A DNA stretch of 64,000 bases from Meiothermus ruber DSM 1279 (lineage in GTDB: Bacteria > Deinococcota > Deinococci > Deinococcales > Thermaceae): positions 1,488,001 through 1,552,000 of the forward strand of contig NC_013946.1 of the NCBI RefSeq assembly GCF_000024425.1, in the 5' to 3' direction. Below are positions 1 through 64,000 of this stretch, piece by piece; the first letter of the stretch is position 1; each line of letters begins with the position of its first letter. Below the pieces are notes generated by a model. The model had not been told where the DNA came from, ran no database searches, and saw nothing but the letters and a program-made list of their open reading frames with translations. The translations under genes were made by a program, and so were the position numbers.

Positions 1-508
1 CGCCACGGTCATCCAGACCGCGGCCCGGCGCCGGGTGCCCAGCTTCAGCCACTACAACTCGATGTACAAGTACGCGCCCGACTACGTGGTCTCGGGGCAG
101 TTGGTGGACTGGAGCGTCATTTACATCGACATCCTGAAAAAGGTGCAGAACGGCACCTACACCCCCAGGAACCTGCAAAACGTGGACTACTGGTGGCTGG
201 CCCGCGAGAAAGCGGTGATGCTGGGGGCCCAGGTGGGCATGCCCATCAACCCCAAGTTCGAGGCGGCCCTGAAGCAGGCCAGCATGACCGTGAACGGCAA
301 GAAAGTGAGCGTCTACGACCGGGTGATGGAGCTGTACAAAGACATCCAGAGCGCCAACCCCAAATGGGATCCCTTCACCGGCCCCATCCGTGACCGCAAC
401 GGGATTCTGCGCGTGCCGGCAGGGCGCAAGATGACCGTGAAGGAGCTCAACGAGATGCAGTGGGTGGCCCCTGGGGTGGTGGGCCCGGTGCCAGACGAGC
501 CCAAATAA
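1..508 (+). CDS. BMP-family ABC transporter substrate-binding protein, C-terminal part
   Basis: The reading frame is open from base 2, so the gene begins before the window. About 168 residues are visible, ending at a TAA at 506-508. The text resembles the C-terminal lobe of the Bmp/Med family (PnrA-like) of periplasmic binding proteins, which deliver purine nucleosides to an ABC importer. The two downstream genes deaminate adenine and guanine, which fits purine uptake followed by salvage. No membrane segment is visible in this part. The family call rests on resemblance of the tail only, since the signal peptide and ligand-binding N-terminal lobe lie outside the window. Confidence 0.7.
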   Translation, partial: ATVIQTAARRRVPSFSHYNSMYKYAPDYVVSGQLVDWSVIYIDILKKVQNGTYTPRNLQNVDYWWLAREKAVMLGAQVGMPINPKFEAALKQASMTVNGKKVSVYDRVMELYKDIQSANPKWDPFTGPIRDRNGILRVPAGRKMTVKELNEMQWVAPGVVGPVPDEPK

Positions 509-527
509 TCTCAGCGGAAGCTTTCTG

Positions 528-559
528 CCTGGCCTGGTCTGTCCAGGCCAGGTTTTTTT
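528..559 (+). terminator. Intrinsic terminator after the BMP gene
   Basis: A perfect 10-bp inverted repeat (CCTGGCCTGG / CCAGGCCAGG, loop of five) is followed by seven T. It starts 19 bases after the stop codon and separates this gene from ade. Confidence 0.9.
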
Positions 560-616
560 GGCAGGGCGGGCCTGCGCTTGCGAGGGGCCTGGGCTTGCCT
601 GTACCATGCGCAGAAC

Positions 617-2362
617 ATGAACCTCCAGCTATCCGATCTCCAGTACGCAGTGGACGTGGCGATGGGCCGTCAGCCGGGAAGCCTGCTGCTCAAAAATGCG
701 CGGCTGGTCAATGTGTTCACGCTGGAAATCCAGCACACCCACATCCTGCTGGCCGGGCGGCTGATAGCCGCGGTGGGGCCGGCGTACGCTCAGGCCCCGG
801 CAGCCGAGGTGGTGGATCTGGAGGGCCGCTGGGTGGCCCCCGGCCTGATTGACGGGCACGTGCACCTCGAGTCCTCCCTGGTCTCGCCGGCGGAGTACGC
901 CAAGGGGGTGGTGCCCCGGGGGGTGACCGGGGTGGTCACCGACCCCCACGAGATCGCCAATGTGGCCGGGGTAGCGGGCATCGAGTGGCTGATGCAGGCC
1001 AGCGAGGGGCTGCCCCTGGAGGTCTGGATCACCGTGCCCTCCTCGGTGCCTTCCACGCCCCTCGAGACCAGCGGTGCGGTGCTGGGGCTGGCCGAAATTG
1101 AGCGGCTGCTGGCCCACCCGAGGGTGGTGGGGGTGGCCGAGCTGATGAGCTTTCCGGCCATCCTGGCCGCCGACGCCACCGAGCTTGGCAAGGTGCTCCT
1201 GGCCGAGCGCTCCCGCAAGTCGCCCGAAGGCCATGCCCCCACCCTGGTGGGGCCTGCGCTGCAGGGCTATTTAGCCAGCGGCATCGCCTCCGATCACGAG
1301 AGCACCACCCTGGAGGAGGGGCGGGCCAAGCTCGAGGCCGGCTGCTTCCTGATGGTGCGCGAAGGCTCGACCACCCGCAACCTGGAGGCCCTGGCCCCGC
1401 TGCTGCGCCCGGAACATGGTGAGCGCATCGGCCTGGTGACCGACGATCGGCTGCCCTCCGACCTGCTCAGGGAGGGTGGGGTGGACTTCCTGGTGCGCAA
1501 GGCCATCGGGCTGGGGGTAGACCCGGCCTATGCCATCCGCGCCGGTAGCTGGAACGTGGCCCGCCACTACCGTCTTTTGCGCCGAGGCGCTATTGCCCCC
1601 GGCTTCCAGGCCGACCTGGTGGTGCTGGACGACCTGCACAGCTTCCGGGCCCAGGCCGTCTACCAGCAAGGCCGCCGGGTGGCCCGCCAGGGGCGGCTGG
1701 AGGTGGCCCTGCCCAAGACCGAAGTCTCGGGGGCGGTTTCGCACACCGTGCGGCTGCCCGAACTGCACCCCCAGGATCTGCAAATACCGGCCAGCCCGGG
1801 GAAGGTGCGGGTGATCCGGGCCATACCGCACCAGGTGCTAACCGCCGAGGAGCACCTCGAGCCCACCGTGCGCGATGGGGAGGTGGTGGCCGACCCCAGC
1901 CGCGACCTGGCCAAGCTGGTGTGTTTTGAGCGCCACGGCAAAAACGGCCGCATCGGTAAGGGTCTGGTGACCGCGTTTGGCCTGCAAAAAGGAGCCCTGG
2001 CCTGCACGGTGGGCCACGACCACCACAACCTGATGGCGGTGGGGGTCTCGGACGCCGACATCGTAACGGCGGCCCGCCGGCTCTGGGCCCTGGGCGGTGG
2101 GATGGTGGCGGTGGCCGACGGCGAGGTGCTGGCCGAGCTGGCCCTGCCCATCGCCGGCCTGATGACCGATGAGCCGCTGGAGGTGGTGGACGCCCGGCTA
2201 CAGGACCTCGAGGCCGCCGCCAAAACCCTGGGGGTGACCCTGCCCGACCCCTACATGGCGCTTTCCTTCCTGGGCCTGGCGGTGATCCCCGAGCTGCGCC
2301 TGACCGACCACGGTCTGGTGGATGTGCGGCAGGGGGCGGTGGTGGGGCTCTTTGTAGAATAG
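617..2362 (+). CDS. ade: Adenine deaminase
   Basis: Hydrolyses adenine to hypoxanthine and ammonia in purine salvage. The protein is 581 residues from the ATG at 617, close to the usual 570-600 for bacterial Ade. It has the amidohydrolase metal motif GLIDGHVHLESS near residue 77, and the family's second metal-binding C-terminal domain is present. The frame is open further upstream to an ATG at 578, but that start would add residues unlike the family; 617 gives the normal N-terminus. guaD begins seven bases after the stop, so the two are probably co-transcribed. Identification is from clear whole-length resemblance. Confidence 0.93.
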   Translation: MNLQLSDLQYAVDVAMGRQPGSLLLKNARLVNVFTLEIQHTHILLAGRLIAAVGPAYAQAPAAEVVDLEGRWVAPGLIDGHVHLESSLVSPAEYAKGVVPRGVTGVVTDPHEIANVAGVAGIEWLMQASEGLPLEVWITVPSSVPSTPLETSGAVLGLAEIERLLAHPRVVGVAELMSFPAILAADATELGKVLLAERSRKSPEGHAPTLVGPALQGYLASGIASDHESTTLEEGRAKLEAGCFLMVREGSTTRNLEALAPLLRPEHGERIGLVTDDRLPSDLLREGGVDFLVRKAIGLGVDPAYAIRAGSWNVARHYRLLRRGAIAPGFQADLVVLDDLHSFRAQAVYQQGRRVARQGRLEVALPKTEVSGAVSHTVRLPELHPQDLQIPASPGKVRVIRAIPHQVLTAEEHLEPTVRDGEVVADPSRDLAKLVCFERHGKNGRIGKGLVTAFGLQKGALACTVGHDHHNLMAVGVSDADIVTAARRLWALGGGMVAVADGEVLAELALPIAGLMTDEPLEVVDARLQDLEAAAKTLGVTLPDPYMALSFLGLAVIPELRLTDHGLVDVRQGAVVGLFVE

Positions 2363-2368
2363 GTCGGC

Positions 2369-3661
<1,293 letters not shown>

Positions 3662-3666
3662 CCCGC

Positions 3667-4236
3667 ATGGAACAGGTGTATGTGCTTCCGGCCTCGGTGT
3701 TTCCAGCGGCCCAGGCTTCCCTCATCCCGCTCGAGGCCGCGCTCTTACGGAGAATTGAGCAGGAGGGGTTTTTCCTCAAGCGCCCCCAGGCCGAGGAAGA
3801 CCCCACCCACCGCCAGATCATCCCCTATGCGGTGGTGCGCCACCGGGGCCGGTTTTTCCTGATGCGCCGCACCAAAGGCGGGGCCGAGGCCCGGCTCCAC
3901 AACCGGTACACCCTGGGCGTGGGCGGGCACATCAACCCCGAAGATGTGGGCGGCAACCCGGTCTTGGATGGGCTGCGCCGCGAACTTCTGGAAGAGGTGG
4001 GCGTTCGGGCCTACACCGCGCAGCCCGTGGGCTTCATCGTTATGGCCGACAGCCCGGTGAGCCGGGTGCACGCGGGCGTGGTGTTTGTGGTAGAGGCGGA
4101 AGACGAACCGCGGGTGATGGAAGCGGAGAAGCTCGAGGGCCGCCTGGCCTCGCTGGAAGAGGTGCAGCAGGTGTACGAGGGGCTCGAGGGCTGGTCGAAG
4201 GTGGTGGTGGACTGGCTCAGGGCTAGATGTTTTTGA
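3667..4236 (+). CDS. Nudix hydrolase with a widened Nudix box
   Basis: The ATG at 3667 lies just after the guaD stop; an in-frame TTG at 3658 would overlap it. The protein is 189 residues. A Nudix box is recognisable: GGHINPED followed by RRELLEEVGV, the helix that binds divalent metal. Between the conserved Glu and the RE pair there are about 12 residues instead of the canonical seven, so the loop carries an insertion. The substrate cannot be told. Its place after two purine deaminases is suggestive of nucleotide metabolism but is only context. The stop overlaps the end of the convergent methyltransferase gene by 14 bases. Confidence 0.8.
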   Translation: MEQVYVLPASVFPAAQASLIPLEAALLRRIEQEGFFLKRPQAEEDPTHRQIIPYAVVRHRGRFFLMRRTKGGAEARLHNRYTLGVGGHINPEDVGGNPVLDGLRRELLEEVGVRAYTAQPVGFIVMADSPVSRVHAGVVFVVEAEDEPRVMEAEKLEGRLASLEEVQQVYEGLEGWSKVVVDWLRARCF

Positions 4237-5023
4237 AAGCCAGAATCTCGAGGGCATCTTGGCGGTTTCCGTCACAACTGATACGGCGGGGCGCTGGCAG
4301 GACGATGATTGCATAGCCCGCTTTGGTGTAGAGTTCGTGAATTCGATCGGTGAGTTGGTTGGAAATTATCACGGGGCCGCGATGCTTTTCTAGGTACTCC
4401 ACCAAACGAACCTGATCATTCCAGGAAAACCCTCCCGGACTGTACTGCGTGAATTCAACGTCATAAGGCGGATCGGCGTACACGAAAGCGTCGGGGTCAA
4501 TTGCAAGTTCGCTGAAGTCGCCGGTCTTAAACTCCCAGTCGCGGAAAACTTCTCTGTAGCCTGAGAAATCGGTCTGGTAGTTGACCGTCTTATACTTTCC
4601 AAACGGCACATTAAACTCACCCGAAGCGTTGAAGCGACACAGCCCGTTGTAGCCCGTTCGGTTGAGATAGTAGAACAGCGCCGCCGCTTCAGCAGTATTG
4701 GCTCTTTTCTCACGTATGAGCTGATTGAAACGCTTGCGATAGTCTAGATAGAATTCCCGCTCGTAAACCATTGGTATCGAAATTTGCAGCCCACGTCGAA
4801 CCCACTGATAAAAGTTGATCAGATGAGGGTTGCTATCGTTCAGCAGAGCTGATTTAGGTCTCAGGCCCAAAGTGACCCCCATTCCGCCAACAAAGGGTTC
4901 GACGAAAAGCCGGTCACGGTGTTTAGACCAGTGCGGCTGGAGGTGTTTCACCAGCCAGCGTTTCCCTCCAGCCCACTTGAGCAGCGGAGGCAGGTCAGCC
5001 CTAAAAAGCGGTTCGGCTACCAT
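4223..5023 (-). CDS. D12-class (Dam-like) adenine-N6 DNA methyltransferase
   Basis: The 266-residue protein has the N-terminal SAM-binding motif KWAGGKRWLV (residues 16-25), FVEPFVGGMGV (motif I) and the catalytic DPPY (near residue 188). This is the alpha-class order of Dam and M.MboI/M.DpnII enzymes, many of which methylate GATC; specificity here is not shown. It starts eight bases after the stop of the upstream nuclease gene, so the two form a restriction-modification unit. The stretch is visibly AT-richer than its surroundings and lacks the CTCGAG palindrome common in neighbouring genes, which suggests horizontal gain. Confidence 0.88.
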   Translation of the reverse strand: MVAEPLFRADLPPLLKWAGGKRWLVKHLQPHWSKHRDRLFVEPFVGGMGVTLGLRPKSALLNDSNPHLINFYQWVRRGLQISIPMVYEREFYLDYRKRFNQLIREKRANTAEAAALFYYLNRTGYNGLCRFNASGEFNVPFGKYKTVNYQTDFSGYREVFRDWEFKTGDFSELAIDPDAFVYADPPYDVEFTQYSPGGFSWNDQVRLVEYLEKHRGPVIISNQLTDRIHELYTKAGYAIIVLPAPRRISCDGNRQDALEILAFKNI

Positions 5024-5031
5024 TGGTCACC

Positions 5032-5439
5032 TCATTCTCTACAAAAAAACCGCTTGAACCAAAGATCGGCATATTCCTCGCGCACGAACCCCTCAACCAT
5101 AGCCCAGCGTTCGTAGGATTGGCGAAAGCCTGCCCCGGAAAACACAACGATGGAATGAACACCCAACAAACGGTCTCGTTTGGCTTCCTCAAGGGCCCGA
5201 AACAGCTTGTCTTCTGCCGAGCCACTGGTTTTTTGTTCTTTACACTCAATATAGAGGTAGGGTTTGAGTTCACCGTTCTCCTTTCGCAAAACGGCAATAT
5301 CTACCCTTCTACCGGTTTCTCGAATGGCACTTCCCAATGGAGAGAGGTATTCCTCTTGCACTACATAATCGTTCAGTCCACAGTTTTTTAGGATTTGCTC
5401 CAGTAAAAACTTGATTCGCTCACGTAGGCTTGCGGACAT
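5032..5439 (-). CDS. Small PD-(D/E)XK endonuclease, probable restriction partner
   Basis: The protein has 135 residues. It shows a PD-(D/E)XK-type signature: an Asp in GRRVDIAVL (about residues 43-51) and IECKEQ (about residues 64-69), as in the N-terminal nuclease domain of HsdR-type and small restriction endonucleases. It lies directly upstream of and on the same strand as the D12 methyltransferase, so it is most simply the restriction enzyme of that pair. It is short even for type II enzymes (PvuII is about 157 residues), and no separate target-recognition domain is evident. Recognition sequence is unknown. The nuclease fold is well supported by motif; the restriction role is inferred from context. 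Confidence 0.72.
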   Translation of the reverse strand: MSASLRERIKFLLEQILKNCGLNDYVVQEEYLSPLGSAIRETGRRVDIAVLRKENGELKPYLYIECKEQKTSGSAEDKLFRALEEAKRDRLLGVHSIVVFSGAGFRQSYERWAMVEGFVREEYADLWFKRFFCRE

Positions 5440-5522
5440 ACCAAGAGTTTATGATAGGAACCATTATCTGACCAGATCATCTGAAGAAGACAGAACCGAA
5501 CCTGCTAGACTTGGCTATCCGG

Positions 5523-5549
5523 TTGTTATAAACTTTGACTCGGTATAAA
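5523..5549 (+). promoter_or_regulatory. Promoter-like AT-rich segment before the beta-oxidation gene
   Basis: The 155-base gap 5440-5594 is the only spacer between two divergent genes. It holds TTGTTA (5523-5528) and TATAAA (5544-5549) with a short 15-base spacing. The downstream gene has a strong ribosome site, GGAGGA at 5585-5590. The promoter assignment is weak. Confidence 0.3.
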
Positions 5550-5594
5550 AATAGCTAACCCAAAGCTATAACCCTTTTTCGCCTGGAGGACAGA

Positions 5595-7886
5595 ATGCGA
5601 ATCAAGAAGATCGGTGTGGTGGGTTCGGGGACGATGGGCGGTGCGATTGCCGCGCTGGCGGCCTCGGCGGGGGTGCCGGTGGTGATGCTGGACATTCCCG
5701 GCCAGGAAGACAAGCTCGAGCTGGTCAAAAAAGGCCTCGAGCGCCAGCTCAAGAGCAAGCCGGCTAGCTTCATGGACAAAAGCCGGGCCTCCTTAATCGA
5801 GCTGGGCACCACCGACGAGCTGGAAAAACTCAAAGACTGCGACTGGATCGTGGAGGTCATCATCGAGAAGCCGGAGCCCAAGCAGGCTTTGTTCGCCCGG
5901 ATCGAGGCCCTGGGCACCCAGGCCATCGTGAGCTCCAACACCTCCGGCATCCCCATGAAAACCCTGCTGGAGGGGCGGGGTGAGGCCTTCCGCAAGCGCT
6001 TTTTGGGCACGCACTTCTTCGCCCCGGTGCGCTACCTGCACCTGCTGGAACTGATTCCCACCCCCGAGACCGACCCGGCGGTGCTCGAGACCATGCGCCG
6101 CTTTGGCGAGCGCATTCTGGGTAAGGGCACGGTCATCTGCAAAGACGCCCCCGGCTTCATCGCCAACCGGCTGGGGGTGTTTGGGATGGCCCAGGCCATG
6201 CGCCTGATGATGTCGGAGGGCCTCACCATCGACGAGGTGGACGCCCTCACCGGCCCGCTGGTGGGTCGCCCCAAGAGCGCCACCTTCCGTACCGGCGACA
6301 TCTCCGGTCTGGACGTGCTCAAGCTGGTCTCCACCGAGCTTTCGCACACCACCGGCGAGGACTTCCGTATGCCCGACTGGGTAGAGAGCCTCATCCAGCA
6401 GGGCCACCTGGGCGAGAAAACCGGGGCTGGCTTCTACAAAAAGGTGGGCAAGGACATCTACACCTACGACTACACCAGCGGCGAGTACAAGCCCCAGCAG
6501 AAACTGCGCCTGGATGAAATCGCCGCCATCAAAGACCTGCCCCTCAACGAGCGCTTGAAGCGGGTGGGCGACCTGCCCGGCAAGTACGGGGCTTTTGCCC
6601 GCAAGCTGTTTTTGTACAACGCCCACTACGCCCTCGAGAAAGCCCAGGAAATCGCCTACGACATCGTCTCGGTAGACCGGGCGCTGGAGTGGGGCTTCGC
6701 CTGGGAGCAGGGCCCCTTCAAGAACATGGACGCGGTGGGCCTGGACTACCTGCGCAAGGGCTTCGCTGAGCTGGGCCTGCCCGAGCCCGAGCTGCTCAAA
6801 AAAGCCCAGGGCAGCTTCTACAAAGACGGCCACTACCTGGGCTTCGATGGGCAGTACCACCCCATCCCGGCGGAAGAGGGGGTGATCCGACTGCAAACGG
6901 TTAAGCAGGCCGGCAAGACCCTGCTGGAAGGGAAGGAGTACGCCCTGCTCGACCTGGGCGATGGGGTGGCCCTCTTCGAGAACCGGGCCAAGATGGGCAC
7001 CTGGGGGGACGGCTCCATCTCCGGGCTGCACAAAGCCCTGGACTGGGTGGAGGCCAACGGCTATGCGGGGCTGGTGATCGGGCACGAAGACCCCCGCACC
7101 TTTAGCGCCGGGGCCAACCTGGCGCTGGTGCTGATGGCCGCCCAGGAGGGGGCCTGGGACGACCTCGAGCTAGCCACCCGCCGCTTCCAGCAGACCTCCA
7201 TGCGCCTGCGCCGCTCACCCTTCCCGGTGGTGGCCGCGCCCTTCGGCCTGACCCTGGGTGGCGGGGCCGAGTTCAGCCTGCACAGCAGCGCCATTCAGGC
7301 CCACGCCGAGCTTTACATGGGCCTGGTCGAGACCGGGGTGGGCCTGCTGCCCGGTGGGGGCGGCACCAAGGAGATGCTTTTCCGCTTCACCCAGGAGCTT
7401 GCGGCCTATGGGCCCGAGATTGACCTGTTCGAAGGGGTCAAGCGGGCCTTCCAGATGATCATGCTGGCCCAGACCAGCACCAGCGCCCTCGAGGCCCGCA
7501 ACATGGGCTTTTTGCGCCCGAGCGACGGTATCAGCATGAACCGCGACCGCCTGATCGCCGACGCCAAGCGCCGGGTGCTCTTCATGGCCCCCGACTTCGT
7601 GCCACAACCCCCCATGAAGGTGCGGGCCCTGGGCAAGGAGGCGCTGGGCAACCTGCACTACGCCCTGTGGCAGTTCCAGGAAGCCAAACAGGCCAGCGAG
7701 CACGACGTGGTGGTGGGCAAAGCCGTGGCCTACGTCCTGTGCGGTGGCGACGGGCCGGCCCGCGAGGTAACCGAGCAGGACATCCTGGATCTGGAACGCG
7801 AAGGCTTCCTCAAACTCCTGGGCACCAAGAAAACCCAGGAGCGCATCGCCCATACCCTCAAGACCGGCAAACCTCTGAGAAACTAA
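5595..7886 (+). CDS. Fused 3-hydroxyacyl-CoA dehydrogenase / enoyl-CoA hydratase
   Basis: A bifunctional fatty-acid beta-oxidation enzyme of 763 residues. The NAD-binding domain comes first (GSGTMGGAIA, residues 10-19; THFFAPV; DAPGFIANRLG), followed by the 3HCDH C-terminal domain. The crotonase-like hydratase half follows (FSAGANLAL about residues 502-510; GLTLGGGAEFSLHS; LPGGGGTKEM). This dehydrogenase-then-hydratase order is the reverse of E. coli FadB. The ATG at 5595 is well supported by GGAGGA five bases upstream. It likely acts in the cytosol with a thiolase encoded elsewhere. Family assignment is firm; chain-length preference is not visible. Confidence 0.92.
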   Translation: MRIKKIGVVGSGTMGGAIAALAASAGVPVVMLDIPGQEDKLELVKKGLERQLKSKPASFMDKSRASLIELGTTDELEKLKDCDWIVEVIIEKPEPKQALFARIEALGTQAIVSSNTSGIPMKTLLEGRGEAFRKRFLGTHFFAPVRYLHLLELIPTPETDPAVLETMRRFGERILGKGTVICKDAPGFIANRLGVFGMAQAMRLMMSEGLTIDEVDALTGPLVGRPKSATFRTGDISGLDVLKLVSTELSHTTGEDFRMPDWVESLIQQGHLGEKTGAGFYKKVGKDIYTYDYTSGEYKPQQKLRLDEIAAIKDLPLNERLKRVGDLPGKYGAFARKLFLYNAHYALEKAQEIAYDIVSVDRALEWGFAWEQGPFKNMDAVGLDYLRKGFAELGLPEPELLKKAQGSFYKDGHYLGFDGQYHPIPAEEGVIRLQTVKQAGKTLLEGKEYALLDLGDGVALFENRAKMGTWGDGSISGLHKALDWVEANGYAGLVIGHEDPRTFSAGANLALVLMAAQEGAWDDLELATRRFQQTSMRLRRSPFPVVAAPFGLTLGGGAEFSLHSSAIQAHAELYMGLVETGVGLLPGGGGTKEMLFRFTQELAAYGPEIDLFEGVKRAFQMIMLAQTSTSALEARNMGFLRPSDGISMNRDRLIADAKRRVLFMAPDFVPQPPMKVRALGKEALGNLHYALWQFQEAKQASEHDVVVGKAVAYVLCGGDGPAREVTEQDILDLEREGFLKLLGTKKTQERIAHTLKTGKPLRN

Positions 7887-7975
7887 GCACCCAACCGATG
7901 GCAGTCCGGGCCCCGCTCGAGTGCAAAAATCACCGGTGGGGCCCGGTGGTCTTGCTAGGGTGGGCCTTGGGGGGG

Positions 7976-8578
7976 ATGATTCGGGGAATGGCCCAGCTCG
8001 ACGCCGTCAAGGGAGTTGCACAGGCGCTCAAGCACCTGGAAAGGGGAGAAGCTGCGCAGGCCCTGCGAGTGCTCGATAAAGTTTCCTGGGCAGATCTGGG
8101 CTGGCCGGATTACTGGCGGGTGCGGGCCGAGGCTTTTTTGCTGCTGGGGGAGGCCAGACGGGCGGCCAAGTGCGCCGAGGAAGGTTTGCACGAGGCCCCG
8201 GATAACCTCGAGCTGCTTGTGGTGTACATTCGTGCTTTGCTGCAAGCGCAGGACTACCACAAGGCCCAGGAGGCGCTGAACCACGCGTCGCAGCTATTTC
8301 CGCAGAGCCTCGAGCTCCAGCAGTTGGCCGAGACCCTTGCACAGCACGAAACAGCTAGCCACCCCCTGCCCCCTTCGCCAATGGAAGCCTGGCGCCAGCC
8401 CAAAAACCGGCCCTCGAGGAAGCCACTGTTTGATGAGGCCGAGGCCCGGGCCATCCGCCGGGCTTTCCAAACCCCTGCCTATAAGCCGAGAAACCGGCCA
8501 GGTTTTGTGCTCCGGGCCTTTTTGTGCCTGCTGCTGGGCCTGGGCTTGTACTGGCTCTGGGCGCGAAACCCTGGCTGA
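7976..8578 (+). CDS. TPR protein with a C-terminal membrane anchor
   Basis: About 200 residues. The body consists of helical tetratricopeptide-like repeats (for example LERGEAAQALRVLDKV, LLLGEARRAAKCAEEGL, AQDYHKAQEALNHASQLF). A hydrophobic segment ends the protein (FVLRAFLCLLLGLGLYWLW), which should anchor it in the membrane with the TPR part in the cytoplasm. The start is uncertain: ATGs at 7898, 7976 and 7988 are all in frame and none has an ideal ribosome site. The function is unknown; it may be a scaffold. The next gene is 57 bases downstream on the same strand. Confidence 0.65.
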   Translation: MIRGMAQLDAVKGVAQALKHLERGEAAQALRVLDKVSWADLGWPDYWRVRAEAFLLLGEARRAAKCAEEGLHEAPDNLELLVVYIRALLQAQDYHKAQEALNHASQLFPQSLELQQLAETLAQHETASHPLPPSPMEAWRQPKNRPSRKPLFDEAEARAIRRAFQTPAYKPRNRPGFVLRAFLCLLLGLGLYWLWARNPG

Positions 8579-8635
8579 GACCGGGGATCACACCCAATGT
8601 GGGCTGTGATTCGTAGGATGCCGGCAGGATTTCGT

Positions 8636-9130
8636 ATGCTGTTGTGGATGCGTCGCTGGATCTGGTTTGTTCTGCCCCTGATCGGACTGGTAGGGTGGTG
8701 GTTGCTTCAGCCTAAACCAACTGCTGCGCCGGAGGCTTTACCCTCCGCAACCCTGCAGCGGCTGGACGGCCCGGCCGTCCAACTGTCCGACTTTAAAGGC
8801 AAGCCCATCGTGCTCAACGCCTGGGCCACCTGGTGCGGCCCTTGCCGGCGCGAGATGCCGCTCCTGGTGGAGGCCGCACGCGCCCACCCGGGGATCCAGT
8901 TTATTTTTCTGAACATCAGCGATGGCCCGGAGGCCGTAAAGGCTTTCCAGCGGGAACTCAAGCTGCAAATCCCCAACGTGCTGCTGGACCCCGAAGCCAC
9001 ACTCAGCGATCCCTTGCGCATTCAGGGCTTGCCAGTGACCCTGTTTTACAACGCCGAGGGCGTGCTGGTGAACCGCCACATCGGCGAGATAAAAGCTGAG
9101 ACGCTCGAGGCCCTGCTCAAAGCCTTGTAG
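8636..9130 (+). CDS. TlpA/ResA-like membrane-anchored thiol-disulfide oxidoreductase
   Basis: From ATG 8636 (AGGA six bases upstream) the protein is 164 residues. It has an N-terminal membrane helix (WIWFVLPLIGLVGWWLL) and then a thioredoxin fold with the redox motif WCGPC and the cis-Pro loop GLPVTLF. ATGs at 8597 and 8618 are in frame but have worse ribosome sites. Proteins of this type reduce extracytoplasmic disulfides, often for cytochrome c maturation, but no cytochrome genes are nearby, so the partner is unknown. It ends eight bases before the convergent Fur-family gene. Confidence 0.88.
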   Translation: MLLWMRRWIWFVLPLIGLVGWWLLQPKPTAAPEALPSATLQRLDGPAVQLSDFKGKPIVLNAWATWCGPCRREMPLLVEAARAHPGIQFIFLNISDGPEAVKAFQRELKLQIPNVLLDPEATLSDPLRIQGLPVTLFYNAEGVLVNRHIGEIKAETLEALLKAL

Positions 9131-9137
9131 CCGCGGG

Positions 9138-9530
9138 CTAGGGGTGGGGATCAAGGCACTGGGTGCACCGGCCATATAGCACAATTTCGTGGCGCTCGGT
9201 TTTGAAGCCCTGGGGCGCCATAAACGAGAAGTCCCCTGGACAGCCCTCGAGCTCGAAGACCTTGCCACAGCGTGTGCAATGGAAGTGATGGTGGTGTTTT
9301 TTGCCAGATAGCTCGTAGCGCGGGGCCTCACCGGGGAGTTCAACCGGGATCGCGCTGCCCTCTTCGACCAAACCCTTCAGGGTGCGATAGACGGTTGCGA
9401 TGCCCAGGCCGGGCACCTTGTGCCGGGCGGCCTCGAGCACCTCGGAGGGGGAGAGCGGTCGGTTGAGCTCTTGCATCACCTGACGGATGGCCTGCCGCTG
9501 GCGTGTGGAGCGCTCCATACTCTTCAGCAT
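9138..9530 (-). CDS. Fur-family metal-responsive repressor, probably Zur
   Basis: About 130 residues, with the Fur winged helix (SPSEVLEAARHK...GIATVYRTLKGLVEEG), the metal-site run KKHHHHFHC and two CxxC pairs (CTRC, CTQC) for structural zinc. The ATG at 9530 has AAGAGG ten bases upstream; 9551 would start inside the operator and 9518 has no spaced ribosome site. The divergent neighbour is a zinc-binding protein, and a palindromic operator lies between them, so zinc sensing is the best guess over iron. Autoregulation is likely because the operator covers its own start region. Confidence 0.85.
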   Translation of the reverse strand: MLKSMERSTRQRQAIRQVMQELNRPLSPSEVLEAARHKVPGLGIATVYRTLKGLVEEGSAIPVELPGEAPRYELSGKKHHHHFHCTRCGKVFELEGCPGDFSFMAPQGFKTERHEIVLYGRCTQCLDPHP

Positions 9531-9548
9531 AGCAGATGGGCCTCTTGA

Positions 9549-9574
9549 CATAATGATAATGGGTTATCATTATG
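9549..9574. promoter_or_regulatory. Fur/Zur-type operator
   Basis: A perfect inverted repeat with 11-bp arms (CATAATGATAA and TTATCATTATG) and a 4-base centre. The ATAATGATAA arm is typical of Fur/Zur boxes. It lies just upstream of the Fur-family gene and about 160 bases upstream of znuA. Confidence 0.88.
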
Positions 9575-9737
9575 AATGCGGTGCAGCAGAGGCTTCATAA
9601 AGCCGGCCTGCGGTTTAACTTGGGACTATCTTTGTGAAATGCTGGAAATACCCTGAAAAGCGGATGGTAAAGAAAACGCCGTCTTTCGCTTGGGAGGGGT
9701 AGAAGGCTGCCCACCTGAAGACGCGAGGAGGTTATGC

Positions 9738-10634
9738 ATGCGAAGTATGGTTTGGACAGGGGTTGTGCTGGTTCTGGGCCTTGGCATCGCCCAGGCTAAC
9801 ACCCTTTCAATCTCGGCGACCACAGGTTTTTTGGCCGACATGGTGCGGAATGTGGGGGGCAGCCGGGTCTCGGTTGTGCAGGTGGTGCCCGATGGCAGCG
9901 ATCCCCACAGCTTTGAGCCACGCCCCTCGGTGGTGCGGGCCATTGCCGGTTCCAGGGTTTTGTTTGCCAACGGCCTTTTCCTCGAGCCGTTTTTAGAGAA
10001 GCTCGAGGCCCAGCTTCCGGCCGGTGCCCGCGTGGTTAAGCTGGCCGAAGGGATGCCGAACCTGATCGAGGTGGCCGAAAATGGGCCCCACCAGGAAGCC
10101 GAGCATGCCCATGACCACGGTGCTTACGACCCCCACCTCTGGCTCGACCCCACCTATGGGCTAAGGTACGTAGAAAAGATACGCGATGCCCTGATAGCCC
10201 TGGATCCTGCCGGGCGGGCCATCTATACCCAGAATGCGGCCCGCTATATTCAGCGGATTCGCCAGGTCGACGCCGAGGTACAGCGCTGCCTGGCGGCCAT
10301 ACCTCAGGCCCGGCGCAAGCTGGTTTCGCAGCACGAATCGCTCAGCTACTTTAACCGCTACTACCGCCTCGAAAGCCTGGGCAGCATCGCCGACTTTGTC
10401 GGTCAGGAACGGGGCCCAGCCAGCCTGGCCCGGCTGGCCCAGGTAATGAAAAGAGAAGGTGTGCGGGTGATATTTGTCGAGCCTCAGTTTTCACAAAGCC
10501 AGGCGCGCTCTTTGGCCGAGGCCACCGGGGCCCGCATCGTGCGCATCTACTCCGATGCCTTCGACCGTGCGGTTGACTCCTACCTCGAGCTGATACAGGC
10601 CAACGGTCAGGCTATTTGCACGGCCTTCAAGTAA
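9738..10634 (+). CDS. znuA: Zinc ABC transporter substrate-binding protein
   Basis: About 298 residues with a signal peptide (MVWTGVVLVLGLGIAQA) and the cluster A-I metal-binding fold. Likely ligands are the His in DPHSFEP, the His in DPHLWLDP and the His in SQHESLSYF. The charged loop HAHDHGAYDPH is the His-rich loop typical of ZnuA rather than manganese proteins. ATG 9738 has GGAGG six bases upstream. The protein should bind Zn outside the membrane and feed ZnuBC, whose genes are not next to it here. The operator at 9549-9574 predicts repression when zinc is plentiful. Confidence 0.87.
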   Translation: MRSMVWTGVVLVLGLGIAQANTLSISATTGFLADMVRNVGGSRVSVVQVVPDGSDPHSFEPRPSVVRAIAGSRVLFANGLFLEPFLEKLEAQLPAGARVVKLAEGMPNLIEVAENGPHQEAEHAHDHGAYDPHLWLDPTYGLRYVEKIRDALIALDPAGRAIYTQNAARYIQRIRQVDAEVQRCLAAIPQARRKLVSQHESLSYFNRYYRLESLGSIADFVGQERGPASLARLAQVMKREGVRVIFVEPQFSQSQARSLAEATGARIVRIYSDAFDRAVDSYLELIQANGQAICTAFK

Positions 10635-10638
10635 AGGT

Positions 10639-11081
10639 ATGCGGCCCAATCCCCTCAATGTGCAGTTCTGGCTATGGGGCCAGGATGTGCTGGCGGGCTA
10701 CCTCGAGGCCTTTGGTTTTAGGAGATACCCCAATGCCAGCGGCCAAGGCTCGAGCCTCTACCGCAAGGGGCCGGTAGGGCTCCACTCGAGCACGGCCTGG
10801 CTGGGTATCGCCCAGGGGTGCTGGTCTATAAGCGGCCGGTCGAAGGCTTTTTTCTGCTCGAGGATGACCAGTCCATGCCGCTTCTGCCCGAACAGGCTCG
10901 ACCGGTGGATCGGGTCTGGGGCCTCGAGGTGCTGCGCTCTTTTGTGGTGGGCTACGAGACCTGGGTTTGGCTCTACGCAGGCCCTGCCTATCGGAAGATG
11001 CTGCTAGGGAACCTGCCCTCTATGCTGCGGGGCGATCGGGCTGCTTGGGAGCGCTGGTTGCTGCCGGATGATGGGAGGTAA
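10639..11081 (+). pseudogene. Frameshifted hypothetical gene after znuA
   Basis: Two overlapping frames read as one protein. The first starts at ATG 10639 (AAAGG just upstream, four bases after znuA) and is protein-like to about residue 55 (HSSTAWLG), then becomes Cys/Arg-rich noise. The other frame becomes convincing from about 10800 (YRPGVLVYKRPVEGFFLL) and runs to 11081. A switch of -1, as from a one-base deletion between about 10770 and 10805, would join them into about 147 residues. No family is recognised. It may be a true pseudogene, a sequencing error or, less likely, programmed slippage. Confidence 0.55.
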
Positions 11082-11105
11082 GCGCGGATGGCCGTTCTAC
11101 CCTGT

Positions 11106-12164
11106 TTAGCGCTGGGCGTTCCCGTTGTTCAAAAATGCCACGATGCCTCCTGCCAAACCCCTAGCCAACTGGTCCCGATAGGTACTGGTGGCCAGCCTTT
11201 TGCCCTCGGTGGGGTGATTGACAAAGCCGATTTCCACCAGGATGGCGGGGATGCGGGCATTGCGAATTACGTAGAAGGGGGCGGTCTGCACCCCGCGGCT
11301 TACCGCACCGGTCTCGCGCACCATGGCCTGCAGGGTTTTGAGGGCGAGCTGTTCGGAAAACTTGAGGTTGGCCTGGGCCAGCAGGTCGCGCATGAGCCGC
11401 TGGGCCACACTGCGGGCTTCCTGGGTCAGACGCTGCCCGAGGGAGCCCCCACCGTTTTCCAGGATGGCCTTGGACAGAAGCCGCTGGTCGATGGTCTCGC
11501 CAAAGTAGTACACTTCGATGCCCTGGGCGGCCCGCCCGGATGCGTTGGCGTGAATGGAGACGAACAGGGTGCGCTTGCTGTCGGCCATGGCAGCCCGCAG
11601 CCCCAGGTCGGCGACCTTGTCGGCCGACAGGTGTTGGTCTGTGCTGCGGGTGAGAAGAACCCGGATGCCCCGGGCCTCGAGCAGCCGCTTGGTGCGGAGG
11701 GCCACATCGAGCACCACCTCTTCTTCGCGCACGAACCCTATGGCCCCAGGGTCAACGCCCCCGTGGCCGGGGTCGAGCACCACCACTGGGGTGGGCGGGC
11801 CGGCCCTGGGGCGGGGTTGCACGCCGGTGTTGCTGCGCACCTCCAGCACCAAACGCCGGGGATCGGCCAGCTCCATGGTTCGATGATTTGTACCGGGCTT
11901 GAGGGTCACCACATAAACCGTGCCACCTGGGTTGGGGGTGGCTCGGTAGCCCACCACCTGGGGCGTGTTAAGCAAGGCCCGCAGGCTGCGGGATGGGGTG
12001 CCCTGGAAGCGGATGGAGAGCTCGTTCCCCTGGCGACTCAGGCTAAATTTCGCTGTATTGGGGAGGCTGAATACCAGCCTTGTGAGGCCGTTTTCACTGC
12101 CCACTCGAGGTTGGGCCAAACCCAAAGAGACCAAACCTATAATCAGAGCAAAAATACACCGCAT
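11106..12164 (-). CDS. N-acetylmuramoyl-L-alanine amidase (Amidase_3)
   Basis: 352 residues with a signal peptide (MRCIFALIIGLVSLGLA), an AMIN-like N-terminal domain (about residues 25-115) and a zinc amidase domain with VVLDPGHGGVDPGA (first His), FVSIHANAS (third-ligand His) and EIGFVNHPTEG (catalytic Glu). It cleaves the bond between MurNAc and the stem peptide during septum splitting or wall turnover. It should be exported. No operon partner: both neighbours are on the other strand. A long plus-strand frame across it is antisense noise. Confidence 0.92.
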   Translation of the reverse strand: MRCIFALIIGLVSLGLAQPRVGSENGLTRLVFSLPNTAKFSLSRQGNELSIRFQGTPSRSLRALLNTPQVVGYRATPNPGGTVYVVTLKPGTNHRTMELADPRRLVLEVRSNTGVQPRPRAGPPTPVVVLDPGHGGVDPGAIGFVREEEVVLDVALRTKRLLEARGIRVLLTRSTDQHLSADKVADLGLRAAMADSKRTLFVSIHANASGRAAQGIEVYYFGETIDQRLLSKAILENGGGSLGQRLTQEARSVAQRLMRDLLAQANLKFSEQLALKTLQAMVRETGAVSRGVQTAPFYVIRNARIPAILVEIGFVNHPTEGKRLATSTYRDQLARGLAGGIVAFLNNGNAQR

Positions 12165-12251
12165 CTAACGGGATTTTAGCGCTTTGCCACAGGATACGAT
12201 AGCCCCAGAGGCCTTTTTTCAAAAGAAACCCTGAATGCTAGGAGGCGGACA

Positions 12252-12713
12252 ATGCAGGTAGACAATACAAGTGTTGTGAAACTGGAGTACCAACTGTGGG
12301 TGGATGGGCGCAAGCTCGAGGGCACCGAAGGTCAGCCCACAACCATCCTGATGGGCCACGCACCCGAGTTACCCCCGGGCCTCGAGGCCAATCTTTTGGG
12401 CAAGATGCCAGGAAGCTATCAGATTTTCCTGCCTCCGGAGCCTTACAACCCAGACCTGCGCACGATTGTGCCGGCTGCCGATTTACCCGAGCCTCCGCGG
12501 TTGGGCGCTGGCTATGGCGGAGAAAGCCCCGATGGTCGGTGGCTGCTGTACCGCGTGGTGCACATTGACGGGGAGCAGGTTACACTCGATGCCAACCCAC
12601 CCCTGGCAGGGAAGGCCCTGGAGTACCGCCTGATTATTCATAGCGTGCGGCCCGCAACACCCGAGGAGCTCGAGCACGGCCATGTTCACGGTGAGGGGGG
12701 TGTGCAACACTAG
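12252..12713 (+). CDS. SlyD-like FKBP-type peptidyl-prolyl isomerase
   Basis: 153 residues, close to the 149 or so of Thermus SlyD. The FKBP half is recognisable (VVKLEYQLWVDGRKLEGTEG, then GHAPELPPGLEANLLGKMPG) with the flap-like insertion region following, and it ends in a His-containing tail (EHGHVHGEG) as in metal-binding SlyD. It is expected to speed proline isomerisation and act as a chaperone. The sequence around the active site is degenerate compared with ordinary SlyD, so activity is less certain than the fold. AGGAGG lies just before the ATG. Its stop overlaps the convergent YibE/F gene by four bases. Confidence 0.72.
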   Translation: MQVDNTSVVKLEYQLWVDGRKLEGTEGQPTTILMGHAPELPPGLEANLLGKMPGSYQIFLPPEPYNPDLRTIVPAADLPEPPRLGAGYGGESPDGRWLLYRVVHIDGEQVTLDANPPLAGKALEYRLIIHSVRPATPEELEHGHVHGEGGVQH

Positions 12714-13747
12714 GCCCCAGGCCACCTGCGCTCGATGTAGTCGAGTTTGCGCCCTCGTAGCAGCCATGCCGCCACCAGGGTGGTGAGGGGAACAGCAAGC
12801 ACCAGGGCCAGCGAACCCACCAGCATAGTTACGATTTCCGCGGCGAAGGTCTCGTTGTTGAAGAGTATAGCCAGAGGAACATCACTCTGACCGATCAGCA
12901 GCAGCAGCGGAAGGCTACCAGCCGCATAGGCCAGCACCAGGGTGTTGACCAGGCTGCCAATGTGATCAAAACCCACCGCCATGCCCCTCGAGTAAAGCTC
13001 CCGCACGCTATAACGCGGGTTGGCCTGCACCAGGGCCTGCACAACGGCGGCCTGTGTGACCGTTACATCGTTGAGGGCACCCAAAGCGCCCACCACCACC
13101 CCCGCCAGGTATAACGAGATTAAATCCAGATTCCCCCCAAGCTGGAATCGAGCCAAAAAAGCCTCCTCTGAAGTGAGGCCTGTGAACTGCATCCATTCGG
13201 TCAGCAGCGTGGCAAGCACCAGGGCGACCAGCGCAGCCATGGTGGTACCGATCAGCGCTGCGGAGGTTTTGCGGTTGATGCCGTGCACAAAGTAGATGGA
13301 AAGCGCCAAAATGCCGAATGCTCCCAGAAAGGTAACCAGTAGCGGGTTGCTGCCTGCGGCAATTTGAGGCACCACCACGTAAGCCAAAACGCCCATGCTG
13401 GCTGCCGTGCCCAGCAGACCTCGCAAGCCTTTGCCGCGCCCCAATGCAATGGTGACAAGCACAAACAATCCAAGCAAAGCCCACAGGTAATGCAGACGAT
13501 AAGGCTCTGTAAGATAGGTTTTTCCGTCAGCCTGGTAGACCACCACCAACTGCCCAATGCGAAAGTCGATGCCGTCTGTGGGCATCTCGGCTTGTACTAC
13601 TTGATTGCCTATACGTACCGTTGCGCGCTCTTGATCCAGGGCTACGATGCGAGCAATCGCGTAGATGCCAGCCGAGCCTGTTTGCGGGTGGGTACTCTGA
13701 GCCCAGGCCAGACTCAAAGATAACAGGAGGGCAATAAATAGACGCAT
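12710..13747 (-). CDS. YibE/F-family membrane protein
   Basis: About 345 residues from the ATG at 13747. It has a signal peptide (MRLFIALLLSLSLAWA), a small extracytoplasmic beta domain, then seven or eight membrane helices containing the family-like stretches GALNDVTVTQAA and GFDHIGSLVNTLVLAYAG-like text. The family is widespread and its function is unestablished; a transport role is often suggested. An upstream in-frame ATG at 13954 would add residues running over the divergent Yip1 gene and is rejected. Confidence 0.82.
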   Translation of the reverse strand: MRLFIALLLSLSLAWAQSTHPQTGSAGIYAIARIVALDQERATVRIGNQVVQAEMPTDGIDFRIGQLVVVYQADGKTYLTEPYRLHYLWALLGLFVLVTIALGRGKGLRGLLGTAASMGVLAYVVVPQIAAGSNPLLVTFLGAFGILALSIYFVHGINRKTSAALIGTTMAALVALVLATLLTEWMQFTGLTSEEAFLARFQLGGNLDLISLYLAGVVVGALGALNDVTVTQAAVVQALVQANPRYSVRELYSRGMAVGFDHIGSLVNTLVLAYAAGSLPLLLLIGQSDVPLAILFNNETFAAEIVTMLVGSLALVLAVPLTTLVAAWLLRGRKLDYIERRWPGA

Positions 13748-13847
13748 GGCTCTAATCCTATTGGGCAACGAGATGAGAGGGAAATGACGAGCATTTGAAA
13801 TTTCGTAGTACACTACAGTGGAAGCTGTAAGCCTAAGGGGGGATACC

Positions 13848-14402
13848 ATGAACACCGCGCCATCCATTACCGATACCTTGACAAATATGTTCAACCAGAG
13901 CATCCAGGTTATTAGTAAGCCCAGCGTTGCAACCTTTGAACAATTTGAAAACAAGGGAACCCTTCGAGAAGCTGTTATCTATGTGTTGACCGCTGGCATC
14001 ATCGTAGGGCTGCTGAATTGGGGGGGAGGTTTTGGAGGTTTTCTGAGTGGAATTATCGTTACCATTATTGGGTTTCTGGTGTTTACCTATCTGGTGCACT
14101 ATGTCGGTAAGTCCCAGGGAGGAACCGGAACACTAGACAATGTGGCCTATACTTTTGCGCTATTTTGGGTGCCCATCAGCGTTTTGACTGCGGTGCTAAA
14201 CCTAGTTCTAATCGTCACTCTAATCGGCATCCTATTAATTCCCTTACTGATGATCGCATCTCTGGTTGTTGACGTGTATTTTGCCTACCTGGCTGTGCAG
14301 TCGAGTATGAACCTGCGCGAAAGTGGAAAAATTTGGATTACCCTGGCCGCAGCTTTTGTGGGTACTTTGGCTATTACCTTTGTTGTTGCGGTTATTCTTT
14401 GA
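13848..14402 (+). CDS. Yip1-domain membrane protein
   Basis: 184 residues with five hydrophobic segments, matching Yip1/YIP1-like proteins. The ATG at 13848 follows a purine-rich GGGGGG site. An N-terminal cytoplasmic stretch precedes the helices. The function in bacteria is not established. The gene is transcribed away from YibE/F and ends about 100 bases before an intrinsic terminator that separates it from CRISPR array 1. CTCGAG is absent from this gene, and its GC content looks lower than average. Confidence 0.72.
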   Translation: MNTAPSITDTLTNMFNQSIQVISKPSVATFEQFENKGTLREAVIYVLTAGIIVGLLNWGGGFGGFLSGIIVTIIGFLVFTYLVHYVGKSQGGTGTLDNVAYTFALFWVPISVLTAVLNLVLIVTLIGILLIPLLMIASLVVDVYFAYLAVQSSMNLRESGKIWITLAAAFVGTLAITFVVAVIL

Positions 14403-14498
14403 TAGTTGAACCACTTATATAGGACTTTCTTCACCTACCCAAAGACGTTCAATTCAGACATAAATAATGCATCCCACTTATAGTGGGTGCTTCTAAAG

Positions 14499-14537
14499 AC
14501 GCTTGTGAGTTCCCCTCCCTAGCTCACAAGCGTTTTT
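14499..14537 (+). terminator. Intrinsic terminator between Yip1 gene and CRISPR array 1
   Basis: Perfect 11-bp arms (ACGCTTGTGAG / CTCACAAGCGT) with a 13-base loop, followed by TTTTT. It ends the Yip1 transcript and could also stop the leftward array transcript. A smaller hairpin (CCCACT / AGTGGG) lies just before it at 14473-14487. Confidence 0.85.
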
Positions 14538-15504
14538 GGCTTAAGCTTCGCCCGAGTGCAACGAGGCGGCGCTGTGGCAACTCAGACTGGTGGAAACCCG
14601 TTTCAATCCTCACTCGAGCTATCGCCCGAGTGCAACCTTATAATAGGTGCATCTTTATGATGATACCAAGGTTTCAATCCTCACTCGAGCTATCGCCCGA
14701 GTGCAACGAATTCCTCGGCTACCTCGGGAGCCGCAACGCCGGCGTTTCAATCCTCACTCGAGCTATCGCCCGAGTGCAACGGGGCTTGCGGAGGACGGAC
14801 GCGCTCGCCTTTGTGTTTCAATCCTCACTCGAGCTATCGCCCGAGTGCAACATGCGCGTTGTTTCCCGTAATGCGTGAGGTAACGTTGGTTTCAATCCTC
14901 ACTCGAGCTATCGCCCGAGTGCAACACACGGGCGAGGCCATGGAAACTGCCCGGGCGATCGTTTCAATCCTCACTCGAGCTATCGCCCGAGTGCAACATA
15001 GAGGCTCTACGAGCAGCGGGCTATACGCATAGTTTCAATCCTCACTCGAGCTATCGCCCGAGTGCAACTGGCGCTCAAAATTGTCGCTCTGCTGCTCAGC
15101 AGGTTTCAATCCTCACTCGAGCTATCGCCCGAGTGCAACGCGCGGGCACATTGATGTTAGCGGTGAACGGCTGGCTGGTTTCAATCCTCACTCGAGCTAT
15201 CGCCCGAGTGCAACGGGGCCTTTTGGGCCCAGCGCTAGTGCCAGAGTAGGTTTCAATCCTCACTCGAGCTATCGCCCGAGTGCAACATTGCCGGCAGAAG
15301 TAAATGGTATGTATATAGTGTATAGTTTCAATCCTCACTCGAGCTATCGCCCGAGTGCAACAGAGAGTGTCTGCATATTGAGCTACTGCTGCCTCGTTTC
15401 AATCCTCACTCGAGCTATCGCCCGAGTGCAACGTTGCAGGGGATATCCAGGACATTGCAGTTTGTTTGTTTCAATCCTCACTCGAGCTATCGCCCGAGTG
15501 CAAC
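14526..15504 (-). CRISPR. CRISPR array 1: 13 full repeats plus one degenerate terminal repeat
   Basis: The 37-bp repeat, read on the minus strand, is GTTG + CACTCGGGC + GATA + GCTCGAGTG + AGGATTGAAAC: a 9-bp stem (one G-U) with a GATA loop and an 11-base 3' tail. Full repeats start at 14600, 14671, 14744, 14815, 14889, 14961, 15032, 15103, 15178, 15250, 15325, 15396 and 15468. Spacers are 34-38 bp. At the left end only the last 14 bases of a repeat are intact (14549-14562), the rest having decayed, which marks this as the leader-distal end. The leader is therefore on the right and transcription runs leftward, away from the cas genes. Confidence 0.98.
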
Positions 15505-15685
15505 AGCCTCATTCTAGCGTGCGTGCAGGACGGGGTTCAAGAGGCCGTTTGCGCGAACCCCCCCAAAAAAGCTTCCGACGCAGGGTGGGGGAAGGTGGAG
15601 GGAAAGCGGGTTTTCAATGTCCCCTAGCCAGTTTCTCGGCTTGCGCGAACCCCCCTGGGTTTTGGCACTTGCTTGGGGTTCGCGC
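15505..15685 (-). promoter_or_regulatory. Leader of CRISPR array 1
   Basis: 181 bp between the first repeat and the cas2 end. On the minus strand it matches the leader of array 2 at 180 of 181 positions; the one difference lies where a T-run meets a G-run. It contains two copies of GGTTCGCGCAA and one inverted copy. It should hold the array promoter and the spacer-acquisition signals. Confidence 0.85.
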
Positions 15686-15697
15686 AAAGCAAGTGCC
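15664..15697. repeat. Hairpin at the cas2-leader boundary
   Basis: Perfect 11-bp arms (GGCACTTGCTT / AAGCAAGTGCC) around a 12-base loop, nine bases beyond the cas2 stop. On the cas2 strand it is followed by AAAACCC and not by T, so it is not a classic intrinsic terminator. One arm is part of the conserved leader; the other is unique to this side. Confidence 0.7.
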
Positions 15698-15705
15698 AGG
15701 GTGGC

Positions 15706-16005
15706 TTAGACCACCAGTGGATCGTCAAAATCAGTGTACCTGTCCTGACCGTGCACGCGCAAACAACGCTCGCGACCACCGGGCAGGGTGTAGATGCGCA
15801 GGCTGTCTTTGTCCGGGTCGATCACTTTGAGCAGCTTGGCCTCCATGTCTTCTAGCTGGGCCCGCGAGACGCGGCACTCGAAGACCGACATCTGCACCCG
15901 CTGACCGAAGTTTTTGCAAATCTTGGCAACACGGGCCAGGCGCGCCTGACCGTCTGCGGAGGTCACGTTTACGTCGTAGGTCACCAGAATGTCTAGCCGT
16001 TCCAT
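15706..16005 (-). CDS. cas2: CRISPR adaptation protein Cas2
   Basis: 99 residues, normal for Cas2. It begins MERLDILVTYDVNV, the ferredoxin-like first strand with the conserved Asp, and has the RVQMSVFECRV strand and the RIYTLP segment. With Cas1 it forms the integrase that inserts new spacers at the leader end. It starts two bases after the cas1 stop and is the last gene of the cas run, next to leader 1. Confidence 0.95.
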   Translation of the reverse strand: MERLDILVTYDVNVTSADGQARLARVAKICKNFGQRVQMSVFECRVSRAQLEDMEAKLLKVIDPDKDSLRIYTLPGGRERCLRVHGQDRYTDFDDPLVV

Positions 16006-16007
16006 GC

Positions 16008-17033
16008 CTATCGCCCCACAAAAGGTAGGTACTGCGGAAGGTCGCCCCGCAAATAGCGGGCCAGCAAGCGGGCCTGGATGTGCGGTAGCAACCCCACCGG
16101 TACAGGCTCTTTGAATAGCGGATGCTGTACGGTCTCCAGGCGGCGCGTCTGGAAGGCCACAATTACTGCCTTTCGGCCCTCCTCGTTCAGCAAAACGGCC
16201 CCACCGGGACGTACTTCAAAGTGCTCGGGGGCTAGCTGCTTGCGATTCAGAAGCGACAGGGCCAGCCGGTCGGCCCACCAGGCCCGGAACTCTTCCAGCA
16301 GATCGAGTGCCAGCGCATGGCGTCCAGGGCGAAGGGCGTGCAAGAAACCGGCCTGGGGGTCGAGCCCCACCCCCTCGAGCGCCGCGGTGCACTGGGTGGT
16401 GAGCAGGGCATACACAAAGCTGAGCAGGGCATTCACCGGGTCGCGCGGGGGGCGTTTGTTGCGGCCATCGAAGCGGAACTCGCCCGAGAGCAAAAGGTCG
16501 CCAAAGGCCGCAAAGTAGGCGCTGGCCGCGCCGCCCTCGAGGCCCCGCACCTCGTCCAACGAGCGGGCTTGCGGAAGCTGGCGCAGCGCGGCTTCGTGCT
16601 CGTAGAGGGCCAGGGCCAGGGCCTCGGTTTCGCCGCGCTCCCGCACCGCCCGCTGCAACACCAGGCGGGCGTTTTTGAGCTTGCCCTCTACAAAGCGCTG
16701 GGCCAGGTAGAGGCTGCTCGATGGGTTGTCCAGCGCGCGGTACTGGGCCTGCCGCAGCAGCACATTGCCCGAAACCGGGCCCGCGAGCCGCCCCTGGAAG
16801 CGGCCCGACTCGCTGAACCAGGTGACCTCGAGGCCGTCCTGGGCGCAGCGGTGCAGCAGGTAAGGCGAAACCAGCACGTTGCCAAACAGTGCCAGCCCTC
16901 CTAGGTGGTGCAGGGGTACGTTGCGTAGGGTTACGTCTTCGTGCTCAATGCGCAGGGTGTCGCCCTCGAGGCGCAAATACACGCCCTGGGTTTGTATGTA
17001 AAGGGTGTTCAATACCTCGCTGTTCATGACCAT
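16008..17033 (-). CDS. cas1: CRISPR integrase Cas1 (type I-C)
   Basis: About 341 residues, starting MVMNSEVLNTLYIQTQG, typical of I-C Cas1. Catalytic residues are recognisable: the Glu in LEGGAASAYFAAFG, the His in LHALRPGRHALALDL and the following Asp. It integrates spacers with Cas2. The ATG at 17033 overlaps cas4 by 10 bases; ATG 17027 would give an ATGA overlap with the cas4 stop and is equally plausible. The frame is open far upstream, but that part lies inside cas4 and is not protein-like. Confidence 0.95.
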   Translation of the reverse strand: MVMNSEVLNTLYIQTQGVYLRLEGDTLRIEHEDVTLRNVPLHHLGGLALFGNVLVSPYLLHRCAQDGLEVTWFSESGRFQGRLAGPVSGNVLLRQAQYRALDNPSSSLYLAQRFVEGKLKNARLVLQRAVRERGETEALALALYEHEAALRQLPQARSLDEVRGLEGGAASAYFAAFGDLLLSGEFRFDGRNKRPPRDPVNALLSFVYALLTTQCTAALEGVGLDPQAGFLHALRPGRHALALDLLEEFRAWWADRLALSLLNRKQLAPEHFEVRPGGAVLLNEEGRKAVIVAFQTRRLETVQHPLFKEPVPVGLLPHIQARLLARYLRGDLPQYLPFVGR

Positions 17034-17698
17034 TGTTGGTTTCGCCAAGCCCTTAGCGCTTGCGGCACCTCGGGCATACATACCCCCAAGAGAGAACAGT
17101 GTTTGCAGCGTTCGTCGGCAGCCGGAGGGGGCAGGCGCTCCTGCTGCAACAGCTTGCGCAGCGCGCTGATGGTGGCGAGGGTGGCCGCGCGCAGCTCGGG
17201 GGTAAACTGCACCACCCGGCGGCGCTGGCTCGATTTGCTGAACAGCGCCCCCTCCATCACGCTCTGGCCGAACATCTCTTCCAGGCACAGAGCCTGGGCG
17301 CATAGCTGCACCTCGGCGGCTTTGCGGGCCAGCTCGCGGGGCCAGCGCTTGCTTACCTTGTACTCCACCGGGTAGGGCACGCCCTCCACAAACTCCACCA
17401 CATCGGCCCGGCCCGTAAGCCCCAGCCGCTCCGACCACAAGGGCAGAGCCCGTTCCACCCAGACCCCCTCGCGCAGCAAGCCCTGCGGAATGTCTACGTT
17501 CTCGTGGGCGCGCGTACCGCGCAGGGTGAACTCGTTGTCCTCCCACTCGCCCTCGAGCAGAATCAGGGCCGCCCGGCGGGGGCAGTAGGTGTACTGGGCC
17601 AGGGCGCTTAGGGGTAGGGGCTCCTGGGGCTGGGAGGGCGCTGGAACTATTTCTGGGAATATATCATCCAGTTCATCCATAAAATCCCCCTCAAACAC
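17024..17698 (-). CDS. cas4: CRISPR adaptation nuclease Cas4
   Basis: 224 residues. It has a RecB-like nuclease core (GRADVVEF ... YPVEYKVSK) and the cysteines of an Fe-S cluster: one in QYTYCPRRAAL near the N-terminus and a C-terminal set in CKHCSLLGVC. Cas4 trims prespacers and selects the PAM during adaptation. Here it sits directly upstream of cas1, as in I-C loci. The N-terminal 25 residues (Pro/Glu-rich) look like an extension. It begins 18 bases after the preceding CARF gene. Confidence 0.94.
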   Translation of the reverse strand: MFEGDFMDELDDIFPEIVPAPSQPQEPLPLSALAQYTYCPRRAALILLEGEWEDNEFTLRGTRAHENVDIPQGLLREGVWVERALPLWSERLGLTGRADVVEFVEGVPYPVEYKVSKRWPRELARKAAEVQLCAQALCLEEMFGQSVMEGALFSKSSQRRRVVQFTPELRAATLATISALRKLLQQERLPPPAADERCKHCSLLGVCMPEVPQALRAWRNQQWS

Positions 17699-17716
17699 GC
17701 TGACCTGCCGGGTTGC

Positions 17717-18777
17717 CTAGCCTTCCCAGGGTTCAAAGTCGTCTTCGGAATAGTTACTCCAGTAAAAGCCTTCCCGACACATCTTGTCGTACTCGGGGCC
17801 GTGGCGGGTCAGGGCAAACACATAAAGCTTGCCGTCTTTCTCGACATAAAAAAGCCGCTCGTCCACCTGGCCTTTGGGATAGCCCAGGGCATCGCCTCTG
17901 CCGCTTTTGAATTCGCTGAGGGCTGCGCGGTTGGGTAAGCGCAGACGCTGTAGTAGCTTGTGGTAGCGCTCCTGGGTGGCGGGTTCAAACTTTTCAAGTT
18001 CTCGCCGGACCAGTCTGTAAAGGTAGATGGGCACACCCTGGGCTTGCTCGAGCTCATTCTTGAAGGCTTCCAGGTAAGCTTCGCCCAGTGGCGACAGGCC
18101 AAGGTATACCTGTCCCTCAAACTCAAACTCCTCGAGAAGCACCTGGGCCTCTTCGGGGAGCAAAGCGGCTCTGGACTCTGCCTCCACTTTAGGCCGCAGC
18201 CCAGCTTCTCCCGCACTCAGCCAATCGAAAAAATCGGCGTACCAGACAAAAAGGCTGCTATCCCAGCCGATGGGTGTAGGTGGGAGGATGGCAATTTCCT
18301 TGAACTGTTCGTGAATGTAGCAGACTGGAACCTTGAAGGCCAACCCCAGAACTGTGGCGTAGGAGATTTCAGCCTTGAAGCCTCCTGTGGCGTTGATGAT
18401 AACCTCCCTTTGTCTTTTGGCTGCTTTGCGAATCTCTCCGGCCAGGGTGCGAACGAAGTTTTTCAGGCCAAAGTCCACAAAGCCCTTTGCCTCGTAAGCC
18501 AGGCCCCCTATCTCAACCAATCCACAGGGTACGTTGGCTTGCAGGAAATATTGCTGCAGCAAATGCGCTGCCTTACGGCCTTCCTCGGTGGCACTATACA
18601 ACAAGATGATCTCGTCTCCAGCCTGCAAAATGCGCGAAAGGGAGTTGGTCTCAGCACAGGCCTTTTTGGGATCCGCCTGCAGGTAGTTCAGAATGTCCTG
18701 ATCAGTAGGATTATCCTTGATAGCTTTCTTAGCGTTCGTAAGCAGGCTGGTGCCTACGGTGGTGAGGATGACGGTGC

Positions 18778-18781
<4 letters not shown>
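17717..18781 (-). CDS. CARF-wHTH-RelE effector (Cami1-type mRNA interferase)
   Basis: 354 residues from a GTG at 18781 that overlaps the cmr6 stop (GTGA). Residues about 1-165 form a CARF domain of the APE2256 type: TTVGTSLL at the start and INATGGFKAEISY about residues 129-141. Residues about 180-245 look like a winged helix (GLSPLGEAYLEAF). Residues about 250-345 resemble a RelE/ParE-type toxin (LSEFKSGRGDALG ... RLFYVEKDGKLYVFALTRHG), followed by an acidic tail. The order CARF-wHTH-RelE is that of Cami1, a cA4-activated ribosome-dependent mRNA interferase. Cmr2 in the same operon has an intact GGDD, so the ligand can be made. The CARF call is firm; RelE rests on pattern. Confidence 0.78.
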
Positions 18782-19726
<945 letters not shown>

Positions 19727-19740
<14 letters not shown>

Positions 19741-20119
19741 CGTCGCCTCCTGTCTCGACCTTCAGGACGCTTTTGGCAAAGCGCTTGAAGTAGACCCAGG
19801 CCTCCAGCACCCGCCGGGTGTGGTGCATGTAGACCGTGGTGGGGGCCTGATGCAAATGCGCCAGCAGGTCGCCCTCTACCTCGAGGATGGCCCCGAGGTG
19901 CTCGAGCAGCTTCTGGTGGGCCCGGGCCCGCGGGCCTTCGCCGCTGGCCTTGTCGGCGCTAAAGGCCACCGCCTGGCAAAGCCCGCTTTGCAGCACCATC
20001 ACCGGGAAGCTGTGGCACAGGCCGCCGTAGATTCGCTTGAGCTCGGGGTCGGCCTGCTCCAGGCTGCTCACCAGCTCCAGGGCCCGCTTCATATCCTTCT
20101 GGTTGCGGGTTTGGGGCAT
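19727..20119 (-). CDS. cmr5: Type III-B small subunit Cmr5
   Basis: 130 residues, mostly helical, with the Cmr5 features KRIYGGLCHSFPVMVLQSGL and the late YMHHTRRVLEAWVYFKRFAK. Cmr5 lies along the middle of the complex and contacts the target RNA. It starts two bases after cmr4 ends. Confidence 0.93.
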
Positions 20120-20121
20120 GG

Positions 20122-20859
20122 CTACACACCCCCCAGCACCCGCAGCAAGCCACGCCCCACGCTGGCCTCGCCCCCTATCTGCAGGTAGGGGCGCCGGTGC
20201 AGCTCGGCGAAGTGTGCTGCGTCTTTGGCGAGGGCAAAGCTCGAGAAAACGGCCTCGGCGGGGATGGCCTCCTCATACCACAAAGCCCCGCTGGCGACGG
20301 TTTTACTTGCGCTCTCGAGGCGCACCCGTGCGATGACCTCGAGGCCGGTCTGGCAAAAGTAGCTAAACACATCGTTGCTCACCAGGGCCAGGCGCTCCAT
20401 CAGGTCTGGCTCCTCTTTTCCAAACAACAGCCCGCTGATGGCCTTAGCCAGCGCTTCAGAGGAGCCTTTTACCTTCAGGTCGATGTCTTCCAGAATCACC
20501 TGGTTGTTGTACTGGATGGCGCTCCCGGCCAGGGCTTCGGCATCGCGCTGCCAGCGCTGGAGCACCAGCGGGCAGGTGATGAGCGCGAAGGTTCCAGCAT
20601 AAGAACGCACCGGCAGCAGCAGCAGACGGGCATCGGTGAGGGTAAGCTCGCCCATCTGCTCCAACGAACCAAAGATCTTATTGGCCGCCTCATCCGCGCG
20701 CCCATCGCGCAGCACCCCCTTGAGGCTGCTGGCGGGAATCAGCGGAAAGCCTGTGGCTGCTTCGCGGGCCACCGGCAGGTCAATCACCGAGCCCGAAACC
20801 TGCCCGGTACCGGGATGCACCGGGGTCAGGGCCTGTAAGAAAAACGCCTTAGTCTGCAT
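20122..20859 (-). CDS. cmr4: Type III-B backbone RNase Cmr4
   Basis: 245 residues from ATG 20859. The catalytic Asp for target RNA cleavage is at residue 27 in SGSVIDLPVAREA, followed by GFPLIPASSLKGVLRD. The C-terminal glycine-rich RAMP signature is LQIGGEASVGRGLLRVL. It forms the repeated backbone that cuts bound RNA every six nucleotides. At 245 residues it is shorter than many Cmr4 proteins (about 280-300). The start overlaps the end of cmr3 by 11 bases. Confidence 0.93.
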   Translation of the reverse strand: MQTKAFFLQALTPVHPGTGQVSGSVIDLPVAREAATGFPLIPASSLKGVLRDGRADEAANKIFGSLEQMGELTLTDARLLLLPVRSYAGTFALITCPLVLQRWQRDAEALAGSAIQYNNQVILEDIDLKVKGSSEALAKAISGLLFGKEEPDLMERLALVSNDVFSYFCQTGLEVIARVRLESASKTVASGALWYEEAIPAEAVFSSFALAKDAAHFAELHRRPYLQIGGEASVGRGLLRVLGGV

Positions 20860-21985
20860 AACTTCCCACCCCCCACAGGGCAAGGCCAAAACCGTCCTTG
20901 CGGTCTTGCTCGTTGTCCGAGACCGGGCGCAACCAGCTTTCCAGCACCGCGCTGGGATCGCCCTCCAGCAGCTCGAAGAAGTAGACGCTGCCCGCGGGCA
21001 CCATCCAGCGCACCGGCTTGGGTCGGTTGTTGCGCAGGCTCCAGCCCGAGACCGGCTCCCGCCGCCCCACCGCTGCGGCCACCAGCCGCAGCCTGACCTT
21101 GGCCAGCCCCCGGGGCAGGTGCTGTTCACCCGGCTTTTTCAACCACCCGGGCTTCCAGCCGTCTTCGAACAGGGCCGGCGTGGCTAAAACCATGCGGATT
21201 AGCTGGCCCTTGGCAAGCCCGGCAAAGGCTTTCTGGATACTTTCGGGGCAGTCCCACCAGTAGCGCGAAAGCTCCTCGCGCACCCGCAGCGCCACCGGTC
21301 GCGACTCGCCGCCCAGGAACCCCAGTAGCTGGGGGGTGTGCCCCTCAGGGAGGGAGGCCCGGGCCCGCAGGGTATAGGGGATGTACCGCCCATTCTGCAC
21401 CTGCTCGAGGGCGCGGTAGCTCACGCTAAAGAGCTGACCTTCCTGGGCCTTGCCCTTGGATGGATCCATCGCCACATGGATGCGCTGTTCGGCGGGCGGG
21501 CCCGCCACCCGCTCGGGCAGCACAGTTTCCCCTAGCAGCCAGCGTTTCATATCGCCCTGCCGCCAGAGGGTATAGCCGGGCTGGGGTTTGACATCCTCGC
21601 TCACCCGCAGCGGCATCAGACCTTCCGGCAGGTTGCACCCACCCACGGGCTGGAAGGGTTGCAGGCGCATGACCCTATCCTGGTGGTCTTTTCGGTAGAC
21701 AAGGGCATCGCGCGGGGCAGGCAGGATAATTTCCTCACCACAGGCCAGCAAAGGGCCATAAATGGGCAAACCATGAAGGTTTTGTAGATACTGGTAATCG
21801 CTCCAATTGGCCTTCTGGGCAAAACCGACCTGGGCGCGCACAAAACCGGCCACCGTGCTGGGTAAGGGCAGGGGCAGGCTTTGCGCGGCCGTCTCGGTTC
21901 CATCGGCGGCACTGAAGGGCCTTCCATCGCGCCAAAACTGGGGGGTGAGGGCTTGAATTTCCAGAACACGTTCAGGCACGGCCAA
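20849..21985 (-). CDS. cmr3: Type III-B crRNA-handle protein Cmr3
   Basis: 378 residues, a Cas5-like RAMP protein that holds the 5' crRNA handle next to Cmr2. Recognisable text includes TPQFWRDGRPFSAADGTE near the N-terminus, PLPLPSTVAGFVRAQVG and IYGPLLACGEEIILPAP. It overlaps cmr2 by 14 bases and cmr4 by 11. Because the locus has no Cas6, this protein presumably accepts a handle made by Cas5c. Confidence 0.93.
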   Translation of the reverse strand: MAVPERVLEIQALTPQFWRDGRPFSAADGTETAAQSLPLPLPSTVAGFVRAQVGFAQKANWSDYQYLQNLHGLPIYGPLLACGEEIILPAPRDALVYRKDHQDRVMRLQPFQPVGGCNLPEGLMPLRVSEDVKPQPGYTLWRQGDMKRWLLGETVLPERVAGPPAEQRIHVAMDPSKGKAQEGQLFSVSYRALEQVQNGRYIPYTLRARASLPEGHTPQLLGFLGGESRPVALRVREELSRYWWDCPESIQKAFAGLAKGQLIRMVLATPALFEDGWKPGWLKKPGEQHLPRGLAKVRLRLVAAAVGRREPVSGWSLRNNRPKPVRWMVPAGSVYFFELLEGDPSAVLESWLRPVSDNEQDRKDGFGLALWGVGSYAD

Positions 21986-23438
21986 CCTCCGTTTGGTTTT
22001 CGGTTTTTACACCGCTTAGAAAACGAGCAACAACCAGCTCTTTGGCGTAATCGAGCAAATCCTGGCGGGATTCGAACAGGGGCAGCTTCAGGCCCTTGCG
22101 CTCCTTACGCCCCAGGATGCGCTCGGCCTCGGCTTGCAGGTAGGCCACGTTCATATCGTCCTGCCACTCCCGGGCCAGCTCGAGCAGCTCGTAGGCCAGG
22201 CCCTGGGTGAGATCGCCCTGCTCGAACGACTGCAGTAGCTCACGCCAGCGCAGCCTGTCCCAGGGGCGCACCACGGTAATGGGTGCTCCACCTCGAGTGT
22301 GCAGGGCCACCGCCAGGGCGTTACGCCCCCCATCCTTGGCCGCTTTTTCGGCGTCTCGAGCGTTTTGCAGCGATTGGGAGAGCGGCTGACGGTAGTGCAC
22401 CACCGCTATCCCTGCCGAGAGGGTGCCGCGCACCCGGTGACGGAAGCTCTCGGAGAGTTCTTGCCCGCAGGCAATGGCCCGGTTCACCGGCAAAAAGGCC
22501 AGCACATCGTCGCCGCCGGAGTAGACCATAAAGCCGTGGTGCTTCCCAACAATCCTCTGGGCTTCGTGGGCGAAGTCGTCGAGTGTTTTGGAAAGTGCGC
22601 GGTGGGCTTCGGGGTTATCTTGCCGGCTAATCAGCTCGCCCATGCGGTCGCCGTCGGCCACCAGGATGGCGAAGTAGGGCTGGGGTTCTGTGATGTGGTC
22701 GTCGTCCTCGCCCCAGCGGTCTTCGGGCTGGACTTTGGGGTTTTGGGCCCGGCGGGCCATGGTGCGGGTGTCCACCACTGTCTGGTACATGCTCACGCCA
22801 TAGCAGCGCTTGAGCAGCGAGATGGCGTCGAGGTGCTCGGTGGGCTTGATGCGCAGGGGGCGGTGGGCGCCGTCGGGCAGACGAAGGGTGGCCTCACCCC
22901 ACATGCGGGGATCAATCACCGCTGCGCGGGAGGGGTCGAGGGGCGATTTGGGTATACCCTCGTCGTTTTGCTGGGTGGGGGCAAACTCGCGCAGGGCCTT
23001 GCGTCCGGCCAGCAGACGCTCCACGCTCTGCCGGGCCTGGGGGTAGTTGTTTTCCAGCGGAACCCAGGCCGCGTAGAACTCGAGGAAGCTTTCAAGCTGA
23101 AGCTGCGCCCTGCCCTGGTCAATTTGCTTCCGGTATCGCTCCGGGAGGCCGTCCATGGCTTCCTGCCAAAGCTGCTTTAGCTTTTCCTGAGCGGCTTTGC
23201 GGGCCCCCTCGGCCAACTGCTGAGGGTCGTCGGTCACCTCGGCCAGAATTTTGTTGGCCCCATCGGCTTCCTGGTCAGATGGGAAGATGAGCCCGGCGTT
23301 TTGCTCGGCCAGATACCGGGCCACCACCCGGCTTAGTTCCTGCAAAATCTGCGAACCGGCGTAGAGGTCGGCGGTGCGCCGGGCCGCGGCGATGAAGTCC
23401 TGTACGGGGCCGATGGAGATAGAGAGCAGGTGGGTCAC
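21972..23438 (-). CDS. cas10: Cas10/Cmr2 without HD domain, cyclase motif intact
   Basis: 488 residues, starting directly with the first palm domain (MTHLLSISIGPVQDFIAAARR). No N-terminal HD nuclease domain is present, whereas full Cmr2 proteins are often 700-900 residues. The second palm is intact: VADGDRMGELI about residues 260-270 and YSGGDDVLAFLP with GGDD at 308-311. It should therefore not cut DNA but should make cyclic oligoadenylate when Cmr binds target RNA. The CARF-RelE protein four genes downstream is the obvious receiver. It overlaps cmr1 in an ATGA. Confidence 0.94.
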   Translation of the reverse strand: MTHLLSISIGPVQDFIAAARRTADLYAGSQILQELSRVVARYLAEQNAGLIFPSDQEADGANKILAEVTDDPQQLAEGARKAAQEKLKQLWQEAMDGLPERYRKQIDQGRAQLQLESFLEFYAAWVPLENNYPQARQSVERLLAGRKALREFAPTQQNDEGIPKSPLDPSRAAVIDPRMWGEATLRLPDGAHRPLRIKPTEHLDAISLLKRCYGVSMYQTVVDTRTMARRAQNPKVQPEDRWGEDDDHITEPQPYFAILVADGDRMGELISRQDNPEAHRALSKTLDDFAHEAQRIVGKHHGFMVYSGGDDVLAFLPVNRAIACGQELSESFRHRVRGTLSAGIAVVHYRQPLSQSLQNARDAEKAAKDGGRNALAVALHTRGGAPITVVRPWDRLRWRELLQSFEQGDLTQGLAYELLELAREWQDDMNVAYLQAEAERILGRKERKGLKLPLFESRQDLLDYAKELVVARFLSGVKTENQTEVGRA

Positions 23439-24658
23439 AGGGGCACCTCCTGGGTAAAACCCTGCATATGGGCCGCTTTGCGAACGGCCTCGAGGGGATT
23501 GTCGGCCTCGAGCGCCTCCAGCACGGGGTCGGCGTCGGGGATATAAAGTGCAAGCTCCTGGCCGCCAATTTTGATGCGCTCGGGCGGTGGGGCCTTGAGC
23601 AACACCACCGCGGGCCGCACACTGCCATCGGCAAAGGCAATGGGTTTCAGGATGATGGGCGAGGCCATGCGCTTACCCTGGGCGTGCTGGGCCTCGAGGG
23701 TACCGCTAAAGCTATTCCCCAGGCGCTGGTAGACGATGGGCAGGCCCAGGTACGGCTTTACCAGGGCGATCTGCGTCTGGCTGGGCCTCAGGGCCAGTAG
23801 GGTTTTATGGTCGTGCCACTTGCCCCCGGCCATGGGCGTGTACGCCATGGTTTTGTCCGTCTGGGGGTCTTTTACGAAGTGCCCTTTGCGCAAACGCGTC
23901 CAGAATTGGCCCAGCTCACGCCAGGCCGCATGGCCCTTGTAGGGGTCGGTGTTGCTGGGTTTGCGGGGCTGACCCAGACAAATTACCGCACCGGCAAGCG
24001 TGGTGTGCGGGGGGTTCTCTGCAGGCTGCTGGGCGAACCAGGCCCTGAGCTGCTCGGGGTTGGCCGGTAGCCAGTTTTGCAGGTCGTTTACAGCCTCGAG
24101 CGCCCCCACCCCCCGCCTGGTGCGAGCACCTATGCCACCAAACGCAATCCAGGCCCGGAGGGCACGGCGCAGGTGCTCCTTTTCGGGGTCGGGCAGGTTG
24201 GGGGTGAGCTCGAGGGTAAACTCCACCCACCGGAGCCCGCTGGCCTCCTCGAGGCCCTCGCTTCTATTCGGATTAAAAGGGTGCAGAAAGAAGCGCTCCA
24301 TCGGCCCGGTTCTGGCGGTGCCCTTGTCCCCAACCAGATCCGAAGGCTTGACGGCATCCCCCGTTTTCTGCTCGAGCACACGCAGCGCCACCTTCCCATA
24401 CCGCTGGGCGCTGCCCCAGATCGCCTCTTCAGCTTTGAACAGCTCCCCTGGGGTGGCATACTGCGCCCCTGCCGTAGCCCGCCACCAGAAACGCAGGTGG
24501 CCGCGCACGCTGGCTGCCCGCACCGGGTGCTCAGGGTCTACCTGACGCGGTGTGGCGCTGCTGCCGAACAGGGGGGTGATGGTGCGCAGCCTAAGCGTCC
24601 AGGTTTCCAGGGCCGGCGCTTTGAGCTGTGGGGGTGGAATCGGAACCGTCCTGGGCAT
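23435..24658 (-). CDS. cmr1: Type III-B RAMP protein Cmr1
   Basis: 407 residues, with two RAMP folds. Conserved text includes LRTITPLFGSSAT, RAASVRGHLRFWWRA and the glycine-rich FGGIGARTRRGVGAL (about residues 173-187). Cmr1 sits at the 3' end of the crRNA. It begins only two bases after the cas7c stop, so the type III-B genes are transcriptionally continuous with the type I-C genes. Confidence 0.94.
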   Translation of the reverse strand: MPRTVPIPPPQLKAPALETWTLRLRTITPLFGSSATPRQVDPEHPVRAASVRGHLRFWWRATAGAQYATPGELFKAEEAIWGSAQRYGKVALRVLEQKTGDAVKPSDLVGDKGTARTGPMERFFLHPFNPNRSEGLEEASGLRWVEFTLELTPNLPDPEKEHLRRALRAWIAFGGIGARTRRGVGALEAVNDLQNWLPANPEQLRAWFAQQPAENPPHTTLAGAVICLGQPRKPSNTDPYKGHAAWRELGQFWTRLRKGHFVKDPQTDKTMAYTPMAGGKWHDHKTLLALRPSQTQIALVKPYLGLPIVYQRLGNSFSGTLEAQHAQGKRMASPIILKPIAFADGSVRPAVVLLKAPPPERIKIGGQELALYIPDADPVLEALEADNPLEAVRKAAHMQGFTQEVPL

Positions 24659-24660
24659 GG

Positions 24661-25641
24661 CTAGACTCCCATCCAGGCATCAAACCTGGCCTCGTCCCAC
24701 TCGGAAAGCTCGAGCATCCGCACCCCTTTGGGCAGTTGGGCGGGGTCGGCGGTAATCCGGTAATCGGTAAAGCTGCGCGGGGGCCTGCCCTCGTCCAGCC
24801 GCTCCACCGAGACCACCTGCCCCAGCTCGAGCAGCCGGTGTGCAGGCGCACAGCCCAGCCGGGCCTGGCGCCGGTTCTGCTCGGCGTTATTGGGGTCGCC
24901 GTTGCCCACATGTTTGAACAGGTACAGGCGGCGGGTGGCCATATGGCCCTTGCTGGCGCTGCGGTCGTGCTCGAACATGTTCATCAGGGCTTCCACCAGC
25001 AGCTTGAGGTCGGCCTCGCTGAAGCCGGTTTGCTCGGCCAGGTGCGCGCTGATGAAACCTTTAGCCATATATAGCCCGTAGGACACCTGGCTTTTGCGCC
25101 CCATGGTGCGCAGCTTGTCCTCGGGCTGCTCGGCCTCCCAGCGCAGATAGTCTTCCAGGGTTTTGGCGTTTTTAACATCCTCGGCCACCGCCCCACGGGT
25201 AATGCTGAACTCCGCCGGAAAGATGGGGTCGAGGCTCCGGGCGAAGGTGATCTGCACCGGCCCTCGCACCTGCCCGGCGTTGGCCCCGGTGCTCATCACC
25301 GCGCCAAAGGTGCGCACGTCGAAGAACTGCTCACACATCCAGCGCCGCGCGGCCTCTACTTTGTCTTTGGTCTTGCTTCCGGTAAAGCCACCCTGGCTTT
25401 TTACGTGGGCCTCGAAGATGGGGCGGTTCAGGTTGGTGCTGTGCTGCACGAAGATGCTGGCCCCAGCGATCTGGGCATAGTTGCGAACGCGCCGCTTCAG
25501 GGCCACGTCGCTCACCAGACCGTGGCCGTCCTCGGGGTCGATGCGCGGGGCGTTGCCACTGTCGGGGTCGCCGTTGGGGTTGCCGTCCTTAACGTCAAAA
25601 AACAGCAGGAACTCGTAGCGGTTTTGGATGGGCTGGGACAT
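24661..25641 (-). CDS. cas7c: Type I-C Cascade backbone Cas7c (Csd2)
   Basis: 326 residues, starting [20 protein letters not shown] with the [19 protein letters not shown] loop characteristic of Csd2, and [21 protein letters not shown]-type text near residue 110. It forms the multi-copy crRNA backbone. A strong ribosome site (AGGAGG) precedes the ATG, directly after the degenerate CRISPR repeat at 25663-25699; this arrangement may favour high Cas7 output. Confidence 0.96.
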
Positions 25642-25662
25642 CTAGGGCCTCCTTATTCCTGG

Positions 25663-25699
25663 GTTTCAATACCCACTCGATCTTTTGCCTGAGTGCACC
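25663..25699 (-). repeat. Solitary degenerate CRISPR repeat inside the cas operon
   Basis: A 37-bp element in the 59-base gap between cas8c and cas7c matches the array repeat at 30 of 37 positions and has the same orientation as the operon mRNA. The outer stem (CACTC / GAGTG) and the last eight bases of the handle (ATTGAAAC) are intact; the inner stem and the GATA loop have decayed (AAAA loop). The 21 bases that follow it are the cas7c leader with AGGAGG. It could be a Cas5c cut site in the mRNA, a pseudo-crRNA, or an old array remnant. Confidence 0.85.
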
Positions 25700-25700
25700 G

Positions 25701-27560
25701 CTAGGGTGCTGAAGGGGCTTGGGTTTGGGGGGTTTCCTTCTTGCGGCTGGCGGCCATCTGCTGGTAGTAGCCCAGGGCAAACAGGCTCTGCTCTTCCAGG
25801 CTCAGGGTGCGCGGCAGGTTTTTGCCCAGGGCTTTCCAGACCTCGGCGAGCTGGGTGTTGAACCAGTAGGCCAGGCCCGGTGCGTCTTTAGCCATCTTGG
25901 CCAGGTGGTGCTGCGAGAGCCGGGTCAGCCGACCCAGCACCAGCGAGGGGGTGCTGGAGGCAGCCCCGTAGTAGCGCTGGATCACCCCGGCGTTGATCTC
26001 GGACTCGCTGGCGGCCTCCTGAATCTGGGCCAGGAGGCACATCAAACGGCCACAGTGGTAGGCCGGGCTGGGGTGGCTTAGGTCGAGTTCTGCGCTCATC
26101 CGGTAACCTCCTTTGCGGTTGTGGTAGGCCTTCAGAAGCCCCATGCGGGCGTAGATGCGCCCCAGGGCAGCGGCGTCGGGTTTCTGAGCCTTCAAGGCTT
26201 CAGTAAAAGCCCCGGTCATCACCTCGGCGGTGTGGGTCTCCATGATTTTGGCGACCGCTGCGTAGGGGATGGGCAGGCGGGGGTTGAGGGCGGCCCGCCA
26301 GAGGGGGGTTTGGAGCTGTTTGATGGGTTTGAGGTAGTCGTCGAAGTTTTGCTCGGGGGTCTTGGGCCGCTGGAGGCTGAGGAAGAGCCGGTTGAGGCCC
26401 GGCAGGCTGGCCGGCCCCTGGCCGTCGCGCCGCACGATGGCGAGGTCGGTGAACCAGGCCTCCACTGCGGCGACAAAGTCCTCGAGCTGCCCCATCTGCC
26501 AGTCGCGCAACATCACCCGGCCCGAGGCTGGGCTCATGGCGGCAGCAAAAAAGCGGGCGCTGCGGAGTTCGGGCGGGGCCTGGCCAGTTCGGAGGGCCTG
26601 CAAAACCTGGTGGGCGCGCTCGAGGGCCTGTAGCTCCTGGGCCTCGTCTGTTACAGGCGCGAAGAGGTCTTTGAAGAAGTCGTCTTCTTTTGGAATTTCC
26701 CGATCGTACCAGACCACCACCTTCATCTCGCCCAGGGTCTCGGCTTTCTCCAGCAAAGCATCCAGCCCGGCCCGGTAGGCATTGGCGGCCTGCTCCTCCA
26801 CCGCGGCGTTCTCCCCCTGCGAGAGACCATAGGACTCGAAAGCCTCCTTGTCGTAGGTGACCAGGGCGTGCCCGAAGGCGCTCCCGCCCAGCCTGGTCAC
26901 CTTGGGGTGGGTGGAGGCCGGGGTTACCAGCGCACCGCTGGCAAACGAGGGCATGCGCCCCTCCGCGTCTGGCTTGGGAAAAGCCTGGGCCCTGAAGCGC
27001 CGCCACCAGTCACGCCAGTCGGGAAAGTCCAGCACGCACTGGCCCTGAAGCCAAAAGGAGACTTTGTCGGTGGGTTTGAGCTTTTCGGCCCCTTTTTTCT
27101 GGGTCTGGGCCTCGAGCTTCTGCAAAATTAGCTGCATCTGCGCTGGGTCGGACAGGGCCTGGGCAATGGGCTTTAGAAGCGGTACGTCGTTGGCGGCAAG
27201 CTGAATCAGCAGGCGGAAGGTGGCCTGTTTTTGCAGGTTCTTGGCGTGCTCATCGGGCCTCTTAACCTGGCCGTTAGCGTCCCGCTCGGCCAGGCCAAAC
27301 ACCACCGCGCAGGTATCGGCCAGAAAGTGGGCGGCCTGCTCCACCGGGTGTCCCTGGCCCCGCAGGTAGCCGGGAAGGCTCATCATATCGGGCTGGGAAA
27401 GGTCGGGCGCGGTTTTGGCCTGGTTTTCCAGCGGAATCAGCTCGGTGAAGGCCCCCTGCGGGCTTACCCCCACCAGCCAGCGGATTTCTTTGGTGGTAAA
27501 GCCCGGCTCGGCCAGCAACCCTTTCTGCTGGGTGTACGAGACCAACTGCGAAAGCATCAT
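25701..27560 (-). CDS. cas8c: Type I-C large subunit Cas8c (Csd1)
   Basis: 619 residues, a typical Csd1. It starts [16 protein letters not shown] and contains LWYDRE-like [15 protein letters not shown] near residue 285 and the late [15 protein letters not shown]-like region. It recognises the PAM and recruits Cas3; in I-C systems an internal start can also give the small subunit Cas11c, and in-frame methionines in the last third would allow this, although no clear internal ribosome site was identified. It overlaps cas5c in an ATGA. Confidence 0.95.
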
Positions 27561-28300
27561 CCACCCCCTTTGCGAACCTGTGGGCTTTCGTAGGGGGGCA
27601 CCTCGAGCACCCCCTGCACCACCTCGGCCTCGAACAGGCTGATGCTCGGTTTCTCGCCGCGGTCGGTGCGCAGCGGGCGACCTGGGTGCGAGAGGTCGAA
27701 GACGTCGTAGAGCATCCAGCCGATTTTTTCGTTGTAGGGTACCGGGGCGGCCCCTTCATCCTCGACCAGCCGGAAATAGCCGGTAAACTCGCGGCAGCCC
27801 AGGTAGGGCTGGTAGATGCACTGGCCGGCCCGGGCCCGCCTTTGAAAACTCTGCTCGATTTTTTGCCGCAAAGCGGGGTCTTCGCGGTAGAGCACGGCCT
27901 GGGCGGTCAGGCGGTAGCGCACGTTTTTAAGGGCCATGGTCTGGCGCTGGGTGCGGCCCTTGGTGTCCTGGCCGGTATCATCCTTGGTGGCGTCGGCGTA
28001 CAGGGGCTCAAAGCTGCCGGGGTCTTTCATCCAGGCCTGGATGTTGCGCACGCTGGCCTTCTCCTTGACCTCGTTGCGCATCAGGCTGATGTAGCGCACC
28101 GGGCTCAGCACCTCGATGCGGCGCACCTGCCAGTACATCAGGGGCGTTTTATGCTGGGGGTCGAAGTCGAGGTAAATGGCATCGAAGATACCCCGCGCCG
28201 CACTGGGGGTGATGATGGGGTAGCTAAAGCGCTCCACCTTGAACTCGGGCCGGGTAAAACAGGCCAGCTCACCCCAGACTTCCAACTGAAAACTTCGCAT
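27557..28300 (-). CDS. cas5c: Type I-C crRNA endoribonuclease Cas5c (Csd5)
   Basis: 247 residues, starting [20 protein letters not shown]. In I-C this Cas5 replaces Cas6 and cuts at the 3' base of the repeat stem to leave an 11-nt 5' handle; the repeats here have exactly 11 bases (AGGATTGAAAC) after the predicted stem. A Tyr at residue 43 (FDAIYLDF) is in the region of the known catalytic Tyr. It is probably the only pre-crRNA processing enzyme in the locus, so it should supply both Cascade and Cmr. The start is 11 bases after cas3 ends. Confidence 0.94.
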
Positions 28301-28311
28301 CCAACCTCCTT

Positions 28312-31300
28312 TCAGACCACCAGCCCCACCGAGGCCCCATCCTGGGGGGTGAAGCCCAGGCGGGCGTCGTAGAGCGCGGGGTCGGCAGAGAGAAACCAGT
28401 CCGGAGCCTCGCCCCGCCCATAGCGCAGGAAGACCGTCTCCAGGAAGGGCGGGGGGCCATCTTTGGGCAGGAAGTAGGGCACGGTGTAGGGCCGGGCCCG
28501 GTGAATCCAGGCTGCGGAAATGCCGTGGTCGCGGGCCTCCTGCATCAGGGCCAGGGCTTCGTCGTTATAGGGCACCACCACGTTTACCGCCACCGACTCG
28601 ATGATCCGGTAGCGCCGGGCCAGCTCGGTGTAGTTCTGGGTCTGAATCAAGGCCTCGATCGCAGGGTCGCTCACCTGCTGGAGCGCGTAGAGGCTCTGGT
28701 AGTAACGGCGGAAGGTGGTGGGCTCGAGGGTGAGCGGCCCCTCGGCCTGCAAGGCGCGGGTCAGGGCGGCGGCCCGGCCATAGGCCCGGTCGGGGTAGGC
28801 TTCCTCCTGGGGCAGGAAGACCACCAGCCGGCCTTGCGGGCGCAGGCCGTGCCGGTTGATGCGCCCAGCGGTCTGGGCGATGGCCTCGAGCGGCCCCAAA
28901 GCGCGGTAGCCCGCCGGGAAGTCCAGCTCCACCCCGGCCTCCACCACCTGGGTAGCTACCAAGCGGCAGGGCTGGCCCTGCTCTAAGCGGCGCTGTACCT
29001 CCTCGAGCACCCTTCGCCGGTGGGCCGGGCACAGGGCGGTGGACAGGTGGTAGAGCCCCTCGAGGTTGCGCGCCTGGGACTCCTGGAACAGCGCGTAGGC
29101 CTGGCGCTTGAGGTTGAGCACCGCCAGCACCTGCGGCTCGGCCTCCAGCAGGGTAGCCAGATGGGGCCAGGGGATGGGGTTTTTCAACCACCACTCGAGT
29201 TCTACCCGCCGGCTCTGGGCAAAAAGCCGCTCGGGCTCCGGCACCATCTCCACCGGCTGCCAGCCCTGGGGCTCGCCGCGCTGGATCTGCTCGTGCAGGG
29301 TGTCGAAGGCGGGCTGGGTGGCGGTGGCGAACACCACCACCGCGCCGTACTTTTGGCTGGCTAGGCGGGCCAGGGTTTTGAGGGTGGGCACGGCCAGGTG
29401 GGTGGGCAGGGTCTGCACCTCGTCGAAAAGCAGCACGCTACCCGCCAGGTTGTGCAGCTTGCGGCAGGCCCCAGGGCGGTTGGCGTGCAGGCTTTCCAGA
29501 AGCTGCACGTGGGTGGTGAGGACGATGGGGGCCTCCCAGTTTTCGCTCAAGAGGCGGCGTTCGCGCTCCTGCAAGTCCTGCTCGTCGGAGAGTTCTCTGG
29601 AGAGGGGCCGGTAGGCCAGGCTGTGGTCTTCCAGGATGTAATGGGGCCCGAAGTCGGCGAACAGCTCGCGGTAGACTTTGGCGGTCTGGTCGAGGATGGA
29701 AAGATAGGGCAGCACCACCACAATCCGGCGTATGCGGGGGTCGCGCGCGGCCCGCCGCAGGGCGAAGCGCAGCATGGCCAGGGTCTTGCCCAGGCCGGTG
29801 GGGGCGGTGAGGGTGAAGACCGAGGCGGCCTGCTCTGCCGCGCTCGCCGCGGCCTCGGCCACAACCCTGCGCAGTTCGAGCGTTTTCTGGGGGATGTGGC
29901 CTGCCTGGCTAAGCTGGGCCAGGTGGGCCTCGAGGCGCTCGAGGGCCTCCCTGGCCCGCAACTCCGGGGGTGCAGGACGGGCTTCAGGGCCTTTGATGTG
30001 GGCCTCGGTGTCCAGAAAATCGGCGTCCACCAGGGCCGAGAAGAGCATGCGGGTATCCAGCATGGCAGCTGCCCCCGCCGGGGGGGAGATGCGGGTCTGG
30101 CTGGGCGGGGGCAGCTCGAGGCCATCCTTCTGCAGGCGGGCTTTGAGCACCTCGAGGTCGGTCTCGCTCAGCCGCAGTTCGGGCGGAACACCCTTTCCGT
30201 CCTCGCGTAGCTTCATCTCCATCAGGCTTTCCCTGGCCCCGCTTTGCAGCCCGATGTGGTGGCCCTGTACGGCCAGGGCCACCGCGGGCTGGCGGTACTC
30301 GAACAAGGCCAGGTGGGCCCCCGCCGACCAGTGGTCGAGGCCTTTTTCCCTGCCCTCGAGTCGGCGCTGGAAAAGGTCGCCGTACTTGCCCAGGTCGTGC
30401 AGGCGGCCCGCCAGCCGCGCGTTTTCTTCCTCGCCAAAGGGCCGGGCCTTGGCCGCCGCCCGCTCGGCCACCTGGTGCAGGTGTTCCCGCAGGGGCTGCC
30501 AGCGGGCGGGGTTGGGGTGGGTGTGGGCCCAGTAGGTTCTGAAAGCCAGGCCGGGCTGCCCGTACTGCTCGAGCACCGCCCGCGCCTCGGCCAGCCAGGC
30601 CTGCCGCAGGCTTTCCGGCTCCAGCACCTCCACCCTGGGCCCCCAGCTCTGAATCCAGGGTAGCAGCTCGAGGGGGAATCCTTCGGTATCGGTGCCAACG
30701 GTAATTTGAACGAGAGTGCTACCACCCTCGAGCTGCTCAAGGATCTGCAGGTTGGGGTAACCCCCCTCCCGGATGCGCTCGCTGGCCTCCGGGTTGAAGC
30801 GCAGCCGCACCCGCATGGGCGGCTCGCTGCGCACGATGCCCCAGGCGCTGGAAAGGTACTGGCTGGGGTCGAAGTCGTCGGGAATGGTGTAGGTTTCGTC
30901 CAGCAGGCGCGGGCGCTGGATGCGCTCGAGCTTGTAGGTTTTGAGGTTCTCGAGGTAGTGCAAACCCCGGCCATACAGGCGGTCTTTGCCGATCACATAA
31001 ACTGCCATATTGGCCCTGGACACCTCGATGAAGTAGGTCTCGAGTTCGACCCGGATGACCCGCGCCTGGGGAAGGCGGTACTCAAAGGCCACCACCTGCT
31101 GGTTGAGCCAGCCCTGGGTGAGGGTCTCGAGGTTGGCCCCGCTCAGGCTGGGGGGGCGCTGGTTCAGGGCCTCGGTGCTGCGCAGGGCGATGCTGCGCAG
31201 GGGCTCCGGCAGGCTTCTTGCCAGCTTGCGCAGCGACTCCTGGTAGGCTTTGTTGCTGCCGGGCGCGTGATGGGCCAGCATGCGCAAGGCCGCATGGGCC

Positions 31301-31548
31301 ACCACCGTCTCGGTAAGGCTCAGCCGCTCCCGCACCTCGACCCAGTAGAGGCCCCGCAGCCGGTCGTGCCGGAACTCGAGCCCCAGCCGCTCGGCCAGGG
31401 CCTGGGCCTCGAGCAGGTAGTCGAAAATGGCCCGCTCGCCCAGACCCAGCTCCCGGCGCAGTTCGTGGGGCCGCCAGGCTTTCTGCTCGAGCAGCTCCAA
31501 CAGTCGGAGCAGCCTGTGGGCTTTGTTTTGGTGGTACGTTGCTTCCAT
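28312..31548 (-). CDS. cas3: WYL-type regulator fused to Cas3 nuclease-helicase
   Basis: A single uninterrupted frame of 1078 residues. Residues about 1-70 form an HTH (HELRRELGLGERAIFDYLLE), about 150-215 a WYL-like domain (NMAVYVIGKDRLYG ... YKLERIQRP) and about 240-325 a WCX-like C-terminal extension: together the layout of a WYL transcription factor. Cas3 starts at about residue 336 (FRTYWAHTHPNP). It has the HD nuclease (LHDLGKYG, His384-Asp385; AVQGHHIGL), Walker A TAPTGLGKT (581-589), DEVQ (709-712), FATATQPAF, and motif VI QTAGRINRHG. Ordinary I-C Cas3 is about 740-800 residues. The first cas gene of the operon, it may control its own promoter. Confidence 0.93.
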   Translation of the reverse strand: MEATYHQNKAHRLLRLLELLEQKAWRPHELRRELGLGERAIFDYLLEAQALAERLGLEFRHDRLRGLYWVEVRERLSLTETVVAHAALRMLAHHAPGSNKAYQESLRKLARSLPEPLRSIALRSTEALNQRPPSLSGANLETLTQGWLNQQVVAFEYRLPQARVIRVELETYFIEVSRANMAVYVIGKDRLYGRGLHYLENLKTYKLERIQRPRLLDETYTIPDDFDPSQYLSSAWGIVRSEPPMRVRLRFNPEASERIREGGYPNLQILEQLEGGSTLVQITVGTDTEGFPLELLPWIQSWGPRVEVLEPESLRQAWLAEARAVLEQYGQPGLAFRTYWAHTHPNPARWQPLREHLHQVAERAAAKARPFGEEENARLAGRLHDLGKYGDLFQRRLEGREKGLDHWSAGAHLALFEYRQPAVALAVQGHHIGLQSGARESLMEMKLREDGKGVPPELRLSETDLEVLKARLQKDGLELPPPSQTRISPPAGAAAMLDTRMLFSALVDADFLDTEAHIKGPEARPAPPELRAREALERLEAHLAQLSQAGHIPQKTLELRRVVAEAAASAAEQAASVFTLTAPTGLGKTLAMLRFALRRAARDPRIRRIVVVLPYLSILDQTAKVYRELFADFGPHYILEDHSLAYRPLSRELSDEQDLQERERRLLSENWEAPIVLTTHVQLLESLHANRPGACRKLHNLAGSVLLFDEVQTLPTHLAVPTLKTLARLASQKYGAVVVFATATQPAFDTLHEQIQRGEPQGWQPVEMVPEPERLFAQSRRVELEWWLKNPIPWPHLATLLEAEPQVLAVLNLKRQAYALFQESQARNLEGLYHLSTALCPAHRRRVLEEVQRRLEQGQPCRLVATQVVEAGVELDFPAGYRALGPLEAIAQTAGRINRHGLRPQGRLVVFLPQEEAYPDRAYGRAAALTRALQAEGPLTLEPTTFRRYYQSLYALQQVSDPAIEALIQTQNYTELARRYRIIESVAVNVVVPYNDEALALMQEARDHGISAAWIHRARPYTVPYFLPKDGPPPFLETVFLRYGRGEAPDWFLSADPALYDARLGFTPQDGASVGLVV

Positions 31549-31567
31549 ATACCAGCACCAGCAGCAA

Positions 31568-31588
31568 GGTTTACTAGTAGCGTAAACC
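31568..31588. promoter_or_regulatory. Candidate operator in the cas3 promoter region
   Basis: A perfect inverted repeat, GGTTTAC-7-GTAAACC, lies 20 bases upstream of the cas3 start. A pair of CGTCCAG direct repeats (about 31594-31610) and an AT-rich stretch with TATAAA-11-TTTATA (31637-31659) follow further upstream. The gap 31549-31698 is the only sizeable non-coding space before the cas operon, so its promoter should be here. Ligand and regulator are not shown. Confidence 0.55.
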
Positions 31589-31698
31589 CTGTCGTCCAGC
31601 TCTCGTCCAGGTAGCTTTTTACGCGCTTTGTTGTGTTATAAAACTTGAGTGTGTTTATATCAGGATACAATCCGAGCCTGGGCACTCGTAGGGCCACC

Positions 31699-33291
31699 CT
31701 ATATGACATTCCACTGCTGGCGGTACTCCTCAATCCAGTTGCTGTAGTAGCCCGGCATGAACTCGAGCATCTGCCCCTGGTGGTCGAGGGGGGGCTCGGT
31801 TGGGAAGACCCACTCGCTTTCGGGGTCGAGGGTGTACATCCTCCCAGTGCTGCGCACGCTGTCCTTCCAGCCCAGGGTCAGCCGCAGGGAATTGACCACC
31901 TCCCACAAGGCTTTACGGGGGTTCTTGCCGGGGGTGGCAATCTGATCCAACAAGACCTCGAGGCTGGCCGAGCCGCCTTTAATCAGGAGAAACACCAGTA
32001 ACTCACCAGCCTTGCTCACTGCAGGCAGTGGTACAGCCCGACCGTTGACCCGCACCTCGAGCCGCCCATAGGGGTTCACCTCTACCCGGTAGGTTGCGCG
32101 TACCCTGGGCTGGGCACCCTGTACAGCCGAGGCCAACAAGGGGAAGCAGCTCAGCTCTTCTCTGAACCAAAAGTGGTTGCTTTCCACGGAGGCCAGCCGG
32201 TCTTTGGCCTGGGCCAGGTCGCCTTTGCAGCGCAGCCACTCGGCCTCGAGGATGCCCAGTTGAATCTTCTCCCGATCCCCGAGCGAGATGGAGCGAAGAT
32301 AGGGCAGCTTTTGCTCGAGGTACTCGAGGTGGCCCAGCATCAGGTGGGCCGCGGCAATGTCCAGCTCGATCCAGCGCTCCTCAGGGTTGATCCGGTGGGC
32401 TTGCAACAGCTTAGCCAGACCCTCCTCAACCTGGCCCATAAGACGCAGGGTGTGACCCCAGCCCCACAAGGCCAGTTGGGCATCATCGGCATCGCCCCTG
32501 GCCTTGTAGGCCTCCTGGTAGGCTTGCAAGGCCCGCTGCAACTCGCCGAACATACGCCGCACAATCCCCAGCCCCAGCAAAGCCCGTCCACGAATGCCGT
32601 TGGCCGCTTTTTTCTGGCTTATACGAAGCGCTTCTAAAAAATGCTGCTCGGCCTCTGCAGGCTTATTTTTGAGTAAAAGATAGCCGATGTTGCTATGCGT
32701 CCAGGCCAGATAGTAAGGGTCGTTTTCAAGGTAGATAAGGGCTTCGGCCCAGGTTGCATGGGCTGGTGCGTGCTGGTTACTGCTGTAAAGATGCCAGCCA
32801 TAATCCAGCAACATCCGCCCTAAGGCATGGCCTTGTAGGTGGTTGCGGGCCTGCTCGAAGTAGTGTTGCCACCCGGCCTGCTTGAGCCGGTTTGTCGCCA
32901 TACCCAGGCAGCGGTAGTACAACCCCCTATCGGGTACAGAGGCTTCACAAAGGCTCTGGAGCACCTCCATAGCCTGTTGGTTCTGGTTGAGCTGAAGAAG
33001 GGCCCAGGCCCGATAAAGGTGCAGGCCATCGGCAGGGGTATTGGACTCGAACCAGGCCAGAACATCCTTTGGCTTTCGGGCTCGAGCCAGGGTTTGCAGG
33101 TAGATGCGCTGAAAAACCTGCTCCTGCCGCAAAGGCTCTGGCACACCCTCCAGCAGGCGCAAAAACCTTTCGGTTTGATGATAGGTCTGGTGCTGCTCGT
33201 TGGCGTTTTGTAGCAGTTGCAGGGCCAGATCAGCCCGGCCCTGCTCGGCCAGAGCCTCTAGATTTGCTCCCAGCAGCTCCAGATCCCTCAC
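31699..33291 (-). CDS. TPR protein with C-terminal winged-helix domain, putative regulator
   Basis: 530 residues. Residues about 1-390 are tetratricopeptide-like helices (LGIVRRMFGELQRALQAYQEAYK, and similar). From about residue 395 the pattern is that of an OmpR/PhoB-type or activator-domain winged helix: a beta pair (YGRLEVRVNGRAVPL), then helices SKAGELLVFLLI and RKALWEVVNSLRLTLG, and a wing VRSTGRMYTL. No signal peptide. It lies between array 2 and the cas operon on the cas strand and 45 bases after a small membrane-peptide gene. Large TPR regulators often sense peptides, which makes the pairing interesting. Its role in CRISPR control is inferred from position. Confidence 0.7.
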   Translation of the reverse strand: MRDLELLGANLEALAEQGRADLALQLLQNANEQHQTYHQTERFLRLLEGVPEPLRQEQVFQRIYLQTLARARKPKDVLAWFESNTPADGLHLYRAWALLQLNQNQQAMEVLQSLCEASVPDRGLYYRCLGMATNRLKQAGWQHYFEQARNHLQGHALGRMLLDYGWHLYSSNQHAPAHATWAEALIYLENDPYYLAWTHSNIGYLLLKNKPAEAEQHFLEALRISQKKAANGIRGRALLGLGIVRRMFGELQRALQAYQEAYKARGDADDAQLALWGWGHTLRLMGQVEEGLAKLLQAHRINPEERWIELDIAAAHLMLGHLEYLEQKLPYLRSISLGDREKIQLGILEAEWLRCKGDLAQAKDRLASVESNHFWFREELSCFPLLASAVQGAQPRVRATYRVEVNPYGRLEVRVNGRAVPLPAVSKAGELLVFLLIKGGSASLEVLLDQIATPGKNPRKALWEVVNSLRLTLGWKDSVRSTGRMYTLDPESEWVFPTEPPLDHQGQMLEFMPGYYSNWIEEYRQQWNVI

Positions 33292-33315
33292 GCATTTTTC
33301 ATCATACTAAGCCGT

Positions 33316-33337
33316 GGGTGGGCTGCCCAGCCCACCC
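33316..33337 (-). terminator. Hairpin between peptide gene and TPR regulator
   Basis: Perfect 9-bp arms (GGGTGGGCT / AGCCCACCC) with a GCCC loop, overlapping the end of the small gene's stop codon by one base. No T-run follows on either strand, so it may slow or protect the transcript rather than end it. Confidence 0.5.
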
Positions 33338-33486
33338 TAGCCGCCAGCACAACATTTGGGAATGTCGCCAGCAGTTTGCCCCGGCACCGGAGCCGGTGCA
33401 AAGAGGGCCAACCCTCCCAACAACAGAACCAGCGCAACCAACCAGCCGATTTGCTTTTTCCCGAGAGCAGAACGTGTCTTGTTCAT
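33337..33486 (-). CDS. Small single-span membrane or exported peptide, 49 residues
   Basis: An ATG at 33484-33486 with GGAGG four bases upstream opens a 49-codon frame ending in TAG. The product starts basic (MNKTRSALGKKQ), has one hydrophobic helix (IGWLVALVLLLGGLALFA) and ends in a polar tail with PVPGQTAGDIPKCCAGG, including two adjacent Cys. This is the layout of a signal peptide or anchor plus a short exported tail. It is on the same strand as the TPR regulator and directly upstream of it. A palindrome at 33511-33525 precedes it. No family was recognised. The good ribosome site, codon quality and hydrophobic pattern support it; it is below usual gene-calling length. Confidence 0.6.
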   Translation of the reverse strand: MNKTRSALGKKQIGWLVALVLLLGGLALFAPAPVPGQTAGDIPKCCAGG

Positions 33487-33510
33487 GCCCTCCAGCGTCG
33501 GGGCGGGGTA

Positions 33511-33525
33511 TGCACAGTTTGTGCA
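33511..33525. promoter_or_regulatory. Palindromic site upstream of the peptide gene
   Basis: TGCACA-3-TGTGCA, a perfect 15-bp palindrome 25 bases upstream of the small gene's start. It could be an operator for the adjacent TPR regulator. No other evidence. Confidence 0.4.
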
Positions 33526-33554
33526 GGGTGAGGTAATCTAGTGGCTAGGTAACC

Positions 33555-33735
33555 GCGCGAACCCCAAGCAAGTGCCAAAACCCAGGGGGGTTCGCGCAAG
33601 CCGAGAAACTGGCTAGGGGACATTGAAAACCCGCTTTCCCTCCACCTTCCCCCACCCTGCGTCGGAAGCTTTTTTTGGGGGGTTCGCGCAAACGGCCTCT
33701 TGAACCCCGTCCTGCACGCACGCTAGAATGAGGCT
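33555..33735 (+). promoter_or_regulatory. Leader of CRISPR array 2
   Basis: 181 bp next to the first repeat, identical to the inverted leader of array 1 except for one base. It contains GGTTCGCGCAA twice (near 33590 and 33681), an inverted copy at its distal end, and a C/T-rich middle. Transcription should run rightward into the array. Confidence 0.85.
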
Positions 33736-34565
33736 GTTGCACTCGGGCGATAGCTCGAGTGAGGATTGAAACGGCGGCCAGGAGGAGGGCCCCGGCGAGC
33801 GCTTCAGGTTGCACTCGGGCGATAGCTCGAGTGAGGATTGAAACGAAGACGGCCCCCGCGACCCCCCCGATGGCCCCCGTTGCACTCGGGCGATAGCTCG
33901 AGTGAGGATTGAAACTCGAGAGTGGATGGCCCGCTCGTAGAGCGCTCTAGAGGTTGCACTCGGGCGATAGCTCGAGTGAGGATTGAAACCTTCATATATT
34001 CCTCCCTTCTGGCTATAGAATAGGTTGCACTCGGGCGATAGCTCGAGTGAGGATTGAAACCTCAATGACGGACGCAGTGCCGGTTTGGAAGTCAACGGTT
34101 GCACTCGGGCGATAGCTCGAGTGAGGATTGAAACCTCGCCCGTGAGGGTGATGGCCCGCAACAACCCCACGTTGCACTCGGGCGATAGCTCGAGTGAGGA
34201 TTGAAACGCGTAGGTGCAGGCGGCAATCGCCGCCTCCACCGCGTTGCACTCGGGCGATAGCTCGAGTGAGGATTGAAACGGCGAGGGCTTGAACGAGTTC
34301 CTTCATGCGTACGTTGCACTCGGGCGATAGCTCGAGTGAGGATTGAAACTTCGCGGGCGCCGGCGAGGGCGCCGGCCCCCTGACGTTGCACTCGGGCGAT
34401 AGCTCGAGTGAGGATTGAAACTTCACTAAAAAATTTCCGCAACATAGACCCAACAGTGTTGCACTCGGGCGATAGCTCGAGTGAGGATTGAAACCTCAAA
34501 GTTGATGTACACGCGGAAATCTCCTAGGGTTGCACTCGGGCGATAGCTCGAGTGAGGATTGAAAC
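33736..34565 (+). CRISPR. CRISPR array 2: 12 identical repeats, 11 spacers
   Basis: Same 37-bp repeat as array 1, in the opposite orientation. Repeats start at 33736, 33808, 33879, 33953, 34024, 34098, 34171, 34243, 34313, 34385, 34458 and 34529; spacers are 33-37 bp. No spacer is obviously shared with array 1. The last repeat is intact, unlike the decayed terminal repeat of array 1, so the old end may have been lost recently. The array ends 64 bases before the convergent lysS gene. Confidence 0.98.
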
Positions 34566-34583
34566 TACACCGCACGCGACGCT

Positions 34584-34614
34584 CATCGTCGCCGAGCACG
34601 ATGCGATTTCTTTT
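34584..34614 (+). terminator. Weak terminator candidate after array 2
   Basis: CATCGT-8-ACGATG followed by a T-rich stretch (TTTCTTTT). It may end the array 2 transcript before lysS. Short stem. Confidence 0.35.
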
Positions 34615-34629
34615 GAACCTAGTGGTGGA

Positions 34630-36138
34630 TCACTCCTGGTCGGTGGATTCCTCGAGGTCGGGTGCTTCTTTACGCGGCTTGAGCAGAGGGAAGAGGATTA
34701 CGTCGCGGATGCTTTCTTGGTTGGTGAGTACCATAGCCAGCCGGTCTATGCCCAGGCCCATACCGGCGGCGGGGGGCATGCCGTACTCGAGGGCCAGCAA
34801 AAAGTCTTCGTCGATCTCCGGTTCCTCGTCGTCGCCGGCCTCGCGGCGCTTAGCCTGTTCCTGGAAGCGCGCGCGCTGATCGAGGGCATCGTTGAGCTCA
34901 GAATAAATAGGGGAGATCTCGAAGCCGGCCACAAATAGGTCGGCGCGCTCGGTGAGGTTGGTCTTGCTGGGGTCGCGGTGACGCTTGACCAGTGGGCTGA
35001 TGGCCAAGGGCACATCCACCACAAACGTGGGCTGAATCAGGGTGTGCTCCACGTAGTGCCCGAACAGCTTGTCCAGCAATTTGTAACTGGGTACGCTGCG
35101 CAGCTCCGGGTGCTTTTGATCGGCCCAGGTGCGCAGGCGCTCGAGGTCGGTGGGGTCGAAGTCGAGGCCGGCTCGCTCTTTGAGGGTGGCAACAAAATCT
35201 ATGCGCTTGAAGGGCTTGGCAAAGTCAATCAGATGCTCACCATACTGCACCTGGGTGCTGCCAAAGAGGTGCTGCACCAGGCCCGAGAGCAGGTCTTCGA
35301 CCAGGGCCATCATGTCGTGGTAGTCGGCATAGGCCCAGTAGGCCTCGAGCATGGTGAACTCGGGGTTGTGCTTGACCGAGATGCCTTCGTTGCGGTAGTT
35401 GCGGCCAATCTCGAAGACCTTCTCGAAACCGCCTACCAGCAGGCGCTTGAGGTGCAGCTCGAGGGCAATGCGCAGGTTGAACTCGTGATCGAGCGCGTTG
35501 TGGAAGGTTTTGAAGGGCTTGGCCTCGGTGCCGCCGGCGATGGCCTGCAGGGTAGGGCCTTCAACCTCCAAAAAGCCCCGCTGGTCGAAGAAATCGCGGA
35601 TGTAGCGCACCATACGGCTGCGAATGCGAAACACCTCCCGCACCTCGGGGTTCTGGATCAGGTCGAGGTAGCGCTGGCGGTAGCGGGTTTCCACGTCGCG
35701 GATGCCGTGCCACTTGTCGGGCAGGGGGTGGAGCGACTTGACCAGGGGTACGAATTTTCGAACCTTGATGGTTATCTCGCCGGTTTTGGTGGTGAAAACC
35801 GTACCCTCAACCCCCAAAATATCGCCGATATCGAGTTTTTTGATCAGGTCGTAATGCTCGGTGATGTCGCGGGCCAGGTAGAGCTGAATGCGCCCGCTCT
35901 GGTCTTGCAGGTGGGCAAAGCTGGCCTTGCCCATGTGACGGAAGGTCATCAGGCGGCCCGCTACGCGCACCTCTTCCTCGGGCCACTCCTGCTGGGGGGC
36001 GGCCCCGGCGTGGGCGGCCAGAATCTGAGCGGCGTCGTGGGTCTTGGGGAAGCGGTAGGGGAAGCGCTCGAAGCCGGCTTCGGCCAGGGCCTCGAGGTTG
36101 GCTAGGCGTTGTTGGGTCTGTTCGCTGTACTCAGGCAT
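34630..36138 (-). CDS. lysS: Lysyl-tRNA synthetase (class II)
   Basis: About 502 residues, normal for LysS. N-terminal OB-fold anticodon-binding domain ([23 protein letters not shown]) and a class II catalytic core: motif 2 [24 protein letters not shown]-type text about residues 255-278 and motif 3 [15 protein letters not shown] near the end. Start ATG 36138; a GTG six bases further up is also in frame. Followed on the same strand... upstream lies gfh1, separated by a terminator, so lysS has its own promoter. Confidence 0.96.
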
Positions 36139-36197
36139 ACGCACATCCAGCTTTTAGAGTCTAAGCTGCACTGGGCCAATTCGCAAAGCGCGCCAAC

Positions 36198-36230
36198 AAA
36201 AAGCTCCCAATAGCGGGTGCTATTGGGGCT
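36198..36230 (-). terminator. Intrinsic terminator after gfh1
   Basis: Arms CCCAATAG / CTATTGGG (8 bp, extended by AGC/GCT) with a 6-base loop; on the minus strand it is followed by TTTTT. It lies 16 bases after the gfh1 stop. Confidence 0.88.
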
Positions 36231-36245
36231 TAAGCCTGGCAATGG

Positions 36246-36719
36246 CTAGTGCTGGATGGACTCTATTTTGAATTCCTTCTTACCCTTGGGGGTTTCAAGC
36301 AATACCTTGGCTCCCACCTGTTGTCCTAAAAGGGCCCGGCCCATGGGGCTTTCGTCAGAGATTTTCATGGGGCGTTCGAGTACGCTGGCCTCGGCTGGGG
36401 CCACCACCTGTACTTCCATGATCTCGCCCTCCTTCGACCGTAGGCTCACGATGGCCCCCAGCGTTACCTGGCTTACCTTGGTACCCTCTTCCTCCATGAT
36501 CTGTGCGCGGGAGAGGGTGTCGGTGAGCGAGTCGATGCGGGCCTCGATGCGGGCTTTCTCGCGCTTGGCGTCTTCCAGGCCCGAGTCGTCGTAATCGTCG
36601 GAGGACTCCATCAGCTCCTGCAATATACGTGTGGCATCCTGTAGCCGAGCCCGTTCCTGCTCGAGTTCGGCCACCAGTCGTTCATATCCCGATTTTGTCA
36701 ACTTGACTTCGCGTGCCAT
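36246..36719 (-). CDS. gfh1: Gre-factor homologue Gfh1 (RNA polymerase secondary-channel protein)
   Basis: 157 residues with an N-terminal coiled coil and a C-terminal FKBP-like domain, as in GreA. The coiled-coil tip reads ESSDDYDDSG, the acidic tip typical of Thermus Gfh1, which inhibits RNA polymerase from the secondary channel; true GreA tips have a DLSENAEY-like motif. The N-terminus MAREVKLTKSGYERL also matches Gfh1. It probably represses transcription under particular pH or stress conditions. Monocistronic, with its own terminator. Confidence 0.9.
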   Translation of the reverse strand: MAREVKLTKSGYERLVAELEQERARLQDATRILQELMESSDDYDDSGLEDAKREKARIEARIDSLTDTLSRAQIMEEEGTKVSQVTLGAIVSLRSKEGEIMEVQVVAPAEASVLERPMKISDESPMGRALLGQQVGAKVLLETPKGKKEFKIESIQH

Positions 36720-36896
36720 CCGGCCTCCTGAAGGTTTTTGAAATTTGGCGTTTTGCGCCTGTTCACAATCGCTACCGATGCTGCGTTACCGACCTGAGAT
36801 GTGTATGAGTTAGCCTGGCTTTGGAAGAGGCCCGGCGGATTGCCGAGCCTTTATAAAGTTGCCTTGGCCCCGTCTGAGAGGGGTCTTCAAGTCGCG

Positions 36897-37280
36897 CTAA
36901 GGTAGTATACCCCGCAGCAGGATTTCCCTCAAACGCGCTGGTGGGGCTATCCCAGAGCAGCTTTCCGTGTCCCGGCAGAGGGCCACGTACCGGAAGTGAC
37001 GGGCATCCTGACCCACCCCAAAGCGGAAAAATTGTGCGGCGGCTCGTGAAATATGGCGGTGGCAGGCCGCGCAGACGATGGGCGTGGTGCTACCGGTGGG
37101 CTCGAGGGGCTCTAAAATCAGGTGCAGTGGGCTTTCCTCGATATGCACCCGCGCCTCTTGATCCCGGTAATAAAGGATTTCCCCCGGAGGCCAGAGCTCC
37201 GGGGAGGTTCCAGGAAAGAGCTCTAAAATGAGCTCCCGCTCTTCGAAGCTTTTTTCCCCCATTTGCCTGTAGCTTACCAT
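36897..37280 (-). CDS. Conserved hypothetical protein with a CxxCH zinc-knuckle-like motif
   Basis: 127 residues if started at the ATG 37280; the frame is open further upstream but would run into the divergent MarR promoter. It contains CAACHRHIS near residue 92 and another Cys pair near CRDTESCSG. The first half is acidic and mixed alpha/beta. No known domain was recognised. The motif could bind zinc. The gap 36720-36896 holds no gene; only imperfect inverted repeats are seen there. Confidence 0.55.
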   Translation of the reverse strand: MVSYRQMGEKSFEERELILELFPGTSPELWPPGEILYYRDQEARVHIEESPLHLILEPLEPTGSTTPIVCAACHRHISRAAAQFFRFGVGQDARHFRYVALCRDTESCSGIAPPARLREILLRGILP

Positions 37281-37352
37281 GCCCTGACGAATAATTTGTT
37301 GCTGGGTAAAAGCCTTTTCGTGAAAAGTGTAGCGAAAGCCGCTTTCCTTACC

Positions 37353-37369
37353 TATTAGTAGGTCTAATA
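37353..37369. promoter_or_regulatory. MarR-type operator and promoter
   Basis: Perfect inverted repeat TATTAG-5-CTAATA. A -10-like TAATAT (37365-37370) overlaps it, so a bound repressor would block the efflux promoter. The ATG at 37380 is about ten bases further on, which suggests a nearly leaderless transcript. Confidence 0.6.
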
Positions 37370-37379
37370 TTTCATGGGT

Positions 37380-37856
37380 ATGAATATTTTGGATGAAAAG
37401 CTGGATGAGCTGTGGCGGCTGACCACCCACGTGGTGTGGCAGATGCGGCTTGACCAGCAGAAAGCCTTTGAAGGGCTGGGGGTTTCGCTGATGCAGGCCT
37501 TTGCCCTGATGTGCATCTCGGAGGGGATCGATCAGCCCTCGAGCCTGGCCTTTGTGATGGACGCCTCCCCGCCAGGGGTGTCCCAGCTTTTAGCGAGCCT
37601 GGAGGAGCGCGGTCTGGTGCGGCGTGAGCTGGATACCAGCGACAAGCGCAAGGTGCGCATTCTGCTGACCGATTCTGGGAAAGATTTCCTTGAGCAGATG
37701 CGCGAGCGCTGGCGGGCGTTCTCGCGTGAGCGATTTGGGCGGCTCAGCCCGGAGGAGCTTTCCATGATCACCCAAAGCTACCGCAAGATCATCGATCTGA
37801 GCCCAGGCAAGGGCCTGGCTTCCTGGGAGCATGAACAGGAGATGGACTATGAGTAA
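37380..37856 (+). CDS. MarR-family transcriptional regulator
   Basis: About 158 residues (an ATG at 37374 is also in frame). It has the MarR winged helix: DQPSSLAFVMDASPPGVSQLLASLEERGLVRRE followed by the wing DTSDKRKVRILLTDSGKD. It stands first in an operon with two outer-membrane proteins, an adaptor and an RND pump and probably represses it, releasing on binding a drug or phenolic ligand. Its stop overlaps the start of the next gene by eight bases. Confidence 0.9.
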   Translation: MNILDEKLDELWRLTTHVVWQMRLDQQKAFEGLGVSLMQAFALMCISEGIDQPSSLAFVMDASPPGVSQLLASLEERGLVRRELDTSDKRKVRILLTDSGKDFLEQMRERWRAFSRERFGRLSPEELSMITQSYRKIIDLSPGKGLASWEHEQEMDYE

Positions 37857-39177
37857 CCCCTCGGGCCGGAAACGAAGGCTTCTGCTGGCCTTTATGGGGG
37901 TGGCATTGGTGGGGGTGAGCCCCGGATGGGCGCAGGGGTTTTTTGCGCCGCTGGAAAACCACCCCACGCTGTTGCAGGCCCGCCTGGGCCTCGAGGCGGC
38001 CCAGGCCCAGCTCCGGGCCACCCTGAGCCCGGTGAGCTTCCAGCTTCAGGGCGGGCTCTCGTTTTTTGAGGTGACACCACCCCCCGGCGCCCCCACCTGC
38101 CCCAACCCCCTCAACCCGCAGTGCGTTGTTCTGCCCACCGATGGCCGGCAGGTTACCCTGGGCCTGACCTTCACCCCATTCCCTTTCGGCGATGTGTCGG
38201 ATGCCGCTAACCAGGCGGCCCTGGGGGTTGAGCAGGCAACCCTGGGGTTGCGCCAGGCCCGTACCCAGCTCGAGGCCCAGGCGGTGGAGGCCGCGTTGCG
38301 GGTGCGGCTGGCTGAGTCGGGCCTCGAGGTCGCCCGGCTGGGTGTGCGGCTGGCCCAGGCCAGCCTCGAGGCCGCCCGGCTGCGCGAGCGCCGGGGGGCG
38401 GCCAGCCAGAGCGAGGTGCGCCAGGCCGAGGCCAGCCTGCGGCAGGCGGCCCTTCAGTTGTCCGACGCCGAGCGCAACCTGGCCCTGGCCCGGCAAAGCC
38501 TCTCCGACCTGATCGGCCAGGAGAGCGCCACCCCACCCCGGCTGGCTGTGCCCAGCGGCGGCGTTCCGCCCCAGGTTCGGCAGGCCGAGCTGCAACTCAT
38601 CAATGCCCAGATCGCCTACGACCGGGCCGTGCGGGGGGTGCTGCCGGTGGTGCAGGGCAGTTACACCCGCAACACCTCCGACAGCGATGCGCTGACCCTC
38701 TCGATTAACTCCCGCACCCTGCAACCTTCGCTTAGCTACACCAACCAGGTGCCGGGGCGCAGCGCCCCACAGGATCGAATTGTGGGAACCCTGCAGATTG
38801 GGCTCTCGGCCAACATCGCTTTTGGGGTGGTGGATGCCCTCGAGGCTGCGCAAAAGCAGGTGGAGGCAGCCCGGCAGGCGGTGGAGGCGGCCCGCCGCAA
38901 CAGCAAACTGCAGGAAGATTTGTTGCGGGCTTCGCTGGAGACCGCCGAGCAAAACCTGGCCAACGCCCTGCAGGCCCGCACCGATGCTGAACGCAGCCTG
39001 GCCGAAGCCCGCGAGCGCGAGCGGCTGGGTCTGTCCAGCCCGCTGGCCTCGTTGCAGGCCGAGCTGGCCCTGGCCCAGGCCCGGCTGGGGGTCGAGCAGG
39101 CCGAGTTGAACCGCACCCAGCGCATTTTAGATATTTACCGTTTTTATGCCCTGCCCCTTAGCGAGGTGAACCGATGA
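37849..39177 (+). CDS. TolC-like outer-membrane efflux protein 1
   Basis: 442 residues with a signal peptide (LLLAFMGVALVGVSPGWAQG). Long amphipathic Ala/Gln/Arg-rich coiled-coil helices (AALGVEQATLGLRQARTQLEAQA, and AELALAQARLGVEQAELN) are the alpha-barrel of the TolC fold, in two halves. It should form the outer-membrane channel of the RND pump encoded downstream. Thermaceae have an outer membrane, so the tripartite layout is reasonable. Overlaps the next gene in an ATGA. Confidence 0.85.
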   Translation: MSNPSGRKRRLLLAFMGVALVGVSPGWAQGFFAPLENHPTLLQARLGLEAAQAQLRATLSPVSFQLQGGLSFFEVTPPPGAPTCPNPLNPQCVVLPTDGRQVTLGLTFTPFPFGDVSDAANQAALGVEQATLGLRQARTQLEAQAVEAALRVRLAESGLEVARLGVRLAQASLEAARLRERRGAASQSEVRQAEASLRQAALQLSDAERNLALARQSLSDLIGQESATPPRLAVPSGGVPPQVRQAELQLINAQIAYDRAVRGVLPVVQGSYTRNTSDSDALTLSINSRTLQPSLSYTNQVPGRSAPQDRIVGTLQIGLSANIAFGVVDALEAAQKQVEAARQAVEAARRNSKLQEDLLRASLETAEQNLANALQARTDAERSLAEARERERLGLSSPLASLQAELALAQARLGVEQAELNRTQRILDIYRFYALPLSEVNR

Positions 39178-40175
39178 AAATGGCCGTTGCCACCCGTTTT
39201 GTTACACCGCTGACCCTACTCTTGTCCCTAGCCCTGGCCCAGGCCCAGAGCCTGAGTCTCGAGGCGGCGCTGACTAAAGCCACCGCGCAGGCCCCGGTGA
39301 TAGCCGCCAAGGCCGAGCTGGACGATGCCAACACCAACCTGCAAAGGGTGCTGTCTGATCCTTTGCTAACCCGCCCCAGCCGCGTGCAGGCTGAACAGCG
39401 CGCAGCTCTGGCCCAGGCCAGCTACGAGCGCGCGGTGGTTCAGGCCCAGAGCAGCATTGTGGGGGCCTACGCCCAGGTGCTCGAGGCCCAGGTACAGGTG
39501 CGTCTGGCCCAGAAAGCCCTCGAGGTCGCGGCCCGCGGTGTGGAGGTGGCCCAGATTCGCCAGCGCAATGGTTCTGGAACGGTGCTGGATGTGCGCAACG
39601 CGCAGAACCGCCTGGAAGAGGCCCGCAGCAACCTTAGCCGGGCTGAGAATGGCCTGGCCTTGGCCCAGGCCTCGCTGCGCAGCCTGGTGGGGGCTTTTGA
39701 GGCGCTGGCCCCCCTGCCCAACCCCCCGGCCATGCCAGAGGCGGGTGTGGTACAGGGGCTTCTGAATAAGAACCCCGATGTGCTACAGGCCCGCCAGCGG
39801 GCCGAACTGGCCCAGCTTCAGGTTGAACTGCTTGACCCCAGCTATGCAGCCCAGGCCGATATCGAGGCGGCCAAAGCGCGGGCCGAACAGGCAGCGGCTG
39901 GCGCCCGGGAGATTGAACGCGGCCTGGCCCTGCAGTACGACTCGCTCTTCCAGAACCTTCAGGCGGCCGCCAGGGCCCTCTCGGTGCAGCAAGCTGCTCT
40001 AGCCAACGCCCGTGAAACCCTTGCCAACGATAAAAAGCGCCTGGATGCGGGCCTGATCAGCCAGGTGGCTTACCTGCAGACCGAGCTGTCTTTCATCCAG
40101 GCCGAGCTGGCCGCCCAGCAAGCCCTGGGGAATTACTGGCGGGCCTACTACAGCCTGCTGGCCGGAGGTCGCTAA
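39174..40175 (+). CDS. TolC-like outer-membrane efflux protein 2, short
   Basis: 333 residues with a signal peptide (TLLLSLALAQA) and the same coiled-coil character (AEQRAALAQASYERAVVQAQSSIVGAYAQV). It is shorter than classical TolC (about 430-490). It may be a second channel subunit or an accessory. Having two such genes adjacent suggests either a heteromeric channel or a duplication that has diverged. The stop codon shares a base with the next start. Confidence 0.8.
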   Translation: MKMAVATRFVTPLTLLLSLALAQAQSLSLEAALTKATAQAPVIAAKAELDDANTNLQRVLSDPLLTRPSRVQAEQRAALAQASYERAVVQAQSSIVGAYAQVLEAQVQVRLAQKALEVAARGVEVAQIRQRNGSGTVLDVRNAQNRLEEARSNLSRAENGLALAQASLRSLVGAFEALAPLPNPPAMPEAGVVQGLLNKNPDVLQARQRAELAQLQVELLDPSYAAQADIEAAKARAEQAAAGAREIERGLALQYDSLFQNLQAAARALSVQQAALANARETLANDKKRLDAGLISQVAYLQTELSFIQAELAAQQALGNYWRAYYSLLAGGR

Positions 40176-41398
40176 TGGGTCGGCCTGGCAACAAGATCTG
40201 GTTGTGGTTGGGGGTGGTCGCGCTCTTGCTGGCCGGTTGCGGGCCGCGCCGGGCAGCGAATAGCGAAAGCCCTACCTCTGCTGAGGAAGCGGTGGCCCGC
40301 AGCGTCAAGGTGCGGGTGGTGCAGCCGGCGCGTGGGGTGCTCAGCACGGTGCGCACAACCGGGGCTATTCTTTCCCCAGCCCGCGAGAGCCAGGTGGGGG
40401 CGACGGCCTCGGGTAAAGTTTTGGAGGTAGCGGTAAGCGAGGGCAGCCAGGTGGCCCAGGGCCAGGTGGTTCTGCGCCTTGACCCAGCCAACGCCCAGAT
40501 CGCGCTGCGCAACGCCGAGCTGGCTTTGCAGCAGGCCCAGGTGAACCTCGAGCGGGCCCAGCGCTCGACCGCGGGCTCCCTGGCCCCCCTGCAGGCCAGC
40601 CTGGAATCGGCCCAGGCCAACCTTCAGGTGGCCGAGCGGCGCTACCGGGAAGGCCAGCAACTCTTCCAGGCCGGGGCCATTGCCCAGGTGGAGCTGACCG
40701 GCCTCGAGGCCGCCTACAACCAGGCCAAGGCCGCCTTCGACAACGCCCGCGAGAACCTGGCCCGCGCCCAGCGGGCCTCCAGCGAAGACCTGGCCTTGCT
40801 GCGGCTGCAGGTGCAACAGGCCCAGAACCAGCTCAGCCAGGCCCGGCGGGCCGTGGCCGATACCGAGGTAAAGGCCCCTTTTGCCGGTGTGGTGGCGGAA
40901 ATTTTTGTGAACCCCGGTGAGTTTGTGAGTGTGGGGCAGCGGGTTTTCAGGCTGGCCGATACCTCGAGGCTCGAGGCCAGCTTCCGCCTGCCCCCGGAGG
41001 AGGCCGCCAGCCTACCGATGGGTCGTAAGGTCGAACTGATCTATGGGGGGCGCAGCTACCCCGCCACCCTGATTAAAAGCAGCGAGGTGCCCGGCACCGA
41101 CCGGCTCGTCGAGCTGACCGCGCAGGTGGAGGGCGACCTGCCCCCCGGTGCCAGCGCACAGGTGCGGTATACCCTCAACCTGGCCCAGGGCAACCTGCTA
41201 CCCGCCGGGGCACTGCGCACCGAGGGCCGCAGCACCTACGTATTTGTGGTGCAGGAGGGCAAGGCTGTACGAACCCCGGTGCGGGTCTTGGGTGATACCG
41301 GCGCCCAGGTGGCGGTGGATGGGCTGGGCAGCCAGCCGGTGATCTTCCCGGTGCCCTCGAGCCTCAGCGACGGCGATGCAGTGGAGGTGGTGCAGTGA
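40175..41398 (+). CDS. RND efflux periplasmic adaptor (membrane-fusion lipoprotein)
   Basis: 407 residues. Lipoprotein signal with lipobox LLAGC near residue 16. HlyD/AcrA layout: lipoyl half (GKVLEVAVSEGSQVAQGQVVLRLDP), long coiled-coil hairpin (residues about 105-220), second lipoyl half (FAGVVAEIFVNPGEFVSVGQ) and beta-barrel. It bridges the RND pump and the TolC-like channel. Confidence 0.92.
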   Translation: MGRPGNKIWLWLGVVALLLAGCGPRRAANSESPTSAEEAVARSVKVRVVQPARGVLSTVRTTGAILSPARESQVGATASGKVLEVAVSEGSQVAQGQVVLRLDPANAQIALRNAELALQQAQVNLERAQRSTAGSLAPLQASLESAQANLQVAERRYREGQQLFQAGAIAQVELTGLEAAYNQAKAAFDNARENLARAQRASSEDLALLRLQVQQAQNQLSQARRAVADTEVKAPFAGVVAEIFVNPGEFVSVGQRVFRLADTSRLEASFRLPPEEAASLPMGRKVELIYGGRSYPATLIKSSEVPGTDRLVELTAQVEGDLPPGASAQVRYTLNLAQGNLLPAGALRTEGRSTYVFVVQEGKAVRTPVRVLGDTGAQVAVDGLGSQPVIFPVPSSLSDGDAVEVVQ

Positions 41399-41453
41399 AG
41401 GGCTTTAAGACGCTACTGGGCGAGCCTGGAGCAGACTTTGCGCAGGGGGGGGT

Positions 41454-44400
41454 ATGAGCCAGCCAGAACGCCCGAATGATGACAAACCTGTCAACCCAGT
41501 AGTCGCCTTTTTTGTCCGGCGCTTTGTCTTCTCCACCGCCATCTTTTTGGCGATGGTGCTCTTTGGTCTGATCTCCGGCAGCCGGGTGGGGGTGGACTTG
41601 CTGCCCCGCTTCGAAATTCCGGTGGTGGCCGTGACCACCGCCTACCCGGGGGCCGGGCCTGAAGAGGTCGAGCAGCAGATTAGCCGCCCCATTGAGGATG
41701 CCGTCTCCACCCTGGCGGGCCTCGATCAGGTGGCCTCCATCTCCGGCGAGGGCTTCTCACAGGTGGTGATTTCCTTTGAGTTCGGCCAGGACATCAACCG
41801 GGTGGCCACCGATGTCTCACAGCGCGTGGCGGCGGTGCGCGGGCAGCTACCGCGTGAGGCCGAAGCCCCGGTGGTGCAGCGTTTTGACCCCGCGGCTTCG
41901 CCGATTCTTTTTATCGCCCTATCGGCCGATGGGCGCGATCTGCGGGAGGTGGCTAAGTACGCCAACGACGTGCTCAAGCCCCGCTTGCAGCTCGTTTCCG
42001 GAGTGGCCGATGTGCAGGTGCAGGGTGCTCCCGACCGGCAGATACAGGTGCTGCTCGATCCTTACAAGGTGGCTGCCTACAACCTATCCCCGGCCCAGGT
42101 GGTGGCCGCCATCCAGGCCTCGGCCCTGGCCATTCCCGCTGGAACCCAGAGCGACCAGGGGCAGCGCCTGCTCTTCACCCTGCGCAATACGCCCACCACC
42201 CCCGAGGACGTCGGGCGGATTCTGGTTGACCCGGCCCGCGGCCTCCAGGTGAGCGACCTGGGGGTGGTGCGGGATGCCCAGGCCGAGCCCACCCGGCTGA
42301 CCCGGCTCAACGGCCAGCCCGTGATTCCGCTGGCCGTGCGCAAAACCCCTGACTCCAACGCGGTGGCGGTGGCCCAGGGCATCAAGCGCACCCTGCAAGA
42401 GGCCCGGCTGCCCCAGGGGTATCAGGCCCGCATTGTGGGCGACACCACCACCTTCATCGAAAATACCGTCAACGACACCTTCCGCGAGGTGTTGCTGGTG
42501 GCCGCCATCGTCTCGTTTATCACCCTGATCTTCCTGGGCAAGCTCAACTCGGTCTTCAGTGTGGTGCTGGCCATCCCCATCACCATGTCGGGGGCGCTGA
42601 TTGTATTTGGCCTGCTGGGCTTTACCTTCAACATCATCAGCCTGCTGGCCCTTATTGTGGCGGTGGGCATTGTGGTGGACGACTCCATCGTGCTCTCGGA
42701 GAACATCGAGCGCTACCGCCGCATGGGCTACGACAACCTGCAGGCGGTGCTCAAGGGCTCCACCGAGGTGCTGTCGGCGGTCTCGGCGGCCACCCTCTCG
42801 CTTTTGGCGGTGTTTTTGCCCATCAGTTTTTTGCCGGGAATCATCGGTGAGTTCTTCCGTCAGTTCGGCATTGTGCTGGCGGCGGCCATTGCGGTGAGCT
42901 GGCTCGAGGCCCTCTTCTTCCTCACGGTGCGCCTGGCCTACTTTCCCGACCCCGAACCCCCCACCTGGCGCCAGCTCGGCCAGCGCTTGCTGGGTCTGGG
43001 CCAGGACTTGCGCTGGGGGCTGCGGCTGCACATCTACCGCCAGCCCGACCTCAGCACCGCGCGCCGCTGGTTCAATATCCTGATAACCCCCCTGACCCTC
43101 CTGCTGGCCCCGGTGCGCTGGCTGTTTTCGGTGGTTTTTGGCCTGGCCGGCGCCATCGCGGGCAGTCTGCATGGGGCGTCGGAGGGGGTTTTCCTGGCCT
43201 TAAGGGAGTTTTACGCGCGCAGTCTGGCCGCGGCGCTTAAGCGGAGCGGCCTGGTGCTGCTGGTGGGGCTGGGCTTTTTCCTGAGCATCGGCTATGTGGC
43301 CCCCAGAATTCCCTTCAACTTCACCCCCAAAAACGACAACGGGCAGATCAACATCGACCTGGCGCTCTCCAAAGGCACCGCCCTGTCGGAAACCGATGCC
43401 CTTTCGCGCCGCCTGGAGTCCTGGTTGCTGACCCGCTCCGAGGTGCGGGCGGTGCTCAACACGGTGGGTAGCTCGCAGAACATCCTGGGGGCGGGCAACC
43501 CCGAGCGGGCCCGCATCGTGGTGGAGCTGGTGCCCAGAGACGAGCGGCCGGATGTGTACAGCCTGCTGCCCATCTACCGGGAGGCCTTGCAGGGCCTGCT
43601 CGAGGATCGCCCCGAGGCCGAGCTGCGCGTGACGGTGCCGGAAGGGGGGCCGGGTGGGGCGGCCGACCTGCAGTTTACCCTGACCGCACCCAACCCCACC
43701 CTGTTGGCCGAGAAGAACCGCCAGGTGCTCGAGGTCATGCGCAGCCTGCCTTACCTGATTGACGTGCGCAGCAGCCTCGAGGAGACCGCGACCGAGCGGG
43801 TGCTGGTGCCCAACCCCAGCAAGCTTATTGGCACCGGCCTCACCCCCAACGACCTGGCCCAGGCCCTGCGCATCTACAACGCCGGTACCGAGGCGGGCAA
43901 TGTGCGCTCGGGTGGCGACGATATTCCCATCGTAGTGCGGGCCGATCCCCGCTTCGTGCCCGACCAGTCCAGTCTGCTTTCGCTGCCGGTAGCCGCACCC
44001 GCCTTGCGGAGCACCCTGCCCATCGGCAGCCTGGGGCAGTTTGAGAACCGCCAGACCCCCGCCCAGCTCTCGCGCACCAACCAGGCCTTCTCGGCGGGTA
44101 TCAACGCCAACCGGGCGCCCGACTCGGAGATTGGCACCTTCCAGCTTGCCAACCTGGTGCAGCAGGAGCTGGAGAAGGCCGGGGTCTTTACCGATGGGGT
44201 GCGGCTGGAAACCCAGGGCTCTACCGCTTTTGTGGGCGACCTGGCCCGCAGCGCGCCCATCGCTTTTGGCCTGGCTTTGCTGCTCAACTTCCTGGTGATC
44301 TCGAGCCAGTTCAACACCTTCCGCTACCCCGTGTACCTGCTGCTCCCGGTACCGCTGGCCCTGGTGGGGGCTTTCTGGTTCCTGTACTTCTTCCGGAGCG

Positions 44401-44786
44401 GTCTGGATGTGGTTTCGGTGCTGGGGGTGGTGATTTTGATCGGCCTGGTTACCAAGAACGCCATCCTGCTGCTCGACTTTGCGGTGCGTGAGGCCCGTGA
44501 AAGGTCGCTGTACGACGCACTGGTCGAGGCTGGGCGGCTGCGCCTGCGCCCCATCCTGATGACCACCCTCACGGTGCTGATGATCTCCATTCCCCTCATC
44601 GCCGCGGCCGGCGAAGGCTCGGAGTTCCGCCGTCCGCTGGGTATTATCATCCTGGGTGGGGTTTCGGTTTCCATGCTGTTGACGCTCTATGTGGTGCCGG
44701 CAGCCTTCTATCTATTCGAGCGGCGGCGCTACGAAAAACTGCGCGAGGAGCAGCGGCTTGCCGCCAGTCCGGCCATCGGTGACTAA
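41454..44786 (+). CDS. RND-family efflux pump (AcrB/HAE1 type)
   Basis: 1110 residues with the usual 12 membrane helices and two large periplasmic loops. N-terminal FVRRFVFSTAIFLAMVLFG, the porter start YPGAGPEEVEQQISRPIEDAV, and the proton-relay Asp pair in AVGIVVDDSIVLSENIE (about residues 408-409). It is about 60 residues longer than AcrB; the excess is in the cytoplasmic linker between helices 6 and 7 (residues about 490-600), which carries extra hydrophobic segments. A drug, metal or solvent substrate cannot be told from the sequence. Confidence 0.93.
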   Translation: MSQPERPNDDKPVNPVVAFFVRRFVFSTAIFLAMVLFGLISGSRVGVDLLPRFEIPVVAVTTAYPGAGPEEVEQQISRPIEDAVSTLAGLDQVASISGEGFSQVVISFEFGQDINRVATDVSQRVAAVRGQLPREAEAPVVQRFDPAASPILFIALSADGRDLREVAKYANDVLKPRLQLVSGVADVQVQGAPDRQIQVLLDPYKVAAYNLSPAQVVAAIQASALAIPAGTQSDQGQRLLFTLRNTPTTPEDVGRILVDPARGLQVSDLGVVRDAQAEPTRLTRLNGQPVIPLAVRKTPDSNAVAVAQGIKRTLQEARLPQGYQARIVGDTTTFIENTVNDTFREVLLVAAIVSFITLIFLGKLNSVFSVVLAIPITMSGALIVFGLLGFTFNIISLLALIVAVGIVVDDSIVLSENIERYRRMGYDNLQAVLKGSTEVLSAVSAATLSLLAVFLPISFLPGIIGEFFRQFGIVLAAAIAVSWLEALFFLTVRLAYFPDPEPPTWRQLGQRLLGLGQDLRWGLRLHIYRQPDLSTARRWFNILITPLTLLLAPVRWLFSVVFGLAGAIAGSLHGASEGVFLALREFYARSLAAALKRSGLVLLVGLGFFLSIGYVAPRIPFNFTPKNDNGQINIDLALSKGTALSETDALSRRLESWLLTRSEVRAVLNTVGSSQNILGAGNPERARIVVELVPRDERPDVYSLLPIYREALQGLLEDRPEAELRVTVPEGGPGGAADLQFTLTAPNPTLLAEKNRQVLEVMRSLPYLIDVRSSLEETATERVLVPNPSKLIGTGLTPNDLAQALRIYNAGTEAGNVRSGGDDIPIVVRADPRFVPDQSSLLSLPVAAPALRSTLPIGSLGQFENRQTPAQLSRTNQAFSAGINANRAPDSEIGTFQLANLVQQELEKAGVFTDGVRLETQGSTAFVGDLARSAPIAFGLALLLNFLVISSQFNTFRYPVYLLLPVPLALVGAFWFLYFFRSGLDVVSVLGVVILIGLVTKNAILLLDFAVREARERSLYDALVEAGRLRLRPILMTTLTVLMISIPLIAAAGEGSEFRRPLGIIILGGVSVSMLLTLYVVPAAFYLFERRRYEKLREEQRLAASPAIGD

Positions 44787-44851
44787 AGGGTTTATGGCCT
44801 CGAGATTACCAGCGGCGGGTTTCCAAGTAATTCCTGGGGTTTTCTACTGCT

Positions 44852-45595
44852 ATGAACAAATACCGTGTCTTTTGGCTGGTTTTTTTGGGCGGACTGCTGC
44901 TTTTTGCCGCTGCTATAGTCTGGTACACCCGGCGCGCCCTGGCCCCCTATCCGCCTGCGCAGGTGGCGCTCGAGGCCCTGGTCTCGGATAACCAGGTTCT
45001 GGTGCAGGACAGGCCCTATGGCTGGGTGTTTATTCCCCAGGGGGCTGCCAAAGGTGGTCTGGCTTTTTACCCAGGGGGGCTGGTCGAGCCCCAGGCCTAC
45101 GCCCCGGTTTTGCGCAGGATTGCGGCCAATGGCTATCGGGTGGCCCTGCTGCGGGTGCGTTTTAATCTGGCCGTCACCGAGCAGGGCAAGGCCCGCCAGG
45201 CCATGGCCGAGGCCCCCCAGCTCCCCTGGGCGGTGGGCGGACATAGTTTGGGTGGGGTGGTGGCCTCCAACTTTGCCCAGAGCAATCCGGGGGCCCAGGC
45301 GCTGGTGATGTGGGCGGCGTATCCCCAAAACGACCTTTCGGATAAGGCGACACCCACCCTGGCCTTGTTTGGTGAGCGCGACGGGGTTATTCGAAAGGAG
45401 CAGCTCGAGGCCAGCCTGTCCAAGTTTCCCAAGAATACCCAAACTGAGACCATCCCCGGCCTCAACCATGCCGGTTTTGGAGCTTACGGCCCCCAGCGGG
45501 GGGATCAACCGGCCACCATTCCGGCCGAAGAGGGGTGGAACCGGGTGGCCCGGAGCACCGTGGACTTCCTCAATCGGTCTCTGGTCGGCCCCTGA
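44852..45595 (+). CDS. Alpha/beta hydrolase, membrane-anchored
   Basis: 247 residues. An N-terminal hydrophobic segment (FWLVFLGGLLLFAAAIVWY) anchors it. The nucleophile elbow is GGHSLGG near residue 130, the acid is probably in FGERDGV, and the His is in GLNHAGFG. It resembles the AB_hydrolase_5 (dienelactone-hydrolase-like) group. Substrate unknown. It follows the efflux operon by 65 bases on the same strand but has no clear ribosome site. Confidence 0.8.
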   Translation: MNKYRVFWLVFLGGLLLFAAAIVWYTRRALAPYPPAQVALEALVSDNQVLVQDRPYGWVFIPQGAAKGGLAFYPGGLVEPQAYAPVLRRIAANGYRVALLRVRFNLAVTEQGKARQAMAEAPQLPWAVGGHSLGGVVASNFAQSNPGAQALVMWAAYPQNDLSDKATPTLALFGERDGVIRKEQLEASLSKFPKNTQTETIPGLNHAGFGAYGPQRGDQPATIPAEEGWNRVARSTVDFLNRSLVGP

Positions 45596-45641
45596 GGCCC
45601 GGTATCCCAGATCGGCCGGATGCGCCTTATCATGGGGCGGT

Positions 45642-47072
45642 ATGCTGGCACACGAAATTGTGAAAAATATCCAGTCGGGCCAGGTTTCACCCCAAGAGGT
45701 GGTGTCTGCATCTTTGCAGCGGATCGCACAGCTCGAGCCCCGGCTCCATGCCCTGATCCGCCTGAATCCCCAGGCCGAGCAAGAAGCCGCCTTGGTTGAG
45801 CAGCGGCTCGCCCGCGGTGAGCCCCTACCCCTGGCTGGGGTTCCGGTTGTACTGAAAGACAACATCTGCACCCAGGGCCTGACGACGACCTGTGGCTCCA
45901 GGATGCTGGCTGATTTTGTGCCGCCGTACAGCGCGACCGTGGTGGAAAAACTGCGCCAGGCCGGGGCGGTGGTGGTGGCCAAGGCCAACATGGACGAGTT
46001 CGCCATGGGCTCTTCCACCGAGTACTCGGCCTTCGGCCCTACCCGCAACCCCTGGGACACCGAACGGGTTCCTGGGGGCACCTCGGGGGGCTCAGCGGCC
46101 GCGGTGGCAGCCGGCATGGTTCCGTTGGCGCTCGGCACTGATACCGGCGGGAGCGTGCGCCAGCCGGCTGCGCTGTGCGGGGTGTATGGCTTTAAACCCA
46201 CCTATGGCCGCATCTCACGCTACGGGGTGGTGGCCACAGCCAGCAGCCTCGATCAGGTGGGTACGATGGCCCGCACGGTGCAGGATCTGGCCTTGCTGAG
46301 CGATGTGGTAAGCGGTTACGATCCCATGGACAGCACCAGCCTGGAGGTACAGCCGCAGTTTGCGGCCGCCTTACAGGCCTCGAGCCGGGGCCTCACCATT
46401 GGCCTGGTCAAAGAAGCCCTGACCGTGGGCAATTCCGCGGGCGTGCTGGAAGCGCTCGAGCGTTTCCGGTCGGTTATGGAAGCCCAGGGGGTGCGCTTTG
46501 TGGAGGTGAGCCTGCCCTCCCTGGAATACGCCCTGGCCGCCTACTACATCGTCAACACGGCGGAAATCAGCTCGAACCTTGCGCGCTACGACGGAACCCT
46601 GTACGGCCTGCGGGTGCCTGGCGATGACAGCACCACCACCATGATGCAAAGCCGCGAACACGGCTTTGGCCCGGAGGTGCAGCGGCGCATCCTGATGGGT
46701 ACTTTTGTGCTCTCCTCGGGCTACTACGAGGCCTATTACGGTAAGGCCTTGCGGGCCCGGGCCAGGATCAAGGCCGACTTCGACCGGGCCTTTAGCGAAG
46801 CCGACCTGCTGCTGACCCCCACCAGCCCATTCCCAGCCTTCCGCTTGGGCGAAAAAACCACCGATCCCCTCTCGATGTACCTTGCCGACATCGATACCGT
46901 GGCTGTCAACCTGGCTGGACTGCCGGCCATGAGCATCCCGGCGGGCTTTGAAGGTCACCTACCGGTGGGGCTGCAGCTTATTGGCAAGGCCCTGCACGAC
47001 GAGCAGATATTTGCAGCAGCCAACGCTTTTGAACAGGCCACCGAGCGGGCCTTCGCCCGCGCGGCTATATAA
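45642..47072 (+). CDS. gatA: Asp/Glu-tRNA amidotransferase subunit A
   Basis: 476 residues from the ATG at 45642. Amidase signature with the Ser-cisSer-Lys triad: Lys in VVLKDNI, and GGTSGGSAAAVAAG and GTDTGGSVRQPA. It transfers ammonia to misacylated Asp- or Glu-tRNA within GatCAB; gatB and gatC are elsewhere. The frame is open upstream to 45369 but that part overlaps the hydrolase gene and is noise. Confidence 0.93.
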   Translation: MLAHEIVKNIQSGQVSPQEVVSASLQRIAQLEPRLHALIRLNPQAEQEAALVEQRLARGEPLPLAGVPVVLKDNICTQGLTTTCGSRMLADFVPPYSATVVEKLRQAGAVVVAKANMDEFAMGSSTEYSAFGPTRNPWDTERVPGGTSGGSAAAVAAGMVPLALGTDTGGSVRQPAALCGVYGFKPTYGRISRYGVVATASSLDQVGTMARTVQDLALLSDVVSGYDPMDSTSLEVQPQFAAALQASSRGLTIGLVKEALTVGNSAGVLEALERFRSVMEAQGVRFVEVSLPSLEYALAAYYIVNTAEISSNLARYDGTLYGLRVPGDDSTTTMMQSREHGFGPEVQRRILMGTFVLSSGYYEAYYGKALRARARIKADFDRAFSEADLLLTPTSPFPAFRLGEKTTDPLSMYLADIDTVAVNLAGLPAMSIPAGFEGHLPVGLQLIGKALHDEQIFAAANAFEQATERAFARAAI

Positions 47073-47240
47073 GGCCCTCAATGGCTGCTTAATGTTATTG
47101 CTTTAACACCTATCAAGCCCTGTCATATCCGCGTAAACTGCGGTATACTCCCTCCGAGACCCTCGGATTATCCGGTGAACTCGATAATGTTTTTGGGCGT
47201 TTGAACTGGTCTCCTTCCAAGCCCTCGAGGTTTCGTGCCT

Positions 47241-48044
47241 ATGTTGCACGCATCGCCGATGCCCCAATCCATGAGTCCCACCCACTACCGCCTTTCAACC
47301 CGACTCGTCCGTCACCTGCGCAGCGCCGGCTGCCACCTTCCTGAGCGCTTGCTGGCCGAGCAGGTGCTGGCTTTGCAGGGCTGGCCCAAAGGCGCCTGGC
47401 TCAACGACCTGATCGGCAACCTGCTGGATGGGCGTTTTGAACGCCTAGGCGCCGGGGTGGGCCTGTGGGAGTGGAAGTACAGTTTTCCTGCCCAGGGCGA
47501 AGCGGTGGTGGTGCTGGATATTGAGACCACTGGCCTATCGCCCACAGACCACGAAATTATCGAGCTGGCCCTGATTCGCCTCGAGAACGGCCGCCGCACC
47601 GTGTTTGAGCGACTGGTCAATCCCGGCGTGCTGATTCCGCCTTTTATCAGCCGACTGACCGGCATCCGCAGCCAGGATGTGCGGGATGCGGCCGATATCT
47701 ACACGGTGCTGGAGGAAGCTTGGCCCCTGCTGGATAACGCCACCCTGATCATCCAGAACGCCAGCTTCGACCTGGGTTTTTTGCAACCGCGCTTCAAGCG
47801 TCTGGGTTATCGCCTGGATAATCCGGTGGTGGACACGATACACTGGGCCCGTAAGGCCCTGCCAGGGCTGACCAAGCGGGGTTTGGATTCCCTGGCCTGG
47901 GCCTTCGACCTGGGGCCAATTCCCGCCCGCCATCGTGCGATGGGCGACGTGGAGACCACCCTTCAGGTGGCCCATGAAATGTACTACATGCTCACCGCAG
48001 GCCATCCCGCTCCGACCAGTCAACTAGCCTTCATGGCCCGTTAG
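47241..48044 (+). CDS. DEDDh 3'-5' exonuclease, DNA polymerase III epsilon-like
   Basis: About 267 residues. The catalytic DEDDh motifs are VLDIETTGLS (Exo I), IIQNASFDLGFL (Exo II) and RHRAMGDVETT (Exo III with His and Asp). An N-terminal region of about 85 residues precedes the nuclease domain; its function is not known. A GTG at 47235 with GAGG close by is an alternative start. It may be a repair or proofreading exonuclease acting apart from the replicase. The upstream gap 47073-47240 has TATACT and CCGC-7-GCGG, which may be the promoter. Confidence 0.85.
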   Translation: MLHASPMPQSMSPTHYRLSTRLVRHLRSAGCHLPERLLAEQVLALQGWPKGAWLNDLIGNLLDGRFERLGAGVGLWEWKYSFPAQGEAVVVLDIETTGLSPTDHEIIELALIRLENGRRTVFERLVNPGVLIPPFISRLTGIRSQDVRDAADIYTVLEEAWPLLDNATLIIQNASFDLGFLQPRFKRLGYRLDNPVVDTIHWARKALPGLTKRGLDSLAWAFDLGPIPARHRAMGDVETTLQVAHEMYYMLTAGHPAPTSQLAFMAR

Positions 48045-48051
48045 GAAACCT

Positions 48052-49170
48052 ATGATTGCGCGCTACGTCCTCACCAGCACCTGCCTGAATACCGGCACCA
48101 TGAGCCTAACCCAGCCCCTGCGGGTTTTTTTGCAGGGTAAAGAGCGTATTGCCCTGCGGGACGAAGAAGGTGAAGTCTACGAGGCCCCCATCAACTGGGC
48201 GCAGAACCGCCTCGAGGGCCTGGCCCCTTACTATGCGAAGCGCCGGCTGGGGGTCAACGACAAAATTGTGCTGCACCTCGAGGGCAGCGAGATTGTGCTG
48301 GAGGCCCTGACGACCGTGGCCAGACCGGCCCGGCCCCGCCCGACCGAGGCCGAGCGTCCGAAGCCCCAGCCCCCCGAGCCCTCACCCGATAGGCCCGAGA
48401 AGCGGGTGCGGGTTACGCCCTACCCCAAAGAGCTCATCTACCCCCACAAACCATTTCCCAGCGAGGTGCCTGCCTTTTCCGCCGACCTCGAGGCTTTGGG
48501 TTTTTCCCGTGAATCGAGCGCCGCACCCTGGGTGTTCAGGGCCGCTCTGGGCCGCCGAACCTTCTTGCTGGCCCTGGCTAAATTTGGCGAGATGGAAGCC
48601 AAAGAACTCCTTTCCTACCGCCAGCAGGGGCGGGTGCAGTACGCGGCGATGGTGGCTGGGGAGTCTTCCAGGGCCGAGGCCCTGGCCGAGATAGCCGCCG
48701 TGCGGCCCTCCGGTTTGACCCAGGCGGGCCTGGGCTACGTCTCGCCCGAAGCCTTGCAGCGCCTGAACAAGCTGCGCGCTGCCTTTCCGCTGGGGCCGCT
48801 GGACGTCGAACGGCTGCTGCGGGAGGGGCGCGTCGACCTGGAAGCCATCCAGACCCTCGAGCGCGAAATTTCCGGCGTGCTGCGGGATCGTAGCCACTTC
48901 TCAGCGGTTCTTACCTTGCTGGCCGATTACCCGCCCCAGCAGGTCTTTCTGCTAGCCGACCTGATGCCCATGGCGCGGGAGCTGAACCTCGAGGCCGACC
49001 ACCTGCAAAGGGTGCTCGAGAGCCTCAGCAGCCCGCCGTTCCTGCTTTTGAAGCGCCTGTCGCCGGGGGAGTTTCTGATGCGCCAGTCGGTCAACCAGGC
49101 CCTGGCCGACTGGATCGAGTACGCGCAGGTGATGACCCGTCGCCTGCAGGGTGTGCATCTAGAACTTTAA
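48052..49170 (+). CDS. Conserved hypothetical protein
   Basis: 372 residues, starting at ATG 48052 with AGGAA five bases upstream. The first 85 residues form a beta-rich domain. A Pro/Arg/Glu-rich linker follows (about residues 90-125) and then a mostly helical domain of about 240 residues. No family is recognised. It starts eight bases after the exonuclease, so the two are probably co-transcribed and may work together in DNA metabolism. No signal peptide or membrane helix. Confidence 0.6.
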   Translation: MIARYVLTSTCLNTGTMSLTQPLRVFLQGKERIALRDEEGEVYEAPINWAQNRLEGLAPYYAKRRLGVNDKIVLHLEGSEIVLEALTTVARPARPRPTEAERPKPQPPEPSPDRPEKRVRVTPYPKELIYPHKPFPSEVPAFSADLEALGFSRESSAAPWVFRAALGRRTFLLALAKFGEMEAKELLSYRQQGRVQYAAMVAGESSRAEALAEIAAVRPSGLTQAGLGYVSPEALQRLNKLRAAFPLGPLDVERLLREGRVDLEAIQTLEREISGVLRDRSHFSAVLTLLADYPPQQVFLLADLMPMARELNLEADHLQRVLESLSSPPFLLLKRLSPGEFLMRQSVNQALADWIEYAQVMTRRLQGVHLEL

Positions 49171-49185
49171 CAGCGTGGAGCTGCG

Positions 49186-49626
49186 CTAGCTAAAAAGCGA
49201 CCGCAGACGGGCCTCGAGTGCATCCGCGGCCTTCTGGCTCATGGTGAGCCGAAGCTTGAGCACCAGCTTGCGGCTCCACTCTTCCAGCGCCCTCAGATCC
49301 TCCTTGCCCTCGACCTCCGATGCAAACTGGGAGGCGCGCCCCCCCAGTTCCTCCTGAAGGATGGTCAGCAGCCGGGATTTGGTTATGGCTAGCTGATCAG
49401 ATGGGTTTGCGGGTGGGCTGGCTGGCTTCTGGTTTGTACTTACCTCTTCGATCAGGCCCTGCTCGAGCAGGTGGGCCAGTAATTTTTGCAGAACCTCCGG
49501 GGCGAGCTGGGTGCGCTGGGCCAGGAGCTGGTCGCTGACCGCTTCGCGGCACAGCGTGTAGACCAGCCGCTCCTCCCGATTGAGGAAGATGTCCAGGGCT
49601 TTGCTGGTCTGGCGGTAGTAGTGCAT
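49186..49626 (-). CDS. Hypothetical helical protein
   Basis: 146 residues, starting MHYYRQTSKALDIFLNREERLVYTL. The first 65 residues resemble a winged-helix-like fold (LLAQRTQLAPEVLQKLLAHLLEQGLIEEV), followed by a Pro/Ser linker and a C-terminal helix. It overlaps the upstream small membrane protein by one base and is probably translationally coupled. The function is unknown. Confidence 0.55.
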   Translation of the reverse strand: MHYYRQTSKALDIFLNREERLVYTLCREAVSDQLLAQRTQLAPEVLQKLLAHLLEQGLIEEVSTNQKPASPPANPSDQLAITKSRLLTILQEELGGRASQFASEVEGKEDLRALEEWSRKLVLKLRLTMSQKAADALEARLRSLFS

Positions 49627-49916
49627 CAACCCTCGAGCGCCTTTAGTATGGCCTGCACCAGCCGAAGTACCAGCAACACAAAGATCGCTCCAAAAAGCAG
49701 TATCAAAGCCATGATGACCAGCAGGGTATCGGCCGGACGGCTCCAGGTCAGGACACCCACCAGCAGATACCCCAGCGCAAAGAAGACGATTAGAGCGTTG
49801 AGCTGGGTCAGCCGTTCCCCGATAATGCCACCCGGCGCCAGGCCCTTGATCTGAAGGCCGGTGTAGGTGTTGTACACCATTAAAAGCAAGCCCAGCACAA
49901 AAAGAATCTGTACCAT
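49626..49916 (-). CDS. Small membrane protein
   Basis: 96 residues with three hydrophobic segments (ILFVLGLLLMVYNTYTG, LNALIVFFALGYLLVGVL, LLVIMALILLFGAIFVLLVL). No family recognised. It precedes and overlaps the hypothetical helical protein. Confidence 0.6.
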   Translation of the reverse strand: MVQILFVLGLLLMVYNTYTGLQIKGLAPGGIIGERLTQLNALIVFFALGYLLVGVLTWSRPADTLLVIMALILLFGAIFVLLVLRLVQAILKALEG

Positions 49917-50001
49917 TAAGCCCCCCTCAACGCTGGTAACGAAAGGTGTTTATACCAACATTATAAAGCATCGGGGCGTGCTTTTTGGTGTGGACGTAAC
50001 G

Positions 50002-50027
50002 AAAAACCCACCGGATGACCCGGTGGG
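50002..50027 (-). terminator. Intrinsic terminator after icd
   Basis: Perfect 8-bp arms CCCACCGG / CCGGTGGG, loop of five, followed on the minus strand by TTTTT. It lies 19 bases after the icd stop. Confidence 0.92.
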
Positions 50028-50045
50028 CGGCCAGGGAAGTGCGGG

Positions 50046-51320
50046 TTACATATTTTCGATCAGCGCCTGGCCGAACTCGCTGCATTTGAGCAGGGTTGCG
50101 TTGCGGCCCTCGGCCACCATCAGGCGATGGAAGTCGTAGGTAACCCGGCCCTGTGCGATGGTCTTGGTCATGGCCTGGATAATCAGATCGGCGGCCTCCG
50201 TCCAGCCCATGTAGCGCAGCATCATCTCACCCGAGAGGATCACCGAGCTGGGGTTAACCTGGTCTTTGCCGGCGTACTTAGGGGCGGTGCCGTGGGTGGC
50301 TTCAAACACCGCGTGCCCGGTGTAGTAGTTGACGTTGGAGCCGGGCGCGATGCCAATGCCCCCTACCTGGGCGGCCAGGGCATCGGAGATGTAGTCGCCG
50401 TTGAGGTTAAGGGTGGCAATCACGCTGTACTCGGCCGGCCGCAGCAGGATTTGCTGCAGGAAGTTGTCGGCGATCATGTCCTTGATGATAATTTGCCGGC
50501 CGGTTTTGGGGTTGGTGATGGTTTGCCAGGGGCCCCCGTCGAGGTCTACGGCGCCAAACTTGCTTTTAGCCAGGGCGTACCCCCAGTCGCGGAAGGCGCC
50601 TTCGGTGTACTTCATAATATTGCCCTTGTGCACCAGGGTGACCGAGGGCAGGTCGTTGTCGATGGCGTAGTTGATAGCGGCCTCGACCAGGCGATGGGTG
50701 CCCTCTTCCGATACCGGCTTGATACCGATGCCGGCGGTCTGAGGGAAGCGAATTTTGCCGTAGGACTTGGGGAACTCGGCCTCGAACCACTCGAGGAACC
50801 GTTTAACCTCGGGGCTGTCCTTGGGAAACTCGATGCCAGCGTAGATATCCTCGGTGTTCTCTCGGAAAATCACCATGTTGACCAGCTCGGGGTGGCGCAC
50901 CGGGCTGGGCACCCCTTCGAACCACTGCACCGGGCGTACACAGGCGTATAGGTCGAGCTCTTGGCGCAAGGCGACGTTGATGGAGCGAATCCCACCCCCA
51001 ACCGGCGTGGTGAGCGGGCCTTTGATGGCGACCAGGTACTCGCGGATGAACTCGAGGGTCTCTTCCGGGAGCCAGATGGGTTCACCGTAAACCTGGTTGG
51101 CCTTCTCGCCTGCATAAATTTCGGCCCAGGCTATCTTGCGTCTGCCCCCATAGGCCTTGGCTACCGCCGCATCCAGCACCGGCTGGGCGGCTCGCCATAT
51201 GTCTGGGCCGGTGCCGTCGCCTTCGATAAAGCCGATGATGGGTTGATCGGGCACGTGCAGCTTGCCATCTTGGATGGTGATCTTTTCGCCAGCGGGAACC
51301 GAGATTTTTTGGTATGCCAT
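50046..51320 (-). CDS. icd: Isocitrate dehydrogenase, NADP type
   Basis: 424 residues, normal for bacterial IDH. Substrate-binding residues appear in [19 protein letters not shown] (phosphorylatable-Ser loop) and the coenzyme-binding segment [15 protein letters not shown] has the Lys-Tyr pair associated with NADP preference. It oxidises isocitrate to 2-oxoglutarate in the TCA cycle. It is preceded by about 100 bases of promoter region and followed by its own terminator. Confidence 0.95.
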
Positions 51321-51422
51321 AGCTCTAAAAGCATATCAGAATAGTGCTTTTTGTGATTTGCTCGAGGATGCACAGCGCTTATTGCAACCTTGAGAATGAC
51401 GGGGTTCGTTCCAGGAACCGCG

Positions 51423-51983
51423 CTAAATTTGACCGCCGGCCTTTGGCTGATCCAACAACTGATAAAAGCCTCGAGCATTGTGTAGATAATGGGCCAGCAT
51501 CCCCGGAATCAGGCTTCCGGTGAGCAGATAGGCTGCGCCAAAGCCCAGACCACCCAAAAAGACAAACAGCGGATAGCTCCAGGCCTTGCGATCGGGAACC
51601 GGGTGCAGCGCGGTGAACACCACCGCCTGAAGAAAAACCCCCAGCCAGCCCCCCCACAGGGCATTCTGCAAGGCCCCACGAAAAAACAGCTCTTCACCCA
51701 CCCCGGAGGCCAGGGCCAGCAGCAGAGCCTGGTGGTGGCTGATGCCCTGGGTGCGCATCAAGGTTCCAAGCTGACCGTGCAGGGCCTCAGCGGCCTGGAA
51801 GCTTCTGGGGAAGAGTAGGGAGAACACCCGCTCGAGGCCCATCAACCCCCAAAAAAGCAGCAGGAAAACCAGGCTATCGCGCAGGGGATCGGGGCTCTTT
51901 ACGGCAGCATAACCGGCCAGTTCCATCCAGACGGAACCGACCAGCATGAGCCCGAGCTGGATCAGCATGAAGAAGCGGAACAT
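51423..51983 (-). CDS. CPBP-family intramembrane metalloprotease
   Basis: 186 residues with six or so membrane helices. Motif EELFFRG (EExxxR) near residue 105 and the late HYLHN are the conserved residues of the CPBP/Abi protease family. It could process prenylated or membrane peptides; the substrate is unknown. The ATG at 51983 lies just before the next gene's stop, with a gap of seven bases. Confidence 0.85.
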   Translation of the reverse strand: MFRFFMLIQLGLMLVGSVWMELAGYAAVKSPDPLRDSLVFLLLFWGLMGLERVFSLLFPRSFQAAEALHGQLGTLMRTQGISHHQALLLALASGVGEELFFRGALQNALWGGWLGVFLQAVVFTALHPVPDRKAWSYPLFVFLGGLGFGAAYLLTGSLIPGMLAHYLHNARGFYQLLDQPKAGGQI

Positions 51984-51990
51984 GGGATAT

Positions 51991-52275
51991 CTACAGACCT
52001 TCGCCGCCGATATTGAAGCCTTGCTCGAGCAGCTTGCGCGAGTAGGCTCTAAAGGCCAGGAGGGTCTGGGTGCGTTCAATGCCCCTTAGCTTGCGCAACC
52101 CCAGGGTTACGATGTCGTCGAGCTGCTCGAAGTCTTTGAAGCGCAAAATCGCCACCAAGTCCCACTCACCGGTAACTGAGTAGACCTCGGCCACCCCAGG
52201 GATCTCGGCCACCGCCTCGGCGGTTTCGGCGGTGGACTCGCGGCTGGTCTGAATCAAGACAAACGCGGTAATCAT
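51991..52275 (-). CDS. Stand-alone RAM-domain (Lrp/AsnC C-terminal) protein
   Basis: 94 residues, MITAFVLIQTSRESTAETAEAVAEI..., a single RAM domain (beta-alpha-beta-beta-alpha-beta) of the Lrp/AsnC family without an HTH. Such proteins bind amino acids as oligomers and may modulate enzymes or full-length Lrp. It lies between the CPBP protease and a phosphoesterase on the same strand. Confidence 0.85.
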   Translation of the reverse strand: MITAFVLIQTSRESTAETAEAVAEIPGVAEVYSVTGEWDLVAILRFKDFEQLDDIVTLGLRKLRGIERTQTLLAFRAYSRKLLEQGFNIGGEGL

Positions 52276-52303
52276 GCCTGGATGATACTCCAGATGCCGG
52301 CTC

Positions 52304-53029
52304 TCAGCGTGTGGGCTGGTGGGTGTGGGTTTGATGGGGCGTATCGAGGATGAGCTGGGGCCTGAACCGCACCACATCCGCCGAAACAAAGTGTAGGGGA
52401 ATGCCGTTCCAGTGTTTGGGCAGCCTTTCTGGGTCGGCCCCGTGCAGGTGTCCGTACACCACGCAGGTGGGCCGGTAGCGTTCAATAAGCTCGGTGAAGC
52501 CGGTGGGGCCACCGGTGGGGCCGAAAGGGGGGTAGTGCAAAGCCAGCACCAGGTATTGGTAGTCGTGCCCCTGAAGGGTCTTGAGTGAAAGCCCCAGCCG
52601 CTCTACTTCCCGCTTGTAGATTTTTTCGTCCTCTGGGGTGAAGTTATAGCTGCCGGGGGTGTCCCAGCCACGGCTTCCGGCGATGGCCAGATTGCCGATG
52701 ACCAGCGAGTCGTGCTGCAAAGCGTGCATGCGGGGGGGCAGCGCCTGCCGCAGACGGCTGATGGAGGGCCACCAGTAGTCGTGGTTCCCGCGCAAAAGCA
52801 CCTTGATACCCGGAAGCTTAGCCAGGTCGGCTAAATCGAGCATGGCTTCGGGCAGCTTCATGGCCCAGGAGATATCCCCAGCCACGATGACCAGGTCATC
52901 CTCACCTACTACTTTTTGCCACTCTTCGAACACAGCCTCAGGATGCCCCTCCCATTCCGGCCCGAAGATGTTCATCGGCTTAGGGAAGGCTTTGGATAGA
53001 TGTATATCGGCGATGGCAAAGACGCGCAT
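52304..53029 (-). CDS. Calcineurin-type metallophosphoesterase
   Basis: 241 residues. Motifs ADIHLS (residues 7-12), VAGDISW, LLRGNHDYWW and VYGHLHG are the metal-binding set. Cytoplasmic; substrate unknown, nuclease or nucleotide phosphatase are both possible. It is the first gene of a three-gene minus-strand group. Confidence 0.88.
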   Translation of the reverse strand: MRVFAIADIHLSKAFPKPMNIFGPEWEGHPEAVFEEWQKVVGEDDLVIVAGDISWAMKLPEAMLDLADLAKLPGIKVLLRGNHDYWWPSISRLRQALPPRMHALQHDSLVIGNLAIAGSRGWDTPGSYNFTPEDEKIYKREVERLGLSLKTLQGHDYQYLVLALHYPPFGPTGGPTGFTELIERYRPTCVVYGHLHGADPERLPKHWNGIPLHFVSADVVRFRPQLILDTPHQTHTHQPTR

Positions 53030-53141
53030 ACGGAGCCTGGCGAGCCATAAATGGCTCAGTCTAGTGTCTAGGGTTCGCGCCCGAGCGTCAAGTGTGAGGG
53101 CCGCTAAGGACTCTCATTCTGCTTAGGGCATAATCAGGCAG

Positions 53142-53597
53142 ATGAAGCAGGAGAACCCCGACGGGTTGTTTTTATACGCGGTGCGGCTGCTGGGGGCCCG
53201 GGCTTACTCGGAGGCAGCCCTGCGCCACAAACTATCCCGTAGAGCCCCGCCCGAAGTGGTGGAGGCAACCCTTGGGCGCCTTAAACAGCGGGGTTACCTC
53301 GACGACCACGGCTACGCCGAAGGTTATGTTCGGTTGTATGCAGGCAGGTGGGGCGCGGCCAAGCTACGCCGGGCCCTTTTGTCGAAGGGGGTCTCGAGCG
53401 AGACTGTAGACCGGGTGTTGGCTGCGCAGATGGCCCAGCAAGACCCGGTCGAAGAGGCGCTGGCCTTATTGGCGCGCTACCCAAGCCGCCACAGGGGTGA
53501 AAAGCCCCGCGCCATTCGTTTTTTGACCAATCGGGGTTATGCTCTAGCCCACGCCTTGGCGGCCTGGGCGCGCTACCTCGAGCAAGCCAGCCCCTAA
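53142..53597 (+). CDS. recX: RecA regulator RecX
   Basis: 151 residues with the three-helix repeats of RecX: ARAYSEAALRHKLSRR, LGRLKQRGYLDDHGYAEGYV and KLRRALLSKGVSSETVDRVL. It modulates RecA filaments. recA is not in the window. The stop overlaps the convergent aminopeptidase stop by four bases. Confidence 0.9.
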   Translation: MKQENPDGLFLYAVRLLGARAYSEAALRHKLSRRAPPEVVEATLGRLKQRGYLDDHGYAEGYVRLYAGRWGAAKLRRALLSKGVSSETVDRVLAAQMAQQDPVEEALALLARYPSRHRGEKPRAIRFLTNRGYALAHALAAWARYLEQASP

Positions 53598-54823
53598 ACC
53601 CACTCGCCCTTGCGCATCAGTGGCTCGGCCTGCCCCGAGGCGGTGATGCCGTCCACATCGATCTCGCTCGAGCCGATCATCCAATCGATATGAATGAGGC
53701 TGCGGTTGGCCCCTTTGGCCTCGAGCTCTTCGGGGCTGAGCTGGCTGCCACCCTGGATGCACTCGCTGTAGGCCTGGCCCAGGGCGATGTGGCTGGCGGC
53801 GTTCTCGTCGAAGAGGGTGTTGTAAAACAGCAGACCGCTTTGCGAGATGGGGGAGGCGTGCGGCACCAGGGCCACCTCGCCCAGGCTTTTGGCCCCTTCG
53901 TCGGTTTGCAGCACCCGGTTCAGCACGTCGGCCCCACTTTTGGCAGTGGCCTCCACCACGCGGCCCTTCTCAAAGCGCACCTCGATATCCTCGAGCAGGC
54001 TCCCCAGATACGAAAGCGGCTTGGTGCTGCGCACCACGCCCTCGATGCGGTCTTTGTGGGGTGCGGTGAACACCTCCTCGGTGGGGATGTTGGGGTTACA
54101 GACCACGCCGTTTTTGGCCTGAACGGCCCCGCCGGCCCAGAGGTGATCCTCGGCCAGGCCCACCAGCAGGTCGGTGCCGGGGCCTTTGAAGTGCAGGGCG
54201 TGGTAGCGCTTCTGGTTCAGGTAGGCCACGCGCTCGGCCAGGCGCTGGTTGTGGGCTTTCCAGGCGGCCACGGGATCGGGCGTGTCGAGCCTCGAGGCCT
54301 TGAAAATAGCCTCCCATAGCTTCCGAACAGCCTCTTGCTCGGACAGTCCGGGAAATACCGCGCGGGCCCAGGCCGGCTGCGGATAGGCCACAATGCTCCA
54401 GTTGATGTGGTGGGTGGTGATGAGCTCGAGCACCCGCCGGTAGGCCAGGGAGCGGGCCCGGTTGGCCCGGGCTACTTTTTCCGGGGGCTGGCCCCCCAGC
54501 AGGTTGGGGTCGCTGCCGGCGATATGCAGGCGGGCTGCTCCAGCCTGAAAGGCCTCGGCCATGCCGTTATAGAGCCACTGCGGCGCTTTGTCGAAGGAGG
54601 CCTCGGGGGCATGCTGGAAGCGCAGCAGATGGGCGGCCTCGTCGTCGTAGAGCACGCTGACCAGGGGGCTCCCGGCCTTGTAGGCGTACTCGGTGATTTT
54701 CCGCACCAGCGGTACGGCCTCGATGGGGGCGGTAATCAGCAGCTCCTGGCCCTCCTGGAGGTTCAGTCCTACGTGCACGGCTACTTTGGCGAGGGAGTCG
54801 AGGTAGTGTTCGTAAAGCTCCAT
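53594..54823 (-). CDS. M29-family aminopeptidase (aminopeptidase T type)
   Basis: 409 residues, the standard length for thermophilic M29 peptidases. Metal-site segments are visible: NIPTEEVFTAPH, ENAASHIALGQAY and HIDWMIGSSEIDVDG. It removes N-terminal residues from peptides, as a cobalt- or zinc-dependent dimer. The ATG at 54823 lies back-to-back with the trp promoter. Confidence 0.92.
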   Translation of the reverse strand: MELYEHYLDSLAKVAVHVGLNLQEGQELLITAPIEAVPLVRKITEYAYKAGSPLVSVLYDDEAAHLLRFQHAPEASFDKAPQWLYNGMAEAFQAGAARLHIAGSDPNLLGGQPPEKVARANRARSLAYRRVLELITTHHINWSIVAYPQPAWARAVFPGLSEQEAVRKLWEAIFKASRLDTPDPVAAWKAHNQRLAERVAYLNQKRYHALHFKGPGTDLLVGLAEDHLWAGGAVQAKNGVVCNPNIPTEEVFTAPHKDRIEGVVRSTKPLSYLGSLLEDIEVRFEKGRVVEATAKSGADVLNRVLQTDEGAKSLGEVALVPHASPISQSGLLFYNTLFDENAASHIALGQAYSECIQGGSQLSPEELEAKGANRSLIHIDWMIGSSEIDVDGITASGQAEPLMRKGEWV

Positions 54824-54876
54824 TGCGCACCTACTCTAACACCCAGACCTGCTTGCAGAAAGCATTCTTTGCAACC

Positions 54877-54905
54877 TTGACGGAAGCCCCCGGGCTTGCT
54901 ACCCT
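54877..54905 (+). promoter_or_regulatory. trp operon promoter
   Basis: TTGACG (54877-54882), a 17-base spacer and TACCCT (54900-54905). The leader-peptide ATG at 54914 is only eight bases beyond the -10, so the peptide is probably read from a nearly leaderless mRNA. Confidence 0.7.
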
Positions 54906-54913
54906 TTGGGCAG

Positions 54914-54979
54914 ATGCGACCCCGCACCCCCCGCAGCTACAAGTGGCACCACCAGCGCTGGTGGCGTCGCCCGGCCTGA
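54914..54979 (+). CDS. trpL: trp leader peptide (attenuation)
   Basis: 21 codons ending in TGA. Trp is at positions 11, 16 and 17 (segment [11 protein letters not shown]), three of 21 residues, in a genome where Trp is rare. The Trp codons overlap an 8-bp perfect palindrome (CCACCAGC / GCTGGTGG). A Rho-independent terminator follows 35 bases after the stop, before trpB. Ribosome stalling at the Trp codons under low Trp would be expected to prevent that hairpin. The anti-terminator pairing was not resolved by eye. The frame is too short for routine annotation. Confidence 0.8.
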
Positions 54980-55013
54980 GCGCGGCGGGCCTTTCCCACG
55001 CGTTTGGGCTTTC

Positions 55014-55038
55014 CTCGAGGTCACGGCCTCGAGTTTTT
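55014..55038 (+). terminator. Attenuator terminator before trpB
   Basis: CTCGAGG / CCTCGAG arms (7 bp, loop TCACGG) followed by TTTTT. It sits between trpL and the trpB start at 55083, where only an attenuator makes sense. Confidence 0.85.
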
Positions 55039-55082
55039 GTTTGTCCCCATCCGACCCAGCCCAAGTTTTTTGCGAGGAACCT

Positions 55083-57091
<2,009 letters not shown>

Positions 57092-57101
57092 AATCGGGCC
57101 G

Positions 57102-57962
57102 ATGCGGCGCATTGTGCAGGCGGAGTGTCTGGATTACATCCGCACCTTACCCGAGGCTTCCTTTCCGCTCATCTATCTCGACCCGCCCTTCAACACCCGC
57201 AAAACCCAGCAACGGCGCCGCATACGTGCTGTGGCCGACGAACAGGGTTCGCGTCGCGGCTTTGGGGGTAAGCGCTACCGCACCGAGGCCCTCGAGGCCC
57301 CCGTCTACCCCGACCGCTACGACGACTTCGTGGAGTTTCTGCGCCCCCGGCTCGAGCAAGCCTACCGGTTGCTCACCCCGAACGGTTCACTGTTTGTGCA
57401 CCTGGACTACCGCGAGGTGCACTACGTGAAGGTGCTCCTGGATCAGATCTTTGGCCGCAAGAGCTTCATCAACGAGATCATTTGGGCCTACGACTACGGC
57501 GGGCGCTCCAAAAAGCGCTGGCCGGCCAAGCACGACACCCTCCTGTGGTACGCCAAGCACCCCCAGAAGTACACCTTCAACTACGAGGCCATCGACCGCA
57601 TCCCCTACCTGGCCCCCAAGATGGCCGGGCCGGAGAAGGCCTCGAGGGGCAAAACCCCCACCGATGTCTGGTGGATGACCATCGTACCCACCTCCTCCAA
57701 GGAGAAGACCGGCTACCCCACCCAAAAACCCCTGCGGCTCCTGGAGCGTATCGTGCGGGTGCACTCCAACCCCGGCGAGGTGGTGCTGGACTTTTTCGCT
57801 GGCTCCGGTACCACCGGCGAGGCGGCGGCCCGTAACGGGCGGGGGTTTTTGCTGGTGGATCAGAGCCCGGATGCGGTGGCCGTCATGCGGCGTAGACTGG
57901 CGGCCTTCGAACCTGAGATAATCATCCCCAATGCGCCCCATCCAGTACCACAAGCTCGGTAA
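57102..57962 (+). CDS. Beta-class DNA methyltransferase (N4-cytosine or N6-adenine)
   Basis: 286 residues from ATG 57102. Motif IV LDPPFNT comes first (about residues 26-32) and motif I DFFAGSGTTGEAA late (about residue 230): the beta-class order shared with CcrM-like and N4C enzymes. An insertion rich in Arg/Lys (RKTQQRRRIRAVADEQGSRR) follows motif IV. No restriction gene is adjacent, so it looks like an orphan methylase. It starts 11 bases after trpA and may be co-transcribed with it. Its end overlaps the next gene by 32 bases. Confidence 0.88.
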   Translation: MRRIVQAECLDYIRTLPEASFPLIYLDPPFNTRKTQQRRRIRAVADEQGSRRGFGGKRYRTEALEAPVYPDRYDDFVEFLRPRLEQAYRLLTPNGSLFVHLDYREVHYVKVLLDQIFGRKSFINEIIWAYDYGGRSKKRWPAKHDTLLWYAKHPQKYTFNYEAIDRIPYLAPKMAGPEKASRGKTPTDVWWMTIVPTSSKEKTGYPTQKPLRLLERIVRVHSNPGEVVLDFFAGSGTTGEAAARNGRGFLLVDQSPDAVAVMRRRLAAFEPEIIIPNAPHPVPQAR

Positions 57963-58785
57963 CCTCGAGCTCTGGATTCTGAGCGACGGCGAGCTGTGGC
58001 TGGATGGCGGCTCGATGTTTGGCATCGTGCCCAGGAGCCTCTGGTCGAAGCTGGTGACCCCGGACGAACAGAACCGCATCCGCCTGGGCCTGAACCCTTT
58101 GCTGGTGCGCGCGGGCGGGCATCTGGTGCTCATCGAGACCGGCATTGACCGCAAACCCGGCGAGAAGTTCCGCCGCCTCTACGGCCTGAGCGAGACCAAC
58201 CCCCTGCTGGATCAGCTGGCGCTGCTGGGGGTGGGGCCGCAGGACATCTCGCTGGTGGTGCACACCCACCTGCACTTCGACCACGCCGGGCTCAACACCC
58301 GGCTGGTGGAGGGGCGGCTCCTGCCCACCTTTCCCAGGGCCCGCCACATCGTGCAGAGGCAGGAGCTGGAGGACGCTTTGCACCCCCACGAACGCAGCCA
58401 GGCCAGCTACCGCATAGAAAACGTGGAGCCCCTGGCCGAGCAGGGGCGTTTTGAGGTGGTGGAGGGGGAGGCCGAGCTACTGCCCGGCCTGCGGGTGCTG
58501 CCGGCGCCCGGCCACACCCTGGGGATGCAGGTGGTGGAGCTGGCCTCGGAAGGGCAGCGGCTGGCCTACACCGGCGACCTGGTGGCCCTGCGGGTGCAGA
58601 CGCCGCTCCTCTACATCCCGGCCTTCGACCTCTACCCCATGACCACCCTCGAGACCCGCAAAAAGCTTTACGCGCGCTGGCTCGAGGACGACTACCTGCT
58701 CTGCTTCACCCACGAGCCGGGGCCGCCTATGGGCCGGCTGGTGCGGGGTGAGAAGGGTTATCAGGCCGAGGCTGTGGAATTCTGA
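57931..58785 (+). CDS. MBL-fold metallohydrolase
   Basis: 284 residues with the metallo-beta-lactamase metal motif [10 protein letters not shown] (about residues 111-120), a later His in PAPGHTLGM and the Asp in YTGDLVA. It resembles lactonase-like or quorum-quenching members, but no substrate can be assigned. The stop lies within the tail of the convergent paaZ gene, with a 25-base overlap. Confidence 0.85.
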
Positions 58786-60821
58786 ACCGCGGGCTTGCGC
58801 TCCACCAGGGTCAGGATGTCGTAGAGGGCCACGGTCTTGCCCTCCTGGTTGAAGATCTCCACCGCCCAGGTCACCACCCCGGTGGGCCGCTCGCCGGGCT
58901 TGGGGTCTTTGGCGCTTTTCGACTTGACCGTGAGGCGGGCCTGGATGGTATCGCCGATGCCCACCGGCTCGATAAACCGCAGGTGCTCGAGGCCGTAGTT
59001 AGCCAGCACCGGCCCCGGCGCCGGGCTCACAAACAAACCCGCCGCCGCCGAGATCAGGAAGTAGCCGTGAGCCACCCGCTTCCCGAAGATGGAGTCTCTG
59101 GCCCCAATCTCGTCCACGTGGGCGTAGAAGTAGTCGCCGGTGAGGTTGGCGAAGTTCACGATATCGGCTTCGGTCACGGTGCGGCGGTGGGTCAGGAGGC
59201 TTTCGCCAATCTCCAGGTCTTCAAAGTACTTGCGGAAGGGGTGCACCACATCCTCGCGCACCTTGGCCCCGCGCACATACTCGTTGCTCAGGGCCACCAG
59301 GGTGGTGGGGTCGGCCTGCACCGCGCAGCGCTGGAGGTAGTGCTTGATGCCGCGCACCCCGCCCAGCTCCTCGCCGGCCCCGGCCCGGCCCGGCCCGCCG
59401 TGCACCAGCAGCGGCAGGGGAGAGCCGTGGCCGGTGGACTCCTGGGCGTTCTCGCGGTTGAGGATGAGCATGCGCCCGTGGTGGGTGGCGCAGCCGAAGA
59501 AGAGGGTGCGGGCCTCCTGCCGGTTGTAGGTCACGATGCTTCCCACCAGACTGCCTTTGCCCCGCCGGGCCAGGGCGATGGCCTCGTCCAGGCTCCCGTA
59601 GGGCATCAGGGTGGCTACCGGGCCGAAGGGCTCGAGGTCGTGCGCCCCGCTCTCCCAGGGCTTGGGGCTGTAGAGCAGGGTGGGGGGCATAAAGCCGCCT
59701 TTTTCCCAGTCGCCGCCCAGAAGCTCGGACGAACCCTGGAAGGCCACCTCGCAGCCCTGGGCCTTGAGCTGCTCGAGCACGCCCTGCACGTCCCGGCGCT
59801 GGGCCGCCCCTACCAGCGGGCCCATCCGCACCTCAGGGCGGCGGGGGTCGCCCAGGGTCACCTGGGAAAGCGCCTGCTTGAGGGCCTCCAGCACGGCCTC
59901 CAGTTTGTCTTTGGGGACGATCACCCGGCGGATGGCGGTGCACTTTTGCCCGGCCTTGACGGTCATCTCCCGCGCCACTTCCTTCACGAAAAGCTCGAAC
60001 TCGAGGTCGCCCGGCTCCACGCTCTGGCCCAGGATGGCGCAGTTCAGGCTGTCGGCCTCCATGTTGAAAGGCACCGCGTGGGCCACCAGGTTGGGGTGCA
60101 CCTTTAGCTTGCGTCCGGTGGCAGCCGAGCCGGTGAAGGTGACGCTGTCTTGCTCGTTCAGGTGCTCGAACAGGTCACCGATGCCGCCGCAGATGAGCTG
60201 GATGGCCCCCTCCGGCAGAATCCCCGACTCGATCATGGCCCGGAAGACCGCCTCGGTCAGGTAGGCGGTCTGGGTGGCCGGCTTGACGATGGCCGGAACC
60301 CCGGCGATAAGCCCCGGGGCCAGCTTCTCCAGCATCCCCCAGACCGGGAAGTTATATGCGTTGATGTGCACCGCCACGCCCTCCCTGGGCACCAGGATGT
60401 GCCGCCCCAGAAAAGTGCCCTGCTTGGAGAGCGTCAGAGGGTCGTCCTCGACCAGGAAGCGCTCGTTGGGTAGCTCGCGCCGGGCCAGCGAGGAGTAGCT
60501 GAAAAAGGTGCCAAGGCCCCCGTCAATGTCGAACCAGCCATCGTACTGGGTAGCCCCAGTCTTGTAGGAAAGCGCGTAGAACTGCTCCTTGCGGGCCTGC
60601 AGATACTGGGCCAGGGCCCGCAGCATGGCGGCTCGTTCATGAAAGGTGTACTTGCGCAGGTTGGGGCCGCCCACCTCGCGGGCGTAGCGCACCATCGCTC
60701 CGAAATCCAGCCCCTGGCTGCTTACCAGGGCCACCGGCTCGCCATACACCGCATCGGTAACCAGGGTGCCGTCGTCCGCGCCCTGTTGCCAGGCTCCGAC
60801 CGCGTAACTGTGGAGTTTCAT
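58761..60821 (-). CDS. paaZ: Bifunctional PaaZ: oxepin-CoA hydrolase / aldehyde dehydrogenase
   Basis: 686 residues from the ATG at 60821. N-terminal aldehyde dehydrogenase (residues about 1-515; catalytic Cys in [10 protein letters not shown] and Glu in NMEADSLN) followed by a C-terminal MaoC-like hydratase (residues about 540-680; [14 protein letters not shown]). It opens the oxepin-CoA ring in aerobic phenylacetate breakdown and oxidises the resulting aldehyde. A PaaR-like box lies just upstream. The other paa genes are not in the window. Confidence 0.93.
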
Positions 60822-60835
60822 GTCTGTTATTCTAA

Positions 60836-60849
60836 CAAACGCTTGTTCG
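60836..60849 (-). promoter_or_regulatory. PaaR-like operator upstream of paaZ
   Basis: CAAACGCTTGTTCG, an imperfect palindrome (AACAA-4-TTGTT core) 15 bases upstream of the paaZ start. It differs by one base from the PaaR site I recall for Thermus thermophilus (C-N-AACG-NN-CGTT-N-G). That consensus is from memory. Confidence 0.55.
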
Positions 60850-60956
60850 CAAAAAGCGGTGGGGGCAGTATGGTTGCTTTCCAAAGCCGTCCTGAAGGCT
60901 TGGAGAAGGGAAACTATCCTTGAGGTGATGTCATGGCAGGTGGCCGAAAAAAGCTG

Positions 60957-61955
60957 TTAGTGTTCCAGCACCCTACGCACCGCCTCCAGAACCCGCCTGG
61001 CGTCCGGGCGGTAGAAGTTTTCCACCGCGCTGAACGGGGGGTAGGGGGCGTCCCAGCCGGCCACCCGCAGGATGGGGGCTTGCAGGTAGTCCAGGGCCTC
61101 CTCGGCGATGCGGGCGGCGATTTCCGCGCCAAAGCCCCCCGTGCGCATGGCCTCGTAGACCACCACCGCGCGCCCGGTTTTCTGCACCGAGGCCAGGATG
61201 GTGGGGGTGTCCAGGGGTATTAGGGTCTCGAGGTCCACCACCTCCAGCTCCACCCCCTCCCGCGCGGCCACCTCGGCGGCCTTGAGGCAGACCTCCACCA
61301 TCCCGCCGTAGCAGAACAGGCTGGCGGCGTTGCCCTCCCGCACCACCCGGGCTTGGCCCAGGGGTAGGGTGTAGTAGCCTTCCGGCACCTCGGCCTTCAC
61401 GCCCCGGTAGAGCTTGATGGCCTCCAGGAAAAACACCGGGTCGGGATCTTCGATGGCCGCCAGCAGCAGTCCCTTGGCCCGCTCGGGCGAGGAGGGGATC
61501 ACCATCTTGACCCCCGGCACGTGGGCCAGGATGGCCTCGGGGCTGTCGGCGTGCTGCTCAGGGGTTTTGACCCCGCCGCCGTAAGGGGCGCGGATGACCA
61601 TGGGGATGGTAAAGCGGCCCCGGGTGCGGTGGCGCATCCGGCCCAGGTGCGAAAGAATCTGGTCGAGGGCGGGGTATAAGAACCCGGCGAACTGTATCTC
61701 GGCCACCGGGCGCAGCCCGGCCATGGCCAGCCCAATCCCGAAACCCACAATTCCGCTCTCGGCCAGGGGCGTATCGAAGACCCGCTTTTCGCCGTACTTT
61801 TGCGCGAGCCCGTCCGAGGCCCGGAACACCCCGCCCATGGTGCCCACGTCCTCGCCAAAGAGCACCACCCGTTCGTCTTTGGCCAGGGCCAGATCCAGGG
61901 CCTCGTTGATGGCCTGCACGTTGTTCAGGACTCGAGTACCACGCTCTGCAATCAT
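60957..61955 (-). CDS. 2-Oxoacid dehydrogenase E1 component, beta subunit
   Basis: 332 residues from ATG 61955. It contains [37 protein letters not shown] and the late [15 protein letters not shown], which are typical of branched-chain 2-oxoacid or pyruvate dehydrogenase E1-beta. It pairs with the alpha subunit to decarboxylate 2-oxoacids with thiamine diphosphate. The start overlaps the alpha gene by four bases. Substrate class (branched-chain or pyruvate) cannot be settled; E2 and E3 genes are not visible. Confidence 0.92.
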
Positions 61956-62986
61956 GCTTCCCCCCGCAGATACTTCCAGGCCGCTTGCTGGTCGGGCTGC
62001 ATCTTCTGGTAAACCTGCTCCACAATTTCCCACGGTTTGGGTTCCGGGGCCCGGTCGGCCTCCTCGACGGCGGCTAAAAACTCGGCCTCGAGCGCCTCGG
62101 TTAGCGCTTCTTCCTGCGCCTCGCTCCACAACCCCAGGTGCAACAGGCAGTTTTTCATGCGCAGAATGGGGTCGCGCTTGAGCCAGCGCTCGGTTTCCTC
62201 CTCGCTGCGGTAGCGGCTGGGGTCGTCGGAGGAGGTGTGGGGGGCCACCCGGTAGGTCAGGGCCTCGATCAGGGTGGGGCCACCACCGGCCCGGGCCCGG
62301 TTCACGGCTTCTCTGGCCACGCTCCAGACCGCGACCAGGTCGTTGCCGTCCACCGTCACCCCTGGAATTCCGTAGCCCTGGGCTTTCTGGGCGATGCGCT
62401 GCACCTTCGTCTGCTTGTAGGTGGGCACGCTGATGGCCCAGCCGTTGTTCTGCACCACCACCACCAGGGGGGCCTCAAAGACCGCGGCGAAGTTCAGACC
62501 TTCGTGAAAGTCGCCCTCGGAGGTGCCGCCGTCGCCAATGAATACCGCCACCACGGCGTCCTTGCCCATAAGCCGCTGGGCATGGGCCACCCCGGCGGCC
62601 TGAGGGATCTGGGTGGCGATGGGGATGTAAAACTGCACCATGTTGACGTTGGGCGGTGCACCCCAGCCAGCCGGGTCGGCCCGCCAGCTCAGGATGAGCT
62701 TGCTGATGGGCATGCCAAAGGTGAGAGCCGCCGCACTCTCGCGGTAGCTGGGCAGCAGCCAGTCGTAATCGGGGCGCAGGCAGAGGGCCACCCCCACCTG
62801 GGCGGCCTCCTGACCGCGAAAGGGCGGGTAGACCCCCAGCCGCCCCTGCCGTTGCAAGACCAGAACGCGCTCGTCAAAGTGGCGGGCCCGGCGCAAAGCC
62901 CGGTAGCCCTGGAGGAGCTCTTCGGGGCTGAGGGGTAAGTCCCGTAGGGGTCGGCCTTGATCATCGAGGTACTGAATTGTGTCCAC
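61952..62986 (-). CDS. 2-Oxoacid dehydrogenase E1 component, alpha subunit
   Basis: 344 residues from a GTG at 62986. ThDP motif [28 protein letters not shown] (GDG...N pattern, about residues 175-200) and the phosphorylation-loop-like [18 protein letters not shown]. An upstream methionine at 63082 is in frame but adds a run of hydrophobic, non-conserved residues and is rejected. An AT-rich promoter-like stretch (63010-63090) precedes it. Confidence 0.92.
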
Positions 62987-63125
62987 GTTGATTAGTTTAG
63001 CCCATGATGGCCGCTGGGAAGTCCATGCCGGTGTGTATAGCAGATAGATTTCACAAGCAAAATATAGTGAAAAAATACACAAAAGCGGTCAGCGCTGATG
63101 CAGGGGCTGGCCCCTTTATCCCAGC

Positions 63126-64000
63126 CTAAGGGGTGACCTGCTTCAGGTAATGCCCCAGGCGCTCCAAAGCCTGCTCGATCTCGTCGCTGGTTTTGCAAAA
63201 AGCCAGGCGAAAGAGCCCTTGGGGAGCGGGGTTGTGCAGGTAGAAGGCCGAGCCGGGAATAATGGCTACCTTAGCCTCGCGCACCAGGGTCTGGGCCTCG
63301 AGCCCCGGCAAAAGCGCGGTGAGGAAGTAGGTTCCGGCAGGGGAGAAGGTTTTGAGCCCCAGCGATCTTAGGCCCTGCTCGAGCAAGTCCTTGCGCCGGC
63401 CGTAGCTCTCGCGCAGCGCCTGGTAAAAGCCCTCTTTGCGGGCGATGGGCAGGGCTTCGGCCACCGCGGCCTGGAGGGGGGCGGCCGAGCAGAAGCTGCT
63501 CCACTGGCGCATACCCGCGACCTGCGGGGCCAAGCCGGGGGGTGTGACAATCCAGCCGATGCGCCAGCCGGTGGCTTCCAGACGCTTGCCGGCCGAGCCC
63601 ACCGTGAAGACCCGTTCGGGGGCGAGCTCACGGAACCGCACCGGGGGTTCCCCAAAGTAGAGTTCGTCGTAAACCTCGTCGCTGATAATCCAGAGGTCGT
63701 GTCTGCGGGCCAGCTCCACAATGCGCTGGGCCTCGGCGCGGGAAAAGACCGAGCCGGTGGGGTTGTAGGGGTTGGTGAGCAGGATGGCCTGGGTGCGTAC
63801 CGAAATGGCTCGCTCGAGCGCCGGTAAATCGACCTCCCAGCGCTCGGTAAGCTGCATGGGAACCATTACCGGCTCGGCCCCGGCGATGCGGGCCTGAGGG
63901 ATGTACACATCGAAATAGGGCTCGAGCATCACCACCTCGTCGTCCGGGCCGTAGAGTGCTTCAGCCAGCGCGTGCAGGGCCTCGGTGCCCCCCGCGGTGA
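63126..64000 (-). CDS. Class I/II aminotransferase, N-terminus cut off by the window
   Basis: About 291 residues are visible; the N-terminal part lies beyond base 64000. PLP-binding features: TAGGTEAL (phosphate contact) near the visible start, NPYNPTG, SDEVYDEL and the Schiff-base Lys in VGSAGKRLEATGWRIGW. It resembles the aspartate/kynurenine aminotransferase group (Ib/Ig). The substrate is not determined. It ends about 140 bases before the E1-alpha start. Confidence 0.9.
   Translation of the reverse strand, partial: TAGGTEALHALAEALYGPDDEVVMLEPYFDVYIPQARIAGAEPVMVPMQLTERWEVDLPALERAISVRTQAILLTNPYNPTGSVFSRAEAQRIVELARRHDLWIISDEVYDELYFGEPPVRFRELAPERVFTVGSAGKRLEATGWRIGWIVTPPGLAPQVAGMRQWSSFCSAAPLQAAVAEALPIARKEGFYQALRESYGRRKDLLEQGLRSLGLKTFSPAGTYFLTALLPGLEAQTLVREAKVAIIPGSAFYLHNPAPQGLFRLAFCKTSDEIEQALERLGHYLKQVTP

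Follow-up and report, generated by a model that had tools for sequence, protein, structure and literature searches.

The window analysed is a stretch of 64,000 nucleotides from the genome of Meiothermus ruber DSM 1279 (3,097,457 bp). A small peptide gene and the gene of a TPR protein lie in it between a CRISPR array and a cas operon, and the features of the locus are as follows (window positions, with the strand in brackets):

24661-28300 (-): cas5c, cas8c and cas7c, which follow cas3 in the type I-C operon, with type III-B cmr genes next (identified in part from the annotation of the orthologous pMESIL01 locus)
28312-31548 (-): HTH-WYL-WCX regulator fused to Cas3 (HD nuclease and helicase), 1078 aa
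31579-31584 (-): putative -10 box TACGCT, separated from the 3' repeat by 8 bp
31593-31609 (-): direct repeat TGGACG-N5-TGGACG with an 11-bp period, the predicted site of the TPR protein
31699-33291 (-): TPR protein, 530 aa, GTG start; a TPR region, then a predicted C-terminal OmpR/SARP-type winged helix (residues ~395-500)
33316-33337 (-): GC-rich hairpin between the peptide stop codon and the TPR gene, a possible partial terminator or attenuator
33337-33486 (-): small peptide gene, 49 aa, with a basic N-terminus, a hydrophobic helix and the tail GDIPKCCAGG: MNKTRSALGKKQIGWLVALVLLLGGLALFAPAPVPGQTAGDIPKCCAGG
33340-33375 (-): conserved tail (last 12 codons), the predicted signal part, delimited from codon changes in relatives and alignment
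33487-33735: shared leader/regulatory region of ~250 bp, from the array to the peptide gene
33511-33525 (no strand): 15-bp dyad TGCACAGTTTGTGCA, predicted operator
33736-34565 (+): CRISPR array, diverging from the peptide-TPR-cas transcript, read directly from the sequence and with counterparts at orthologous loci

The neighbourhood described in the original prediction was found as stated: the TPR gene lies 45 bp downstream of the peptide gene on the same strand, and the palindrome at 33511-33525 precedes the frame. The TPR gene in turn ends 150 bp upstream of the WYL-Cas3 fusion. Because Cas3 carries an N-terminal HTH-WYL-WCX part, the nuclease-helicase could double as a transcription factor.

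The peptide gene and its relatives

The frame had been described as a small exported or membrane-type peptide, and its basic start, single hydrophobic stretch (KD17 = 2.58) and tail were confirmed. The ribosome site, claimed to be good, is an SD-like GGAGG upstream of the frame, but the spacing is short (~2 nt). The peptide matched nothing in Pfam or PADLOC. Searches with the peptide alone gave clear matches in two close relatives and weak ones elsewhere (E 0.01-5), several of which sit directly 5' of TPR homologs that were recovered by a separate search. When the TPR loci were read in orientation, a frame of 35-64 aa with a hydrophobic core and a common C-terminus was found upstream of almost all of them, and the same layout and tail occur in frames upstream of ~36 homologous TPR genes. 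These relatives come from Meiothermus, Calidithermus, Allomeiothermus, Deinococcus and other Deinococcota, upstream of a matching TPR gene, with peptide-to-TPR gaps of ~5 to 480 bp and, once, ~890 bp. In Calidithermus roseus (L080:8265-9120), an insertion of ~850 bp (TnpB-like by eye) parts the peptide frame from the TPR gene, and both are open.

A peptide profile was run against 111 Deinococcota genomes: every match with E < 3.5e-4 was next to a TPR gene, and six of them came from outside the set used to build the profile. A scan of genome contigs with a narrow TPR alignment yielded eight named loci. The matching gene order is also present on Deinococcus plasmids, where the tails include VLANDGAKIGTGGG (D. 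gobiensis) and VVLAMSDDPTIGGRGLG (D. proteolyticus); the peptide was not found in D. grandis. The peptide frame is unannotated in the plasmid record of Allomeiothermus silvanus.

Two tail types were distinguished: D-x-P-K-[IVL]-G-[TSA]-G-G and D-x-P-K-C-C-x-G-G. The Cys pair to which the original prediction drew attention is present in the window peptide, but it belongs to only one of these types. In the last 12 codons, five close pairs of relatives differ by ~16 synonymous changes and one nonsynonymous change, and the part upstream of the tail carries many amino-acid changes in the same pairs. The window gene and that of M. taiwanensis are identical. A sixth pair, the window gene and a more distant copy (G008), was looser, with 3.2 synonymous and 5.8 nonsynonymous differences in the tail, and the tail can therefore diverge between species. 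By a permissive rule, an SPase-like site was found in 31 of 37 peptides, in relatives with a basic N-terminus and a hydrophobic core. The comparison of small frames upstream of this TPR family, proposed with the original prediction as a check, thus came out in its favour: the frames are conserved across the phylum and their tail is under selection. The peptide frame is a genuine, conserved gene that co-occurs with the TPR gene far beyond chance.

The TPR protein, its predicted site and the link to cas genes

The window TPR protein is 92% identical to that of M. taiwanensis DSM 14542. Trans_reg_C was matched by 10 of 17 C-terminal domains of the family (best E 1e-4) and not by the window protein on its own, so that the winged-helix assignment rests on the relatives. 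Profile matches of the C-terminal domain to PDB entries were CarR, EmbR and AfsR, all weak. Only ~35 residues follow the winged helix, and no match to a BTAD domain was obtained. The C-terminus of the TPR protein resembles OmpR/SARP-type winged helices, and the DNA-binding C-terminus that had been claimed for it is supported through these weak family matches.

In PADLOC, the window TPR protein was matched over its full length by C3a198 'TPR protein' (PDLC01092, E = 0) and by PDLC01171 'TPR repeats containing protein' (E = 8e-220), which means that the family is already catalogued as defence-linked; the C3a names presumably denote type III CRISPR accessory clusters. These models come with no assigned function, peptide partner or binding site. 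No phage-borne copies of the TPR gene were found in viral contigs, and in the I-E module of Calidithermus chliarophilus (G022:C7:9737-11077, L092) the gene seems to be broken into two separate pieces. A suggested covariation of TPR residues K228 and Q138 with the tail type (CC versus GT) was set aside, as it had no valid null.

The original prediction placed a target of the regulator at 31568-31588. This palindrome is not kept beyond the nearest relatives and overlaps the -10 region; it was rejected as a conserved cas3 operator, the conserved element being instead the direct repeat at 31593-31609. A composite site was defined as two KSGAYR half-sites 11 bp apart, with TANNNT 8 or 9 bp further on. 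Of 38 module loci, 36 have a site scoring at least 13/15 before the WYL gene, against a background of 1.05%. This comparison is partly circular, as the loci themselves supplied the half-site pattern; the -10 spacing and the genome-wide specificity are less affected. At L076 and L081, the best-scoring site differs from the position nearest the gene. None of seven Thermus loci with WYL-cas but without the TPR gene has the composite site. In 50 Thermaceae genomes, the exact form TGGAYRN5TGGAYRN8-9TANNNT was counted 21 times, with 16 of these copies at CRISPR WYL genes; it is absent from the 28 Thermus-lineage genomes and from a reversed control; both occurrences in the M. ruber genome are at its CRISPR WYL genes. 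In one relative (G014, L133:5546-5576), an exact site lies 20 bp 5' of a Wzc-like polysaccharide chain-length frame, a possible non-CRISPR target.

In SARP promoters, the direct repeats are spaced by 11 bp, and 8 bp separate the 3' copy from the -10 box (PMC10936776). The case for activation of the cas promoter by the TPR protein is strongest in this shared geometry combined with the OmpR-like C-terminal domain. Support for the promoter link is good, and the TPR protein is likely to bind the direct repeat.

Of 25 Thermaceae peptide genes, 24 have the dyad ~41 bp before their start codon. Its arms covary between groups (CTGCAC..GTGCAG, CGCGCA..TGCGCG, CGCGACA..TGTCGCG), with a mean pairing of 5.96/7 versus 4.61 +/- 0.13 in shuffles. 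Hairpins like that at 33316-33337 follow the peptide stop codon in many relatives, and such a hairpin could raise the peptide over its receptor or serve a leader-peptide mechanism.

In nearly every region read that has both peptide and TPR gene, these are followed by a WYL gene, which is fused to cas3 (I-C), free before cas3-cse1 (I-E) or, at one locus, placed before a Cst-type I-B operon. Two genomes (G002, G003) have the peptide and TPR genes at the array and WYL-Cas3 elsewhere, no WYL gene was found in the stretch read at L090, and in D. aetherius, D. taeanensis and KNUC1210 no cas genes adjoin the peptide-TPR-WYL set. Three loci (L099-L101) hold an intact peptide and a WYL gene without a local TPR gene. 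That such solo peptides form a separate system was rejected: a WYL gene follows each, and in L099 and L100 I-E cas genes come next. Divergent TPR paralogs (L094, L095, Thermus plasmids) lack both the peptide and the WYL gene. On small Thermus plasmids (L117, L118, L131), divergent TPR relatives were seen with no peptide, WYL or cas gene nearby.

M. ruber itself has an I-E locus (L103 ~9370-9570; G000:C1 near 3,064,400) in which the peptide frame is cut by an in-frame TGA and the local TPR gene is absent, and the direct-repeat site is intact. Since the site is kept there without a TPR gene, the I-C TPR protein may act at this locus in trans. The original prediction is partly supported. The tie to CRISPR expression is among the supported parts, complete peptide-TPR modules being nearly always CRISPR/WYL-linked, and it is highly probable that the peptide-TPR-WYL module is a cas regulator.

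A proposed peptide-controlled switch and its alternatives

As a whole explanation, we consider a peptide-controlled switch of CRISPR-Cas expression to be reasonably probable. The pro-peptide would enter the Sec pathway or the membrane via its basic-hydrophobic N-terminus, and the C-terminal 9-12 residues (here ~GDIPKCCAGG) would be released as the signal by a cut close to the Ala or Gly that precedes the acidic tail. The peptide would be taken up again, for instance through an Opp/Dpp importer (ten SBP_bac_5 peptide-binding proteins were counted in the genome), and the TPR superhelix of the adjacent regulator would bind it. The winged helix would then bind the direct repeat that precedes the WYL(-Cas3) -10 box, a promoter architecture that is present at the locus, and would activate the cas operon; the dyad may be a feedback operator for the WYL or the TPR protein. 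The peptide is probably the ligand of the TPR protein. In favour of the switch, the amino acids of the tail are kept while the rest of the peptide drifts, related tails are found across the phylum, and in the I-E locus of this genome, from which the TPR gene is gone, the peptide frame has a stop. Against the switch, the tail is rather conserved between species, unlike that of many pheromones, and three genomes (L099-L101) have an intact peptide without a local TPR gene.

Alternatively, the peptide might stay in the membrane with its acidic tail outside, as a small envelope or phage-entry sensor or as a short membrane toxin that the module restrains, and the TPR protein would answer another input. 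A peptide of this size with one hydrophobic helix would suit a small membrane protein, but selection falls on the last 9-12 residues while the helix drifts, an outside tail would be remote from the cytosolic TPR protein, and a membrane toxin should have no need of a tail like this; we regard this as unlikely.

It is slightly less likely still that the frame encodes a cis-acting leader or arrest peptide in the style of SecM, MifM or VemP. Its hydrophobic N-terminus would contact the membrane machinery and its conserved C-terminus would stall the ribosome, opening the hairpin so that the TPR protein is expressed, and the input would be envelope or Sec stress. A hydrophobic N-terminus with conserved residues by the stop codon, the constant position upstream on the same strand and the strong hairpin after the stop codon in many loci would all suit such a peptide. 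However, the distance from stop codon to hairpin varies from 1 to >50 nt, and there is no hairpin at L078, L082 and L087. The frame is also intact where the TPR gene is missing (L099-L101) and across the ~850 bp insertion (L080), and two chemically different tails (CC, IGT) occur despite closely related ribosomes.

It is very improbable that the peptide is a CRISPR accessory factor in its own right and not a ligand, next to TPR and WYL proteins that regulate cas genes in the ordinary way. In Thermus, WYL heads I-E operons without peptide or TPR gene, which shows that the core operon does not depend on the peptide, but the peptide tracks the TPR gene and not CRISPR, being absent from these Thermus I-E genomes and decayed where the local TPR gene is missing in M. 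ruber.

Known systems and significance

The peptide-controlled switch shares with RRNPP systems (PlcR-PapR, NprR, Rgg-SHP, AimR-AimP) neighbouring genes for a small basic-hydrophobic pro-peptide and a cytosolic TPR regulator, and an informative peptide C-terminus. The peptide falls within the RRNPP definition of a small peptide (10-100 aa) next to its receptor (PMC10075063), and the window protein has the TPRs of an RRNPP receptor. The differences are as follows: RRNPP receptors have an N-terminal HTH or 3-helix bundle, whereas here the TPR region is N-terminal and the winged helix C-terminal; their length is 250-500 aa, and 530 aa is slightly outside this range; and RRNPP(A) systems belong to Bacillota, whereas this module has a Deinococcota host and cas operons as its target. 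The RRNPP-like layout of the original prediction therefore stands as far as the pairing of a peptide with a TPR regulator, but not as membership of the family. A published RRNPP survey covered Firmicutes and viruses and dropped candidates with N-terminal TPRs (PMC10075063). The module would work like RRNPP signalling, outside that family.

SARP-type regulators (AfsR, which is SARP-NOD-TPR, and EmbR) are similar in that an OmpR-type winged helix is joined to TPRs and in the 11-bp repeats 8 bp from the -10 box. Unlike in SARP/AfsR, the TPR region comes first here, there is no NOD ATPase and the BTA is at most a short C-terminal remnant; a BTA domain directly after the winged helix, a SARP trait, was not found. 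The module also differs from SARP, AfsR and EmbR in its link to CRISPR and its pairing with a peptide. WYL proteins as cas regulators and WYL-Cas3 fusions have been described (PMC4012209), in a paper that mentions no peptide-TPR input, conserved promoter, TPR, Thermus or Meiothermus. In Serratia, small-molecule quorum sensing tunes several CRISPR types via the SmaR repressor (PMC5179492), whereas here the peptide gene is embedded in the CRISPR locus. The literature searched, which excluded preprints and most subscription papers, held no description of the peptide or the sites.

There is about an even chance that the module is a Deinococcota peptide-pheromone system in CRISPR loci, with a non-RRNPP receptor, that has moved with I-C, I-E and I-B systems and acts as a population switch, in which one TPR protein may drive two loci. 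The locus supplies candidates for the ligand (the 9-12 residue tail), the receptor, the operator and the target promoter, and bears on what turns CRISPR-Cas on in Deinococcota and on intracellular peptide pheromones with TPR receptors outside Bacillota. If confirmed, this would be, as far as the literature searched shows, the first peptide-signalled CRISPR control circuit inside a CRISPR locus, and it suggests that Deinococcota bacteria may switch their adaptive immunity with a peptide signal.
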